Positions 1 to 52,967 of a stretch of DNA of 52,967 nucleotides are shown here, piece by piece. Every line of letters begins with the position of its first letter. Position 1 is the first letter of the stretch. Made by a program: the position numbers and the translations under genes. This stretch comes from Clostridiales bacterium. GTDB lineage: Bacteria > Bacillota > Clostridia > Oscillospirales > Feifaniaceae. The DNA is taken from contig JAAYBB010000061.1 of NCBI GenBank assembly GCA_012719075.1, positions 1 to 52,967 of the forward strand. The letters are read 5' to 3'. The notes beneath the pieces are model-generated. The model worked only from the letters and a program-made list of their open reading frames with translations, was not told the origin of the DNA and did not search any database.

Positions 1-846
1 GAAGTTTTCGGGGGACTGTACTGGGTGGTTTTGATCCTGCTGTCCCTGGCATTTCTCCCAAGGATCACCGCCCTGTTCTACACAAGAGATGGACAGAGCA
101 GGCATTTTGGACCTGCGGTGCTGTTTTTTCTCTCTGTTCTTGCGCTGTATCAGACCGGCAATAACGCCTACCTGGTCAGCAACTTTATGAGGGATGAGGT
201 CCTGCCCAAGACGCCCATGCTGGCCATCTATATCATGCTGGCGATTGTGGGCATCGAGGTGGTCTATTGTGGAGAAAAGGCGGTCAAGCGCCTTGCGCGC
301 TGGATTGCGCCCGCCTTTACGTTCGGTGTTCTGTTGCTGGTCGCGCTCCAGATCGGGTGGCTGCTGGGGTGGCATCACATGGAGAAAATCCTGATGGACC
401 TCCTTGCGGTTCCGCTCAGACCGGAGATGCTCAAGCCGGCCGCACTGTTGTTTTTCAACGGCATTTTCAAACCCTGGATTTTTTCGCCCATCTTTTTTCA
501 GGAGATGGACAGGGCCACCTTCGTCAGCGCACAGCGCAGAGGCCTGCTGCTGTCGCTGGTGACGGTCCTGCCCCAATTCCTGCTACCGGTCCTGACACTT
601 GGGGTCAATCTGATGCTGGCCTCCGCACACCCGTACTATGTCGCGGTCAACCTGCAGGTGTTCGGCTCCAGCCTCGTCAGGCTGGACAACGTGGCCGCCA
701 CGATTGTGCTGACCAGCCAATTTCTCGACCTCGGGTGTGGACTGCTGGTGGCCTGGTGGTTTGTGAAGGCGCTCCTTGGGAAATGGGCGGATCGAAAGCG
801 GCGGGCCATCCTGCAGGCCGAGGTTGAAGCCGGCGCAGAGCCTTGA
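1..846 (+). CDS. Spore germination permease, GerAB family (5' end outside window)
   Basis: The reading frame is open from the first base, so the gene begins upstream and about 281 C-terminal residues are present. The protein is a run of hydrophobic helices separated by short charged loops, including a segment with GNNAYLVSNFMRDE and another with FQEMDR, and it ends in a basic cytoplasmic tail. This fits the C-terminal two thirds of the endospore germination permeases (GerAB/GerKB, amino acid-polyamine-organocation superfamily), which sit in the spore inner membrane and help sense germinants. Usual family length is about 360 residues, so roughly 80 are missing at the window edge, not truncated in the genome. 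Normally a gerAA and a gerAC gene lie alongside; only the upstream side could hold them here, because a terminator follows at once. Family assignment is from helix pattern and loop flavour, so the exact subfamily is uncertain. Confidence 0.72.
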   Translation, partial: EVFGGLYWVVLILLSLAFLPRITALFYTRDGQSRHFGPAVLFFLSVLALYQTGNNAYLVSNFMRDEVLPKTPMLAIYIMLAIVGIEVVYCGEKAVKRLARWIAPAFTFGVLLLVALQIGWLLGWHHMEKILMDLLAVPLRPEMLKPAALLFFNGIFKPWIFSPIFFQEMDRATFVSAQRRGLLLSLVTVLPQFLLPVLTLGVNLMLASAHPYYVAVNLQVFGSSLVRLDNVAATIVLTSQFLDLGCGLLVAWWFVKALLGKWADRKRRAILQAEVEAGAEP

Positions 847-873
847 GCAGAGGCGTCAATACAGGCGTAAAAG

Positions 874-904
874 AGCCCGGGCCGCGCGATGGCCGGGGCT
901 TTTT
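874..904 (+). terminator. Rho-independent terminator after the germination permease gene
   Basis: Two 10-base arms (874-883 AGCCCGGGCC and 891-900 GGCCGGGGCT) pair with a single mismatch around a 7-base loop and are followed by TTTT. It lies 28 bases after the stop codon. Confidence 0.85.
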
Positions 905-997
905 GCCATGGCTGTGCACCAGGGCGGGATGGCTGTGACAAGAGAACCCAGTTGAGCTTGGGTTTTGCATTTTTGTGATCTTTTTTCCAAAGTATTC

Positions 998-1026
998 TTG
1001 ACTTCCCTGCATCTTTGGTAGACAAT
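998..1026 (+). promoter_or_regulatory. Candidate sigma-A promoter for the giant surface-protein gene
   Basis: TTGACT (998-1003) and GACAAT (1021-1026) are separated by 17 bases. The -35 matches consensus at 5 of 6 positions and the -10 at 4 of 6. It would give a leader of about 240 nucleotides. A second perfect -35 hexamer TTGACA occurs at 1138-1143, but no acceptable -10 lies 16-18 bases beyond it. Confidence 0.5.
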
Positions 1027-1078
1027 AAAACTGTAAAATAGATCGGTCATTTTGTAATTTTACGATCATTTGGCGCAC

Positions 1079-1120
1079 AAAAACAGGAGATGTTAAAACA
1101 GGCTTTGTTTCCTGTTTTTT
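1079..1120 (+). terminator. Possible attenuator hairpin in the leader of the surface-protein gene
   Basis: AAAACAGG (1095-1102) pairs with CCTGTTTT (1111-1118) around an 8-base loop and runs into a T tract ending at 1120, which is the form of a weak intrinsic terminator. A second upstream copy, AAAAACAGGA (1079-1088), can pair with the same 3' arm (TCCTGTTTTT, 1110-1119) over 10 bases. The two pairings exclude each other. Whether it regulates is inference. Confidence 0.4.
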
Positions 1121-1272
1121 AGAAAAATGAAAAGACTTTGACAAAAAACAGAAATTTTTGAGATTTTGAAAGGGGGTACCGGCCGGCAAAAAGGCATCGC
1201 TGAGAAGGGATCCGTTCAAAAGCGCAAGAGAGTTCATTCGAGCAGGTGTTGTGTGTTTGGAGGAAGGTAAAA

Positions 1273-4200
1273 ATGAAGAGGACCCGGACGAGATGGACAA
1301 GGCTGGTCAGCCTGATGCTTTCATTTTTGATGCTGCTGTCGGCCGTCCCCATGCCGGCGCTGGCCTATCTGGCCGACAAGGTCACCGGCCTGAAGCTGAC
1401 GCTGACCGACGGCACCGTGAGGCAGGTGGCCGACCCGACCTGGGAAGAGCAGTATCCAAACGGCGTGTTCGCCTTTGAGAACCGCGAGCTCACGGCGGCC
1501 GAGGGCGGCGCCGCCCAGATCATCAAGATCTACCGCCTTGGCGGTGCAAGCGGGCGGGCCGAGCTGAACATCTCTTACACACCGGCCGTCTCACAGGTGG
1601 GGGAGGACCTCCTTACATACAGCACCGCCGCCGGCCGGGACGACATCCTGATCGAGGTGGAGGACGCGCTGCCCTACGCGCAGTATCAGGCGCTGGGCCA
1701 GCCCCAAAAGCCCTTTGAGCCGGCGGTCCCGACCGAGGTGACCGGCAGCTTCGACGAGGAGCAGGCCGTCTTTACTTTTGCGCTTGAGGGCATCGCGGCG
1801 AAGGCCTACCAGTGGTACGTCTATTTCGGCGGGGACTGGAGCATGGCCGAAGGGGCCACCGGCGCGCAGCTCGAGGTGGAGGAGGCCTTTTCGCTTGAGC
1901 AGGGCTACGACTACATGTGTGTCTACACCGTGGACGGTGTGCAATACGGCTCCAATTCGGCGGCCGGCGACCGCTATGTCGCCGAGGTGGAGGAGGACGC
2001 GGAGCCCATCGACCCCTCTGCGCTGGCCGATCTGATTGCGCAGGAGCACGGGCAGACTTTCTCGATCCTGCCCATGGACGACGAAGAGGCCTATGCCGCC
2101 TATCTGTTTGAAATGGTCTTTGCGGACGGTGAGTGGGTCAAGGAAATCCGCATTTCGGCGCCCGAAAACGAGCTGCCCCAACCCGACCGCTTCGGCATTC
2201 TGCACCTCGAGAGCAGCCGCGGCAGCGAGCTGCTGGGCGAGGCCGACACCGTGACGGTTCACCTGCTGGACAACGACCAAAAGGGTCCCTCGGAGGTGGG
2301 CTTTGAAGTCGAGCAGGTCCAGGTGGACAAGTCCACCGGCAGCGCAAAGCTGCAGGTGGTGCGCACCGGCGACCTGTCTTACCCGCTCAGCTTCAACTGG
2401 CGGACGCAGGACGGCACGGCCGTGGCCGGCACCGACTACGCCGAGAGCAGCGGCAGCCTGGCCTTTTTGGGGGATGTGCGGGTGGCCGAAATCACGGTGC
2501 CGCTGATCGACGACGGCATTGCGGCCGAGGAGCCCCTCTCCTTTACCGTGGTGCTCGAAGAGCTGACCGGCGGGTTTGACGGCCTGGGCGTCTTCGGCAT
2601 CGACTGCATCGAGGTGGCGTTGTACAACAGCGCCACGGCAGGGCAGGCAAACCTGGCCACGATCCTGTACGACGCCTCGCTGGTGGATGTCTCGGGCAAG
2701 GTCGAGTCTGCCGACCACGCGCTCGTGCAGCCCCGGCAGCCGGTGACGGGCGACGTGGTGGAAGACGGGGCGCCGGCGCACTCCGAACCGGCCGAGGTGA
2801 TCTTCCCCGAGGAGGGCGAATACAGCACGCTCTCGTACAACTACCCAAAGCTGTCCTTCAACCGCAATCACATTTCGAACTACGACCAGGACTTCTGGAA
2901 AAACTACCTGATCCAGGTCCGCACCGGCACCAGCACGGCAACGCCGCCGTCCGATTCCAATGCGGTCGGGGCCTACCCGTGGATCGGCAATGCGCAGTCC
3001 TATACAGGGTCCAACAACAACGCCTATCAGGGGGTATATGCCAAGGAGTATGCAAACGCCTATTTCAACATCACGGGACTGAGCATGAAGTTCTCCCGCA
3101 TCTATGCCACCTGGAAACCGCAGCACCGGATGAACTACGACAAGAACTTCATCCTGGCGCCGACCTTTGTCGTGTCCGCGGCAGGGATCAACAGCCAGAT
3201 GCTGCACCAGACCCTGAAGACGCCGATCCCGTCCAACGGCAGCGGCGAAATGGACGACTACTACACCATGTCCTACTATGGGTCGGCGAGCGGCAACTTC
3301 GACATGACCAACACCAATCCCTTTATCGACTGGTATCTCAAGGTCACGCCGATGAAGGGCTACAAGAGCAACAACGATGGAAAGACCGGCGGCTACGCCG
3401 AGTCGGGCACCGACTACCTCGAGCTCCAGCGCAGGGTGTTCAACAACCAGTTCGGGCTGCGCATCTACACGGCCAACGACCAGAACACCCAGTACAATGA
3501 CGTGGCGGGCGTGACGCTGCAGCCGTCCGACATCGCGCGGCTCAACGCCACCTCGACGCTGTACGACACCATCAAGCCGCAGGTGAGCATTGCGCAGGGA
3601 AAGGGCGGCGTAAACACGTACGGCCAGCTGTATGTCGGCACGACGCTGAACATCTCCACGCAGAACAGCGCGTCGTACCAGCCGGCCTATGGGCTGACGA
3701 CCTCCAGCATTTACCTCACGCGCGTCAACAGCGACGGGAGCGAGACCATCATCAAGAACGGCGCGGATGGCATCAACCACAACAACCGCACCCTCGAGCT
3801 CTACTGGGGGAACGAGAACGGCAACGGCAATGCGGTGCTGAACGGCAACTACATCATCAACATCGCACTCGAGCGCAAGCAGGAGGTCGCGATCGAGCTG
3901 CTGCCGTCGGTGCCGCGCAAGGAGGACGGCATCGTCGCCGACGAGACCAGGCTTGGCGAGGCCTACGACATGCTGCGTGCGAGCAATGCCGGGCGGGGCG
4001 TCACGCTGACCTATGCCTGGCCCGAACGGATCTGGACCGACCTGCCGAAGGATCAGGAGCGGATTGTCTTCCGGCTGGCGGAATCGAACAGGGCGCTGCC
4101 GGACACGCTGCCCACCACGCGGCCGAACGGGTATACCAATACGTCATTTAAGCTGGACGACGTCACCAACCTGCAGGCCATCAACTTCAACCTGAGCCCC

Positions 4201-7200
4201 GAGGACGTCATCCTCTACAGCGGAATCGCCTACAAGGGCAACGAGACCATCAAGATCGAGCGAAACCACATGAACAACACCGTCATGGCCTTTCGCTACT
4301 ACAACAAGGACTACCTGACCGCCCAGAGCATCATGGAGCCGATGATTTCGGACAGGGCGGTCTACCTCGACACCAACGGCAACGGCAAACTGGACGGCCA
4401 CTTCAGCCTGGAGGACAACATTTTTAAGCCGGAGGGCGACGAGGTTGTCGGCTACCTGACCGAGGAGGCCTATGAGGAGGCCTACTTCGCGCCGGTCTAC
4501 AGCGAGGCGCTCGGCAAATACGTCAACCACCTCGTGTCGGTCGAGTACACCCTCACGCCGCGCGCCTTGGCCATCCCGGACGGCGGCCGGGAGACCGACC
4601 GGGCCCAGGTGCTGCCGGTCATCACCACCGGCGCAAACAACGTCAATGCGCTGTCGAGGCTCACCCGCGAGCAGAAGGGGTACCGCTATGTGTACAGCGG
4701 ACCGCTGACCGTTCAAAACGGCAGCGCGGTGACCAAGCCCTACGCCTCCGACGGGGTGTTGATGTACGGGAACGAGGCCTCGAGGCCCAACCTGGTCTAC
4801 TTCTCGGCTGGCGGCGACATCAGCCCCGCCGAGCGCGTCGACTACGAATCGGGCTACACCTGGACGCCCGACTTCAGGGGAAGCCTGGTCTTCCCGTTTG
4901 CCAAGCCGGAGCCGGTCGTCATCGCCGAGAGTCTGGCCGGCAGCAACATCCCGATCGCCAAGGTCAACGGCCGGGACGCAAGTGGCGACTACCAGTACGA
5001 GGCCGGCGGCGTGGACAAGCTCAACGGCTACCTCGGCGCGCTGTGCGGCGTGGACACCTTTGCCATCGCGGTGCAGCAGCAGCCCTACCAGGCGGACGGC
5101 CAGACACTGCAGCCCCAGAATGGGCTGGCGGCGGTGCCGGTGCCCGAGGCCTCGCGCCTGAGCGGCGTCAAGCTGTTCCAGAGCGGCGCACACCTGCTCA
5201 AGACCGACTCGGGGCAGGACAAGGAAGATACCGACTTCGACGGGACCGGCAAGGGCGACCACCAGGAGTTCGGCATCGACATGGGGGTGGAGCTGCCCTC
5301 CATCAACATCGGCCTTTCCGACTATGTGACCATCATCCTGGACGGCTACGACATCGGCTTTGCCATCGGCATCCCGCTGGGCGGCATCAGCAAGACCAAC
5401 ACCGGCGGCACCTCGGAGGTCGAGAAGCAGAACCCGATCACCGCCAACAAGGAAAATGTCGGGAAGTTCAAAAACTTCTTCACCGGGCAGTTCGGCCAGC
5501 TCACCAAGTCGGACGCGCTGAACAAGGCCAAGGCCGAAAAGGCCAACCCGACCGGGGCGGCCGACGCCGACGGCAACCCGCAGATCGACAAGGGCAAGAT
5601 GAAGTCCTCCAGCATGTCGGTCAGCTTCAACATGAGCCTGGGCTTTGTCTTCCGGTACAATCCGCTGGACAACGGCTACTACTTCGCACAGTTTGCGATC
5701 TCCATCGCGGTCGGCTTTGAGTACAAGTACCAGTACAGGCTGACGGTCTGCCCGATCGTGTACGTCTACGTCAAGGTGGGCGTGGGCCTTGAGCTCACGA
5801 CCGGCCTTGAAGTGGTGCGCGAGGTGATCGAGAAGGAGTCCGGCAAGCTGGATCTCCCTTCGCTGGCCAGGGGAGGGGCCGACGGCTTTGAAAGCGGGGG
5901 CGCAGGCAAGCCCCTCTACGGAGGGCTCAACGACTACCTCGAGTTCAGGCCGGCCTTTAAGTCCTACAACCTCTACTTCACCGGCAAAATGCTGGTGCAG
6001 TTCAAGAACGAGGGGACCTGGGAGTCCATGGGCTTCATCGCCTCGGAGGAGAAGGACAGCCCTGTCAATGTGATCCTCCGGCAGCAGAAGGGCTTTGAGA
6101 TCCCCTCGGCCGACCAGTTTGACCTCCGGCTGGTGGCGCTGGCCGACACCACCATCTACAGCATCGTCCCGATTGAAAACGTCAAGAGCGAGACCTACTG
6201 GAGCGGCATGAAGATTGCCCCCTCGGCCATGCTGGAGGCCGGCGCCGGCATCGGCGTGGACATGCTCAAGGTGGAGGTCTTCGCGCAGCTGGCCATCAAC
6301 ATGAGCATGACGCTCGGGCCCTACAACAAGGAGGCAAAGGAGATCCAGGCCTTCACCTTCAACGATTTTGCCATGAAGCTGGGCATCGGCGTCCGCGTGG
6401 TGCTGCTGTTCTTCAGCATCGAGAAGGAGGCCATCCAGTACATCCTCAACTATGAAAACGGCCGCAGCGGCGGCGGCGAGGCGCCCTGGATGCACGGCTA
6501 CTCGGCGCTGGGCGGCGCCTTTGCCGAGATGTTCCCGCTGCCGGGTCAGGACAAGGGCAAGAGCGGCTACAGCAGCCTTTCGGCCGGGCAGGCCGACGGC
6601 GGCGCGAAGTACGGCATGCCGCTGCGCACGGACGGCAGCCAGCGCATCTATGACCTCGACGCCGACCCGGACGGTTACTCGACGCTGGCCTACAGCTCCA
6701 CCGGTGCACCCTTCCAGATTTCGGGCTACCACGCGTCGGGCGACGCCTTTAGCCTGGCCGGCGGGCTGGTGACCGGAAACGACTACCGGATCGTCACGGT
6801 GGGTGAGGACAACTACCTGCTTTACCACTACGGGCGCCCCGGCGCCGATGTCGACCCCATCGACTCCACCATGCTGGTGCTCAGCAAGCTCGAGCTGGCC
6901 AGCGGGACCGGCAACTACGGGCTGGTCAACCCGATCGACCCGGGGAGCGCCGTCGAGTACATCCCCGTGGCCGACAACGGCACCGGCGACCTGGAGTTCT
7001 CGGCCTGGGTGGACCAGGCTGAGCAGCGCATCCACGTGGCCTTTGTGGACTATGTCACCACGGCCCAGTCCGAGCCGGCGGAGCCCACGGTGCCCAAGCA
7101 TCCGGCCGACATCAGCATCGGCAACTATGCCGAGCACGTCGTCGCCTCGCCCGACCGGGCCGAGTACTACATCACCAAGGCCGAGTACGACGGGCTTGAT

Positions 7201-10200
7201 GAGGGCGAACAGGCGAACTACACCGAGACCGAGGGCGAGGACGAGTACTACCACAGCCCATTCACCTCGCTTGCGCAGGCAAAGGCCGCCTACGACACCG
7301 ACCTTGAAAACGCCGGCCGCAACCTGGCCTGGCGCAACTACTTCACGGCGCTGACCGATTACCAGGCCTATGTGGCCAACATCATGGCGCTCTCGGGCAA
7401 GAACACCCGGGTCCAAACCGCCTCCTGGCAGGTCGGCGACGACGCTGGCTTCTCGGCCGCCGAGCAAATTGCCGGGGACGATGCCGCCGGCACGGTCGGC
7501 ACGCTGTTCTCGCCGCGCGCGGCGGGGGACGTCGTCTTCTTTGGCGAGGCCATCTATCACGGCAGCGAGGCCGAGTTGAACGCGGCGGTCGAGGCCTACC
7601 GGGCGTACCTCGGCCTGGAGGCCGAAGAAGAGGACTTCCGCCTCGACTACTACCGCAGCATGAAGCGGGTCTACGGCAAGCGCAACGCCATCACCATTTC
7701 GGCGCAGGGCGAGGACGGCAGCCGCTTTGCAGAGAGGGTCTACCTGACCGACGACGAGGCCGTTGACCGGCTGCTCGAAAACGTGGACCTGGCCAAGGTG
7801 GGGGACGACCACTACCTGGCCTACACCACGATGGAGGAGCGCTACGACGCGGGCGAGCTGGTCCACACCAGGCGGCTGCTGCTGCGCCGGGTCGACATTG
7901 ACCGGTCGGCCAAGACCGTCACGCTGGGCGACCCGCTGCTGCTGCGCACGCTGGTCAACTACGACAACCCGGCCCAAAACGGGCTCGACGGCCTCTACAG
8001 CGGCAGCGCGATGATCGCGGACGGCCAGTACGCCGACCCCTACTTTGCCAACCTCAAGTTCCTCTCCGCCCGACTGGGCGCGCTGGACGGCGAGATCGAG
8101 GAGTTCGGCACGCTGGGCGACGAGGTCCCGCTCGAGACCTTCCTGCTCTTCGAGATGAACGGCAACACCTATGCGATCCCGCAGGCGGATCTGGACAGCA
8201 TTACGGACCCCGCGCAGAAAAAGGGCCGCGTGATCCCGCTCTTCAGCCAGGAGATATACGGCGAGCTGGTCGGTGAGCCCGAATCGCCCATCGGCGCCGA
8301 AAAGTCGGGCACCACCGGCTTTACCGACGTGGTCATCGGCGCCGACGGCGACGGCCGCCTCTCGGTGATCTACGTGGGGCTGGTGCCCAACACCGCCCAC
8401 AACGCCATCTACCTCTCGAACTACTACACCTATGAGGACGGGGACGGCAAGACCAGGCCGGGCTGGACACCGGGGCAGATTCTGGCCATGTACGACCTGC
8501 AGACCTATGAGGACGCCGTTGCAGGGGGCTGGACCGACGAGGAGACCCGCGCGGCCTACCTGAAGGGCATCACCGACAAAGCAGGCACCTCGGAGGCCAG
8601 GCAGTTCAAGTTCTCCAACCTGCAGTACGCGCGCGGGCAGGCCAGCCAGTCGGAGGAAAAGGGCGTGAGTGCCCGCGAGGCCACGGCGCTGATCCTGGCC
8701 GAGGGCGCGATGACCACGCTGTTCATGGGCACCTATCCCGACGGCTTCGGCGGCGAGTACGAGGCCGTGACCCCGGCCTCCCTCTACGGCGATGTCGGCT
8801 TCTACGCCATCGCGTTCGGGCATGGGGACCAGGCCATCGGCGACGCCTCGATTCGGCTGCGCGACGGCTCCCTCAAGGCCGGTGCCAGCGTCTCGGCCAG
8901 CGTCTCCTTCAAGAACAGCGGCACCACCCGCATCCGCGCAAGCGACACGGAGCCGGTCACGGTCTCGCTGATGCAGGCCAGCGATCCCACCAAGGCGGTG
9001 GCACAGTGGCAGGTGGTCAAGAGCATCGACCCGGGACAGGAGGTCGTGCTGAGCGCCCTGGTCGAGATCAAGCAGGACGTCGAAGTGGGCGACGCCTTCT
9101 TCTTCAAGGTGGAGGAGGATGCCGACTATGCGGAGGACCACTTCCTTGCCCTCTCCACCGTCACCGACGACGAGGACAGCCCCCGCTACCTGATCGGACG
9201 CTACATCGTCAAGGAGCTGCCCGACCTCGGCTTTGAGCTGGGCTCCATCCGCTCGGTCGGCATCGACGCAGGCGGTCAAACCGTGCTGCAGACCGCGTTC
9301 TACGCCACCAACCGCGGCGCGGCGGAGGCCGAAGAGGTCTTTGCCCAGTTCAAGGTGCGCACGGTCGACAGCGAGGGCAACCTTGTCTACCGGCCGCTCG
9401 ACCTGACCGGCAGCGCGTTTGAGATCGGCAACCAAAAGACGTTGGAAGGCTTCGGCCTGCTGGCCGAGACCAACCTCAAAAACGGCATTTTGAAGCTCGA
9501 AAGCACCGAGGCCGACGGCGACGGCTGCAACATCCAGCTCGGCCATGGCCGCTATGTGACCGGCACCTTCTATGCCAAGCCCGGCGACTACTGCCGCGAC
9601 GAGGCGACCGGCACCGACGTCCTCGACATCCAGATCGAGCTGTTCCACAAGGGGGACACGTGCGATCTGGACGCCTCCGGGCTCTACACGGCCACCCAGA
9701 CCCTGCCGGGCGGCCAGGTGATCCATGCGCACAACGAGATCTCCTCGATCAACAACGTGCTGCAGGAGCGGATCGGACACAAAACTTACTACAAGGTGGC
9801 CAGCGGCTTTACGCTGCCGCTCGGCACGCCGCTGATGCTGCCCATCCAGGTTGAAAAGACCTATGCCGGCAGCCTGAGCCTGCTGGTCAGCGAGGAGCCC
9901 AACAACGACGTCGAGGGCACGGCCGAGAAGTGCCTTGGCGTGCTGTACTACGACGAGCACCTGCACTGCATCGTGGTCTCTCCGGCCAGGCAGGGCAGCG
10001 GCATCATCCGCGTCGTGGACACCAGGACCAACAACCCCTACGACATCATGTTCACGATTGACGAGCCGGGGCAGGGCATCAACATCTTTGAGGACAACAG
10101 GCTCTTCAGCTTCTACAACGACGATGCCCGGGATGCCCAGGGCGCGTACCAAAACCCCTATGATCCCGAGGCGGCCGCGGGTACGCAGAAGTGGAGCTTC

Positions 10201-13200
10201 AACAAGGTGGGCGAGTGGGGCGATCCGTCCGCGGCACCCTACCGCGGCGACCTCACAAGGGGCGAGCGCGGCGCGCTCTTCACCTTCGACACGCTGGCCA
10301 ACGAGATCAAACTGTTCTTCCAGGGCGACATCTCGGTGTCCAGCACCTACCCCGGCTTTGCGAGCAGGGCCTACACCGGCGCGGGCGGCGAGGTGTCGCA
10401 GACCATTACGTTCAACAAGAACGCCGAGACGACCTCGAGGCACCAGGTCACGGTTCAGGTGACCGGCGTCCAGGCCGACTTCGACCGCTACACCGAGGAC
10501 TACGGCCGCGCGCCCACGCCGCTGCCGGCCGAGGATGCGATGGCGCCGCAGCTCTACTGGAGCCGGACCTTTCCCGACGTGGCCTCGATCGAAACCGGCG
10601 CGGGCCCGGTCGAGCTGAGTCTCTACGTCATCGACGAGTCGGGCATCGCCAGCCTGACCAGCAGCCTGCACAGCGACGACTACTCGATCGACAAGCGCTC
10701 GGACACCTTCTGGGTGCTGACCTGGCCGGTGTCCGGAAACGGGTCCCACAGCTTCACGGCGCTTGACGCCGGCGGCAACCGCACCAGCCAGACCATCCAC
10801 GTGGGCTGGTTTGTGGACACGGTGTCGGGCAGCCCGGTCTCGACCGTGCCCTACCTCAGCGCGCAGTTCGAGGTGGACGGTGCGCCCTGGAGCGGCGGGC
10901 AGATCAGCGCCGCCGACCAGGAGAAGATCACGCTGAGCTATCGGACCAAGGCCGACGACGGCCAGCCCGATCCCGAGGGCGTCACGTTTGCGCGCCAGCA
11001 GGGCGTTTACGCGTACGAGGGCGAAGGCGATGCCCGCAAGGTCGTCGACTTCGGGTTTGAGGCACTCGACATCGAGGGCGGGAAGATTTCCAACAACGGC
11101 CTGTACCGCGTGACGGCCACCGATGCCGGTGGCTACTTCAACAGCGTGATCCTGCTGATGGACGGCATCGACGCCAACCTGCCGACCCTCCAGCTGCTGT
11201 ACAAGGAGACCGAGGAGGGCAGGCCGGTCATCTCCTACCGCGCCGAGAAGGAAAACATTCAGACCCAGGGCTTTGGCGGCGGCAAGCCGGCCAACATCAC
11301 GCAGCTCAAGGTCAACGGCGTCGCGCTGGGCGGCCTGACCCCCGCCAGCGTCCTGGTCGGGGACTGGGCGCCCGAAAACGGGCTCTACAGCGGCGCTTAC
11401 GTCTTTGAGGCCATCGACGCGGTCGGGAACGCCAAGCGAGCCGAGATCGCCATCTCCGACATTAAGATCCACGCGCAGGAGGGGGCGCTGTCGCTGATCA
11501 GCGACTGGACCCAGGCCGGCGGCGAGGGCGGCATCCGGCTGGATGCCGGCAAGTTTGGCGGCGGCTGCTATGTGGTCAAGGACCCGCAGAGCAGCTATGA
11601 GGGCAGGTACGCCTACCTCTGCCTGCCCGAGGCCGAGGTTGGCGACGCGCAGAGCGGGGCCTTCTTCGAGGAGAACACCTTTACCCCCATCGACGGGACG
11701 GCGGCCATCGAGGGCCTGAGCGCCGGGAACTACGTCGTCTACATCGTCGACAACTGCGGCATGGGGGACGACTGCGAGAGCGATCCGCTGGCCGTCACGC
11801 TTGCGTTGCCGGCCGAAATCCTGAGCGAGGCCGTCACGGGCGCGCTGGAGGTCAGGGGCACCAGCCACCGCTCGGGTGTCATCAAGGCGACGGCCGCGGG
11901 CGGCATCCACGGCGCCCCCGCCCACCAGTTTGCCATCCTGCCGCTTGCGGGCGGGGATGCGCAGCTGCCGGCCAGCGACGCCGCCTGGGTCTGGCAGAAT
12001 CCCGACAACTGGGACGACCGGAGAAGCCAGGCCACCTTTGACGGCCTTGTGCCCGGACAGTATCAGCTTGCGATCCGGGCGCTGTGCGGCAGCGATTCGG
12101 CGGAGCTCGACCTCCTCAAAGACAACCTTGAGATGCTGGCGCAGGCCGAGACCGAACTGAATAGCGCCACCAACGCGCAGAGCGCGCTGCTGGCCGCCGA
12201 ACTGCTGTACAGCGAGGCCGCGGCGGCCTACGCCGAGAGGCCCAACGCAAAGAACGAGCAGAGCCTTGACATTGCGGAGGCGCTGTTGCTGCAGCTGATT
12301 GTCGCCGAGTTGACGCGGCGCGACCCGGATTCGGACGATCCTGCCCCGAGTCCGGCCGACCTCACGGTTGGCGACCTCGACGAGGCCAAGCAGGCCCTCG
12401 CAGACCGGATCGAGGCGCTTGGGAGCGCCCACGCGCTGGTCGAGGCGCAGGCCGGTGCGAAGCTCCAAGCCGTTGAGGAGGCGTCGGAAGACGCCTACGA
12501 GAGCGACCCCGCGCTCTACGACAACGCACTTGTGCTCACGGGTGTGGTCAGAAAGATCACGGTGGTTCCGCCGATTGACGCGCCGGTGCCGGGCGGCCCC
12601 GGATCGTCGACCGGGGAGCAGTCCCCGGTGGTCGAGCTTCCGAAGGACGGCTCGCCGCTGGACGAGAAGACCCAGGAGGCCGTCCGGGAGGCCAATCGGG
12701 AGCAGGACGTGATCCTGGCCGGGAATGGACTGGAAATTCTGATTCCGAAGGGGACGCTCGGGGAGGACACCGATGTCAACCGGCTGATCGTGGACCCCGG
12801 GCAGGCGACGGGGCGGCCCGGCCAAGTGGTGGCCTGTGTCGACGAGCAGGGCAACCTGCAGCTGGTGCGCTGGTCGGTGGTCACGGGCGAACTGGTCGGG
12901 TACGTCGTGGACCGGATCGGAGACTACCGGATCCTGGACAACGCCAAATCCTTTGCCGACCTTGGGGAACACTGGGCGCTTGAGGACATTCTGTTCATCG
13001 CCTCCCACGGCCTGTTTGAGGGCTATGCCGACGGACAGTTCGCACCTGATGAGCGCATGACCCGCGCCATGTTCGTCACGGTGCTCGGCCGCCTGGCCGG
13101 CATCGGGACCGGCGCCCCTGACGGTGCCGCCTTCACGGATGTGGAGGCAGGGGCCTGGTACGGCGACTTTGTCCGCTGGGCCAGTCAGCAGGGCATCGTG

Positions 13201-13506
13201 ATGGGCTACGACGACGGCAGCTTTGGCGTCGACGACCCCATCACGCGCGAGCAGATGTGCGTGATCCTGATGCGCTTCATGCAGGCGTTCGGCATCGCGC
13301 TCGAGGAGACGCAGGACATCGCCTTTGGCGATGCCGACGCCTTCAGCGGCTGGGCGGCGGAGGCCATCCGCCACTGCGCGTCGGTCGGGCTGATCGGCGG
13401 CATGGGCGACGGGTGCTTTGATCCGGACGGCCTGGCAACCAGGGCACAGGTGGCGGCCATCTTCGCCCGCCTGATCCGGCTCCGGATTGCGCAGATCAAC
13501 CCCTAG
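1273..13506 (+). CDS. Giant secreted S-layer-anchored surface protein (4077 residues, Calx-beta and three SLH domains)
   Basis: This is by far the largest gene here. The chosen ATG at 1273 follows GGAGG with ideal spacing; a GTG nine codons upstream has no such site. Residues 1-31 are a signal peptide (basic start, hydrophobic core, likely cleavage after ALA31). Residues about 338-435 form a Calx-beta domain, with the hallmark RTQDGTAVAGTDY at 377-389. Acidic calcium-loop-like motifs are DTNGNGKLD at 1033-1041 and DTDFDGTGKGD at 1319-1329. Residues about 1445-1725 are dense in alternating hydrophobic beta strands. A CARDB-like domain fits about 2527-2620 and an Ig-like segment about 3098-3180. 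Residues about 3617-3690 are helical and alanine-rich. Three SLH repeats (about 3893-4077) close the protein and should bind pyruvylated secondary wall polymer. It is transcribed alone, between its own leader and a strong hairpin. Ligand and role (adhesion, S-layer component, matrix binding) are unknown. Confidence 0.88.
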   Translation: MKRTRTRWTRLVSLMLSFLMLLSAVPMPALAYLADKVTGLKLTLTDGTVRQVADPTWEEQYPNGVFAFENRELTAAEGGAAQIIKIYRLGGASGRAELNISYTPAVSQVGEDLLTYSTAAGRDDILIEVEDALPYAQYQALGQPQKPFEPAVPTEVTGSFDEEQAVFTFALEGIAAKAYQWYVYFGGDWSMAEGATGAQLEVEEAFSLEQGYDYMCVYTVDGVQYGSNSAAGDRYVAEVEEDAEPIDPSALADLIAQEHGQTFSILPMDDEEAYAAYLFEMVFADGEWVKEIRISAPENELPQPDRFGILHLESSRGSELLGEADTVTVHLLDNDQKGPSEVGFEVEQVQVDKSTGSAKLQVVRTGDLSYPLSFNWRTQDGTAVAGTDYAESSGSLAFLGDVRVAEITVPLIDDGIAAEEPLSFTVVLEELTGGFDGLGVFGIDCIEVALYNSATAGQANLATILYDASLVDVSGKVESADHALVQPRQPVTGDVVEDGAPAHSEPAEVIFPEEGEYSTLSYNYPKLSFNRNHISNYDQDFWKNYLIQVRTGTSTATPPSDSNAVGAYPWIGNAQSYTGSNNNAYQGVYAKEYANAYFNITGLSMKFSRIYATWKPQHRMNYDKNFILAPTFVVSAAGINSQMLHQTLKTPIPSNGSGEMDDYYTMSYYGSASGNFDMTNTNPFIDWYLKVTPMKGYKSNNDGKTGGYAESGTDYLELQRRVFNNQFGLRIYTANDQNTQYNDVAGVTLQPSDIARLNATSTLYDTIKPQVSIAQGKGGVNTYGQLYVGTTLNISTQNSASYQPAYGLTTSSIYLTRVNSDGSETIIKNGADGINHNNRTLELYWGNENGNGNAVLNGNYIINIALERKQEVAIELLPSVPRKEDGIVADETRLGEAYDMLRASNAGRGVTLTYAWPERIWTDLPKDQERIVFRLAESNRALPDTLPTTRPNGYTNTSFKLDDVTNLQAINFNLSPEDVILYSGIAYKGNETIKIERNHMNNTVMAFRYYNKDYLTAQSIMEPMISDRAVYLDTNGNGKLDGHFSLEDNIFKPEGDEVVGYLTEEAYEEAYFAPVYSEALGKYVNHLVSVEYTLTPRALAIPDGGRETDRAQVLPVITTGANNVNALSRLTREQKGYRYVYSGPLTVQNGSAVTKPYASDGVLMYGNEASRPNLVYFSAGGDISPAERVDYESGYTWTPDFRGSLVFPFAKPEPVVIAESLAGSNIPIAKVNGRDASGDYQYEAGGVDKLNGYLGALCGVDTFAIAVQQQPYQADGQTLQPQNGLAAVPVPEASRLSGVKLFQSGAHLLKTDSGQDKEDTDFDGTGKGDHQEFGIDMGVELPSINIGLSDYVTIILDGYDIGFAIGIPLGGISKTNTGGTSEVEKQNPITANKENVGKFKNFFTGQFGQLTKSDALNKAKAEKANPTGAADADGNPQIDKGKMKSSSMSVSFNMSLGFVFRYNPLDNGYYFAQFAISIAVGFEYKYQYRLTVCPIVYVYVKVGVGLELTTGLEVVREVIEKESGKLDLPSLARGGADGFESGGAGKPLYGGLNDYLEFRPAFKSYNLYFTGKMLVQFKNEGTWESMGFIASEEKDSPVNVILRQQKGFEIPSADQFDLRLVALADTTIYSIVPIENVKSETYWSGMKIAPSAMLEAGAGIGVDMLKVEVFAQLAINMSMTLGPYNKEAKEIQAFTFNDFAMKLGIGVRVVLLFFSIEKEAIQYILNYENGRSGGGEAPWMHGYSALGGAFAEMFPLPGQDKGKSGYSSLSAGQADGGAKYGMPLRTDGSQRIYDLDADPDGYSTLAYSSTGAPFQISGYHASGDAFSLAGGLVTGNDYRIVTVGEDNYLLYHYGRPGADVDPIDSTMLVLSKLELASGTGNYGLVNPIDPGSAVEYIPVADNGTGDLEFSAWVDQAEQRIHVAFVDYVTTAQSEPAEPTVPKHPADISIGNYAEHVVASPDRAEYYITKAEYDGLDEGEQANYTETEGEDEYYHSPFTSLAQAKAAYDTDLENAGRNLAWRNYFTALTDYQAYVANIMALSGKNTRVQTASWQVGDDAGFSAAEQIAGDDAAGTVGTLFSPRAAGDVVFFGEAIYHGSEAELNAAVEAYRAYLGLEAEEEDFRLDYYRSMKRVYGKRNAITISAQGEDGSRFAERVYLTDDEAVDRLLENVDLAKVGDDHYLAYTTMEERYDAGELVHTRRLLLRRVDIDRSAKTVTLGDPLLLRTLVNYDNPAQNGLDGLYSGSAMIADGQYADPYFANLKFLSARLGALDGEIEEFGTLGDEVPLETFLLFEMNGNTYAIPQADLDSITDPAQKKGRVIPLFSQEIYGELVGEPESPIGAEKSGTTGFTDVVIGADGDGRLSVIYVGLVPNTAHNAIYLSNYYTYEDGDGKTRPGWTPGQILAMYDLQTYEDAVAGGWTDEETRAAYLKGITDKAGTSEARQFKFSNLQYARGQASQSEEKGVSAREATALILAEGAMTTLFMGTYPDGFGGEYEAVTPASLYGDVGFYAIAFGHGDQAIGDASIRLRDGSLKAGASVSASVSFKNSGTTRIRASDTEPVTVSLMQASDPTKAVAQWQVVKSIDPGQEVVLSALVEIKQDVEVGDAFFFKVEEDADYAEDHFLALSTVTDDEDSPRYLIGRYIVKELPDLGFELGSIRSVGIDAGGQTVLQTAFYATNRGAAEAEEVFAQFKVRTVDSEGNLVYRPLDLTGSAFEIGNQKTLEGFGLLAETNLKNGILKLESTEADGDGCNIQLGHGRYVTGTFYAKPGDYCRDEATGTDVLDIQIELFHKGDTCDLDASGLYTATQTLPGGQVIHAHNEISSINNVLQERIGHKTYYKVASGFTLPLGTPLMLPIQVEKTYAGSLSLLVSEEPNNDVEGTAEKCLGVLYYDEHLHCIVVSPARQGSGIIRVVDTRTNNPYDIMFTIDEPGQGINIFEDNRLFSFYNDDARDAQGAYQNPYDPEAAAGTQKWSFNKVGEWGDPSAAPYRGDLTRGERGALFTFDTLANEIKLFFQGDISVSSTYPGFASRAYTGAGGEVSQTITFNKNAETTSRHQVTVQVTGVQADFDRYTEDYGRAPTPLPAEDAMAPQLYWSRTFPDVASIETGAGPVELSLYVIDESGIASLTSSLHSDDYSIDKRSDTFWVLTWPVSGNGSHSFTALDAGGNRTSQTIHVGWFVDTVSGSPVSTVPYLSAQFEVDGAPWSGGQISAADQEKITLSYRTKADDGQPDPEGVTFARQQGVYAYEGEGDARKVVDFGFEALDIEGGKISNNGLYRVTATDAGGYFNSVILLMDGIDANLPTLQLLYKETEEGRPVISYRAEKENIQTQGFGGGKPANITQLKVNGVALGGLTPASVLVGDWAPENGLYSGAYVFEAIDAVGNAKRAEIAISDIKIHAQEGALSLISDWTQAGGEGGIRLDAGKFGGGCYVVKDPQSSYEGRYAYLCLPEAEVGDAQSGAFFEENTFTPIDGTAAIEGLSAGNYVVYIVDNCGMGDDCESDPLAVTLALPAEILSEAVTGALEVRGTSHRSGVIKATAAGGIHGAPAHQFAILPLAGGDAQLPASDAAWVWQNPDNWDDRRSQATFDGLVPGQYQLAIRALCGSDSAELDLLKDNLEMLAQAETELNSATNAQSALLAAELLYSEAAAAYAERPNAKNEQSLDIAEALLLQLIVAELTRRDPDSDDPAPSPADLTVGDLDEAKQALADRIEALGSAHALVEAQAGAKLQAVEEASEDAYESDPALYDNALVLTGVVRKITVVPPIDAPVPGGPGSSTGEQSPVVELPKDGSPLDEKTQEAVREANREQDVILAGNGLEILIPKGTLGEDTDVNRLIVDPGQATGRPGQVVACVDEQGNLQLVRWSVVTGELVGYVVDRIGDYRILDNAKSFADLGEHWALEDILFIASHGLFEGYADGQFAPDERMTRAMFVTVLGRLAGIGTGAPDGAAFTDVEAGAWYGDFVRWASQQGIVMGYDDGSFGVDDPITREQMCVILMRFMQAFGIALEETQDIAFGDADAFSGWAAEAIRHCASVGLIGGMGDGCFDPDGLATRAQVAAIFARLIRLRIAQINP

Positions 13507-13552
13507 ACCCATCAAAGGGCGCGCAAGGCCGAAAACGGCCGTCTGAACCACA

Positions 13553-13592
13553 GAGCAGCAGCCCCGCGCCATTTGGCGCGGGGCTGCTGCTC
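13553..13592 (+). terminator. Perfect 18-bp hairpin after the surface-protein gene
   Basis: Arms 13553-13570 and 13575-13592 are perfectly complementary (GAGCAGCAGCCCCGCGCC and its complement) with the 4-base loop ATTT. The T tract after it is poor (TTG), so it may act as a terminator of the strong-stem kind or as an mRNA 3'-end stabiliser. Confidence 0.75.
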
Positions 13593-13724
13593 TTGAAGAA
13601 GGTGTCCCGGGCGGTTGGGCGCGCAGCCGGGCCATGCCCCCGTGTGCCGGGAAAACACCGTATTCAGTTGGGCATGTCACCGCAGACGGTCAACCCCGCA
13701 CCCGTAAATGACCCGCTTTCCCCA

Positions 13725-13764
13725 AAAAAGAGCAGCCAGGGCACGCGGCCGGGCTGCTCTTTTT
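13725..13764. terminator. Bidirectional Rho-independent terminator between the surface-protein gene and degV
   Basis: AAAAAGAGCAGCC (13725-13737) pairs with GGCTGCTCTTTTT (13752-13764) around a 14-base loop. The T run on one side and A run on the other make it usable from both strands, so it can end the degV transcript as well as read-through from the surface-protein gene. Its stem shares the GAGCAGCC word with the preceding hairpin. Confidence 0.8.
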
Positions 13765-13810
13765 GCAGGGGAAAGTCAGGGTGAAAGGCGTGGGGTGCAC
13801 ATGGGGGCGC

Positions 13811-14638
13811 TCAAAAGGCGGTCACCACGCCGCCGCGCACCGCATAGAGCGAGGAGAGCCCCCTTGTCTGGATCACCGAGATCTCCTTGAAGGGGCAGCG
13901 CTTTTCGATCAGCTCCTTTAGGTAGAGCGCCATCTCCTCGTTTTTGACGTGGCTGATGGTGCACTGGGTGCCCAGCGCGCCCGGGTAGTGCTCCTTGATC
14001 AGCTCCGCCATGCGCTCCATGGTCTTCTTGACGCCGCGGACCTTGTCCAGCACCATGATTTCGCCGTTGCGGTCGGCCCCCATGACCGGCTTGATGTTCA
14101 ACGCGTTGATCAGCGTGCCGGTGACCTTGCTCAGCCGCCCGTTCTTCATCAGCGAGTCCACGTTGCCCAGCATGAAGATGGTCTGCATCTTGGCGACAAA
14201 CTCGGTCATGTGCCGGACAAGCGCGTCAAACGCCATGCCCTCCCTGATGCGCCGGGCGCACTCGAGGGCCAGCAGCGTCCCGCCCGCGCAGGCGCTCTTC
14301 GAGTCCAGCACGTGGATGCGCTCCGGCCGGTCCACCAGGTCCTTGGCGGCCACCGCGCTGGCGTAGGAGCCCGAGAGGTTGGCGGACAGCGTGATGACAA
14401 AGATGTGCTCGCCCTCCTGATAGTGCTCGGCAAAGGCGCCCGGGGAGGGGCAGGAGGACTTGGGCACGTTGGGGCTGCTCTCCATGGCCTGCAGGAAGTC
14501 GTCGAGCGGGAAGTGTTCGTCGTCCACGAAGTCACGGCCGTCCACGTGCAGGGTCAGCGGCACCGTGATGGCCCCGGTCTCTTCGATCTGGGCCGGGCTC
14601 AGGTCGCCGCCGCTGTCGATCACAAGCTTTATAGACAT
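13811..14638 (-). CDS. DegV family fatty-acid-binding protein
   Basis: The 275-residue product has the DegV layout: an N-terminal VIDSGGDLS strand-turn, the ligand-site motif SSCPSPGAF at residues 61-69 (usually TSxPSPGEF), LSANLSGSY at 84-92, and LMKNGRLSK in the second half. DegV/FakB proteins bind a fatty acid and present it to the kinase FakA; no fakA (DAK-type) gene is in the window, so a role in exogenous fatty-acid use is from the family only. The ATG at 14638 follows GGAGA at 14646-14650; the frame stays open further upstream into guaB, but that extension has no homology. It lies 94 bases after guaB on the same strand with no clear terminator between, so the two may be co-transcribed. 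Confidence 0.9.
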   Translation of the reverse strand: MSIKLVIDSGGDLSPAQIEETGAITVPLTLHVDGRDFVDDEHFPLDDFLQAMESSPNVPKSSCPSPGAFAEHYQEGEHIFVITLSANLSGSYASAVAAKDLVDRPERIHVLDSKSACAGGTLLALECARRIREGMAFDALVRHMTEFVAKMQTIFMLGNVDSLMKNGRLSKVTGTLINALNIKPVMGADRNGEIMVLDKVRGVKKTMERMAELIKEHYPGALGTQCTISHVKNEEMALYLKELIEKRCPFKEISVIQTRGLSSLYAVRGGVVTAF

Positions 14639-14732
14639 GGCACAGTCTCCTTTTTCATGGTCACCGCCGCCCAGGCGGGCGGGGCGGCCGCCGTTTTGAT
14701 CGGCCGGCGGCTGCCGGCGAATTTCTCTGGGG

Positions 14733-16229
<1,497 letters not shown>

Positions 16230-16278
16230 TCAAAAGATAACACCGCCATCGCGGAAAGAGCTGATAATTTAAGTATTT

Positions 16279-16307
16279 ATTATAGTCGCTTTGCCCCTAA
16301 ATTGCAA
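16279..16307 (-). promoter_or_regulatory. Sigma-A promoter of guaB
   Basis: On the minus strand TTGCAA (16302-16307) and TATAAT (16279-16284) are 17 bases apart. The -10 is perfect and the -35 matches at 4 of 6 positions. It points at guaB. Confidence 0.85.
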
Positions 16308-16503
16308 GTTAAACCTGCGGACAGGCGCGGCGGAGCCAAAGGGGCCGCGGCGGGCGGACAAACGCCCGTGTAAAAGGGTCCAAAGGGTGTTTTACCCGCC
16401 GGGGACCTGCTGCAGCACGCTGACAGCATCAAAATGCGAGGCGCATAGCCTGTGCCGGGCGCGCCATCCTAACGATACAGACCAAGTTTAAAGGAGGCGC
16501 GTT

Positions 16504-17175
16504 TTGAACGACACGCAAAGGGGCCTGCTCGCGCTGACCGCCACCGTCTATGTCGCCTTCAATCTGCTGGAGCTCTTCGGGCAGGCGGGCCGCCTCTCAA
16601 CGCTGCTCAAATACGCCGGCGTGCTGCTCTGCCTGTTGGTGGCGCTGCTCTCGGACACGAGGCGGGTCAACCCGGCCGACCACCGGGCGCTGCTGCTCGG
16701 GCTCACGCTGACGGCGCTGTCCGACACCTTTTTGCTCTTCAGCGAGCTGCTCTGGGTGGGACTGCTCTGCTTTTGCCTGGTCCACCTGACCTATATCAGG
16801 CGGGTGAATCCCATCGCCTTTGTCCCCCTGCTGCTGGCGACACTGGCGGTGCTGCTGCTCCTGCTGGCGGCCGAGTGGCTGGCCGTCGGCCCGCCGCTGA
16901 TCCTGTCGCTGGCCGTGCTCTACGCGCTGCTGTTTGGGCTGGACCTGCTGTTTGCGCTTCGTGCCGCCCACCTGCCACAGTCGACCCAGCGCGTGCTGCT
17001 GGCGGGGCTTGTGCTGTTCGCGCTCTGCGACCTCAACGTGGCCGTCTCTCACCTTGCCACGGGCGCGCTGCAGCAGGCGGCGTCCAGCCTGATCTGGATT
17101 TTTTACCTGCCGTCGCAGGGCCTGCTGGCGCTGAGCGGCATCCGGTTTGCGGGGGCCGCCGAGCAGCGCACTTGA
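16504..17175 (+). CDS. YhhN/TMEM86-like integral membrane protein
   Basis: The 223-residue product is almost entirely hydrophobic with about eight predicted membrane helices. Short acidic motifs buried in helices, LSDTFLLF (D74) and ALCDLNVAV near the C-terminus, resemble the conserved aspartates of the YhhN/TMEM86 family, whose animal members are lysoplasmalogenases. Bacterial members are mostly uncharacterised, and I cannot confirm hydrolase activity from sequence. The start is TTG at 16504, supported by a strong AAAGGAGG at 16490-16497. The next gene's promoter overlaps its stop codon. Codon use matches the neighbours. Confidence 0.6.
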   Translation: MNDTQRGLLALTATVYVAFNLLELFGQAGRLSTLLKYAGVLLCLLVALLSDTRRVNPADHRALLLGLTLTALSDTFLLFSELLWVGLLCFCLVHLTYIRRVNPIAFVPLLLATLAVLLLLLAAEWLAVGPPLILSLAVLYALLFGLDLLFALRAAHLPQSTQRVLLAGLVLFALCDLNVAVSHLATGALQQAASSLIWIFYLPSQGLLALSGIRFAGAAEQRT

Positions 17176-17201
17176 TCTGCATCGCGCCAGGGCGGTATAA
17201 T
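17172..17201 (+). promoter_or_regulatory. Candidate sigma-A promoter of the nitroreductase gene
   Basis: TTGATC (17172-17177) and a perfect TATAAT (17196-17201) are 18 bases apart. The -35 overlaps the stop codon of the preceding gene. Confidence 0.65.
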
Positions 17202-17224
17202 GGTTAAAAAAGGGGGGATGGCCC

Positions 17225-17761
17225 ATGCTGGACATCATGCGAAACCGCAGGAGCATACGCAAATTCAAAGACCGGCCGGTGGAGCCGGCGCTGTATGAGC
17301 AGCTGATCCACGCGGCGCTGCTGGCGCCCTCTTCAATGAACAAGCGGCCGGTCGCGCTTGTCGCGGTGACCGACCGGGCGCTGATCGGCGCGCTGGCCGC
17401 CTGTAAAAACTTTGGGACCGCCGCGCTGGAGACGGCGCCGCTCGTGTTTGCGGTGACCGCCGACAGCGCCCTCAGCGATGTCTGGGTGGAGGATGCCTCG
17501 ATCGTCGGCGCCTACCTGCTGCTGATGGCCGAGGTGCTGGGCCTCGGCGCCAACTGGATTCAGATCCGGCGGCGCAGCAGCGGCACCGAGGACTCGGAGC
17601 GCGCCGTGCGCAGCCTGCTGGGCATTCCCGAGCGCTACGGCGTGGTCTGCCTGGTCGCGGTCGGCCACCGCGACGAGCACAAGGCGCCGGCCGGCGAGGA
17701 GGTCCTGCACCGCGGGGCCGTCCACCACAACCGGTTTCAGGCGCCGGCCGATCTGTGTTGA
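17225..17761 (+). CDS. Nitroreductase-family FMN oxidoreductase
   Basis: The 178-residue product opens with NRRSIRKFKDRPV, the FMN-contacting signature of the nitroreductase fold, and continues with APSSMNKRPVALVAV and a GAYLLLMAEVLGLGANW helix typical of NADH-dependent flavin reductases with small substrates. The C-terminal GVVCLVAVGHRDE strand is also family-like. Such enzymes act as homodimers in the cytoplasm on quinones, nitro compounds or flavins; the physiological substrate cannot be read here. The ATG at 17225 follows AGGGGGG. The gene has its own promoter and is followed by a separate promoter, so it is probably monocistronic. Confidence 0.85.
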   Translation: MLDIMRNRRSIRKFKDRPVEPALYEQLIHAALLAPSSMNKRPVALVAVTDRALIGALAACKNFGTAALETAPLVFAVTADSALSDVWVEDASIVGAYLLLMAEVLGLGANWIQIRRRSSGTEDSERAVRSLLGIPERYGVVCLVAVGHRDEHKAPAGEEVLHRGAVHHNRFQAPADLC

Positions 17762-17769
17762 AAAGGCGA

Positions 17770-17799
17770 TTGACAAGCGGCGCGCCGCTTCTCTATACT
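17770..17799 (+). promoter_or_regulatory. Sigma-A promoter with a 14-bp palindrome in the spacer (deacetylase gene)
   Basis: A perfect -35 TTGACA (17770-17775) and TATACT (17794-17799) lie 18 bases apart. The first 14 spacer bases, AGCGGCGCGCCGCT (17776-17789), are a perfect palindrome, positioned as an operator for a dimeric repressor would be. Confidence 0.8.
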
Positions 17800-17834
17800 G
17801 GAGCAAGATTTCGCAACACGAAAGGAGTGCTCGT

Positions 17835-18677
17835 ATGCAGGTGACAGGGAAGGTGACCTTGCCGGCCGGCAAGAGGGTCGCGGTCAACATCGGTTGCGAT
17901 TTTGACGCGTTTACCGTGTGGATGACCACCTTTAACGAAACCTCACAGGCCTACATGTCAAGGGGGGAATACGGGGCGGAGGTCGGCGTTCCGCGCCTGC
18001 TGAAGCTGTTTGAAAAGCATGGGGTCAAGGCCTCCTTCTGCATTCCGGGGCACACGGCCGACACCTTTCCGGATGCCTGCAGAAGCATCATCGCGGGCGG
18101 CCACGAGGTGGTTCACCACGGCTATGTCCACGAAAACCCGGCCAAGCTGTCCTACGACGAGGAGGTCGAGGTCATCGAGCGCGGGCTGGAGTCGCTCGGC
18201 CGGCTGGGCGTGCAGCCCCGGGGCTACCGGTCTCCGGGCTGGGACTTCAGCGAGAGCTCGATGGCGCTTCTCGAGAAGTATGACTTCTTGTACGACTCCA
18301 GCCTGATGGCCAACGACTTTTACCCCTACAAGCCGCGCTACGTCGGGGTCAACCTTGACCGCGCCAACACCTTTGGCGAGCCCTCGAAGATCATCGAGCT
18401 GCCCGTGACCTGGTTTCTCGACGACTTCCCCTATTCCGAAAAGGTCAACTCCCGGGACGGCCTGCGCTCTCCGTTTGAGATGCTCGAGATCTGGAAGAGC
18501 TATTTCGACTACGCCCACGACAACTGCGAGGGGGCCTGCGTCATCTTCACCACCCACCCGCAGACCATCGGGCGCCCCCACAACATCCAGATGCTCGAGC
18601 GCCTGATCGAGTACCTCAAGGGCAAGGACGTCTGGTTTGCCACGATGGAGGAAATTGCGCAGGCGACCGTGTTTTAA
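17835..18677 (+). CDS. Polysaccharide deacetylase (NodB homology) of the PgdA-like cytoplasmic type
   Basis: The 280-residue protein has the metal site of carbohydrate esterase family 4: D24 in GCDFDA and H95-x3-H99 in HHGYVHE, followed by GYRSPGWDFSE and a late THPQTIGRP. There is no signal peptide or transmembrane segment. The lack of an export signal and the long middle region resemble Helicobacter pylori PgdA and the PuuE/allantoinase-like branch, so the substrate could be a small N-acyl compound as easily as a glycan. AAAGGAG at 17821-17827 precedes the ATG. It has its own promoter and terminator and is monocistronic. Confidence 0.85.
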   Translation: MQVTGKVTLPAGKRVAVNIGCDFDAFTVWMTTFNETSQAYMSRGEYGAEVGVPRLLKLFEKHGVKASFCIPGHTADTFPDACRSIIAGGHEVVHHGYVHENPAKLSYDEEVEVIERGLESLGRLGVQPRGYRSPGWDFSESSMALLEKYDFLYDSSLMANDFYPYKPRYVGVNLDRANTFGEPSKIIELPVTWFLDDFPYSEKVNSRDGLRSPFEMLEIWKSYFDYAHDNCEGACVIFTTHPQTIGRPHNIQMLERLIEYLKGKDVWFATMEEIAQATVF

Positions 18678-18698
18678 GGCTTCGACATTTCCCAAACC

Positions 18699-18730
18699 AA
18701 CAGCCCCCGCTGTGAGCGGGGGCTGTTTTA
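18699..18730 (+). terminator. Rho-independent terminator after the deacetylase gene
   Basis: AACAGCCCCCGCT (18699-18711) pairs perfectly with AGCGGGGGCTGTT (18715-18727) around a 3-base loop and continues into TTTTA. Confidence 0.92.
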
Positions 18731-18745
18731 TAAACAAGTGTTCTG

Positions 18746-18774
18746 TTTACAACCTCCCGGTGCCGGTGTATACT
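18746..18774 (+). promoter_or_regulatory. Sigma-A promoter of rarA
   Basis: TTTACA (18746-18751) and TATACT (18769-18774) are separated by 17 bases, each one mismatch from consensus. It starts just after the preceding terminator. Confidence 0.8.
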
Positions 18775-18800
18775 GTAACCAGAAAAGGGATGGTGAGCAC

Positions 18801-20138
18801 ATGCAGACATCGCTGTACGACGACCGCAGCCTAGCCAATCCGCTGGCCAGCCGCCTGCGCCCGAGGACGCTGGCGGAGTACGTGGGCCAGCAGCACCTCG
18901 TCGGCGAGGGCATGGTGCTGCGCCGGCTGATCGAACAGGACCAGATCCCCTCGATGATCTTCTGGGGGCCGCCCGGTGTGGGCAAGACCACGCTGGCCCG
19001 CGTCATCGCGGGCAGCACGCAGGCCGTCTTCATTGACTTCAGCGCCGTCACGAGCGGCATCAAGGAGATCAAGGAGGTCATGACCCGGGCCGAGAACAGC
19101 CGCCGCCTCGGCGAAAAGACCATCCTGTTCATCGACGAGATCCACCGTTTCAACAAGGCACAGCAGGACGCCTTTTTGCCCTTTGTCGAAAAGGGCAGCA
19201 TCATCCTGATCGGCGCCACCACCGAAAACCCGTCGTTTGAGGTCAACTCGGCGCTGCTGTCGCGCTGCAAGGTCTTTGTACTGCACCCGCTGACGGCCGA
19301 AGACCTCGAAAAGCTGCTGCAGAACGGCCTCGAAGACCCGCGCGGCTTTGGCGGGCAGTCAATTGCCATTTCACCGGAGCAGCTCGGCTTTCTTGCGCAG
19401 TTTGCCAACGGGGACGCGCGCGTGGCGCTCAATACGCTCGAGATGGTCATCTTAAACGGCCAGGTCGAGGGGGAGACCCTGTGGGTGACCGACCGGATCA
19501 TCGAGCAGTGCACCAGCAAGAAGTCGCTGCTCTACGACAAGGGCGGCGAGGAGCACTACAACCTGATCTCGGCGCTGCACAAATCGATGCGCAACTCCGA
19601 CGTCGACGCCGCCGTCTACTGGCTGGCCCGCATGCTCGAGGCGGGGGAGGACCCGCTCTACATTGCGCGGCGCATCACCCGCTTTGCCAGCGAGGACGTC
19701 GGCATGGCCGACAGCCGGGCGCTGGAAATTTCGGTGGCGGCCTTTCAGGCCTGCCACCTGATCGGCATGCCCGAGTGCAGCGTCCACCTGACCCACGCCG
19801 TGACCTACCTGTCGCTGGCGCCCAAGTCCAACGCGCTGGGCGCCGCCTACCACAGCGCAAAGCGGGACGCGCTGGGCATGCTGGCCGAGCCGGTCCCGCT
19901 GGTCATCCGCAACGCGCCCACCCGGCTGATGCAGGAGCTCAAATACGGCGAGGGCTACGAATATGCCCACGACTACGAGGAGCACCTGACCGGCATGCAG
20001 TGCCTGCCCGACAGCCTCGAGGGGCGGGTCTACTACCACCCCACCGACCAGGGCAGCGAGGCCCGCGTGGCCGAGCGCCTGCGCCAGATCAAGGCGCTGC
20101 GCGCACAGATAAGGGCGCGTGGGAAGGGCGGGGGCTAA
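18801..20138 (+). CDS. rarA: Replication-associated recombination protein A (RarA/MgsA AAA+ ATPase)
   Basis: The 445-residue product is a clamp-loader-like AAA+ ATPase acting at stalled replication forks. Walker A is GPPGVGKT (56-63), Walker B is LFIDEIH (109-115) followed by RFNKAQQDA, and sensor 1 is in IGATTENPSFEVN. The C-terminal part carries the RarA/WRNIP1 tetramerisation region, including ITRFASEDVGMAD and the APKSNA motif. The chosen ATG at 18801 matches the family N-terminus; the frame is open 21 codons further upstream, but that extension covers the promoter. The ribosome-binding site (GGGATGG) is mediocre. The gene is alone in its unit, with a long perfect hairpin downstream. Confidence 0.95.
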   Translation: MQTSLYDDRSLANPLASRLRPRTLAEYVGQQHLVGEGMVLRRLIEQDQIPSMIFWGPPGVGKTTLARVIAGSTQAVFIDFSAVTSGIKEIKEVMTRAENSRRLGEKTILFIDEIHRFNKAQQDAFLPFVEKGSIILIGATTENPSFEVNSALLSRCKVFVLHPLTAEDLEKLLQNGLEDPRGFGGQSIAISPEQLGFLAQFANGDARVALNTLEMVILNGQVEGETLWVTDRIIEQCTSKKSLLYDKGGEEHYNLISALHKSMRNSDVDAAVYWLARMLEAGEDPLYIARRITRFASEDVGMADSRALEISVAAFQACHLIGMPECSVHLTHAVTYLSLAPKSNALGAAYHSAKRDALGMLAEPVPLVIRNAPTRLMQELKYGEGYEYAHDYEEHLTGMQCLPDSLEGRVYYHPTDQGSEARVAERLRQIKALRAQIRARGKGGG

Positions 20139-20192
20139 AGGGCGGGCCGCCGCAGCGAACCAGGGCCACCCCGCCATCGGCAAACTGAATAT

Positions 20193-20246
20193 GGCCAAAA
20201 CAAATCCGCATGCTCTCGGGCGAGAACATGCGGATTTGTTTTGGCC
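20193..20246. repeat. Long hairpin with perfect 20-bp arms downstream of rarA
   Basis: Arms 20193-20212 and 20227-20246 are perfectly complementary. Inside them TCTCG (20214-20218) and CGAGA (20221-20225) extend the hairpin after one mismatch, leaving a 2-base tip. There is no T run directly after either arm, but the arm itself contains TTTGTTTT, so it could still terminate rarA. Confidence 0.8.
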
Positions 20247-20327
20247 TGGGGCCTATTCACCGCCCGGCCATGCGCTAATCACGATGGGCTGCCATACAAA
20301 AAAATCAATCATTTTATCAACTATACG

Positions 20328-20543
20328 CCCTTTTACAAACGAGGCACCAGCTTTGGCGTTTTTAACACCGGCTACGGCCTGGCCCTGCTGATCGGCTCGG
20401 CGCTGATGGGCCGGCTGTACGACCTCAGTCAAACGGGGGTCCTGATCGCCTTTACCTGCGCGGCAGAGACAATCGCCGTCTTCCCGTATGTCAACATGAT
20501 TCGCACGGTAAAAGCGGCAAGGGAGATGGAGGCGGCCGTGTAG
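20328..20543 (+). pseudogene. C-terminal remnant of an MFS transporter
   Basis: About 72 codons read TPFYKRGTSFGVFNTGYG followed by ALLIGSALMGRLYDLS and a final hydrophobic helix, ending in a basic tail before TAG. This is the form of the last two helices of a major facilitator superfamily protein (a RGTxFGxFNxxYG loop then GxxxGxLYD). No N-terminal part exists upstream: the frame runs back only to unrelated sequence and there is no ribosome-binding site. It is a different MFS subfamily from the intact transporter at 27929-29152. I read it as the scar of a deletion or of a partial insertion. Confidence 0.6.
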
Positions 20544-20619
20544 CTGCAGCGGACTTTGAGAGGTTGGTTTTGACCTAAACAGGAAAAGGGCAATCTTCAT
20601 CGCATGTGACATTGAATTA

Positions 20620-20661
20620 CCAAACCGCCCGGCCCTGCGTTGACAGGGCCGGGCGGTTTGG
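20620..20661. terminator. Perfect 18-bp hairpin downstream of addA
   Basis: Arms 20620-20637 and 20644-20661 (CCAAACCGCCCGGCCCTG and its complement) pair perfectly around 6 bases. It lies 22 bases after the addA stop codon on the minus strand, without a proper T tract on either side. It probably ends the addBA transcript. Confidence 0.65.
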
Positions 20662-20683
20662 CGTTCTCATGAACTGCCATGGC

Positions 20684-23600
20684 TCACGGCAGCTCAATCG
20701 CGCGGTTCAGGCTGAACGAGTAGAGAATGCAGCACTTGACCGGCCGGCCGCTCATGCGCCCGTAGGCCAGCTTGTACAGCTCGAGCTGGCGGCGGTAGCG
20801 CTGCAGCAGCACCTGCTCCGACACCACGCGGTCGCTCTTGTAGTCGACGATGACGTCGCCGTCCTGCTCCTGGAACACGCAGTCGATCATGCCCTGCAGC
20901 AGCAGCTGCTCCCCGGCCGCCTCGGGCGGCGTCTCGGGGAACAGCAGGCCGGCCGGGCAGAGCTGGATGACCTTGAGCTCGCGCGAGAGGGCCTTTGCGC
21001 GGGTCATGCGCCGGAACAGGTCGCTCTCTGTAAAGGAGATTACCTTGTCAAGCGGGATCAGCGCCCGCTGGCGCTCGCTCAAAAAGCCCTTGCGCACCAG
21101 CTCGTCGATCTCGGCCACGGGGTCGGCGGCCAGGCGCTGCAGGTAGCCGTACTGCACCAGCTCGTGTAGCGCGGTGCCGATTTCGGCGGCCGAGGCCGGC
21201 CGCTGCTGCAAGAAGTCCGGGTGCCGCAGGCTGCTCTGCAGCCGGTAGGCCGCCAGCAGCGCCCCCTGCGGCAGGTCGGATTCCTGCGGGGTGCCGAGGT
21301 CGCTCAGGCGGGTCACGGTCAGCTTGGTGGGCAGCAGCGAGGCGGCGGCGTTTCCGCAGGGGGCCAGCTGCGCCGAGAGGTCCTGCGGGACCGGCCGGCC
21401 CTGCGGCACGGCCGCGGGCGCCGCGTGCGGCGCAACAAGCGGTTCCGGCAGCGCGGGCGGCAGCAAGTTCAGCGTGCAGGGGCAGGGCAGCGGTGCGGCC
21501 GGCGGCTCCAGGCCGTAGTAGTCGCACAGCGCCGCGCCGGGCTCGGTGGCCTGCAGGGCCAGCAGCAACATGGCGGCCGGGCTCTGGGCCCCGGTGAGCT
21601 GGGCCGGGTGCAGCAGGCCTTGCCGGAAGATGGCCGGCCCCATGCGCGTGACGCTGCCGCGCGCCAAGGAGGCGTCGGCAAACAGGATCAGCCGCTCTCT
21701 GGCCCGGGTGACCGCGACATAGAGACAGCGCAGCTCCTCGGCCCGGCTCTCGCGGTTCAGCCGCTGGCGCACGGCGGCCCGCTGCAGCGTCTCGAACTCC
21801 ACCATGCGCGCGCCGTCCCGCCGCTTGAGGCCGATGCCGACCTCGCTCTGGACCTGAAAGCGCCGCTGCAGATCGACGGTCGAAAAGCCGTGCGCCAGGT
21901 CGCAGAGCAGCACGATCGGGTACTCGAGTCCCTTGGACTTGTGGATGCTCAGAATGCGCACGGCGTCGCCGCCCTCGGCCAGGCGCTTGGCCGCCGGCAG
22001 GTCCCGGCGGTTGCGGCAGAGCCCCTCGAGGTAGAGGTTGAAGCGGAAGAGGCCCTTGAAGGCGGTCTGCTCGTACTCGGCGGCATAGCGCTGCAGCAGC
22101 CGGATGTTGGCCAGCCGCAGGTCGGCCAACGGCATGGCCGCCGCCACCGAGAGGAAGCCCGTGCGCTCGAGCAGGCGCGAGAGCAGGCGCTCGACCGGCT
22201 CCTGCGCGGCCAGCGCGCGGAACTCCCCGAGGTGGGTCAAAAAGAGGGCGGCCTTTGGCAACGCCTTGGCGGCCGCCTGCACGCAGTGGTAAAAGGCGGC
22301 CTCCTCGGGCAGCGCAAGGCGGATTTCGGCCAGCTCGTCGGCCGTGATGCCGTAGATGGGCGAGCGCAGCACCGCCGCCAGGTGGACGTCCTGCAGCGGG
22401 TTGTCGATGACCTTGAGGTAGGAGAGCAGGATGGAGATCTCCTCCCGCTCGAAAAAGACCTCTTCAGCGTCGGCATGGGCCGGGATGCCGGCCGCCAGCA
22501 GGGCCTGCTCAAACACGCCCGCGCGGCCCCTGACCGTGCGCATCAGCAGGGCGATGTCGCCGGGCCGGGCCGGGCGGTCCCCGCCGGCCCCGTCGGAGAG
22601 GCGCTCTTCCGCAAGCAGCCGTGAGACGCGCCGCGCCACCAGCGCCGCCTCCCGCTCGAGGCCGGCCGGCGCGGCGTCCTCCTCCCCGTCCATGTCCAGC
22701 TCGTCCTCCGGCAGGGGCTCCGGCGGCCGCACGATCAGGTTGAGCTCCACCGGCCGGTCCTGCGCCGGGTCGTAGGCCGTGGCGCCAAACTGCAGCGCCT
22801 CGCCCTCGTAGGACAGCCCGCCGAAGTCCTCCTGCATGGTCAGGCTGAAGAGCACGTTGGCAAAGTCCAGAATCGGGGCGCGGCTGCGGAAGTTGCGGTT
22901 GAGCGCGCACTGCTGCTGCGGCGCCTCCCCGCCCCCGGCGGCGGGGGGAAAGCGGTGCTTTTTCTCGATGAAGATTTTCGGCTCGGCGCGGCGGAACAGG
23001 TAGATGCTCTGCTTGGCGTCCCCCACCAGAAACAGGTTGCGCCCCTCGCGCGAGAGGCAGGTGAAGATCGCGTCCTGCAGCGCATTGGTGTCCTGGTACT
23101 CGTCCACGAGGATTTCGCGGTACCGGCGCGAGAGCGTCTTTGCCAGCGCGGTCGGCCGGGGAGCGCCGTCCTGCCCGCCCTGCTCCACCAGCAGCGCGTA
23201 GGCGTAGCGCGAGAGGTCCTCGTAGTCGAGGATGCGCCGCTCCCGCTTGGCCTGCGAAAAGCGGCGCTCGAGCTCCAGCGCAAACGAGGTGGTGGCCTCG
23301 ATGGCCGGCAGCAGCGCCGCGGCGTCCTCGTCGGCCTCGGCGCGGGTCAGGAAAAAGAGGTCCCGCCGCATGCGCAGCAGGCAGCTCTTGACCTCGTCCC
23401 GCAGCGCCGTGACCCGGGCTTTGAGCACCGGGTCGGCGCCCCGCGCGGCCGCAAAGCGCGGCATGCTCCAGGTCCGCAGGCTGTGGACAACCGAGTCAAC
23501 GTCGGCCTCCATGTGCGCCTCGATGAAGTCGAGGTCCCGCCCCAGCTCGAGCAGCGCGGGCAGGTACTTCTCCTCAAGCGGCGGGTCCAGGCGCGCAAGC

Positions 23601-24310
23601 GCCCCGGCGCGCGCCAGCAGCAGCCGGGCATAGTCGACCTGAGTGGCGGCGGCCAGCAGCAGCTCCTGCACATAGGGGCGGTCACACCAGGCCGGCGGGT
23701 CGCGGTAGAGGGCGCACTGCCGGGCCAGCCACCTGTCGGGGTCGGGTACCCCCTTGAGCTCGCCGCGCAGGCGCAGAACCACCTCGACAAAGCGGGCGTC
23801 GTCCCGCGCGGCCGAGAAGTACTCCGCCGCCGCGAGAAAGTCGGGGTCCCCGCCGGCATAGCGCTGCTCGAGCAGCGCCGACAGCGTCTCCTCGAGCAGC
23901 AGCTCGAGCTCGGTCTCGGGCGCGATGCGGGCGGCCGGGGAAATTTCGAGCCGGTCGGAAAACTCCCGCACGAGCTGGTAGTAAAAGCTGTCGATGGTCT
24001 CGAAGTGGGCCTGGGGCAGCAGCGCCAGCTGGCGCATGACGCGGCGGTCGCCGGGCCGCCGCTCGAGCTCGTCGTACAGCGCCGAGGCCATCTTCTCGCG
24101 CAGTTCGGCCGCGGCCGCCCGCGTGAAGGTCACGACCAGAAACTCGGTGACGTCGACGGGGTGCGCCTCGTCCAGCAGGCGGTCGAGGATGCGCCGGACC
24201 AGCACCGCCGTCTTGCCCGAGCCGGCCGCCGCGGTCACCAGCAGCGAGCCGCCGCGGTGCCGGATGGCGGCCTGCTGCTCGGGGGTGGGCAAAAATTCAG
24301 ACTTGGCCAT
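20684..24310 (-). CDS. addA: ATP-dependent helicase/nuclease subunit A
   Basis: The 1208-residue protein is the UvrD-type helicase plus nuclease subunit of AddAB, the Gram-positive counterpart of RecBCD that resects double-strand breaks. The Walker A motif AAAGSGKT is at residues 27-34, followed by VVTFTRAAAAELREKM. Helicase motifs VDEYQDTN, FLVGDAKQSIY and VTRARERLIL are intact. The C-terminal PD-(D/E)XK nuclease has D1143, D1156 and K1158 (IDC...VDYK). The ATG at 24310 has a GGGAGGG site 5 bases upstream; a GTG two codons earlier is less likely. It overlaps the end of addB by 14 bases, showing translational coupling, and shares the addB promoter. Confidence 0.96.
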   Translation of the reverse strand: MAKSEFLPTPEQQAAIRHRGGSLLVTAAAGSGKTAVLVRRILDRLLDEAHPVDVTEFLVVTFTRAAAAELREKMASALYDELERRPGDRRVMRQLALLPQAHFETIDSFYYQLVREFSDRLEISPAARIAPETELELLLEETLSALLEQRYAGGDPDFLAAAEYFSAARDDARFVEVVLRLRGELKGVPDPDRWLARQCALYRDPPAWCDRPYVQELLLAAATQVDYARLLLARAGALARLDPPLEEKYLPALLELGRDLDFIEAHMEADVDSVVHSLRTWSMPRFAAARGADPVLKARVTALRDEVKSCLLRMRRDLFFLTRAEADEDAAALLPAIEATTSFALELERRFSQAKRERRILDYEDLSRYAYALLVEQGGQDGAPRPTALAKTLSRRYREILVDEYQDTNALQDAIFTCLSREGRNLFLVGDAKQSIYLFRRAEPKIFIEKKHRFPPAAGGGEAPQQQCALNRNFRSRAPILDFANVLFSLTMQEDFGGLSYEGEALQFGATAYDPAQDRPVELNLIVRPPEPLPEDELDMDGEEDAAPAGLEREAALVARRVSRLLAEERLSDGAGGDRPARPGDIALLMRTVRGRAGVFEQALLAAGIPAHADAEEVFFEREEISILLSYLKVIDNPLQDVHLAAVLRSPIYGITADELAEIRLALPEEAAFYHCVQAAAKALPKAALFLTHLGEFRALAAQEPVERLLSRLLERTGFLSVAAAMPLADLRLANIRLLQRYAAEYEQTAFKGLFRFNLYLEGLCRNRRDLPAAKRLAEGGDAVRILSIHKSKGLEYPIVLLCDLAHGFSTVDLQRRFQVQSEVGIGLKRRDGARMVEFETLQRAAVRQRLNRESRAEELRCLYVAVTRARERLILFADASLARGSVTRMGPAIFRQGLLHPAQLTGAQSPAAMLLLALQATEPGAALCDYYGLEPPAAPLPCPCTLNLLPPALPEPLVAPHAAPAAVPQGRPVPQDLSAQLAPCGNAAASLLPTKLTVTRLSDLGTPQESDLPQGALLAAYRLQSSLRHPDFLQQRPASAAEIGTALHELVQYGYLQRLAADPVAEIDELVRKGFLSERQRALIPLDKVISFTESDLFRRMTRAKALSRELKVIQLCPAGLLFPETPPEAAGEQLLLQGMIDCVFQEQDGDVIVDYKSDRVVSEQVLLQRYRRQLELYKLAYGRMSGRPVKCCILYSFSLNRAIELP

Positions 24311-27300
24311 GCTCACCCTCCCTTGCGGCGGCCTGCCGCAGCACCGCCCGCCAGAAGTCGGCGGCCGACAGCGCGGCCGGCGTGCGCTCCTCGCCCTCCC
24401 AGCGGCAGACCGGGGCCATGTCGCAAAAGCGGCAGGCGTCCACGCCGGCGCGCCGCCGGTCGCGGATGGGGTTGACCGACACCTGGCCCTGCTGCAGCGC
24501 CTGCGCGGTGTCTCTGAGCAGCTGTTCGATGTAGACCTGCAGCGCGCCGAGCTCCTCGAGCGAGGCCAGCGAGGAGCCCCTGCGGTCGATCTGCAACACG
24601 CCGTCCCGCTCCCTGGCCGAGACCGGCAGGTGCTGAAAGCGGCCGCTCCTGTCCATGGCCAGCAGCACCTCCTCGCGGTCCAGCAGCAGGCCGTTGCGCC
24701 GGATCAGCTTCTTGCGCTCCCGCTGCAGCGCCTCGTCGTCGATGGCGCGGTCGTCGGCCGAGACGATGTCCAGCCGCACCGGCGCATAGACCACGCCGGC
24801 CGGCAGCAGGTTTTCGCCGTAGCGCTGCTGCCCGTTTTGCAGCAGCGCGCTGAGGTAGAGCAGCATCTGCAGGCCGATGCCCTGGTACAGCTCGCCGTAC
24901 TCGAGCTGGCGCAGGCCGGTCTTGTAGTCCACCACGCGCAGGTAGAGCGCGCCGTCCTTGCGGTAGCCGTCCACGCGGTCGACGCGGCCGGTCACGACGA
25001 CGGCCTGTTCGCCTTCGCCATAGCGCAGCGGCGGGATGTCGCGGCCGACCGCCAGCTCGAGGTCGAGCGGGCGAAAGTCGCTGTTTTTGAACTCCTCGAT
25101 CAGCAGCAGCAGGTAGTCGCAGAGGATGCGGTTCAGCCGCGAAAAGAGGTAGGCAAAGCGCGCCGGCCGCTCGGCCAGGTCGGGCAGGTGGCGGGCCTTG
25201 TACTGCTCGACGGCCTCCTCGACCAGCGGCGCGATGTCGGCCGGGGAAAGCCGCTCGGCAAAGTCGGGGCCCGCGCGGCCAAAGAAGGTCTCGAGCACCT
25301 CGTGCATGAAGCTGCCGACCTGCAGCGCGTCGAGCTCGCTCTTGCGCCGCGGCCTCAGGCGTAGGCCGTACTGACAGAAGTAGGAGAAGTTGCAGAGTGT
25401 AAAGCGCTCGAGCGAGGTGGGGGAGAGGCTGCCGGCTGGCCCGTAGAGGCGCCGGAGCGCCGGCGCATGCAGGCGGCTGGGCGCCGAGCGGCCCCGGTCG
25501 CAGGCCGCGCGGACGGCCTCGATGCGCGCGCGCTGCGCGGGGTCCTTGGAGAAGTGGGCGAACAGCGCCTCGGCGAGCGGGTCCCGCTCGTCCAGCGCCA
25601 GCAGGCGGTCAAAGGCCTGCCCCTCCGACTGCAGCGCGGCCGGGTCGGCCAGCAGCGGGCCGGCGTCGAGCGCCGTCAGGCCGGGGAAGAGCTGCAACAG
25701 ATTTTGCAGGTAGGGGGAGGGGCGGCAGGTCTGCCCGGCCTGGTCGAGGGCGTAGGTGACGACCAGCCGGTCGGTCGGGGCGGTCAGCGCCAGGTAGGCG
25801 TAATGCTGCTCGTCCAGCGCGCTCTGCGCGGCCTCCTGTGCTAGGCGCAGGTCGTGCAGGCGCAGCAGGCCGCGCTCCTGCTCGCTGAGCAGGCTCTCGG
25901 CCGAGAGCAGCATCGGGAAGCGGTCGGCGCAGAAGTCCAGCACAAAGGCACAGCGCACCGAGCGGGGCAGCAGCCGGTCGGTGCCCAGCACCATGACCTG
26001 GTCGACCGTGGCCGGGATGACCCCGAGCCGGGTCTGGGCGGCCGCGATGCGCAGCAGCTCCACGTAGCGGCGGGGCGAGATGCCCGGCTCGGCCAGCGCG
26101 GCCATCTGCTCGAGCAGCGTCGCCACGGCCTCCCACACCTGCTCGTATTCCAGTGCCTCGGCCTCGCGGCCGTCCGCGCGGCAACGCTCGATGGCCTGCG
26201 CGAGAATCTGCTCGGCGCCCAGCTGCTCGAGCAGCCGGTGGACGGCGGTTGAAATCGCCAGCGCGCCGCCCTGCGCGATGTCCCGCTCAAAGCGCAGCAG
26301 CGGGTCGACCGCCTGCCGCCGCATGGTCTCGAGGTCGGCCAGCCGCGCGCGGGCCCGCTGGTCAAAGCGGCCCTCGGCGCCGTCGGGGTGCAGCGCAAAG
26401 GGCCTGCGCCAGCCGCCGCGGCTGATGTCCCAGGCGTAGGCGTAGTTTTCCAGGTGGTCCACCTTTTCAATGGGCAGGCCGGCCAGGCCGGTCTTGAGGT
26501 AGGTGAAGACATCCTCGTAGGCAAAGCCGCCCAGCACGCAGGAGAAGGCCGCAAAGATCAGCATCACCAGCGGCTTGGAGGTCAGCTCCACGCGGCGGTC
26601 GAGCTGGACCGGGATGCCGAACTTGGCAAACACCGCCTCGAGCAGGGCCGGGTCGGGCGGCGCCTGCCGCACGACGACGGCGACGTCGCGCCAGCGGTAC
26701 CCCTCGCTGCGCACCAGCCGGCAGATCTCGGCGGCGACGCAGCAGAGCTCGTCGTAGTGGCTGTCGGCCCGCAGCAGCGTGAGCGCCTCCGGCGCCCCCT
26801 CGAAGGGGTTGGGGTTCGGGCGCAAAAACTGGCGCTCCAGGTGGTGCAGCTCGGCCGGCAGGTCCGGCCGCTGCGCTGCGCACAGGTCGGGCTTGAGGCC
26901 GCAGCCGACCTCCTGTGCCAATTGGCGCAGCCGCTCGGCGGTGTGCAGCGCGGCCGAAAAGACCCCTTCCGCGTCGCCGAAGGGGTCGGCCAGCAGCGAG
27001 ACGGTCACCTCGCTGCCCGAGGCCAGCATGCGCTCGACGGCGCTGAGCTCCTGCGGCGTAAAGCCCTTGAAGTGCGTGATGAAGACATCGGTGCGGTCGA
27101 AGATGTTGTGCTCCCACAGCAGCTCCACGGCGGCGTCCAGCGCAAACTGCGCGCAGAGCGCCCCCTCCCCGATGCGGGCGAGGTAGGCGGCGTAGAGCAG
27201 CGAGAGGTCGCAGAGCTTGTCCCCGAGCTCGGCATCCGGCAGGTCGCCGCAGAGCCGCCGCAGGTCGTCGGGGTCGACGCACTGGGCGGAAAACTCGTCG

Positions 27301-27665
27301 AACTGGCGCTTGAGCTGCTCGATGAAGTCGGGCTTGAGTGCGGCGTTTTGATAGTGGCGCAGGTGGGGGCGCGTGGCCTCGACCGCGCCCGAGAGCAGGA
27401 TGCGGGCGCCGCCGTCGGTCAGCAGGCGGCGGTTCCGCCCGCCCAGTCGGCGAAAGACGTAGTCGGGCAGCCGCCGGAAGCTGAGCACCTCGAGCCAGAG
27501 CGGCAGCCCGTCGCCAAAGCGCTCGAGCAGATGGCGCTCGGCGGTCAGCGAGAACTGCTCCGGCACGATCAGCAGGCACCTGCGCAGTCCCTCCCGCTGC
27601 TTCAGCAGCGAGAATAGCCGCTCCTCCCGGTCGCTGTCGGCCGTGCCGAACAGCAGCTGCAACAT
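24297..27665 (-). CDS. addB: ATP-dependent helicase/nuclease subunit B
   Basis: The 1122-residue subunit carries the second AddAB nuclease and the Chi-recognising inactive helicase fold. The N-terminus MLQLLFGTADSDREERL corresponds to the degenerate nucleotide-binding start of AddB. The iron-sulfur staple that encloses the nuclease domain is complete: C758 in FTLCNFSYFC, then C1078-x2-C1081-x5-C1087 in CRFCDMAPVC. The nuclease core includes MHEVLETFF, RVDRVDGY and VVDYKTG. The ATG at 27665 follows AAGGGGGAA at good spacing; in-frame GTG codons further upstream lie in the leader. It is the first gene of the addBA operon and has an extended -10 promoter. Confidence 0.95.
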   Translation of the reverse strand: MLQLLFGTADSDREERLFSLLKQREGLRRCLLIVPEQFSLTAERHLLERFGDGLPLWLEVLSFRRLPDYVFRRLGGRNRRLLTDGGARILLSGAVEATRPHLRHYQNAALKPDFIEQLKRQFDEFSAQCVDPDDLRRLCGDLPDAELGDKLCDLSLLYAAYLARIGEGALCAQFALDAAVELLWEHNIFDRTDVFITHFKGFTPQELSAVERMLASGSEVTVSLLADPFGDAEGVFSAALHTAERLRQLAQEVGCGLKPDLCAAQRPDLPAELHHLERQFLRPNPNPFEGAPEALTLLRADSHYDELCCVAAEICRLVRSEGYRWRDVAVVVRQAPPDPALLEAVFAKFGIPVQLDRRVELTSKPLVMLIFAAFSCVLGGFAYEDVFTYLKTGLAGLPIEKVDHLENYAYAWDISRGGWRRPFALHPDGAEGRFDQRARARLADLETMRRQAVDPLLRFERDIAQGGALAISTAVHRLLEQLGAEQILAQAIERCRADGREAEALEYEQVWEAVATLLEQMAALAEPGISPRRYVELLRIAAAQTRLGVIPATVDQVMVLGTDRLLPRSVRCAFVLDFCADRFPMLLSAESLLSEQERGLLRLHDLRLAQEAAQSALDEQHYAYLALTAPTDRLVVTYALDQAGQTCRPSPYLQNLLQLFPGLTALDAGPLLADPAALQSEGQAFDRLLALDERDPLAEALFAHFSKDPAQRARIEAVRAACDRGRSAPSRLHAPALRRLYGPAGSLSPTSLERFTLCNFSYFCQYGLRLRPRRKSELDALQVGSFMHEVLETFFGRAGPDFAERLSPADIAPLVEEAVEQYKARHLPDLAERPARFAYLFSRLNRILCDYLLLLIEEFKNSDFRPLDLELAVGRDIPPLRYGEGEQAVVVTGRVDRVDGYRKDGALYLRVVDYKTGLRQLEYGELYQGIGLQMLLYLSALLQNGQQRYGENLLPAGVVYAPVRLDIVSADDRAIDDEALQRERKKLIRRNGLLLDREEVLLAMDRSGRFQHLPVSARERDGVLQIDRRGSSLASLEELGALQVYIEQLLRDTAQALQQGQVSVNPIRDRRRAGVDACRFCDMAPVCRWEGEERTPAALSAADFWRAVLRQAAAREGEHGQV

Positions 27666-27733
27666 CAAAATTCCCCCTTGTCCGGCGACGGCGGTAAAGA
27701 CCACCGAGTCTGTGGCCGTTCGTTTTCGCCCCC

Positions 27734-27763
27734 ATTATACCAAACCGCGCGCAAAGGGGGCAA
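27734..27763 (-). promoter_or_regulatory. Sigma-A promoter of addBA
   Basis: On the minus strand TTGCCC (27758-27763) and a perfect TATAAT (27734-27739) are 18 bases apart, and TGG precedes the -10, making it an extended -10 promoter. Confidence 0.7.
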
Positions 27764-27837
27764 ATGGTCTTTTGGGGCCGAGGCGCCCGGCCCGCTGCCC
27801 GCCCTTTTAAACAGGTTTTCAAAAATCTGGTCGAAGA

Positions 27838-27866
27838 TTGTATTCTATGGCGCCGTGTGATATAAT
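27838..27866 (+). promoter_or_regulatory. Sigma-A promoter of the MFS transporter gene
   Basis: A perfect TATAAT (27861-27866) preceded by TGA (extended -10) lies 17 bases after a poor -35, TTGTAT (27838-27843). It diverges from the addBA promoter about 75 bases away. Confidence 0.65.
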
Positions 27867-27928
27867 CATCTCTGTTTTGCATCGCTGAACCGCATCCATC
27901 AAATCATCTGTGCCGGGAGGAATGACGT

Positions 27929-29152
27929 GTGACCGACAAGCGGCGAATGGCCCTGTTCATGCTCGTCAACGTCATGTTCAACATCGGGGCCAACTGTCAC
28001 CACCCCAACACGCCGACGCTGTTTAAAAATCTGGGGCTCCCGGATTACATGTTCGGCTATGCGCTGGCCGCCATGCTGGTCATGAACTTTTTGTTTTCGC
28101 CCTTCTGGGGCAAGCTCAACACCTACATCAGCAGCAAGTTCTGCATGCTGGTGGCCTGTGGCGGCTACGGCCTCGGGCAGCTCTTTTTCGGGCTTGCGCG
28201 CACGAGTGGGCAGTTTTTGTTTGCGCGCGCCTTTGCCGGCGTCTTTTCGAGCGGCGCCTTTGTCAGCATCATCAACTATGTGGTCAACACCTCGGAGGAC
28301 GGCGAGCGCGGGACCAACCTGACCGTGACCGCCACGATCCAGTCGGTGGCCGGCGCCTTCGGCTACTTTGTCGGGGGCATGCTCGGGGAGATTTCGGCCT
28401 TCTTTGCCATCGCCTTTCAGAGCGTGCTGCTGGCCTGTTGCGGAGTCTTCTTCCTGCTGGTCTGCAAAAACGACGCCAAGATCTCCCTCAAGGAGGTCAA
28501 GACCCGCCAGCTGGTCCGCGAGGCCAACCCCTTTGCGGCCTTCATGGCCAGCGGCGAGTTCATGACCTTTGCGCTGGCCATCTTCTTTACGGTCTGCACG
28601 CTGCACGCGATGGGACAGACCGCCTTTGACCAGTCCTTCAACTACTACTTAAAGGATCAGTTCAACTTCTCCTCGGGCTACAACGGCGTGCTCAAGGCGT
28701 TGATGGGCCTGATTACGCTGCTGGCCAACAGCACCCTGTGCATGTACCTGATTCGGCGCACCGATGTGAACCGCTCGGTCATCGGCGTGCTGTCGGTCTG
28801 CGCCGTCACCATGCTGGCCGTGATCTTCCAGCAGAGCATGATCCCCTTTGTGGTGCTCAACGTCATCTTCTACGCGCTGGCCGCCTCGGTGGTGCCGCTG
28901 ATCCAGAGCATCGCCGCCGATTCGGCCAAGGGCAAGGACAGCAACCTCGTCATGGGCTTTTTCAACGCCATGAAGTCGCTGGGCGGCATCCTGGGCGCCA
29001 TGGTGGCCGGCAGCTTTTACGCCATGAATCCGATCTACCCCTTTGTCTTCAGCTTTGCAGCGATGCTGCTGGCCACGTTCTGTGCGGCCTCCTACTACCG
29101 AAAGACAAGGAAGGCGCCCGCGCCCGAACCGGCGGGCGTGCAGGGGGGATGA
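27929..29152 (+). CDS. Major facilitator superfamily transporter
   Basis: The 407-residue protein has twelve predicted membrane helices in two halves joined by a basic loop (CKNDAKISLKEVKTRQ). The first half carries a loop resembling MFS motif A (FSPFWGKLN) and the GGYGLGQLFFGLARTSGQ helix; the second half has MGFFNAMKSLGGILGAMVAG. These features support a secondary drug- or metabolite-exporting carrier, but the substrate cannot be read. The start is GTG at 27929, chosen for the GGAGG at 27916-27920. The following gene has its own promoter beginning inside the 3' end, so co-transcription is optional. Confidence 0.88.
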   Translation: MTDKRRMALFMLVNVMFNIGANCHHPNTPTLFKNLGLPDYMFGYALAAMLVMNFLFSPFWGKLNTYISSKFCMLVACGGYGLGQLFFGLARTSGQFLFARAFAGVFSSGAFVSIINYVVNTSEDGERGTNLTVTATIQSVAGAFGYFVGGMLGEISAFFAIAFQSVLLACCGVFFLLVCKNDAKISLKEVKTRQLVREANPFAAFMASGEFMTFALAIFFTVCTLHAMGQTAFDQSFNYYLKDQFNFSSGYNGVLKALMGLITLLANSTLCMYLIRRTDVNRSVIGVLSVCAVTMLAVIFQQSMIPFVVLNVIFYALAASVVPLIQSIAADSAKGKDSNLVMGFFNAMKSLGGILGAMVAGSFYAMNPIYPFVFSFAAMLLATFCAASYYRKTRKAPAPEPAGVQGG

Positions 29153-29178
29153 CAGCCCCGCTGTGTCTGTGATACAAT
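29149..29178 (+). promoter_or_regulatory. Sigma-A promoter of the UlaG-like hydrolase gene
   Basis: ATGACA (29149-29154) and TACAAT (29173-29178) are 18 bases apart, each one mismatch from consensus. The -35 overlaps the stop codon of the transporter gene. Confidence 0.72.
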
Positions 29179-29206
29179 CAAAAAAAACAGGCGGGAGGGT
29201 TTTGGC

Positions 29207-29920
29207 ATGGGTGCGACCATCTGGTACCTCTATCACAGCGGCTTTGCGCTGCGGACCGAAGGGCATTTTCTGATCTTTGACTACTGGAAGATGGACCCCA
29301 GGGGTGGCGGGCTTGCGCAGGGGGTCATCAACCCCGCCGAGCTTGCGGACCTGGACGTCATCGCCTTTGCCTCCCACGCGCACGGGGACCACTACAGCCC
29401 CGAGCTGCTGCGCCTGGGCGAGGGCATCGCGCGCTACCGCGTGGTGCTCTCGGACGACATCCGGCCGGCGCCCGGCGCCCTGATGGTCGGGCCGGGCCAG
29501 CGGCTGGAGCAGCCCGACTTTGTGCTCGAGACGCTGGACTCCACCGACGAGGGCGTGGCCTTCCTGCTCGAGATCGACGGCCTGCGCATCTACCACGCCG
29601 GCGATCTCAACTGGTGGCACTGGGAGGGGGAGCCGGAGCCCTACAACACCGGCATGAAGGAAAAGTACCAGGCGCAGATTGCCAAGCTTGGCGGCCGGCC
29701 CATCGACCTCGCGTTTGTACCGGTCGACCCACGCCTTGGGGAGCAGTACCTGCTGGGCATCGACCACCTGATGCGTACGCAGGGAGTCAGGTGTGTGGTC
29801 CCGATGCACTTCGGCGACGATGTATCGGTCGTGGACCGCCTGCTGCGGGACCCGCAGTCGGCGCCCTACCGCGACCGCGTGCTTGCGCTGACGGCGCGCG
29901 GGCAGTCGGCCACCATTTGA
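29207..29920 (+). CDS. Metallo-beta-lactamase-fold hydrolase, UlaG-like
   Basis: The 237-residue protein has the metal-binding motif SHAHGDH, with H57, H59, D61 and H62, and a second site HAGDLN with H130 and D133. The late VVPMHFGDD supplies the remaining histidine. The YLYHSGFAL start and the compact length place it with the UlaG-like/beta-lactamase-2 group, cytoplasmic hydrolases of lactones, phosphodiesters or similar compounds; the substrate is unknown. GGGAGGG precedes the ATG at 29207. A strong bidirectional terminator follows. Confidence 0.85.
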   Translation: MGATIWYLYHSGFALRTEGHFLIFDYWKMDPRGGGLAQGVINPAELADLDVIAFASHAHGDHYSPELLRLGEGIARYRVVLSDDIRPAPGALMVGPGQRLEQPDFVLETLDSTDEGVAFLLEIDGLRIYHAGDLNWWHWEGEPEPYNTGMKEKYQAQIAKLGGRPIDLAFVPVDPRLGEQYLLGIDHLMRTQGVRCVVPMHFGDDVSVVDRLLRDPQSAPYRDRVLALTARGQSATI

Positions 29921-29938
29921 AGTGACGTTGTGCATGTA

Positions 29939-29980
29939 AAAAGCCTTTTGACCGCAGGACGCGGTCAAAAGGCTTTTGTT
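29939..29980. terminator. Bidirectional Rho-independent terminator between the UlaG-like gene and rodA
   Basis: AAAAGCCTTTTGACCGC (29939-29955) pairs perfectly with its complement at 29961-29977 around the 5-base loop AGGAC. T runs on the plus strand and A runs at the other end allow use by both convergent genes. Confidence 0.92.
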
Positions 29981-29998
29981 TTGGTAATTGAGCCGGGG

Positions 29999-31135
29999 TC
30001 AGTCGGGCGGGTCGAGGAAGGAGAGCGTATTGTACCGCTGCTTGGCAACCGTCAGCACCAGCCCGACCGCACACCAGCAGGAGATCATCGAGGAGCCTCC
30101 GTAGCTGAAGAAGGGCAGCGTGATGCCCACGACTGGCAGCATGGCGAGGCACATGCCGACATTCTCAAAAATCTGGGCCGCGAACAGGGCAAAGACGCCG
30201 ATGCAGATCAGCGTCCCCGTGTCGCTGACCGCCCGCCTGGCCTGCAGCAGCATGCGCAGCAGCAGCGTGATCAGCAGCGCCAAAATCAGCATGCAGCCCA
30301 AAAAGCCGAACTCCTCACCGGCCGACGCAAAGATGAAGTCGGTCTCCTTGGCCGGCAGCAGGCTGATCTGCGTCCCCTTGAACAGTCCCTTGCCGGTCAG
30401 CTGCCCGCTGCCGATGGCGATCTTGCTCTGCAGCGCCTGAAACCCGATGTCGCGCGGGTCGAGCTCGGGTCGAAAGCCGTAGAGGATGCGGTTGCGCATA
30501 TAGTCGGGCAGCCGGCCCCAGAGCAGCGGCAGCACCGCGAGCAGCGCGGCCCCGCCGGCCGCAAAGAAGTACCAGCCCAGCCCGCCGCAGAACAGCATGA
30601 CCACCGTGATGAACACAAAGACCAGCGTGGTGCCCATGTCCTTTTGCAGCAGCATCAGCAGCAGGATGCCGCCCGAGAGCGCGCCGAGGTAGAGTAGCGA
30701 GAGCGGGCGGTTGATGCGCTCCTTGACCTTGTCGATCCCCTTTGCGAGGATCAGGATATAGGCCAGCTTGACAAATTCGGCGGGCTGCACGTCGACCGGG
30801 CCCAGCCGCAGCCAATTTCGGTTGCTGCTGGTGCCGGTCGGCCCATGTCCGAACAAAATGGTGACGACAATGGCCGCCGCCGCGAGCAGGTAGATCAGCG
30901 GCCAGAGGTCGGTCAGCAGGTCGATGTCGAGCACCGAGATGACCAGCATGGCGACCAGGCCGATGCAGACGGCGATCAGCTGCACCAAAAACTGCCGGCT
31001 GATCGGCCGGTTGGCCGAGGCGGTGACGGTCAGCACCAGCACCAGGCCGAAGGCCGACGCAAACAGCGCCGAGCCGATCAGCGCAAAATCCAGCTTTTTG
31101 AGATGCTGCCGGATGATTTTAAAACGTTGCTTCAA
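29999..31135 (-). CDS. rodA: Rod shape-determining SEDS glycosyltransferase RodA
   Basis: The 378-residue protein has about ten membrane helices and the SEDS-family loops: GRLPDYMRNRI, the large extracellular loop with GSGQLTGKG and LPAKETDFIFASAGEEFGFLG, and the terminal FFSYGGSSM motif. SEDS proteins polymerise lipid II glycan strands together with a class B penicillin-binding protein; RodA does so for the lateral wall and FtsW for the septum. The short N-terminal tail, QPAEFVKLAYIL and KETDF favour RodA, though a sporulation-specific SpoVE-type role cannot be excluded. The start is TTG at 31135, after GAGGG; a nearby ATG is out of frame. No mreBCD or PBP gene is adjacent. Confidence 0.9.
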   Translation of the reverse strand: MKQRFKIIRQHLKKLDFALIGSALFASAFGLVLVLTVTASANRPISRQFLVQLIAVCIGLVAMLVISVLDIDLLTDLWPLIYLLAAAAIVVTILFGHGPTGTSSNRNWLRLGPVDVQPAEFVKLAYILILAKGIDKVKERINRPLSLLYLGALSGGILLLMLLQKDMGTTLVFVFITVVMLFCGGLGWYFFAAGGAALLAVLPLLWGRLPDYMRNRILYGFRPELDPRDIGFQALQSKIAIGSGQLTGKGLFKGTQISLLPAKETDFIFASAGEEFGFLGCMLILALLITLLLRMLLQARRAVSDTGTLICIGVFALFAAQIFENVGMCLAMLPVVGITLPFFSYGGSSMISCWCAVGLVLTVAKQRYNTLSFLDPPD

Positions 31136-31188
31136 AGGGAACCCTCATTTCAGCAGGGTGATCGCGGGTGAAAAGACAGGCTGTACAC

Positions 31189-31194
31189 AGTATA
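31189..31194 (-). promoter_or_regulatory. Extended -10 promoter of rodA
   Basis: On the minus strand TATACT (31189-31194) is preceded by TGC, giving an extended -10. The -35 region is weak (TTCAAG with a 16-base spacer). Confidence 0.5.
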
Positions 31195-31267
31195 GCACAG
31201 CCGCGCAGCGCTTGAACAGGGGAGCGGGCCGTTTTGTGAATTTTATACTACATCTACCAAATAGAAC

Positions 31268-31297
31268 TTGTACCGCCACATTTTGTTGTGGTATGAT
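31268..31297 (+). promoter_or_regulatory. Promoter of the fhs cluster with a small inverted repeat in its spacer
   Basis: TTGTAC (31268-31273) and TATGAT (31292-31297) are 18 bases apart, with TGG before the -10. The spacer carries CCACA (31276-31280) and TGTGG (31287-31291), a perfect 5-bp inverted repeat separated by 6 bases. The roughly 140-base leader that follows is GC-rich and holds several stems, but I recognise no known riboswitch in it. Confidence 0.6.
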
Positions 31298-31444
31298 ACG
31301 GGAGACTGTTTGCAGCGGGCCGGCTGAGCGCACAGAGAAAACCCGGAAAATCTACGGGGCTGGCCGGCCATCGGGTTGCCCGGGCTGCAGGGGCGCCACC
31401 ACAGCGCCCCCGCGCCGCGCAAAGGGGCATGAAAGGGGATTCGC

Positions 31445-33118
31445 ATGGCGAGAGAAGTAAAACCGGATGCGTTCGGCACGCCGAAGCCGATCGATGAAAT
31501 TGCGGCGTCGGCCGGCCTGCTGGCCGAGGAGCTGGAGCACTACGGGCGCTACAAGGCCAAAATAACCGATGCGGCCGCGCGGCGGCTGGCCAAAAAGCCG
31601 GACGGCAGGCTGATCCTGGTCACCGCCACCAACCCGACCCCGAGCGGGGAGGGCAAGACCACCGTCACCATTGGGCTGGGGCAGGCGCTGGCCAGGCTGG
31701 GCAAGCGCACGGTCATCGCGCTGAGGGAGCCCTCGCTCGGCCCGGTCTTTGGGACCAAGGGCGGCGCAACCGGCGGCGGGGGCTCGCAGCTGCAGCCGAT
31801 GCAGGACATCAACCTGCACTTCACCGGCGACCTGCACGCCGTGACGGCGGCCAACAACCTGCTCTGTGCGGCCGTGGACAACCACCTCTACCACGGCAAC
31901 CGCCTTCGCATCGATCCGGAGCGGATCTGCGTCAGGCGGGCGCTCGATGTCAACGACCGCGCCCTGCGCAAGGCCACCATCGGCCAGGGGGAGCGGCGGT
32001 CGGTCGAGCGGGCCGAACAGTTTACGATCACGGCGGCCAGCGAGGTCATGGCCATCCTCTGCCTGGCGCAGGACCTGCAGGACTTTCAAAAGCGCTGCGG
32101 CGACATCCTGGTCGCCTATGATTTGGATGGGGGGCCGGTCTACGCGCGCGACCTCAAGGCCGAGGGGGCCATGGCCGCGCTGGCCAAGGACGCCATCCTC
32201 CCCAACCTCGTGCAGACCACCGAGCACACCCCCTGCCTGATCCACGGCGGACCCTTTGCCAACATCGCCCATGGCTGCAACTCGGTCCGGGCGACCCGGC
32301 TGGCGCTCAAGCTCGGGGACTATGTGGTGACCGAGGCCGGCTTTGGCGCCGACCTCGGGGCCGAGAAGTTCATCGACATCAAGTGCCGCCAGTCCGGTCT
32401 GCGGCCGTCGGTTGCAGTGCTGGTCACCACGGTCCGCTCGCTCAAGTACAACGGCGGCGCAAAGCCGGGCGAGCTCGACCGCGAGGACATTTTCGCGCTG
32501 GGGCTCGGGGCGAACAACCTCGAGCGGCACGTGCGCAACCTGCTCAAGTTCAACCTGCCGGTGGTGGTGGCGCTCAACCGCTTCAAGACCGACACCGAAG
32601 AGGAGCTGGGCTTTCTGCGGGGCTACTGCGAGTCGATCGGCGCCGTGATGCGCATGGTGGACTGCTACGACAGGGGGGGCGAAGGGGCGACAGAGCTGGC
32701 GAAGCAGGTGCTGGAAATTGCCGACCTCGACCAGAACAGGGAGCGCTTTGGCCCGCTCTACCCGGTCGGGCTGCCCATCAAGGACAAGCTGCACCTCATC
32801 GCCACCGAAATTTACGGCGCGGCGCGCATCGAGTACACCGAACAGGCCGAGCAGGCCATCCGGCGCATCGAGGCGCTGGGGCGCGACGGCTTGCCGGTCT
32901 GCGTGGCCAAGACCCAGTTCTCCTTCTCGGACGACCCCAAGAAGCTCGGGTCGCCCGCCCACTTCACCATCACGGTGCGGGATGTTGCCCTTTCAAACGG
33001 CGCCGGGTTCATCGTGGCGATGGCCGGCGACATCACGACCATGCCGGGCCTGCCGGCCGCGCCGGCCCTGGAGAAAATCAATGTGGACAAAGACGGAACC
33101 ATTACCGGCATTTTTTAA
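31445..33118 (+). CDS. fhs: Formate--tetrahydrofolate ligase
   Basis: The 557-residue enzyme joins formate to tetrahydrofolate using ATP, feeding one-carbon units to purine synthesis or, in acetogens, the methyl branch of the Wood-Ljungdahl pathway. The nucleotide-binding TPSGEGKTT is at 65-73, followed by the signature SLGPVFGTKGGATGGG and the HAVTAANNLL and PCLIHGGPFANIAHGCNS regions. Length equals the family norm. A GAAAGGGG site precedes the ATG. It is the first gene of a five-gene cluster, and its last 38 bases overlap tsaE, a hint of translational coupling. No other one-carbon gene lies nearby, so an acetogenic role cannot be judged. Confidence 0.97.
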   Translation: MAREVKPDAFGTPKPIDEIAASAGLLAEELEHYGRYKAKITDAAARRLAKKPDGRLILVTATNPTPSGEGKTTVTIGLGQALARLGKRTVIALREPSLGPVFGTKGGATGGGGSQLQPMQDINLHFTGDLHAVTAANNLLCAAVDNHLYHGNRLRIDPERICVRRALDVNDRALRKATIGQGERRSVERAEQFTITAASEVMAILCLAQDLQDFQKRCGDILVAYDLDGGPVYARDLKAEGAMAALAKDAILPNLVQTTEHTPCLIHGGPFANIAHGCNSVRATRLALKLGDYVVTEAGFGADLGAEKFIDIKCRQSGLRPSVAVLVTTVRSLKYNGGAKPGELDREDIFALGLGANNLERHVRNLLKFNLPVVVALNRFKTDTEEELGFLRGYCESIGAVMRMVDCYDRGGEGATELAKQVLEIADLDQNRERFGPLYPVGLPIKDKLHLIATEIYGAARIEYTEQAEQAIRRIEALGRDGLPVCVAKTQFSFSDDPKKLGSPAHFTITVRDVALSNGAGFIVAMAGDITTMPGLPAAPALEKINVDKDGTITGIF

Positions 33119-33566
33119 GCACACGCAGTCCACGGCCGACCCCGGCGAGACCGAGGCGCTTGGCCGGGTGCTGGCGCGCCGACTGCGCAGCGGCGACGTG
33201 GTGGCGCTGCGCGGGGGACTCGGGGCGGGCAAGACGGCCTTTGTGCGCGGCATGGCCGCCCACCTTGCGCCGGCGGCGCAGGTCACCAGCCCCACCTACG
33301 CACTGATGAACCACTACGAGGGACAGATCCCCCTCTACCACTTTGACCTCTACCGGCTGGCCGACGAGGAGGAGCTGATCGCCATCGGTTTTCTGGACCT
33401 GCTGGACCGCGGAGAGGGCATCCTGGCCATCGAGTGGAGCGAGCTGGCCGAGCCGCTGCTGCCCGCGCAGACGGTCCGGGTGACGCTGGACAGCCCGCTG
33501 CCGGGCGGGGGGCTGCGGGACATCACGATTGAGCGGGGGGCGGCGCATGACCATTCTAGGCATTGA
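33081..33566 (+). CDS. tsaE: tRNA threonylcarbamoyladenosine biosynthesis ATPase TsaE
   Basis: The 161-residue protein is the ATPase that drives turnover of the TsaBD complex making t6A37 on ANN-decoding tRNAs. Walker A is GGLGAGKT (45-52), followed by TSPTYALMNHYEG, YHFDLYRL and the Walker-B-like ILAIEWSEL. The ATG at 33081 lies inside the 3' end of fhs (38-base overlap) and has GGAG 7 bases upstream; its product length fits the family, so the overlap is probably real, although a later start cannot be excluded. Its own end overlaps tsaB by 20 bases. Confidence 0.9.
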   Translation: MWTKTEPLPAFFKHTQSTADPGETEALGRVLARRLRSGDVVALRGGLGAGKTAFVRGMAAHLAPAAQVTSPTYALMNHYEGQIPLYHFDLYRLADEEELIAIGFLDLLDRGEGILAIEWSELAEPLLPAQTVRVTLDSPLPGGGLRDITIERGAAHDHSRH

Positions 33567-34266
33567 CTCGACTGGGCGGGCGGCCAGCTGTGCGCTGCTG
33601 CGGGCGGGGGAGCTGCTGGGCGAGAGCTACCTCGACGTCGGCTACACCCACAGCGAGGTCCTGCTGCCGCTGATTGAGCAGCTGCTGCAAAACGCCCGCT
33701 GCACACCGGATCAGATCGACGGCATTGCGGTCACCTGCGGGCCGGGCTCCTTCACCGGCATCCGCATCGGCGTGGCCACGGCCAAGGGGCTGGCCTTTGC
33801 GCGAGAGATCCCCTGCCACGGGGTCTCGGCGCTGGAGGCCATGGCCCTGCTCGCGCCGCCCGGCGCCGGCCTGCTCTGCCCGGTCATGGACGCCCGGCGC
33901 GGCGAGGTCTACAACGCCCTCTTCGAGCGCCGCGCGGACGGGCTGCACCGCCTGTGCGAGGACCGGGCGCTGCCGGTCGCTGCGCTGGCCGCCGAGCTGC
34001 GGCCCCATCCGGGGCCCATCTACCTGATGGGGGACGGCACGCCGCCCTGCCTCGAAGCCATGCGGGAGCTGCCCGGCCTCTCGGCCGCACCGCCCCACGC
34101 AAGGCTTCAGCGCGGGCTGGCGGCGGCGCTGCTGTTTGACCCGGCGCGGGCGGCGCCCGCGTCGGCGCTGGCGCCCTTTTACCTGCGCGTACCGCAGGCC
34201 GAGCGGGAACGGCTCGCCCGCGAGCAGATCGCCTTTAAGCCTGTGGCCAAAGACGTCGAGCTGTGA
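33547..34266 (+). CDS. tsaB: tRNA threonylcarbamoyladenosine biosynthesis protein TsaB
   Basis: The 239-residue protein is the ASKHA-fold scaffold partner of TsaD in t6A synthesis. It has the start ILGIDSTGRAASCAL, the THSEVLLPLIEQLL helix, and GPGSFTGIRIGVATAKGLA, all TsaB hallmarks, then PVMDARRGEVYNALF. The ATG at 33547 follows a G-rich site (GCGGGGGGC) within the end of tsaE. The partners usually found next, rimI and tsaD, are absent here; the cluster continues with rpiB instead. The C-terminal region is arginine-rich and less conserved, as is common. Confidence 0.93.
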   Translation: MTILGIDSTGRAASCALLRAGELLGESYLDVGYTHSEVLLPLIEQLLQNARCTPDQIDGIAVTCGPGSFTGIRIGVATAKGLAFAREIPCHGVSALEAMALLAPPGAGLLCPVMDARRGEVYNALFERRADGLHRLCEDRALPVAALAAELRPHPGPIYLMGDGTPPCLEAMRELPGLSAAPPHARLQRGLAAALLFDPARAAPASALAPFYLRVPQAERERLAREQIAFKPVAKDVEL

Positions 34267-34288
34267 ATGCTGAAAGCGAGGGATTCCC

Positions 34289-34744
34289 ATGAAAATCGTG
34301 ATTGCGAGCGACCACGCCGGCTACCGGCTCAAGCTGGCCGTCATCCGGGAGCTGATCGACCGCAGGCTGGAGTTTGTGGACGTGGGCTGCAACTCGACCG
34401 ACGCCTGCGACTACCCCGACTACGCGCAGCGCGCGGCTGGGCTGGTGGCCTCGGGCGAGACCGACCTCGGCCTGCTGTTTTGCGGCACCGGGGTGGGCAT
34501 GAGCATCGCCGCCAACAAGCTGCGCGGCATTCGCGCGGTGGTCTGCTCCGACCCCTTCAGCGCCCGCAGCGCCCGCCGGCACAACGACGCCAACGTGCTC
34601 TGCCTCGGCGAGCGCGTGGTGGGCGAGGGGCTGGCCCTCGAGCTGCTGGACGCCTTTTTGGGCGCCGAGCACGAGGGCGGACGGCATCGGCGCCGGGTGG
34701 ACAAAATCATCGCCCTTGAACAGGGCGGCCGCGAAACAGACTGA
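34289..34744 (+). CDS. rpiB: Ribose-5-phosphate isomerase B
   Basis: The 151-residue enzyme interconverts ribose 5-phosphate and ribulose 5-phosphate. [10 protein letters not shown] (D8, H9), the catalytic cysteine C65 in [13 protein letters not shown], and H98 in [12 protein letters not shown] align with the catalytic residues C66 and H99 of the Escherichia coli enzyme. GCGAGGGA precedes the ATG. It lies 22 bases after tsaB and 26 bases before upp. Placement beside upp links it to supply of phosphoribosyl pyrophosphate for nucleotide salvage. Confidence 0.96.
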
Positions 34745-34770
34745 TTCTCATGAAAGGAGTTGAGGCAGGC

Positions 34771-35400
34771 ATGTCAAATCTGCATTTGGTCGAGCACCCC
34801 CTGATCGCCCACAAGCTGACACTGCTGCGCGACAAGACTACCGGCGTCAAGGAGTTCCGGGAGGCCATCTCGGAGCTGGCCATGCTGCTCTGCTACGAGG
34901 CCACCCGCGACCTGCCGCTCAAGGAGGTCGAGGTCCAGACCCCGATGGCGGTGACCAGGAGCCGCGTCATCTCGGGCAAAAAGCTGGCCCTGGTGCCGAT
35001 TTTGCGGGCCGGCATCGGCATGGTGGACGGCATTTTAAGTCTGGTGCCCGCCGCAAAGGTGGGGCACATCGGCGTCTACCGCGACCACGAGACGGTGCTG
35101 CCGGTGGAGTACTACTGCAAGCTGCCCGAGGACATCGCCGACCGCGAGGTCATCGTGCTGGACCCCATGCTGGCCACCGGCGGAACCGCGGTGGCCGCCA
35201 TCCGGATGATCAGAGAGCGCGGTGTGCGGCACATCAAGCTGATGAACATCATCGCGGCGCCCGAGGGGGTCAGGGCGATGCAGGAGGCCTTTCCCGACGT
35301 CGAGATCTACTGCGCCGCGCTGGATGAGCGGCTGGACGAGAACGCCTACATCATCCCGGGGCTCGGCGACGCCGGCGACCGGCTGTTCGGCACCAAGTAG
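34771..35400 (+). CDS. upp: Uracil phosphoribosyltransferase
   Basis: The 209-residue enzyme converts uracil and PRPP to UMP. The start [20 protein letters not shown], the [14 protein letters not shown] loop and the PRPP-binding [14 protein letters not shown] are diagnostic, with [16 protein letters not shown] at the C-terminus binding uracil. I place the start at 34771 because it matches the family; an ATG seven codons earlier overlaps the AAAGGAG ribosome-binding site at 34753-34759. It ends the fhs-tsaE-tsaB-rpiB-upp cluster, 6 bases from the convergent tmcAL, with no intrinsic terminator visible between them. Confidence 0.97.
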
Positions 35401-35406
35401 GGGCGC

Positions 35407-36573
35407 TCAGCGGTCGACATAGACCGGCGAGCAACGATATTCCAGCCCGCAGGGCTGCCGTCTTTCAACCGCGAGCATATAGAGGTCGGTCAGCCCGGCC
35501 TCGCGGCGCAGCAGGTCCTCCCGCTGCGCCGCCTTTGTGATGAGCGGAAGCGTACCCGCCGCCTTGATGCGCCGCAGCAGCTCGCGCCCGGTGCGGTCAA
35601 AGGCCAGCACCCGCAGGTAGTCGGGCGGCCCGGCGCAGGTCTGCCGGGTCAGCCCGAGGAAGCTGCGCAGGAAGATGCGGCGCGCCCGGCTTTTGGTCAC
35701 GGTCGCGCTGCGGACGGCGTCGATGGCCTGCTGCAGCGTGGTCGCCTCGCGCACGGCGGCCGTGAGCCGGTGCTCAAGGCCGCCCGAGACGTCGGGCAGG
35801 TCCAGAAAGTCAGCGGGCGCCTGCCGGCGCAGGTGGGCCAGCAGCGCGGTCTCCAGCCGCAGCGGATCGGCCAGGCCGACCTCCGCCATGGCCCGCTCGA
35901 GCACGGGCAGCGCCTGCGCGGGCGTGTGGTGCAAAACGAGCGCCTGTCCGCCCTGCAACAGCGCCCGGCGCATGCGGGAGGCCGAGATGTGCAGGCCGCC
36001 GCCCTGTTCGTCGTGGGTGGCGCCCTGCCGTTTGACCGTAAAGGCTTCCAGCTTTCCACCCATGCGCAGCATGGCCTTGCCGTATTCCACGCCGAGGTTG
36101 TTGTTGGGCGCGCGCAGCAGCGCGCCCTCGCCCCCGAGCTCCTCGGCCGCCCGGACCCTCGCGGCGGCGTAGGGGAGCTGCTGCGTAAGCAGCGCCTGCA
36201 GCCGCGCCTCAAAGGGCGCGCTGCACAGCAGCGCGGCCAGGTCCATCAGCCGCCCTGCGTCGCCGCACTCGCTGCCGAAGCTGACGGCCTGCACGCCGCA
36301 GGCCCCGAGCAGCGAGACGGCGGCCTGCGCAAAGCCCTCGGCCGAGCGCAGCGCGTAAACCGAGGGCAGCTCGACCACCAGGCTGGCGCCGCAGCGCACG
36401 GCGGCCTCGGCCCGCGCCCACTTGTGCAGGATGGCCGGTTCGCCGCGCTGGACGTAGTGTCCGCTCATCACGCAGACAATGCCCCCGTAGCCCGCCCGCC
36501 GGGTCTCCTCGAGGTGGTACAGGTGTCCGCTGTGGATCGGGTTGTACTCGCAGACAATTCCGGCGATGCGCAT
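35407..36573 (-). CDS. tmcAL: tRNA(Met) cytidine acetate ligase (YlbM family)
   Basis: The 388-residue protein is a nucleotidyltransferase-fold ligase that acetylates the wobble cytidine (ac4C34) of elongator tRNA-Met using acetate and ATP. The N-terminal GIVCEYNPIHSGHLYHL contains the HxGH motif at 14-17, followed by VMSGHYVQRGEPAIL and NNNLGVEYGKAM. Length matches Bacillus subtilis YlbM. The ATG at 36573 follows AAAGGGGGC; the frame is open 66 more codons upstream, but that part overlaps the ackA promoter region and has no family similarity. The next gene over, ackA, also deals with acetate, though it is divergent with a separate promoter. Confidence 0.93.
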   Translation of the reverse strand: MRIAGIVCEYNPIHSGHLYHLEETRRAGYGGIVCVMSGHYVQRGEPAILHKWARAEAAVRCGASLVVELPSVYALRSAEGFAQAAVSLLGACGVQAVSFGSECGDAGRLMDLAALLCSAPFEARLQALLTQQLPYAAARVRAAEELGGEGALLRAPNNNLGVEYGKAMLRMGGKLEAFTVKRQGATHDEQGGGLHISASRMRRALLQGGQALVLHHTPAQALPVLERAMAEVGLADPLRLETALLAHLRRQAPADFLDLPDVSGGLEHRLTAAVREATTLQQAIDAVRSATVTKSRARRIFLRSFLGLTRQTCAGPPDYLRVLAFDRTGRELLRRIKAAGTLPLITKAAQREDLLRREAGLTDLYMLAVERRQPCGLEYRCSPVYVDR

Positions 36574-36707
36574 GCGCCGCCCCCTTTCGCCCTGTCGGGT
36601 CTTTTTTGACCTCTGTGCGCTGAGCCGCCCATGAGCCCGCCCGGTCGGCGCAGCGGTGAAGCTGCCCTTGCCGGCCCTCAATTTTGCGGTCATGCTGTCC
36701 AAAACAG

Positions 36708-36736
36708 TTGAAACAAGATCCCAAAGGCGGTATAAT
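36708..36736 (+). promoter_or_regulatory. Sigma-A promoter of ackA
   Basis: TTGAAA (36708-36713) and a perfect TATAAT (36731-36736) are exactly 17 bases apart. The AT-rich leader of about 75 bases carries a near-perfect inverted repeat (CAAAACA about 36787-36793, then TGTTTTTG) just before the GGAGGG ribosome-binding site at 36805-36810. Confidence 0.85.
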
Positions 36737-36818
36737 TGTTTTTGGGTTAATTTTAGACAAGGGATAACCATTTTAGTGATTATATCAAAACAGATTGTTT
36801 TTGTGGAGGGACTGTTTA

Positions 36819-38015
36819 ATGAAAATTCTCGTCATCAACGCCGGAAGCTCGTCGCTCAAGTACCAGCTCATTGAGACCGACACCAACGAGGTGCTGGCCA
36901 AGGGGCTGTGCGAGCGCATCGGAATCGATGGGCTGCTGAACCACACGTCGGCCAAGGGGGAGATCAAGGGCAAAGAGACCCCGATGAAAAACCACGCCGA
37001 CGCCATCAAGGCGGTCATCGAGAGCATCACCAGCGCCGACTACGGCTGCATCAGCTCGCTCTCCGAGATTGACGCCGTCGGCCACCGCGTGGTGCACGGT
37101 TCCGAGACCTTTTCCGGCTCTGTGATGATTACCGACGCCGTGATGCAGTCGCTCGAGGAGTGCGCCGAGCTGGCCCCGCTGCACAACCCGCCGAACATCG
37201 TCGGCATCAACGCCTGCAAGGAGGTCATGGGCGACGCCATCCCGCAGGTCGGCGTTTTTGACACCGCCTTCCACCAGACCATGCCCGAGCGGGCCTACCT
37301 CTATGGCCTGCCCTACGAATACTACGAGAAGTACAAGATTCGCCGCTTTGGCTTCCACGGCACCTCCCACCGCTACGTGTCGGAGCGCGCCGCCAAAATG
37401 CTGGGCAAGGACCCCAAGGACTGCAAGATCATCACCTGCCACCTCGGCAACGGCTCTTCGATCACGGCGGTCGACGGCGGCATCTCGGTCGACACCACGA
37501 TGGGCTTTACGCCGCTGGAGGGCCTGCCCATGGGCACCCGCTGCGGCTCGGTCGATCCGGCCATCGTGACCTTCCTGATGGAGAAGGAGGGTCTGGATAC
37601 CGCCGGCGTCAACGGCGTGATGAACAAGAAGTCGGGCGTGCTGGGCCTCTCGGGCGTCTCCTCCGACTTCCGCGACCTCGAGGAGGCGGCCGCGGGCGGC
37701 AACCGGCGCGCGGCGGCGGCGATTGAGGTCTTTGCCTACAGCGTCAAGAAGTATATCGGCGCCTATGCGGCCGCCATGGGCGGCGTGGACGCCGTGGTCT
37801 TCACGGCCGGCATCGGCGAGAACGGCGTCGGTGTCCGCGCCAAGTGCGTCGAGGGCTTGGAGTTCCTCGGCCTGCGGATCGACGCGGCCAAGAACAAGAC
37901 CCGCGGCAAGGAGATCGACATCTCGACCGAGGACGCGCGGGTCAGAACCCTGATCATCCCCACCAACGAAGAGCTGATGATTGCGCTGGACACCCAGGCG
38001 ATCGCCGGGAAGTGA
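36819..38015 (+). CDS. ackA: Acetate kinase
   Basis: The 398-residue ASKHA-fold enzyme interconverts acetyl phosphate and acetate with ADP/ATP, making ATP at the end of fermentation. The start [37 protein letters not shown], the [10 protein letters not shown] loop, the signature [19 protein letters not shown] and TAGIGEN are all present. The ATG at 36819 follows GGAGGG; an upstream in-frame ATG lies within the leader. The usual partner pta (phosphotransacetylase) is not adjacent and not in the window. Strong promoter, good ribosome-binding site and even codon use suggest high expression. Confidence 0.98.
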
Positions 38016-38092
38016 CCAGCAAAACAGGCGCGGGGCGGGCGAAAGTCCGCCCTGTCCAATCGGGCCCTGTGTACGCATTTTGAGGAGGAGCC

Positions 38093-39229
38093 ATGCCGAC
38101 CAACCGCCTTCGTTCCCTTGTCTGTTTGATGGCGGCCCTGCTCGTCTGCCTGACGGCCGGCTGCGGCAGGGCGGAGCAGAGCGCGCTGCAGACGGCGCTG
38201 GAGGAGGCCGGGCAATCCCTGCTGCAAAGGGACGCGGACAGCCTGACCGACCTGGAGGCCCTCTCGCTGCTGGCCGCAGGGCTGGAGGTGGAGGCGTCCG
38301 CACTCTCGAGGCTGACCGGGGTGCTGGAGCCCACCTCGCTGTCGCTGCCGCAGCTCTGCCGCCTGATCTACCTCGTCGAGGCATCGGGCGGGGACAGCCG
38401 CAACCACCGCGGGCAGGACCTCGTGGCGCTGCTGACCGCGCGCCAGCAGGGCAACGCCTCCTTCGGCTTTCTCGAGGACAGCATCTTTGCGGCCACCACG
38501 CTTGAAAACGTGGGGGCGAGCTACAGCCGGGACGGGGTGCTGCGCCTGCTGATCGAGGCGCAGCGGCCCGACGGCTCCTTTGCGCAGGAGGGGCAGCTCG
38601 AGGGCGACCTCCTGTTGACGGGGCGGGCGCTCTCGCTGCTGGCCTGCAACCGCGCAGACAGCCGCGCCGCCGTCATGATCGCGCGGGCGGTCGACCACCT
38701 GGGGACCTCCGACCGGCTGGCCGCGGCCGGGACGCCGACGCTCTCGACGCTGATCCTCGGCCTGCTGGACAGCGGCATGGCGCCCTCCGAGCCGCCGCTT
38801 GTCACCCTCTCGAGCCGCCTGCTGGAGCGCCGGCTCGAGGACGGCCGCTTTGTGGCGACGTCCGAGGGGGAGGGGGAGGCCACGGCGGAGGCGCTGCTGG
38901 CGATGGAGGCGCTGGTCCAGGGCAAAAGCCCCTGGAACACGCTGATGCTGCGCGGCAGCGCCGTCTCGATCACCATCCGGCAGCGGGAGGAGACCCTGCA
39001 CCTCACCGGGCGCTTTCGGCTGCAGGAGGGGGACACGGCGCTGTCGGCCACCTCCCGCTTTTGCGCGATGAACGACATCTCCTTTGAATACCAGATGGGC
39101 GAGGTCATCTCCATCGGCGGGCTCGAGCGCAACCTGGCCCAGCGCTGGACGCTGACCGTCAACGGGCAGCCGGACTCCCCGCTCGATCCGCCGGCACCCG
39201 GGGACGCCCTGGTCTGGACCTGGCAATAG
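38093..39229 (+). CDS. Lipoprotein with alpha-toroid repeats and a DUF4430/transcobalamin-like C-terminus
   Basis: The 378-residue product begins with a lipoprotein signal peptide: basic start, hydrophobic core and LTAGC with C24 as the lipidated residue (T at -3 is slightly unusual). Residues about 50-285 contain repeated short helices with elements such as FGFLEDSIFAATTL, AQRPDGSFAQEG and RLEDGRFVATSEGEGEAT, which look like the alpha-alpha toroid of terpenoid-cyclase/prenyltransferase-like repeats. The last 90 residues (SVSITIRQREETLHLTG to WTLTVNGQP and DALVWTWQ) resemble the DUF4430 fold. That order is the architecture of transcobalamin and intrinsic factor, so binding of a cobalamin-like ligand at the cell surface is possible; this is inference. 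GAGGAGG precedes the ATG. Confidence 0.7.
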   Translation: MPTNRLRSLVCLMAALLVCLTAGCGRAEQSALQTALEEAGQSLLQRDADSLTDLEALSLLAAGLEVEASALSRLTGVLEPTSLSLPQLCRLIYLVEASGGDSRNHRGQDLVALLTARQQGNASFGFLEDSIFAATTLENVGASYSRDGVLRLLIEAQRPDGSFAQEGQLEGDLLLTGRALSLLACNRADSRAAVMIARAVDHLGTSDRLAAAGTPTLSTLILGLLDSGMAPSEPPLVTLSSRLLERRLEDGRFVATSEGEGEATAEALLAMEALVQGKSPWNTLMLRGSAVSITIRQREETLHLTGRFRLQEGDTALSATSRFCAMNDISFEYQMGEVISIGGLERNLAQRWTLTVNGQPDSPLDPPAPGDALVWTWQ

Positions 39230-39290
39230 CGCACCGCTTGCTTTGAACCGGCGCAGCCGGAAATCATACATTGAAACGGAGGAAACGGAA

Positions 39291-40463
39291 ATGTCCGACA
39301 TGCTGAAGAGGGTCAAACAGCTCGCGGCCGACAACCAGGCGTATGTGGTGGAGCTGCGCCGGTATTTTCACATGCACCCAGAGTCCTCTCTGCAGGAGTT
39401 TGAGACCTGCAAGCGCATCCAGCAGGAGCTGACCGACATCGGCGTCCCCTTCCGGGTGGTCCGGGACATCGGCGTCATCGCCGACATCGAGGGCGGCAGG
39501 CCGGGCAAGCTGGTCGCGCTGCGGGCCGACATCGACGCACTTGAAATCGACGAGAAGAACGACGTCCCCTACAAGTCCACGGTGCCCGGCAAGATGCACG
39601 CCTGCGGGCACGACTCCCACGCCGCCATGCTGCTGGGCGCCGCAAAGGTGCTCAAGGCCATTCAGGGCGAGCTCGCAGGGACCGTGCGCCTGATCTTCCA
39701 GCCCGCCGAGGAGACGCTGGCCGGCGCCAAAATCATGATTGAGGCCGGCTGCCTCGAGGGCGTGGACCGCATTTTTGGCATCCACATCTCCTCCGGCAAC
39801 CCGGTCGGCAAGGCCGACTGCCTGCCCGGCCCCCGCATGGCCGCCGCAGACGCCATGACCATTGAGGTCACCGGCCAGAGCGGGCACGGCTCGAGGCCGG
39901 ACCTCGCGGTCGACGCGGTGGTGGCCACCGCCGCCATCGTGATGAACCTGCAGACCGTCGTCAGCCGCGAGACCAACCCGCTGGATTCGGCCGTCGTCTC
40001 GGTCGGCCAGATGCATGCGGGCACCCGCATCAACATCATCGCCAACAAGGGCGTGATGGAGGTGTCCATCCGCTCCTTCCTGCCCGAGACCAGGGCCAAG
40101 CTGAACGAGCAGATCAAGCGCATCGCCACCAGGACCGGCGAGGCCCTCGGCTGCAAGGTCGACTGCATCGACAACTACGGCACGCCGCCCTGCATCAACG
40201 AGGAGAAGTCGACCGAACTTGCGCAGGCCGCCATTCTCGAGGTGCTGGGCGAGGACGCGCTGATGCAGAAGGACAAGGCCACCGGCAGCGAGGACTTTGC
40301 CTACTATGTCGAGAAGGTGCCGGGCGCCTTCTGCATGCTGGGCGCCGCGCTTCCCTCCGGCCCCCGCTCGGCCCACCACGAGGAGTTTGACGTGGAGGAG
40401 AGCACCTTTAAGGACGGCGTGGCCATCTACACCATGTTTGCCCTCAAGGCGCTCGAGGCCTAG
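39291..40463 (+). CDS. M20-family amidohydrolase (N-acyl-amino acid or hippurate hydrolase-like)
   Basis: The 390-residue cytoplasmic enzyme has the M20D signatures: LRRYFHMHPESSLQEFET, ALRADIDALEI, the metal ligands in MHACGHDSHAAML (C105 and H107), IFQPAEE, and a dimerisation domain with GHGSRPDLAVD. A late TGSEDFAYY supplies the last metal ligand region. Members remove acyl groups from amino acids or hydrolyse indole-3-acetyl or hippurate conjugates; the exact substrate is not readable. The ATG at 39291 follows CGGAGGA at 39277-39283, and codons upstream of it are not conserved. A perfect palindromic terminator ends the unit. Confidence 0.92.
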   Translation: MSDMLKRVKQLAADNQAYVVELRRYFHMHPESSLQEFETCKRIQQELTDIGVPFRVVRDIGVIADIEGGRPGKLVALRADIDALEIDEKNDVPYKSTVPGKMHACGHDSHAAMLLGAAKVLKAIQGELAGTVRLIFQPAEETLAGAKIMIEAGCLEGVDRIFGIHISSGNPVGKADCLPGPRMAAADAMTIEVTGQSGHGSRPDLAVDAVVATAAIVMNLQTVVSRETNPLDSAVVSVGQMHAGTRINIIANKGVMEVSIRSFLPETRAKLNEQIKRIATRTGEALGCKVDCIDNYGTPPCINEEKSTELAQAAILEVLGEDALMQKDKATGSEDFAYYVEKVPGAFCMLGAALPSGPRSAHHEEFDVEESTFKDGVAIYTMFALKALEA

Positions 40464-40485
40464 TTTGCCCGGTTAAAACCCCGCC

Positions 40486-40515
40486 AAAAAAGGACCCCTC
40501 GAGGGGTCCTTTTTT
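40486..40515. terminator. Perfect palindromic bidirectional terminator
   Basis: AAAAAAGGACCCCTC (40486-40500) and GAGGGGTCCTTTTTT (40501-40515) form an unbroken 30-base palindrome, so the folded RNA needs a few bases of the stem as loop. Runs of six A and six T let it serve both the amidohydrolase gene and the convergent spoIVFB-like gene. Confidence 0.93.
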
Positions 40516-40590
40516 ATTGACCTGAACGTGTTTTGCCGCAGCGCCTTCGCGAAACGCCCTTTTCACAGGGCGTATACGCTCCAAATGAGT

Positions 40591-41196
40591 TTAACTCGGA
40601 TCGGCATTGTCGCGCAGGCTTTTGCGGGCCAGCAGGTAGCAGCCGATCATGGCCAGCGAAAAGTTGTAGCGGGTCTTGTAGAGCAGCCAGAGGCCGGCCA
40701 CAAAGACCAGCGCCGAGGCCGCGCCGCTGACCGCCTTGAGCGTGCGCTCGGCGCGGTCCAGCGACATCCGCGGCATCAGCAGGGCCTCGAGGATGCGCCC
40801 GCCGTCCAGCCCCTGAATCGGCATCAGGTTGAGGAGCGCCAGCGCGAGATTGACCACGATGAAGAAGAGAGCCCCGTCAAAGGGGCCGGTCAGCAGCACC
40901 ACCAGCGTTGTGACGACGGCCACCAGCAGGTTGACCAGCGGCCCGCTGGCCGCGACGGCCAGCTCGTCGTGGTAGGGCAGGTAGCGCAGCCCCTCGACGA
41001 CAATTTCAACGCCAAAGGGGTGCAGGTTGACCTCCTGCACGTCGAGGCCGCACTTTTTCAGCGTGCTCAGGTGCCCCATCTCGTGAAAGGCGGCCGCGAG
41101 GATGATCAGCGGCGCATAGATGCTGGCGTCGACCGCGATGAAAAAGAGCAGGATCAGCAGCAGCAGGGGACTGACGTACAGCCTGCCGAACCTCAT
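40591..41196 (-). CDS. spoIVFB: SpoIVFB-like site-2 intramembrane metalloprotease (M50)
   Basis: The 201-residue membrane protein carries the zinc motif HEMGH (H38, E39, H42) in one helix and the partner aspartate D131 in NLMPIQGLDGGR. Five or six hydrophobic segments fit the M50B family, in which SpoIVFB cleaves pro-sigma-K in the mother cell. The usual C-terminal CBS domain is absent; B. subtilis SpoIVFB has 288 residues, so this is a short form. Its ATG overlaps the stop codon of the M23 gene by 4 bases, and the pair mirrors the spoIVFA-spoIVFB operon. Whether pro-sigma-K is its substrate is inferred from context. Confidence 0.8.
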   Translation of the reverse strand: MRFGRLYVSPLLLLILLFFIAVDASIYAPLIILAAAFHEMGHLSTLKKCGLDVQEVNLHPFGVEIVVEGLRYLPYHDELAVAASGPLVNLLVAVVTTLVVLLTGPFDGALFFIVVNLALALLNLMPIQGLDGGRILEALLMPRMSLDRAERTLKAVSGAASALVFVAGLWLLYKTRYNFSLAMIGCYLLARKSLRDNADPS

Positions 41197-42284
41197 GGCG
41201 CCAGCCCCAGGTGAATGGCCGGGTCGATAAAGACGCCGTTGAGCCGCAGCTCCAGGTGGAGGTGGCTGCCGGTCGATTCGCCGGTGCTGCCCACCGTGGC
41301 GATCTTGGTGGAGGTTTTGACCTTGTCTCCCTGCTTGACCAGGATTTTGGTACAGTGCGCATACTTGGAGGTCAACCCGCCTTCGTGCTGGACCACCAGG
41401 TAGTTGCCGTAGGCGGCGTTGAAGCCCACCTCGAGGACGGCGCCGGCCGCCACGGGGCGGATGGCGCTGCCGGAGGGCGCCGCGATGTCCAGCCCGTGGT
41501 GGAAGTTTTCGCCCCCCTTTGTGCGCGCCTCGCGGGCGCCGAACACCGAGGTGATGGTGCCGCTGAGCGGGATGCTGAGCGAGACGGCCAGGGCCTGCTC
41601 TTCAAAGGTGCAGTTGTCGGGCAGCGATTCTCCGGGGACCGGCTGCGCCATGACCTCCACCTCCTGCGGCACCGGCTCCTCGCCGGCCGCCAGCGGCATG
41701 AAGCGCAGGCTGCTGAGCAGGTCGTCGGGGGCCTCAAAGCCGACGGCGGCGCTTGAAACACCGCCGTCGGTATCGTCCGGAATGTCCGGGAGGGCATCAA
41801 ATGCCGCCTGGTCAAAGTTGCTTTCGAAGGGCGCCTCCTCGGGCGCTCCGCCGGGCAGGAACATGGGCTGCGCCGGCGAGACGTCTACGGTGTAGCTGGT
41901 GTACCCGTCGGCCGCGGTGCCGTCGGCCTGGTGGACCACGGGTTCGGGCTCGGCCTTTTCAAATAGGCCGCCAAACACCTCGATCGGCTTTTCCTCGTCG
42001 AAGAGGCGGCCGATCACCGGGATGGCGCTGACCTTCTGCTGGAGCGTCTCATTGATGTCGGAGAGGTTGGAGGTCCGCTCCAGCGAGGAGATCATGCCGT
42101 CCTTGACCCCTCCGCCCACCATCGACACCAGCACCGCCAGGCAGATGATGACGGCCGAGGTGGAGAGCTGGAGGAAGAGCCGCCGGTCCATCCGCTCGCC
42201 CGTGTCCCTGCGGACCGCCGTGCGCCTTGGCGCATATGTACGGGCGGCCCTTGGCCTCTTGCTGCGCTGCGTTGTGATCCGCAA
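41193..42284 (-). CDS. spoIVFA: SpoIVFA-like membrane-anchored M23 (LytM) protein
   Basis: The 363-residue protein has a very basic cytosolic N-terminus, one membrane helix (about 37-57), a long acidic, proline-rich spacer and a C-terminal LytM domain. Zinc ligands look intact: H263 and D266 in HHGLD, H310 in YAHCT, and H341/H343 in GSHLHLE. By position just before the M50 protease it should be SpoIVFA, the regulator that holds SpoIVFB inactive until a forespore signal arrives; SpoIIQ has a similar layout and is the main alternative. The start is TTG at 42284, after GGGGG at suitable distance and 12 bases after the spoIVA stop. A start at M32 is possible but has no good ribosome-binding site. 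Confidence 0.75.
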   Translation of the reverse strand: MRITTQRSKRPRAARTYAPRRTAVRRDTGERMDRRLFLQLSTSAVIICLAVLVSMVGGGVKDGMISSLERTSNLSDINETLQQKVSAIPVIGRLFDEEKPIEVFGGLFEKAEPEPVVHQADGTAADGYTSYTVDVSPAQPMFLPGGAPEEAPFESNFDQAAFDALPDIPDDTDGGVSSAAVGFEAPDDLLSSLRFMPLAAGEEPVPQEVEVMAQPVPGESLPDNCTFEEQALAVSLSIPLSGTITSVFGAREARTKGGENFHHGLDIAAPSGSAIRPVAAGAVLEVGFNAAYGNYLVVQHEGGLTSKYAHCTKILVKQGDKVKTSTKIATVGSTGESTGSHLHLELRLNGVFIDPAIHLGLAP

Positions 42285-42296
42285 ACCCTCACCCCC

Positions 42297-43775
42297 TTAC
42301 AAGATGATGCAGATCAGTCCTCCGCTGCCCTCGTTGATGATGCGCTGCAGCGTCTCCTGCAGTTTGGCGCGCGCCTCGTCGGGTGTGCGGTTGAGCTTGC
42401 TCACCAGCCCCTCGTTGACCAGCTCGTGCAGCGACTTGCCGAAGATGTTGGAGTCCCAGATCTTCTTTGGATTTTCCTCAAAGTCCTCGAGCAGGTACTT
42501 GACCAGCTCCTCCGACTGCTTCTCGGAGCCGACGATGGGGTTGACCTCGGTCTCGATGTCGGCGCGGATCATGTGGATCGAGGGGGCCGAGGCCTTGAGG
42601 CGCACGCCGTAGCGGCTGCCCTGCTTGATGATCTCGGGCTCCTCGAGGCGAAGGTCGTCGATGTTGGGCGTCACGATGCCGTAGCCCTTGCTGTTGACCT
42701 CCATGAGGGCGTACTTGACCTTGTCGTACTGGTGTTTGACCTGGGAGAGGTCGCGCAGCAGCGAGACCATGCTCTCCTCGTCCTCGATCTCAAAGCCGGT
42801 CTCCTCGCCGATGACCTTGTAAAAGAGCCCGTCGCCCACCTGGAGGTCTACCGTGGCGCTGCCGTCCCCAAGGTTCATCGAGAGCAGCTGGACCCGTTTG
42901 AGGTTTTCGTTGCCGCTGATGTTGTTCACGGCCCCCGACACGTCGCGGATTTTGGAGATGTCGCGCGCGCTGCCCAGCAGGCTCTCATAGAGCGACTGCT
43001 TGAGCCAGTGGTCCGAGGAGAGCGTGAACAGCCAGCCCGGCATGTTGATGTTGACCTCCTTGACCGGGAATTCGAAGAGGATTTTTTCCATGATGCCTTT
43101 GATGTCGCCCTCGTTGAGGTTCATGCAGTTGAGCGGCAGCACCGGCACCTCGTAGAGCTCCGAGAGCTCGTTGGCCAGCATGACGGTGTCCTCCCGCTCG
43201 GGGTGGCGGGAGTTGAGCAGCATGATAAAGGGCTTGTTGATCTCCTTGAGCTCCGAGACCACGCGCAGCTCGCTGGGCTCGTAGTCCTCGCGGTCGATCT
43301 CGCCGATCGAGCCGTCGGTCGTGATGACCAGCCCGATCGTGGAGTGGTCCTTGATGACCTTGCGGGTGCCGATCTCGGCGGCCTGGTCAAAGGGGATCTC
43401 GGTGTCGGACCAGGGGGTCCTGACCATGCGGGGCAGGTCGTTTTCGCTGTTTCCCAGCGCCCCGTTGACCATGTAGCCGACACAGTCGATCAGGCGGACC
43501 TTCAGGAGGGCGTTTTCGGACAGGTTGATCTCCACCGCCTCGTTGGGCACAAATTTGGGCTCGGTGGTCATGATGGTTCGGCCGGCCGCGCTTTGCGGCA
43601 GCTCATCCACCGCGCGTTCCCGCTTGTTCTCGTTGGCGATGTTGGGCAGCACCAGCGTCTCCATGAAGCGCTTGATAAAGGTTGACTTTCCGGTCCGGAC
43701 CGGCCCCACCACGCCGATGTAAATATCCCCGTCGGTGCGGCGGGAGATATCTTCGTAGATGCTGTATTTGTCCAT
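42297..43775 (-). CDS. spoIVA: Stage IV sporulation protein A (coat basement-layer ATPase)
   Basis: The 492-residue product has the same length as B. subtilis SpoIVA. It is a TRAFAC-type ATPase that polymerises on the outer forespore membrane as the base of the spore coat, recruited by SpoVM. The P-loop GPVRTGKS at 24-31 puts K30 at the known catalytic lysine. MTTEPKFVPNEAVEI, DCVGYMVNGALG and VNPIVGSEKQSEELVKYLL are further diagnostic stretches, and the C-terminus GGLICIIL matches the family. GAGGGGG precedes the ATG. A sigma-E-like promoter lies about 30 bases upstream, as expected for a mother-cell gene. Two further genes follow in the same direction with a 12-base gap. Confidence 0.98.
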   Translation of the reverse strand: MDKYSIYEDISRRTDGDIYIGVVGPVRTGKSTFIKRFMETLVLPNIANENKRERAVDELPQSAAGRTIMTTEPKFVPNEAVEINLSENALLKVRLIDCVGYMVNGALGNSENDLPRMVRTPWSDTEIPFDQAAEIGTRKVIKDHSTIGLVITTDGSIGEIDREDYEPSELRVVSELKEINKPFIMLLNSRHPEREDTVMLANELSELYEVPVLPLNCMNLNEGDIKGIMEKILFEFPVKEVNINMPGWLFTLSSDHWLKQSLYESLLGSARDISKIRDVSGAVNNISGNENLKRVQLLSMNLGDGSATVDLQVGDGLFYKVIGEETGFEIEDEESMVSLLRDLSQVKHQYDKVKYALMEVNSKGYGIVTPNIDDLRLEEPEIIKQGSRYGVRLKASAPSIHMIRADIETEVNPIVGSEKQSEELVKYLLEDFEENPKKIWDSNIFGKSLHELVNEGLVSKLNRTPDEARAKLQETLQRIINEGSGGLICIIL

Positions 43776-43803
43776 CTTGGCGCCCCCTCGAACTGTTTTG
43801 TAC

Positions 43804-43832
43804 AGTATATTGGTCGGGGGAACAAGATATTA
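43804..43832 (-). promoter_or_regulatory. Sigma-E-like promoter of spoIVA
   Basis: On the minus strand TAATATC (43826-43832) and AATATACT (43804-43811) are 14 bases apart. Against the B. subtilis sigma-E consensus (KMATATT, 14-15 bases, CATACAHT) this matches 6 of 7 and 6 of 8 positions. It does not fit a sigma-A promoter at this spacing. Confidence 0.65.
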
Positions 43833-43882
43833 CAGCGTTTTGCAGCTTTTCGGGGCCTTTGGCGGACAGGGCCTGACAAGGC

Positions 43883-44263
43883 TTAAAAAACATTGGACAT
43901 ATTGATGCGGTCGGCCTCGTAAATCTGCCGAAAGCGGCTTTCCAGCAGCCCGCATTCAATATAGTATTCGGGCAGCTCCCCCTCGCGCAGGCAGGAGAGC
44001 GCCCTTGTGAGGCTCTCGACGATGGCGTCGACGCCCAGGTGGTTGTCGGTGACGTTGAGGTAGAGGATGTGGCGCTCCACCTCGTTCCCGAGCCGCTCCA
44101 TCGCGATCAGCGCGGCGTCGATCTCACCGGCGCGCGCCAGCGTGACGGCCTCCGCGAGCTGCCGGCGCAGCCCGTCGCTCATGTTGCGGCAGTAGTACAG
44201 GTTGCAAAGGCAGGCGCAGAGCAGCAGGCAGAGCGCCAGTACGGCCATGAGGAATCGTTTCAT
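43883..44263 (-). CDS. DUF4363 family protein
   Basis: The 126-residue product has an N-terminal hydrophobic segment (MAVLALCLLLCACLCNLYYC) that acts as a signal anchor or, with a cysteine at its end, possibly a lipoprotein signal. The rest is helical with the ARAGEIDAALIAMERLGNEVERH and VESLTRALSCLREGE segments typical of DUF4363, a family commonly encoded next to DUF421 proteins in Clostridia. Its start codon overlaps the DUF421 stop codon in ATGA, so the two are translationally coupled. Function is unknown; the sigma-G-like promoter of the operon suggests the forespore. Confidence 0.78.
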   Translation of the reverse strand: MKRFLMAVLALCLLLCACLCNLYYCRNMSDGLRRQLAEAVTLARAGEIDAALIAMERLGNEVERHILYLNVTDNHLGVDAIVESLTRALSCLREGELPEYYIECGLLESRFRQIYEADRINMSNVF

Positions 44264-44937
44264 GAGATCTCCTTTTTCACAAGCTCCACCAGGTTGCCCT
44301 TGGCGTCGACGCTGAGGTAAAACACCTGGTCGAGGGTGAGCCGTCGCTGCTGGATCATGGTCAGCACGGCCGCCTCGTCCATGGAGAGCGCCTGCGCGTC
44401 CTTCCTGTTGATCTTGCCGTCGGACACCAGCATGCGCACAACGCCGACATCCTTGGAGGGGATGGACAGCTCCTTCTTGGTGGGGGGAGAGGCCTCGGGC
44501 CGCAGAAAGACCGAGAGCTTGCCGCCGGTCTCGAGCACGGCGTAGGAGATGTCGGCGATGCGGTTGATCTTCTGCAGGCGCAGCTCCTCGCAGAGGTCGG
44601 ACAGCGAAAAGCGCTGGCGGCGCATCTCGGCCTGGTTGAGGCGGCCGTCCTCGACCACGATGCTGGAGTTGCCCGAGAGCAGCTTCTGAAAGGGCGGACA
44701 CTTGAGCGACAGGAAGGAGAGGATGACCTCCAGCGAGACCAGCACGATGATCGAGATCAGCCCATAGATCATCGGAATGCCGTTGCTCTGCATCGGCACC
44801 GCCGCCACCTCGGCGATCAGCAGTGTGATGACCAGCTCGGTGGGCTGCATTTCGCCGATCTGACGCTTGCCCATCAGCCTCAGCGCGATGATGATGGAGG
44901 CATAGAGGATGATGGTCCGAACAAACACAATGCCCAT
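44260..44937 (-). CDS. DUF421 (YetF-like) membrane protein
   Basis: The 225-residue protein has three N-terminal membrane helices (RTIILYASIIIALRLMGKRQIGE is the family start) and a cytosolic C-terminal domain with LNQAEMRRQRFSLSDLCEELR. This is the DUF421/YetF family. YetF-type proteins in B. subtilis and relatives, including the spore-resistance protein 2Duf, occur in the spore inner membrane, so a role in spore resistance or inner-membrane properties is plausible. CAGGGGGTG precedes the ATG. It is the first gene of a two-gene operon behind a sigma-G-like promoter and divergent from rplS. Confidence 0.88.
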   Translation of the reverse strand: MGIVFVRTIILYASIIIALRLMGKRQIGEMQPTELVITLLIAEVAAVPMQSNGIPMIYGLISIIVLVSLEVILSFLSLKCPPFQKLLSGNSSIVVEDGRLNQAEMRRQRFSLSDLCEELRLQKINRIADISYAVLETGGKLSVFLRPEASPPTKKELSIPSKDVGVVRMLVSDGKINRKDAQALSMDEAAVLTMIQQRRLTLDQVFYLSVDAKGNLVELVKKEIS

Positions 44938-44971
44938 GCGGCACCCCCTGAAAAGACGGTTTTTTCTGCCC

Positions 44972-45002
44972 TAGTATGCCCTTGGCGGCGTCGAATTATT
45001 GG
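44972..45002 (-). promoter_or_regulatory. Sigma-G-like promoter of the DUF421-DUF4363 operon
   Basis: On the minus strand CCAATA (44997-45002) and CATACTA (44972-44978) are 18 bases apart. CATACTA is the exact B. subtilis sigma-G -10, and the -35 matches TGAATA at 4 of 6 positions. No sigma-A alternative with proper spacing is evident. Confidence 0.6.
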
Positions 45003-45013
45003 AACCGCGCCCC

Positions 45014-45042
45014 TTGTAAAATGCGGGCCGCTGTGGTAAAAT
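45014..45042 (+). promoter_or_regulatory. Sigma-A promoter of rplS
   Basis: TTGTAA (45014-45019) and TAAAAT (45037-45042) are 17 bases apart, with TGG before the -10 (extended -10). Confidence 0.78.
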
Positions 45043-45046
45043 AGCT

Positions 45047-45102
45047 AGGCATTCGATAAAGGCGGTCCGCTGTCGGGAGCGAGTTCCCGTTACTGAACGC
45101 CT
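45047..45102 (+). promoter_or_regulatory. Structured leader before rplS (candidate L19 autoregulatory leader)
   Basis: AGGCATTC (45047-45054) pairs with GAACGCCT (45095-45102) with one mismatch, enclosing an inner hairpin CGGGA (45074-45078)/TCCCG (45085-45089). It starts at about the transcription start and ends 10 bases before AGGAGG. Bacillota L19 leaders are known as autoregulatory elements; identity with that family is inference, untested. Confidence 0.4.
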
Positions 45103-45124
45103 CAGTTTTAGGAGGAGCAACATC

Positions 45125-45466
45125 ATGGATCACATCAAGAATCTGACGGCCGGGCAGCTGAGGACCGACATGCCGCCGCTCAACATCGGCGACACCGTGC
45201 GGGTCTATGTGCGCGTCAAAGAGGGAACCCGCGTGCGCACCCAGATGTTTGAGGGCACCATCATCGCCAAAAAGGGCGGCGGCATTTCCGAGACCTTCAC
45301 GGTGCGCCGCATCTCGTACGGCGTCGGCGTGGAGCGCGTCTTCCCGGTGCACTCGCCCAACATCGACCGCGTCGAGGTCGTGCGCAGGGGCAAGGTCCGC
45401 CGCGCAAAGCTCTACTACCTGCGCCACCGCGTGGGCAAGCGGGCCCGGGTCAAGGAGAAGATCTGA
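45125..45466 (+). CDS. rplS: 50S ribosomal protein L19
   Basis: The 113-residue product lies at the 30S-50S interface. Signature stretches are [55 protein letters not shown] and [25 protein letters not shown], which cover most of the protein. Length and conservation leave no doubt. TAGGAGGAG precedes the ATG. It is followed after 81 bases by lepB and rbgA, an order seen in many Firmicutes. The small imperfect hairpin at about 45498-45533 between rplS and lepB could reduce expression of the downstream genes. Confidence 0.99.
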
Positions 45467-45547
45467 CCGTTTGACAACATTCAACAAGGACTTTCAAAAA
45501 GGCGGCGCCCGCTTGGGGAGGCCGCCCTTTGAAAAAGGAGGAGTCCG

Positions 45548-46150
45548 GTGGCGCAGGACAGGGGACCGGCCGACGACTATTTGGAAGAGCCCGTCGGAGA
45601 GGACGGCTTGAATGCCGGGCAGGGGGAGCGAACCCCCCGCCTGGAGCTGTTCGAGTGGTTTGACAGCGTCGTCTACTCGATTGTCGCCGTGGTGATGCTG
45701 CTGAGCTTTGTCTTTCGCATGATCGGCGTGGACGGCTCCTCGATGGTGCCGACGCTGCAAAACACCGACCGCGTGCTGATGGTCTCGGCCTTCTACGCGC
45801 CAAAGCGGGGCGACATCGTCGTGTTCACCAAGCTGCGCGACCCGCTGGTCAAGCGGGTGATCGCGGTGGGGGGACAGACCGTCGACATCGACTTTGAGAG
45901 CGGGGAGGTCTACGTCGACGGCGTGCTGCAAAATGAGCCCTACATCGCCGAGCCCACGCTGCGCGAGGGCAGCACGACCTTTCCGCTGACCGTGCCGGAG
46001 GGGCACATCTTTGTGATGGGGGACAACCGCAACCACTCCTCCGACAGCCGCGTGCAGGAGGTCGGCTTTGTCGACACGCGGTACGTGATTGGGCGCGTGT
46101 TGTTTCGCGTCTTCCCGCTCCCCAGCTTTGGAAAGATTCCCTATGTGTGA
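45548..46150 (+). CDS. lepB: Signal peptidase I
   Basis: The 200-residue protein has a cytosolic N-terminus of about 38 residues, one membrane helix (about 40-58) and the extracellular catalytic domain. The serine nucleophile S65 lies in GSSMVPTL, the general base K102 in VKRVIAVGG, and the conserved GDNRNHSSDSR box follows. It cleaves signal peptides of secreted proteins such as the giant SLH protein in this window. The start is GTG at 45548, just after GGAGGAG. The N-terminal extension is acidic and longer than in SipS. A terminator-like hairpin lies 18 bases downstream. Confidence 0.95.
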   Translation: MAQDRGPADDYLEEPVGEDGLNAGQGERTPRLELFEWFDSVVYSIVAVVMLLSFVFRMIGVDGSSMVPTLQNTDRVLMVSAFYAPKRGDIVVFTKLRDPLVKRVIAVGGQTVDIDFESGEVYVDGVLQNEPYIAEPTLREGSTTFPLTVPEGHIFVMGDNRNHSSDSRVQEVGFVDTRYVIGRVLFRVFPLPSFGKIPYV

Positions 46151-46167
46151 GCCGCCAAGGAGCAGCA

Positions 46168-46193
46168 CCCCGCCGATCCGCCGGCGGGGTTTT
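46168..46193 (+). terminator. Rho-independent terminator after lepB
   Basis: CCCCGCCG (46168-46175) pairs with CGGCGGGG (46182-46189) around 6 bases and is followed by TTTTC. No separate promoter for rbgA is evident, so read-through is likely. Confidence 0.75.
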
Positions 46194-46241
46194 CATTATC
46201 GGCGGCAGCGCGCACAGACCCCCTGAGAGGAGGAACCCCAA

Positions 46242-47126
46242 TTGGACCGACAGGGGCCGAACATTCAATGGTACCCCGGGCACATGACCAAGACAAGGCG
46301 CATGATCGAAGCCGACCTGCGCCTCGTGGACGCCGTGGTGGAGATCATCGACGCCCGCATTCCCGAGAGCTCGCGCAACCCGATGATCCCCGAGCTTGTG
46401 CGCGGCAAAAAGCGCCTGGTGGTGCTGAACAAATCCGATTTGTCCGACCCCGCCGCCAACCGGCGCTGGATGCGCCACTTTGAAGGGCTGGGCTGCGCCG
46501 CGATCGAGCTCAATGCGCTGACCGGGCAGGGGGTGGGGGCCATCGCGCCGGCGCTGCGCAGGCTGCTGGCCGAAAAAGTGGCGCGGGACCGTGCGCGGGG
46601 CATGAACAAGCCGCTGCGCGCCATGGTGCTGGGCATCCCGAACGTCGGCAAGTCCTCGCTGATCAACCGGCTGGCCAAGGGGGCCAAGGCCCAGGTGGCC
46701 GACCGCCCCGGCGTGACCCGGGGCAAGCAGTGGATCCGCATGGCCGGCAACATCGACCTGCTGGACACGCCCGGCATCCTCTGGCCCAAATTTGAAGACG
46801 AGCAGGTGGCGCTGCACCTGGCCTTTACGGGCGCCATCAAAGATGATATTATGGACCTTGAAGAAGTGGCCTGCAAGCTGCTGGCCTGGCTGGCCCGGCA
46901 GGCGCCGCAGGCGCTGGAGGCCCGCTACGGGGTGCAGGCCGCCCCCCTTGAAGGCGCGCAGGGTGCCCATGACCTGCTGCAGGACATCGGCCGCGCCCGC
47001 AATCTGTTGATGGCGGGCGGCGTGGTGGACAGCGGGCGCGCCGCCGTCGTCTTGCTGGACGAATTCAGGGGTGGAAAGCTCGGACGCTTTACACTTGAGC
47101 TGCCGCCCGCCGGAGGGGCCTCATGA
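46242..47126 (+). CDS. rbgA: Ribosome biogenesis GTPase A (YlqF)
   Basis: The 294-residue protein is a circularly permuted GTPase that promotes late 50S maturation. The G4 motif NKSD precedes G1 GIPNVGKSS, then DRPGVTRGKQW and the G3 DTPG, the order that defines the permuted RbgA/YlqF family. The N-terminal NIQWYPGHMTKTRRMIE is diagnostic. The start is TTG at 46242, after GAGAGGAGG at 46225-46233. Its stop overlaps the rnhB start in ATGA, so the two are translationally coupled, an arrangement also found in B. subtilis, where rbgA precedes rnhB. Confidence 0.96.
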   Translation: MDRQGPNIQWYPGHMTKTRRMIEADLRLVDAVVEIIDARIPESSRNPMIPELVRGKKRLVVLNKSDLSDPAANRRWMRHFEGLGCAAIELNALTGQGVGAIAPALRRLLAEKVARDRARGMNKPLRAMVLGIPNVGKSSLINRLAKGAKAQVADRPGVTRGKQWIRMAGNIDLLDTPGILWPKFEDEQVALHLAFTGAIKDDIMDLEEVACKLLAWLARQAPQALEARYGVQAAPLEGAQGAHDLLQDIGRARNLLMAGGVVDSGRAAVVLLDEFRGGKLGRFTLELPPAGGAS

Positions 47127-48106
47127 CCCTCTGTGCCTATGACGACCTCTACCGGGCCGAGTTCGGGCCGCGGCTCTGCGGCGTCGACGAGGCGGGCAGG
47201 GGCCCGCTGGCCGGCCCGGTCTGCGCGGCGGCCGTGGTGCTGCCGCCCGGCCTCGAGCTCGAGGGGCTGGACGACTCCAAGAAGCTGACCCCGCAGCGCC
47301 GCGAGCAGCTGGAGCCGCTGATCAAGGCCTCGGCCCTCGGCTGGTCGGTGGCCTTTGCCGACAACCGCGAGATCGACCGCCTCAACATCGCGGGCGCCAC
47401 CCACCTGGCCATGCAGCGGGCGGTCGAAGGGCTGTCGATGCCCCTCGACCTGGTGCTGGTCGACGGCAACCGCCTGCCCTATCTGCCGGTCCGCTGCCGC
47501 GCGATCATTCGCGGGGATGTCCTGTCGGCCTCGATTGCGGCGGCCTCTATTTTGGCCAAGGTGGCCAGGGATCGGGAGATGGAACGGCTGGCGGCCCGCT
47601 ACCCCGGCTACGGCTTTGAGCAGCACAAGGGCTACCCCACCCAGCTGCACTACGCGCGCATTGCCGAGCTGGGCATCACGGCCGTCCACCGCCTGACCTT
47701 TTTAAAGAAGCTCAGCGGCATCCTGCCTGAGGAGACGAGGGCGCAGGCCATCGGCCGCATGGGGGAGGCCCAGGCGGCCCGCCACCTCGAGCAGCAGGGC
47801 TTTACCATTGTCGCGCGCAACTACCGCTGCCCCCACGGCGAGCTCGACCTGGTCGCACAGCGGCCGGGATTGCTGCTGTTTGTGGAGGTCAAGACCCGCA
47901 CCGAGGGGGGCCCCCTGCTGGCCCGGCCGGCCGACGCGGTGGACGGCAAAAAGCGGCTTCGGCTGCAGCGGGCCATCGAGCACTACCTGGCACACCACCC
48001 GAGTCAGACGCCCTTCCGCTTCGACGTCGTCGAGGTGCTGGTCAAGCGCCGGCCGCAGGGGGGCGGACTGGAGATCACCTCGGTCAACCAGCTGGTCAAC
48101 GCCTGA
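47123..48106 (+). CDS. rnhB: Ribonuclease HII fused to a YraN (UPF0102) endonuclease-like domain
   Basis: Residues 1-198 are a complete RNase HII: CGVDEAGRGPLAGP holds D22 and E23, VLVDGN and SILAKVARDREM hold the other acidic residues, and YGFEQHKGYPT follows. It removes single ribonucleotides and RNA from RNA/DNA hybrids. Residues about 205-327 are a UPF0102/YraN domain: GEAQAARHLEQQGF, then E240 and D242 in GELDLVA, and E255/K257 in VEVKTR, the core of a Holliday-junction-resolvase-like nuclease fold, all intact. There is no stop, frameshift or start signal between them. In most genomes rnhB and yraN are separate adjacent genes, so this is a true in-frame fusion. Start overlaps the rbgA stop. 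Confidence 0.95.
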   Translation: MTLCAYDDLYRAEFGPRLCGVDEAGRGPLAGPVCAAAVVLPPGLELEGLDDSKKLTPQRREQLEPLIKASALGWSVAFADNREIDRLNIAGATHLAMQRAVEGLSMPLDLVLVDGNRLPYLPVRCRAIIRGDVLSASIAAASILAKVARDREMERLAARYPGYGFEQHKGYPTQLHYARIAELGITAVHRLTFLKKLSGILPEETRAQAIGRMGEAQAARHLEQQGFTIVARNYRCPHGELDLVAQRPGLLLFVEVKTRTEGGPLLARPADAVDGKKRLRLQRAIEHYLAHHPSQTPFRFDVVEVLVKRRPQGGGLEITSVNQLVNA

Positions 48107-48163
48107 GCCCCGGCGAACGGCCGGGGACGGCGCAATCAACATCACGACAAAGGAGTGTACACC

Positions 48164-49117
48164 ATGAAAAAGAGGATCATCGACACCCACTGCGACACGC
48201 TGATGGCGTACTGCCAAGACAATGCGGGCTTCTGCAGCGGGACCTGGGACGTCACCTTTGACAAAATGTCGGCCAACGACACCTACCTCGGCACCTTTGC
48301 CATGTACTTCTCCGCCACCGACACGCCCGAGCAGCGGGCTGAGCAGGCCGTCAAGTATGCCGAGGCCTACGCGCACTTGCTCGAAAACCACGCCGTTTCG
48401 CCCATTCGCTCGGCGGCCGAGCTGGAGCAGTTCGCACAGCAGGGCGGCAACGGCATCCTGCTCTCGATCGAGAACGCCTGCTTTTTCGAGGACGACGTCA
48501 ATGACCTCAAGAAGTACTGGGACATGGGCGTGCGCATGATCTCCTTCACCCACTTTAAGGACAGCCAGTACGGCTGCGGCAACGCGGTCAACGACACGCC
48601 CGAGCAGGACACCGGCCTGACTGAGCGGGGCCGGCGGATGGTGGGGCTGGTCGAGGAGACCGGCATGATCATCGACGTCTCCCACCTCTCCTTCAAGAGC
48701 TTTTGGGATGTCTGCGAAGAGGCCAAGCGGCCCTTCATCGCCTCCCACTCCAACGCCCACGCCGTCTGCGGCCACGGCCGGAACGTCAAGGACGACATGT
48801 TCGCGGAGATCATGCGGCGCGGCGGGCTGATCGGCATGTGCTTCTGCCCGCCCTTTGTGGCCGGCGAGGAGCCCATCACGGTGGAGCAGATGGCCGACCA
48901 TGTGGACCACCTCTGCGGCCTTGGCGGACAGGACAACATCTGCATCGGCGGCGACCTCGACGGCATCGGCGACATGAAGGTGGCCGGGCTCGAGGACTGC
49001 GCCAACACCTGGAACCTCGCAGAGGCGCTGCTGCGCCGCAACTACAGCGAGGAGCTCGTGGACAAGATCATGTTCGGCAACGCCTACGCCTTTTTGAAGA
49101 AGTGGCTTCCGGTATGA
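48164..49117 (+). CDS. M19 renal-dipeptidase-family membrane dipeptidase
   Basis: The 317-residue cytoplasmic enzyme is a zinc-dependent TIM-barrel dipeptidase. DTHCDTL near the start provides the HxD metal ligands, LLSIENACFFEDD the bridging glutamate, IIDVSHLSFKSFWD and ASHSNAHAVCGHGRN the later histidines, and IGGDLDGIGD the final aspartate. The family acts on dipeptides, often with a D-residue, and has roles in cell-wall peptide recycling. AAAGGAG at 48149-48155 precedes the ATG at 48164. It stands alone, 57 bases after the rnhB fusion gene, without a clear promoter of its own. Confidence 0.94.
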   Translation: MKKRIIDTHCDTLMAYCQDNAGFCSGTWDVTFDKMSANDTYLGTFAMYFSATDTPEQRAEQAVKYAEAYAHLLENHAVSPIRSAAELEQFAQQGGNGILLSIENACFFEDDVNDLKKYWDMGVRMISFTHFKDSQYGCGNAVNDTPEQDTGLTERGRRMVGLVEETGMIIDVSHLSFKSFWDVCEEAKRPFIASHSNAHAVCGHGRNVKDDMFAEIMRRGGLIGMCFCPPFVAGEEPITVEQMADHVDHLCGLGGQDNICIGGDLDGIGDMKVAGLEDCANTWNLAEALLRRNYSEELVDKIMFGNAYAFLKKWLPV

Positions 49118-49275
49118 GCCCATCCGCGCCGCCTGCAGGGGGGTCTTGCCCCTCCCGGAGCGGGCGCTCGAATCGATAGGGGAGCCGCCCGGACGCGTTT
49201 TGGCGCCTGTCAGCTCCGCACCGGGCTGCCCGACCCTGCGGAGGGCGGGCCAGTCTCAGAGAGAGGTGAATTCGG
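49118..49275 (+). other. Structured leader region before thrC
   Basis: The 158-base gap carries a nested hairpin: CTCCGCA (49214-49220) with TGCGGAG (49237-49243), enclosing CGGG and CCCG. No T-box core, leader peptide or consensus promoter is recognised. Confidence 0.4.
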
Positions 49276-50766
49276 TTGCGCTACTGCAGCACAAGGGACA
49301 GAGGACAGACCGTAAACGGCTGCCAGGCCATCATCCGGGGGGTCTCGGCGGAGGGCGGGCTGTTTGTGCCCACCGCCTTTCCAAGGCTTGACCGCGCGGA
49401 CTTCCGCCGCCTGGCCGAGCTCTCCTATGTCGAGCTGGCGGCCGAGATCCTGTCGCTCTACCTTCCGGAGCTCAGCGAGGTGCTGCCGTCGGCCTGCGCG
49501 CAGGCCTACGCGCCCGAAAAGTTCGGCGCTGTGCAGCCGGTCCGGCTGCGCAACCTCGGCGGCCGCCGCACGGTGCTCGAGCTCTGGCACGGGCCGACCC
49601 TCGCCTTCAAGGACATGGCGCTGCAGCTGATGCCCCACCTGCTGACGCGCTCGCTCGAGGCCGAGCGGGACGGACGCGATGCGCTGATTTTGACCGCCAC
49701 CTCGGGGGACACCGGAAAGGCCGCGCTCGAGGGCTTTTCCGACGTCCCCGGCGTGGAGGTGGCGGTCTTTTACCCCGCGCGGGGCGTGGGCGAGGTGCCC
49801 CGCCTGCAAATGGCCACCCACCCGGCCCGCAACACCCACGTCTTTGCCGTCGACGGCAACTTTGACGACACCCAGACCGGCGTCAAGCGGATTTTTGCCG
49901 ATCCCGAGCTCGCTGCCCTCGCCGCCGGGCGGGGCGCCTTCCTCTCGTCGGCCAACTCCATCAACATCGGGCGCCTGCTGCCGCAGGTGGTCTACTACCT
50001 CTACGCCTACCTGGAGCTGCTGCGGACCGGCGCGCTGACGGAGGAGGAGGCCTTCCGCATCGCCGTGCCGACCGGCAACTTCGGCAACATCCTCGCGGCC
50101 TGGTATGCCGCCCGCATGGGGGTTCCGGTCTGCCGGCTGCTCTGCGCCTCCAACCAAAACCACATTTTGACCGACTTTTTTGCGACCGGACGCTACGACC
50201 TCCACCGGGACTTCCACAAGACCCTCTCGCCGTCGATGGACATTTTGATCTCCAGCAACCTCGAGCGGCTGCTGTTTGAGCTGCTCGACCGTGACGATGC
50301 GACCTGCGCGGACCTGATGGCGCAGCTGGCGGACGGGCGGCAGTACAGCTTGCCGGAGCGGGCCCTGTCAGTGGCCGGGCGGTTCAGCGGGCACTGGGCG
50401 GGGGACGCCGAGACCACGGCCACCATCGGGCGGGTCTTCGCGCAGGAGGGCTACTGCATCGACCCACACACGGCCGTGGCCTTTTCGGCGGCCGACGCGC
50501 TGCCGGAGCAGGGGGTGGCGACACTGATCGTCTCCACGGCCTCGCCCTTCAAGTTTCCGGCCGCCGTGCTCGGCGGGCTCGGCCTGCCCGCCTCGGCCGA
50601 CGAGTTTGACAACATCGACCGGCTCTCGCGCAAAATTGGAGCGCCGGTGCCGCAGAGCCTGGCGGCCCTGCGGCACGCCGTCATTCGCTTCGACCAGGTG
50701 TACACCCAGGGGCAGATGCGCTCTGCCGTCGCAGATCTGCTGTCGCACAGAACGGGCAGGTCATAG
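49276..50766 (+). CDS. thrC: Threonine synthase
   Basis: The 496-residue PLP enzyme converts O-phosphohomoserine to threonine. The N-terminal MRYCSTRDRGQTVNGCQAI, the PLP-lysine segment GPTLAFKDMALQ with K112, LTATSGDTGKAALEGF, and SANSINIGRLLPQVVYY are characteristic of the longer class of threonine synthases (as in E. coli ThrC and yeast), about 450-500 residues. The late VPTGNFGNILAAWYA binds the cofactor phosphate. The start is TTG at 49276, supported by GAGAGGTG at 49261-49268. No hom or thrB gene accompanies it in the window. Confidence 0.96.
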   Translation: MRYCSTRDRGQTVNGCQAIIRGVSAEGGLFVPTAFPRLDRADFRRLAELSYVELAAEILSLYLPELSEVLPSACAQAYAPEKFGAVQPVRLRNLGGRRTVLELWHGPTLAFKDMALQLMPHLLTRSLEAERDGRDALILTATSGDTGKAALEGFSDVPGVEVAVFYPARGVGEVPRLQMATHPARNTHVFAVDGNFDDTQTGVKRIFADPELAALAAGRGAFLSSANSINIGRLLPQVVYYLYAYLELLRTGALTEEEAFRIAVPTGNFGNILAAWYAARMGVPVCRLLCASNQNHILTDFFATGRYDLHRDFHKTLSPSMDILISSNLERLLFELLDRDDATCADLMAQLADGRQYSLPERALSVAGRFSGHWAGDAETTATIGRVFAQEGYCIDPHTAVAFSAADALPEQGVATLIVSTASPFKFPAAVLGGLGLPASADEFDNIDRLSRKIGAPVPQSLAALRHAVIRFDQVYTQGQMRSAVADLLSHRTGRS

Positions 50767-50782
50767 CCCAGGAGGTCCTCTT

Positions 50783-51553
50783 ATGAGCAAGAAACGGCCC
50801 AACATGCCGCCGACCGCCACCGCACTGCTGGCGGCCGGACTGCTGCTGTTCTGCGGTGGGTTTGCGACCGCCGCGCTGCTGCTGCCCTCAACGGCAAAGG
50901 TGCAGGTCGACGGCCGCGACATCCCCATGGAGGCCTACAACATCGACGGCTGCAACTACTACAAGCTGCGGGACATCGCCGCCGCCGTCGACTTTGGCCT
51001 CTGGTTTGACGAGCGGGAGAACACCGTCCACATCGAGCGGGACAAGCGCTACGATGCGAGCTACAGCGGCCCCGACAGCGGGCAGCCCCTCTACGGCCGC
51101 ACCCATCCGGCCCCGGTGGGGGTGGAGCAGTTTGTGCGCGTGGAGAACACGCTGGAGCACTACACCGCGCTGATCCGGCTGGACGAGGTGCTGCGCGGGG
51201 AGCGGGCGCTCCAACTGCTCTCGGAGGCCAACAGCTACAACGGAGCGCCCCCCGAAGGCAAGGAGTATGTACTGGCCAAATTCACGGCCTCGGTCGAGAG
51301 CTCGGAGGGGGACCGCGCGGTCAGCTTCCGCCATGACAAGTTTGTGCTCTTCTCGGAGGGCGGCGTGGAGTACAAGCTGGACTCCATCCTTGCACCCGAT
51401 CCAAAGTTCAGGGGAGACGTCTATGCCGGCAGCGGCGCGCTGACCGGCTACGCGGCCTTCTTGGTCGACTGCAGCGACCCCGCGCCCCGCGCCGCCTTTG
51501 GGCGCAGCTACGACGGCACCGGCGGCATCTGGTTTGACCTGAGCGGCAGCTGA
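50783..51553 (+). CDS. Membrane-anchored protein with copper-amine-oxidase-like stalk and DUF4352-like domain
   Basis: The 256-residue product has one N-terminal hydrophobic segment (about 12-34). It is followed by VQVDGRDIPMEAYNIDGCNYYKLRDIAAAVDF and DERENTVHIERDKRY, which match the N-terminal stalk fold common in Clostridia surface and wall-binding proteins. The remainder, VENTLEHYTALIRLDEVLRGERALQLL through YVLAKFTASV and a final AFLVDCSDP, resembles the Ig-like DUF4352/telokin fold. Acting outside the cell is likely; no enzyme motif is visible. AGGAGG at 50770-50775 precedes the ATG at 50783. It lies 16 bases after thrC and so is probably co-transcribed, though unrelated in function. Confidence 0.7.
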   Translation: MSKKRPNMPPTATALLAAGLLLFCGGFATAALLLPSTAKVQVDGRDIPMEAYNIDGCNYYKLRDIAAAVDFGLWFDERENTVHIERDKRYDASYSGPDSGQPLYGRTHPAPVGVEQFVRVENTLEHYTALIRLDEVLRGERALQLLSEANSYNGAPPEGKEYVLAKFTASVESSEGDRAVSFRHDKFVLFSEGGVEYKLDSILAPDPKFRGDVYAGSGALTGYAAFLVDCSDPAPRAAFGRSYDGTGGIWFDLSGS

Positions 51554-51730
51554 CCCGCCCTGAACGCAGACAGGATGGAGGATACGCAAAGGGCGGGGGA
51601 CAGCGCGCCCCTGCTTGCCCATGCCGCCCTGCGGGGCCCAAAACCCGCCGGCCGGCCCCGGGTGCGGCGGCACATGTCCGCCCGCCCGATAGAGTTCGAT
51701 TTGGGACAACACGCTGTTTCATCAGGCCGG

Positions 51731-51756
51731 GACGGGGGACAACCCCGTCTTTTTTT
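51731..51756 (+). terminator. Rho-independent terminator before sdpR
   Basis: GACGGGG (51731-51737) pairs with CCCCGTC (51743-51749) around 5 bases, followed by seven T. It ends the thrC transcript region and isolates the sdpRI promoter. The 177 bases between the stalk-protein stop and this hairpin contain a 70-codon frame without support. Confidence 0.9.
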
Positions 51757-51770
51757 GCCAGAAACAGCGG

Positions 51771-51799
51771 TTGACAGCGAATTATAAATGCCGTATAAT
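51771..51799 (+). promoter_or_regulatory. Consensus sigma-A promoter of sdpRI
   Basis: TTGACA (51771-51776) and TATAAT (51794-51799), both perfect, are exactly 17 bases apart. Such a strong promoter with an overlapping operator points to tight repression. Confidence 0.95.
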
Positions 51800-51825
51800 A
51801 CAATTAGACAACAGTCTAATTGTAT
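51798..51825 (+). promoter_or_regulatory. Perfect 12-bp inverted-repeat operator of the sdpR autorepressor
   Basis: ATACAATTAGAC (51798-51809) and GTCTAATTGTAT (51814-51825) are perfect inverted copies separated by AACA. The repeat overlaps the end of the -10 box and the transcription start, the usual position of ArsR-family operators. It ends just before the ribosome-binding site GGGAGGG. Confidence 0.9.
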
Positions 51826-51842
51826 TGCAGGGAGGGCCACGC

Positions 51843-52115
51843 ATGTCGCTCAAAAAGACCTTTCAGGCGCTCTCCGATCCCACCCGCCGCGAGATCCTCT
51901 CGCTGCTGCGGGAGAGGCCGCTGGCGGCCGGTGACATTGCGGCGCGCTTTGACCTCAAGGCCGCCACCATCTCGCACCACCTCGGCATCCTGCGCAGTGC
52001 CGGCCTCGTCTCCGACGAAAGGTCGGGGAAGAATGTGATCTACGAACTCAACCTTTCGGTGATGGAGGAGATCATCAATTGGATCAAGACCTTGTCTGGA
52101 GGGATCGACACATGA
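51843..52115 (+). CDS. ArsR-family autorepressor, SdpR-like
   Basis: The 90-residue protein is a minimal winged-helix ArsR-type repressor: LSDPTRREILSLL, the recognition region ATISHHLGILRSAGLVSDER, and VIYELNLSVMEEIINWI. There are no metal-sensing cysteines (no CVC motif), which with the adjacent sdpI-type gene points to the SdpR subgroup. In B. subtilis SdpR represses its own operon and is captured by SdpI at the membrane when the toxin SdpC is present. The ATG at 51843 follows GGGAGGG. Its stop overlaps the SdpI start in ATGA. Confidence 0.9.
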   Translation: MSLKKTFQALSDPTRREILSLLRERPLAAGDIAARFDLKAATISHHLGILRSAGLVSDERSGKNVIYELNLSVMEEIINWIKTLSGGIDT

Positions 52116-52798
52116 AGCACAGCCGTTTTTATCACGGAGCCCTTTTGCTTTTGTCGGTGCTGCCGCTGCTCATGCTGCTGTTTTTCTGGCGCAGGCTGCC
52201 GGCGCAGGTCCCGATGCACTGGGACCTCGGCGGCCATGTGACCTACGGTGGCAAGGGCGGGCTGATTGGCCTTGCCGCGCTCAACCCCATCCTGGCCGTG
52301 CTGTTTTACCTGCTGCCGAAAATTGACCCCCGCCGCGAGAACTACCGGCGCTTTCGCCGGCAGTACGAAGGCGTCATTTTGGCCATTTTGCTCTTCATGG
52401 TGGGCATGGTCGCGATCGTGATCTCGGAGGCCCTGCGGCCGGGGCGCCTCTCGGTCTCGCTCATGGTCATCCTGTTGATCGGACTGCTCTTCATGCTGCT
52501 GGGCAATTCCCTGCCAAAGGTGAAGAACAACTTCTTTATGGGGTTCCGAACGCCCTGGACCCTCTCGAGCCCCGAAATCTGGTACAAGACGCACCGCCTG
52601 GCCGGCTGGATGATGGTTGGTTCCGGCGCGCTGATGCTGTGCACCCTCCCGCTGAAAAGCGAATACGTCCAGTTTGCCGTCGTCCTGGTGGTCACGGTTT
52701 TAATGGTTGCCATTCCGTTCCTGATGTCGTATTATTGGTTTAGGAAAGCGTCGGCAACCGGCGAATCAGACAAAGAGGAGGACGGAACATGTTCGTAA
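52112..52798 (+). CDS. SdpI/YhfL-like immunity and signal-transducing membrane protein
   Basis: The 228-residue protein has an N-terminal DUF1648 segment (LPAQVPMHWDLGGHVTYGGKG) and the SdpI domain with GNSLPKVKNNFFMGFRTPWTL and WYKTHRLAG. Six or seven membrane helices are predicted, ending in an acidic cytosolic tail. SdpI proteins protect against the SDP toxin and may sequester SdpR. No sdpABC toxin genes are in the window, so it could serve immunity to a neighbour's toxin or another signal. Translation is coupled to the regulator (ATGA), and its last 10 bases overlap the next gene. Confidence 0.92.
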   Translation: MKHSRFYHGALLLLSVLPLLMLLFFWRRLPAQVPMHWDLGGHVTYGGKGGLIGLAALNPILAVLFYLLPKIDPRRENYRRFRRQYEGVILAILLFMVGMVAIVISEALRPGRLSVSLMVILLIGLLFMLLGNSLPKVKNNFFMGFRTPWTLSSPEIWYKTHRLAGWMMVGSGALMLCTLPLKSEYVQFAVVLVVTVLMVAIPFLMSYYWFRKASATGESDKEEDGTCS

Positions 52799-52967
52799 AG
52801 GACGGCATTTACAAGCTCGAGTGCACGAAGGGCGCCTATGCCTACGCGGTCAAGAATGCGGATGGGATCACGCTGATCGACACCCATTACCCCGGCCACG
52901 GCGAGGAGATCCTGGCCGAGCTGGCATCGGTCGGGCTCGACCAAATTGACCGCATCCTGTTGACCCA
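52789..52967 (+). CDS. Metallo-beta-lactamase-fold hydrolase (3' end outside window)
   Basis: About 59 residues are visible: MFVKDGIYKLECTKGAYAYA, then GITLIDTHYPGHGEEILAEL and a final DRILLT, which is the N-terminal strand pattern of the lactamase_B fold leading up to the HxHxDH motif just beyond the window end. The ATG at 52789 follows GAGGAGG and overlaps the SdpI stop, so the gene is the third member of the sdpRI operon. Its substrate cannot be judged from this part. Confidence 0.8.
   Translation, partial: MFVKDGIYKLECTKGAYAYAVKNADGITLIDTHYPGHGEEILAELASVGLDQIDRILLT

Follow-up and report, generated by a model that had tools for sequence, protein, structure and literature searches.

A gene pair encoding a DUF421 (YetF-type) membrane protein and a DUF4363 protein, carried by a member of the Feifaniaceae, is probably expressed in the forespore as a coupled unit, the products of which would form a two-part inner-membrane complex that raises the resistance of the spore and curbs its early germination. 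The pair lies in the window, a term used here for the whole stretch of 52,967 nucleotides that was analysed (Clostridiales bacterium, lineage Oscillospirales; Feifaniaceae; assembly GCA_012719075.1, contig JAAYBB010000061.1, positions 1-52,967 of the forward strand). The observations that bear on this reading are the order and overlap of the genes, the families of the two proteins, the conservation of a promoter pattern, a link to sporulation genes and the predicted folds. A first-pass annotation of the same DNA had placed a DUF421 gene and a DUF4363 gene between positions 43,883 and 45,002 without giving a strand, and both were found there, on the minus strand (Table 1).

Table 1. Coordinates of the DUF421-DUF4363 gene pair, its candidate expression signals and the adjacent spoIVA gene.
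Feature	Position in window	Strand	Details and basis
Candidate forespore-type promoter, CCAATA-N18-CATACTA	44972-45002	minus	34 nt before the DUF421 start codon
-35 element, CCAATA	44997-45002	minus	part of the candidate promoter
GGG	44979-44981	minus	precedes the -10 element
-10 element, CATACTA	44972-44978	minus	part of the candidate promoter
Likely ribosome-binding site, AGGGGGTG	44942-44949	minus	read from sequence
DUF421 (YetF-type) membrane protein gene, 225 aa	44260-44937	minus	PF04239 and fold matches
ATGA overlap, DUF421 stop / DUF4363 start	44260-44263	minus	4 bases; sequence
DUF4363 protein gene, 126 aa	43883-44263	minus	PF14276, hydropathy, model
sigE-like site, TAATATC-N14-AATATACT	43804-43832	minus	28 nt before spoIVA
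spoIVA	42297-43775	minus	TIGR02836, 769 bits; outside the proposed unit

From a structural point of view, the first protein is a member of the YetF family, as the Pfam domain, the C-terminal YetF fold and N-terminal membrane helices were all found. It matches PF04239 with 98.4 bits (cut-off 23.6), its profile matches the YetF structure 3c6f with an E value of 1.2e-38, and its model (pLDDT 88.6, pTM 0.59), which also matches 3c6f by Foldseek (E 1e-10), consists of membrane helices followed by a two-lobed YetF domain, with modelled helices at residues 2-21, 32-45 and 57-79 and hydrophobic stretches at 1-23 and 49-83. DUF421 is its sole domain at E 0.001, DUF1657 being absent. The second protein matches PF14276 with 46.2 bits (gathering cut-off 27.5), has one membrane span by hydropathy, and is modelled (pLDDT 90.2, pTM 0.81) as a single long helix that leaves the membrane and continues into a bundle of four helices, which the positively charged N-terminus suggests to lie outside the membrane. 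Its conservation is sparse, being mainly limited to W at position 62 (V in the window protein), H75 and N124, with no obvious catalytic set. None of 837 Foldseek matches to the DUF4363 model reached E 0.001, and the best VIA row, the LytS sensor domain 5xsj_L (Z 13.6, rmsd 2.0 over 100), stands at the background level of helical bundles. A profile search against solved structures returned 38 rows at E up to 1, the best of which were designed helical proteins (E 1e-6 and weaker) and were read as a match of composition; kinship with the N-terminal region of YpeB was considered as well, and none was found (hhalign probability 0.7). The ATGA overlap would allow translational coupling of the two genes. 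Upstream of DUF421 and divergent from it lie rplS, encoding ribosomal protein L19, and a signal peptidase gene, and the next gene downstream of DUF4363 is spoIVA.

DUF4363 is seldom found apart from DUF421. The order sample comprises 147 genomes, of which 101 have a detected DUF4363, 129 DUF421 and 128 spoIVA; in 98 of the 101, DUF4363 immediately follows DUF421, and both are read from one strand. When named genomes were searched with an alignment of DUF421, 79 of the best 80 loci showed the same arrangement, the exception being Desulfoscipio geothermicus; Caloramator, Caldicoprobacter and Anaerobacterium are among the carriers in the matches listed, and C. difficile is not among the best 80. 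Across the phylum, the pair is present in 28 of 32 loci (the 12 best of the search and 20 picked by hand), the remaining four comprising three whose fetched stretch holds no DUF421 match (L233, L234 and L240) and one whose DUF421 match is on the other strand (L231). Overlapping or abutting genes are seen in 63 of the 98 pairs of the order sample and in 58 of 77 named loci. With the plasmid search, no match to the DUF4363 protein was obtained at E 0.001. As for the control genomes, DUF421 is also found in E. coli and Lactococcus, and B. subtilis has one DUF4363 match, below the curated cut-off.

Genomes lacking a Pfam-detected DUF4363 make up 38 of the 138 order genomes with a sporulation marker, and 28 of these 38 carry DUF421. 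When 19 of the 28 were examined with our own profile, a diverged DUF4363 was recognised behind DUF421 in eight (E < 1e-4) and none was found there in the other 11 at E 1e-4. A second line of the pair is seen in phylum loci L229, L230, L232, L235 and L236, where DUF421 is of a different type and the gene behind it encodes a diverged DUF4363, which Pfam confirms in L230. The trees of the two proteins split these two lines identically, with supports of 0.98 and 0.83; within type 1, the two trees agree at r 0.65, a value that includes shared descent and was not counted as evidence of binding.

Since the promoter match in the window's own genome is barely above chance when taken alone, and is weak evidence as such, the case beyond chance rests on comparison. 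The site is indeed built as had been claimed, with CCAATA 18 bases from CATACTA, and scores 16.8 of 18.8 on a sigG-type consensus that is that of Bacillus and may not be that of the host. In the 1.88 Mb assembly, CCAATA and CATACTA are found 17 to 19 nt apart only at this one place, and the relaxed pattern HATR-N18-CATAHTA has four matches, against three for the reversed control. Within the 53 kb window, three sites reach the sigG-type score of the DUF421 site and two its sigF-type score, itself counted in both cases. Of three known forespore genes of this genome, two for SASPs and spoVAC, none reaches 15 on either the sigG or the sigF type within 130 nt, although their starts may be chosen wrongly and their promoters may lie farther away; as these genes are devoid of a strong match, the organism's own sigG/sigF consensus is unconfirmed.

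The four relaxed matches include the DUF421-DUF4363 site itself. Another (TATAA-N17-CATACTA) is located 101 nt before the start of ypeB (L035:8-1529, minus strand), and a third, a good sigG-type site (L036:1501-1529), 45 nt before the gene of a 58 aa protein without Pfam match, which is followed by a Coat_F-domain gene (L036:1575-2041 region); after the fourth, no gene was recognised by eye. The best sigG-type score in the window belongs to GCATA-N17-CATCCTA (16443-16471, plus strand), 32 nt before an open reading frame of 223 aa (16504-17175) that appears membrane-like by eye and has no Pfam match.

For the comparison, consensuses of Bacillus σ factors were scored over the 110 nt that precede DUF421, with dinucleotide shuffles as the reference. 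In the order sample, 97 of the 98 upstream regions were kept (G094 was dropped at a contig end) and the removal of 16 near-duplicates left 81, in which the forespore consensuses gave z 20.1 (sigF type) and 16.8 (sigG type), as opposed to 6.4 for sigE, 2.0 for sigK, 0.2 for sigH and 0.4 for sigA; control versions of sigG gave 6.2 and 1.8 with wrong spacings (the former with 23-25) and 1.3 when reversed. The 79 named loci, whose last 60 nt are never identical to the order set and among which near-duplicates were kept, gave z 23.3 for sigF, 13.3 for sigG, 7.0 for sigE, 2.5 for sigK and -1.0 for sigA, and the 28 phylum loci, scored against mononucleotide shuffles, 9.2 for sigF, 4.7 for sigG and 0.0 for sigA. 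It is nevertheless important to stress that, given the sigE values of the first two sets and the higher wrong-spacing value, part of each z must stem from a -10 or composition signal alone. Promoter conservation upstream of DUF421-DUF4363 pairs, the check that the first-pass annotation had proposed, is thus seen over the sets of 81 and 79 loci, with the forespore consensuses enriched and sigA not.

Real upstream regions were compared too, using as controls 206 upstream regions of other open reading frames from 75 of the named loci (at least 150 codons and a ribosome-site match, possibly not all real genes). The sigF-type score is higher before DUF421 than in these controls (Mann-Whitney p 1.5e-21), with 49 of 77 DUF421 upstream regions reaching at least 17.4 against 14 of the 206; the sigE-type score is also higher (p 5e-8), the sigA score is not, and the DUF421 upstream regions are richer in A+T (0.57 against 0.52). 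In the order set, 34 of the 81 upstream regions reach a sigG-type score of at least 15 on the forward strand, compared with 11 on the reverse strand, and a G three bases before the -10 element, at a position that was not selected for, is present in 65% of those 34 sites and 36% of the 11. Closer to the window, the loss of CATACTA in close orthologues had been named as a result that would refute the earlier reading. The exact heptamer is in fact kept in only one of five family relatives with the pair (G074), but the forespore-type pattern mostly stays while the -10 box varies: the boxes read AATACTA in G017, CATACTT in G101 and CAAACTG in G088, and the upstream region of G058 has no CATACTA-like box, its best scores being 13.8 (sigG type) and 16.4 (sigF type).

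As to which forespore factor is concerned, the -10 region in the window reads GGGCATACTA, which fits both the sigG form and the sigF form GGnnAnAHTR. The sigF-type consensus fits the DUF421 site as well as the sigG type, or better, and it is the more enriched of the two in both comparison sets. The earlier term "sigma-G pattern" should therefore read "forespore sigF/sigG": its forespore-type part is upheld by the enrichment in relatives, and the specific attribution to sigma-G is not, as sigF fits at least equally. Hence, the promoter upstream of the pair would be of the forespore type, with sigF and sigG undivided. The situation resembles that in C. difficile, where CD1789 has been reported to be controlled by SigG and not by SigF, though a SigF-type consensus was proposed for it (PMC7438776).

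The distribution of the pair also tracks that of sporulation genes, though the pair is not needed everywhere. In the order sample, 19 genomes have no spoIVA in the assembly, of which 10 have spoIIIAE. Of the 138 genomes that have at least one of these two markers, 128 carry DUF421 and 100 carry DUF4363, whereas of the nine with neither marker one carries each gene (Fisher 8e-8 for DUF421 and 4e-4 for DUF4363), these p-values being guides, as the sample genomes are not independent. The sole marker-negative carrier is the same 77%-complete genome for both genes, and four of the nine marker-negative genomes belong to one genus. Both states are seen in one genus: its sole spoIVA-positive member carries the pair, and the two genes are absent from four members that lack both markers. 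In a phylum sample of 129 genomes, for which 95% completeness was requested (the window's own genome has 93%), DUF4363 is present in 68 of 114 genomes with spoIVA and in one of 15 without (p 1.2e-4). The 46 spoIVA-positive genomes without DUF4363 indicate that sporulation does not generally require it.

Part of the explanation of why the spore inner membrane is so rigid and tight has recently come, in Bacillus, from the YetF family. There, YetF and its homologues are expressed in the forespore under sigF or sigG and reside in the spore inner membrane; the crystallised YetF domain is a ring-shaped tetramer; the loss of any YetF homologue lowers heat and chemical resistance, the loss of various homologues increases membrane fluidity, and the loss of YetF and YrbG leads to spontaneous germination, pointing to the SpoVA channel (PMC10126465, PMC12548441). 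The claim of the first-pass annotation that DUF421 relatives act on the spore inner membrane finds support in this work, and a C. difficile YetF homologue belongs to the spore inner-membrane proteome (PMC10126465). The window protein resembles the YetF/YdfS family (YetF, YdfS, YkjA, YrbG and YdfR) in its DUF421 fold and similar length; the descriptions of that family in the relevant parts of these papers name no DUF4363 partner, whereas the window has an overlapping DUF4363 gene (PMC10126465, PMC12548441). Another relative is 2Duf of spoVA2mob, likewise a DUF421 membrane protein tied to spore heat resistance, but one that carries DUF1657 and sits with spoVA genes (PMC10126465), unlike the window protein, which neighbours spoIVA and rplS.

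CD1789-CD1788 of C. difficile is a listed operon with the DUF421 gene first, as in the window, and its expression is lower in a sigG mutant, with ratios of 0.61 for CD1789 and 0.43 for CD1788 (PMC3789822, Table 1). The CD1789 promoter is listed as sigG (PMC3789822) and was later called sigF-like (PMC7438776). CD1789, and not CD1788, is marked as detected in spores (PMC3789822), and a peptide of CD1788 turned up when the proteomes of cells and spores were later analysed (PMC6174930); CD1788 is referred to only as "conserved hypothetical" (PMC3789822, PMC7438776). The idea of a forespore DUF421 protein is already published, as is, for C. difficile, a DUF421-first operon with sigG-dependent expression. 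DUF4363 as a near-constant partner is under-described, and the word itself was not found in the open-licence PMC papers searched.

In the reading that we favour, DUF421 and DUF4363 would be expressed in the forespore as one translationally coupled unit and placed in the spore inner membrane as a two-part complex. DUF421 would contribute membrane helices and a core-facing, ring-forming domain, and DUF4363, its dedicated partner, would add a span and, on the other side of the membrane towards the cortex, a four-helix bundle. The complex would make the inner membrane more rigid and keep the proteins in it, the SpoVA channel among them, closed and dormant, a state from which higher heat and chemical resistance and the prevention of early germination would follow. 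The tetrameric ring, the location and the effects on resistance, fluidity and spontaneous germination are taken over from the Bacillus papers. By analogy, clostridial DUF421 likely acts as Bacillus YetF does, and we infer the same for the pair; it is plausible that DUF4363 is the partner of DUF421 across the membrane, the binding of the two proteins and the facing of each being presumed. Clostridia would in that case gain a second, unstudied component, which follows DUF421 directly in 98 of the 101 order genomes that carry it. The modest C. difficile ratios and the sporulating genomes without DUF4363 were counted against this reading. A more specific version, which can be put forward only tentatively, is that DUF4363 is a dedicated second subunit: sitting on the cortex side, its external bundle would cap or clamp the YetF-type ring, and the two proteins would together make a trans-membrane lock that restrains membrane fluidity and the SpoVA channel until it is released at germination. 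On this view, each of the two diverged lines of the pair would have its own version of the lock.

Forespore expression would also be compatible with a DUF4363 that serves germination proteins as a sensor or an assembly factor and shares no more than its regulation with DUF421. Some extracytoplasmic sensor domains are built in this way, from a single span and an external bundle of four helices, the best VIA row is such a domain (albeit at background level), and the few conserved positions without an obvious catalytic set agree with such a role; this is nonetheless unlikely, since DUF4363 occurs almost exclusively behind DUF421 and two sequence-distinct lines of the pair exist in which the trees of both proteins split identically. 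Quite unlikely is the view of the pair as a general unit of membrane or stress function that is expressed during growth, with the CATACTA box arising by chance: DUF421 does occur in non-sporing control genomes, the own-genome motif count hardly exceeds its control and the SASP genes of this genome lack the consensus, but sigA is not enriched upstream of DUF421, and DUF4363 is present in just one of the nine marker-negative genomes of the order sample and one of the 15 spoIVA-negative ones of the phylum sample.

The neighbourhood in the window suggests yet another assignment, to a sigE mother-cell operon comprising the pair, spoIVA and the M23 and M50 genes behind it, with action in the mother cell or the outer forespore membrane. 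All of these genes share a strand, the gap between DUF4363 and spoIVA measures 107 nt, and the sigE type exceeds shuffles upstream of DUF421. It is very improbable, however, as the forespore consensuses score far above sigE at that position and C. difficile CD1789 depends on sigG (PMC3789822, PMC7438776). Furthermore, adjacency to spoIVA is present in four of the 90 order genomes with the pair and a spoIVA match (G000, G017, G088 and G101), all of them from the window's family, in which G058 and G074 have the pair without this adjacency, and spoIVA has its own sigE-like site, scoring 20.4 of 26.4 on the consensus used. For the same two reasons, the adjacency to spoIVA that had been pointed out earlier, real as it is in the window, says little about the pair. 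Directly behind spoIVA on the minus strand (40591-42284), a gene with an M23 peptidase domain is followed by one with an M50 domain, an order that we take to recall spoIVFA-spoIVFB.
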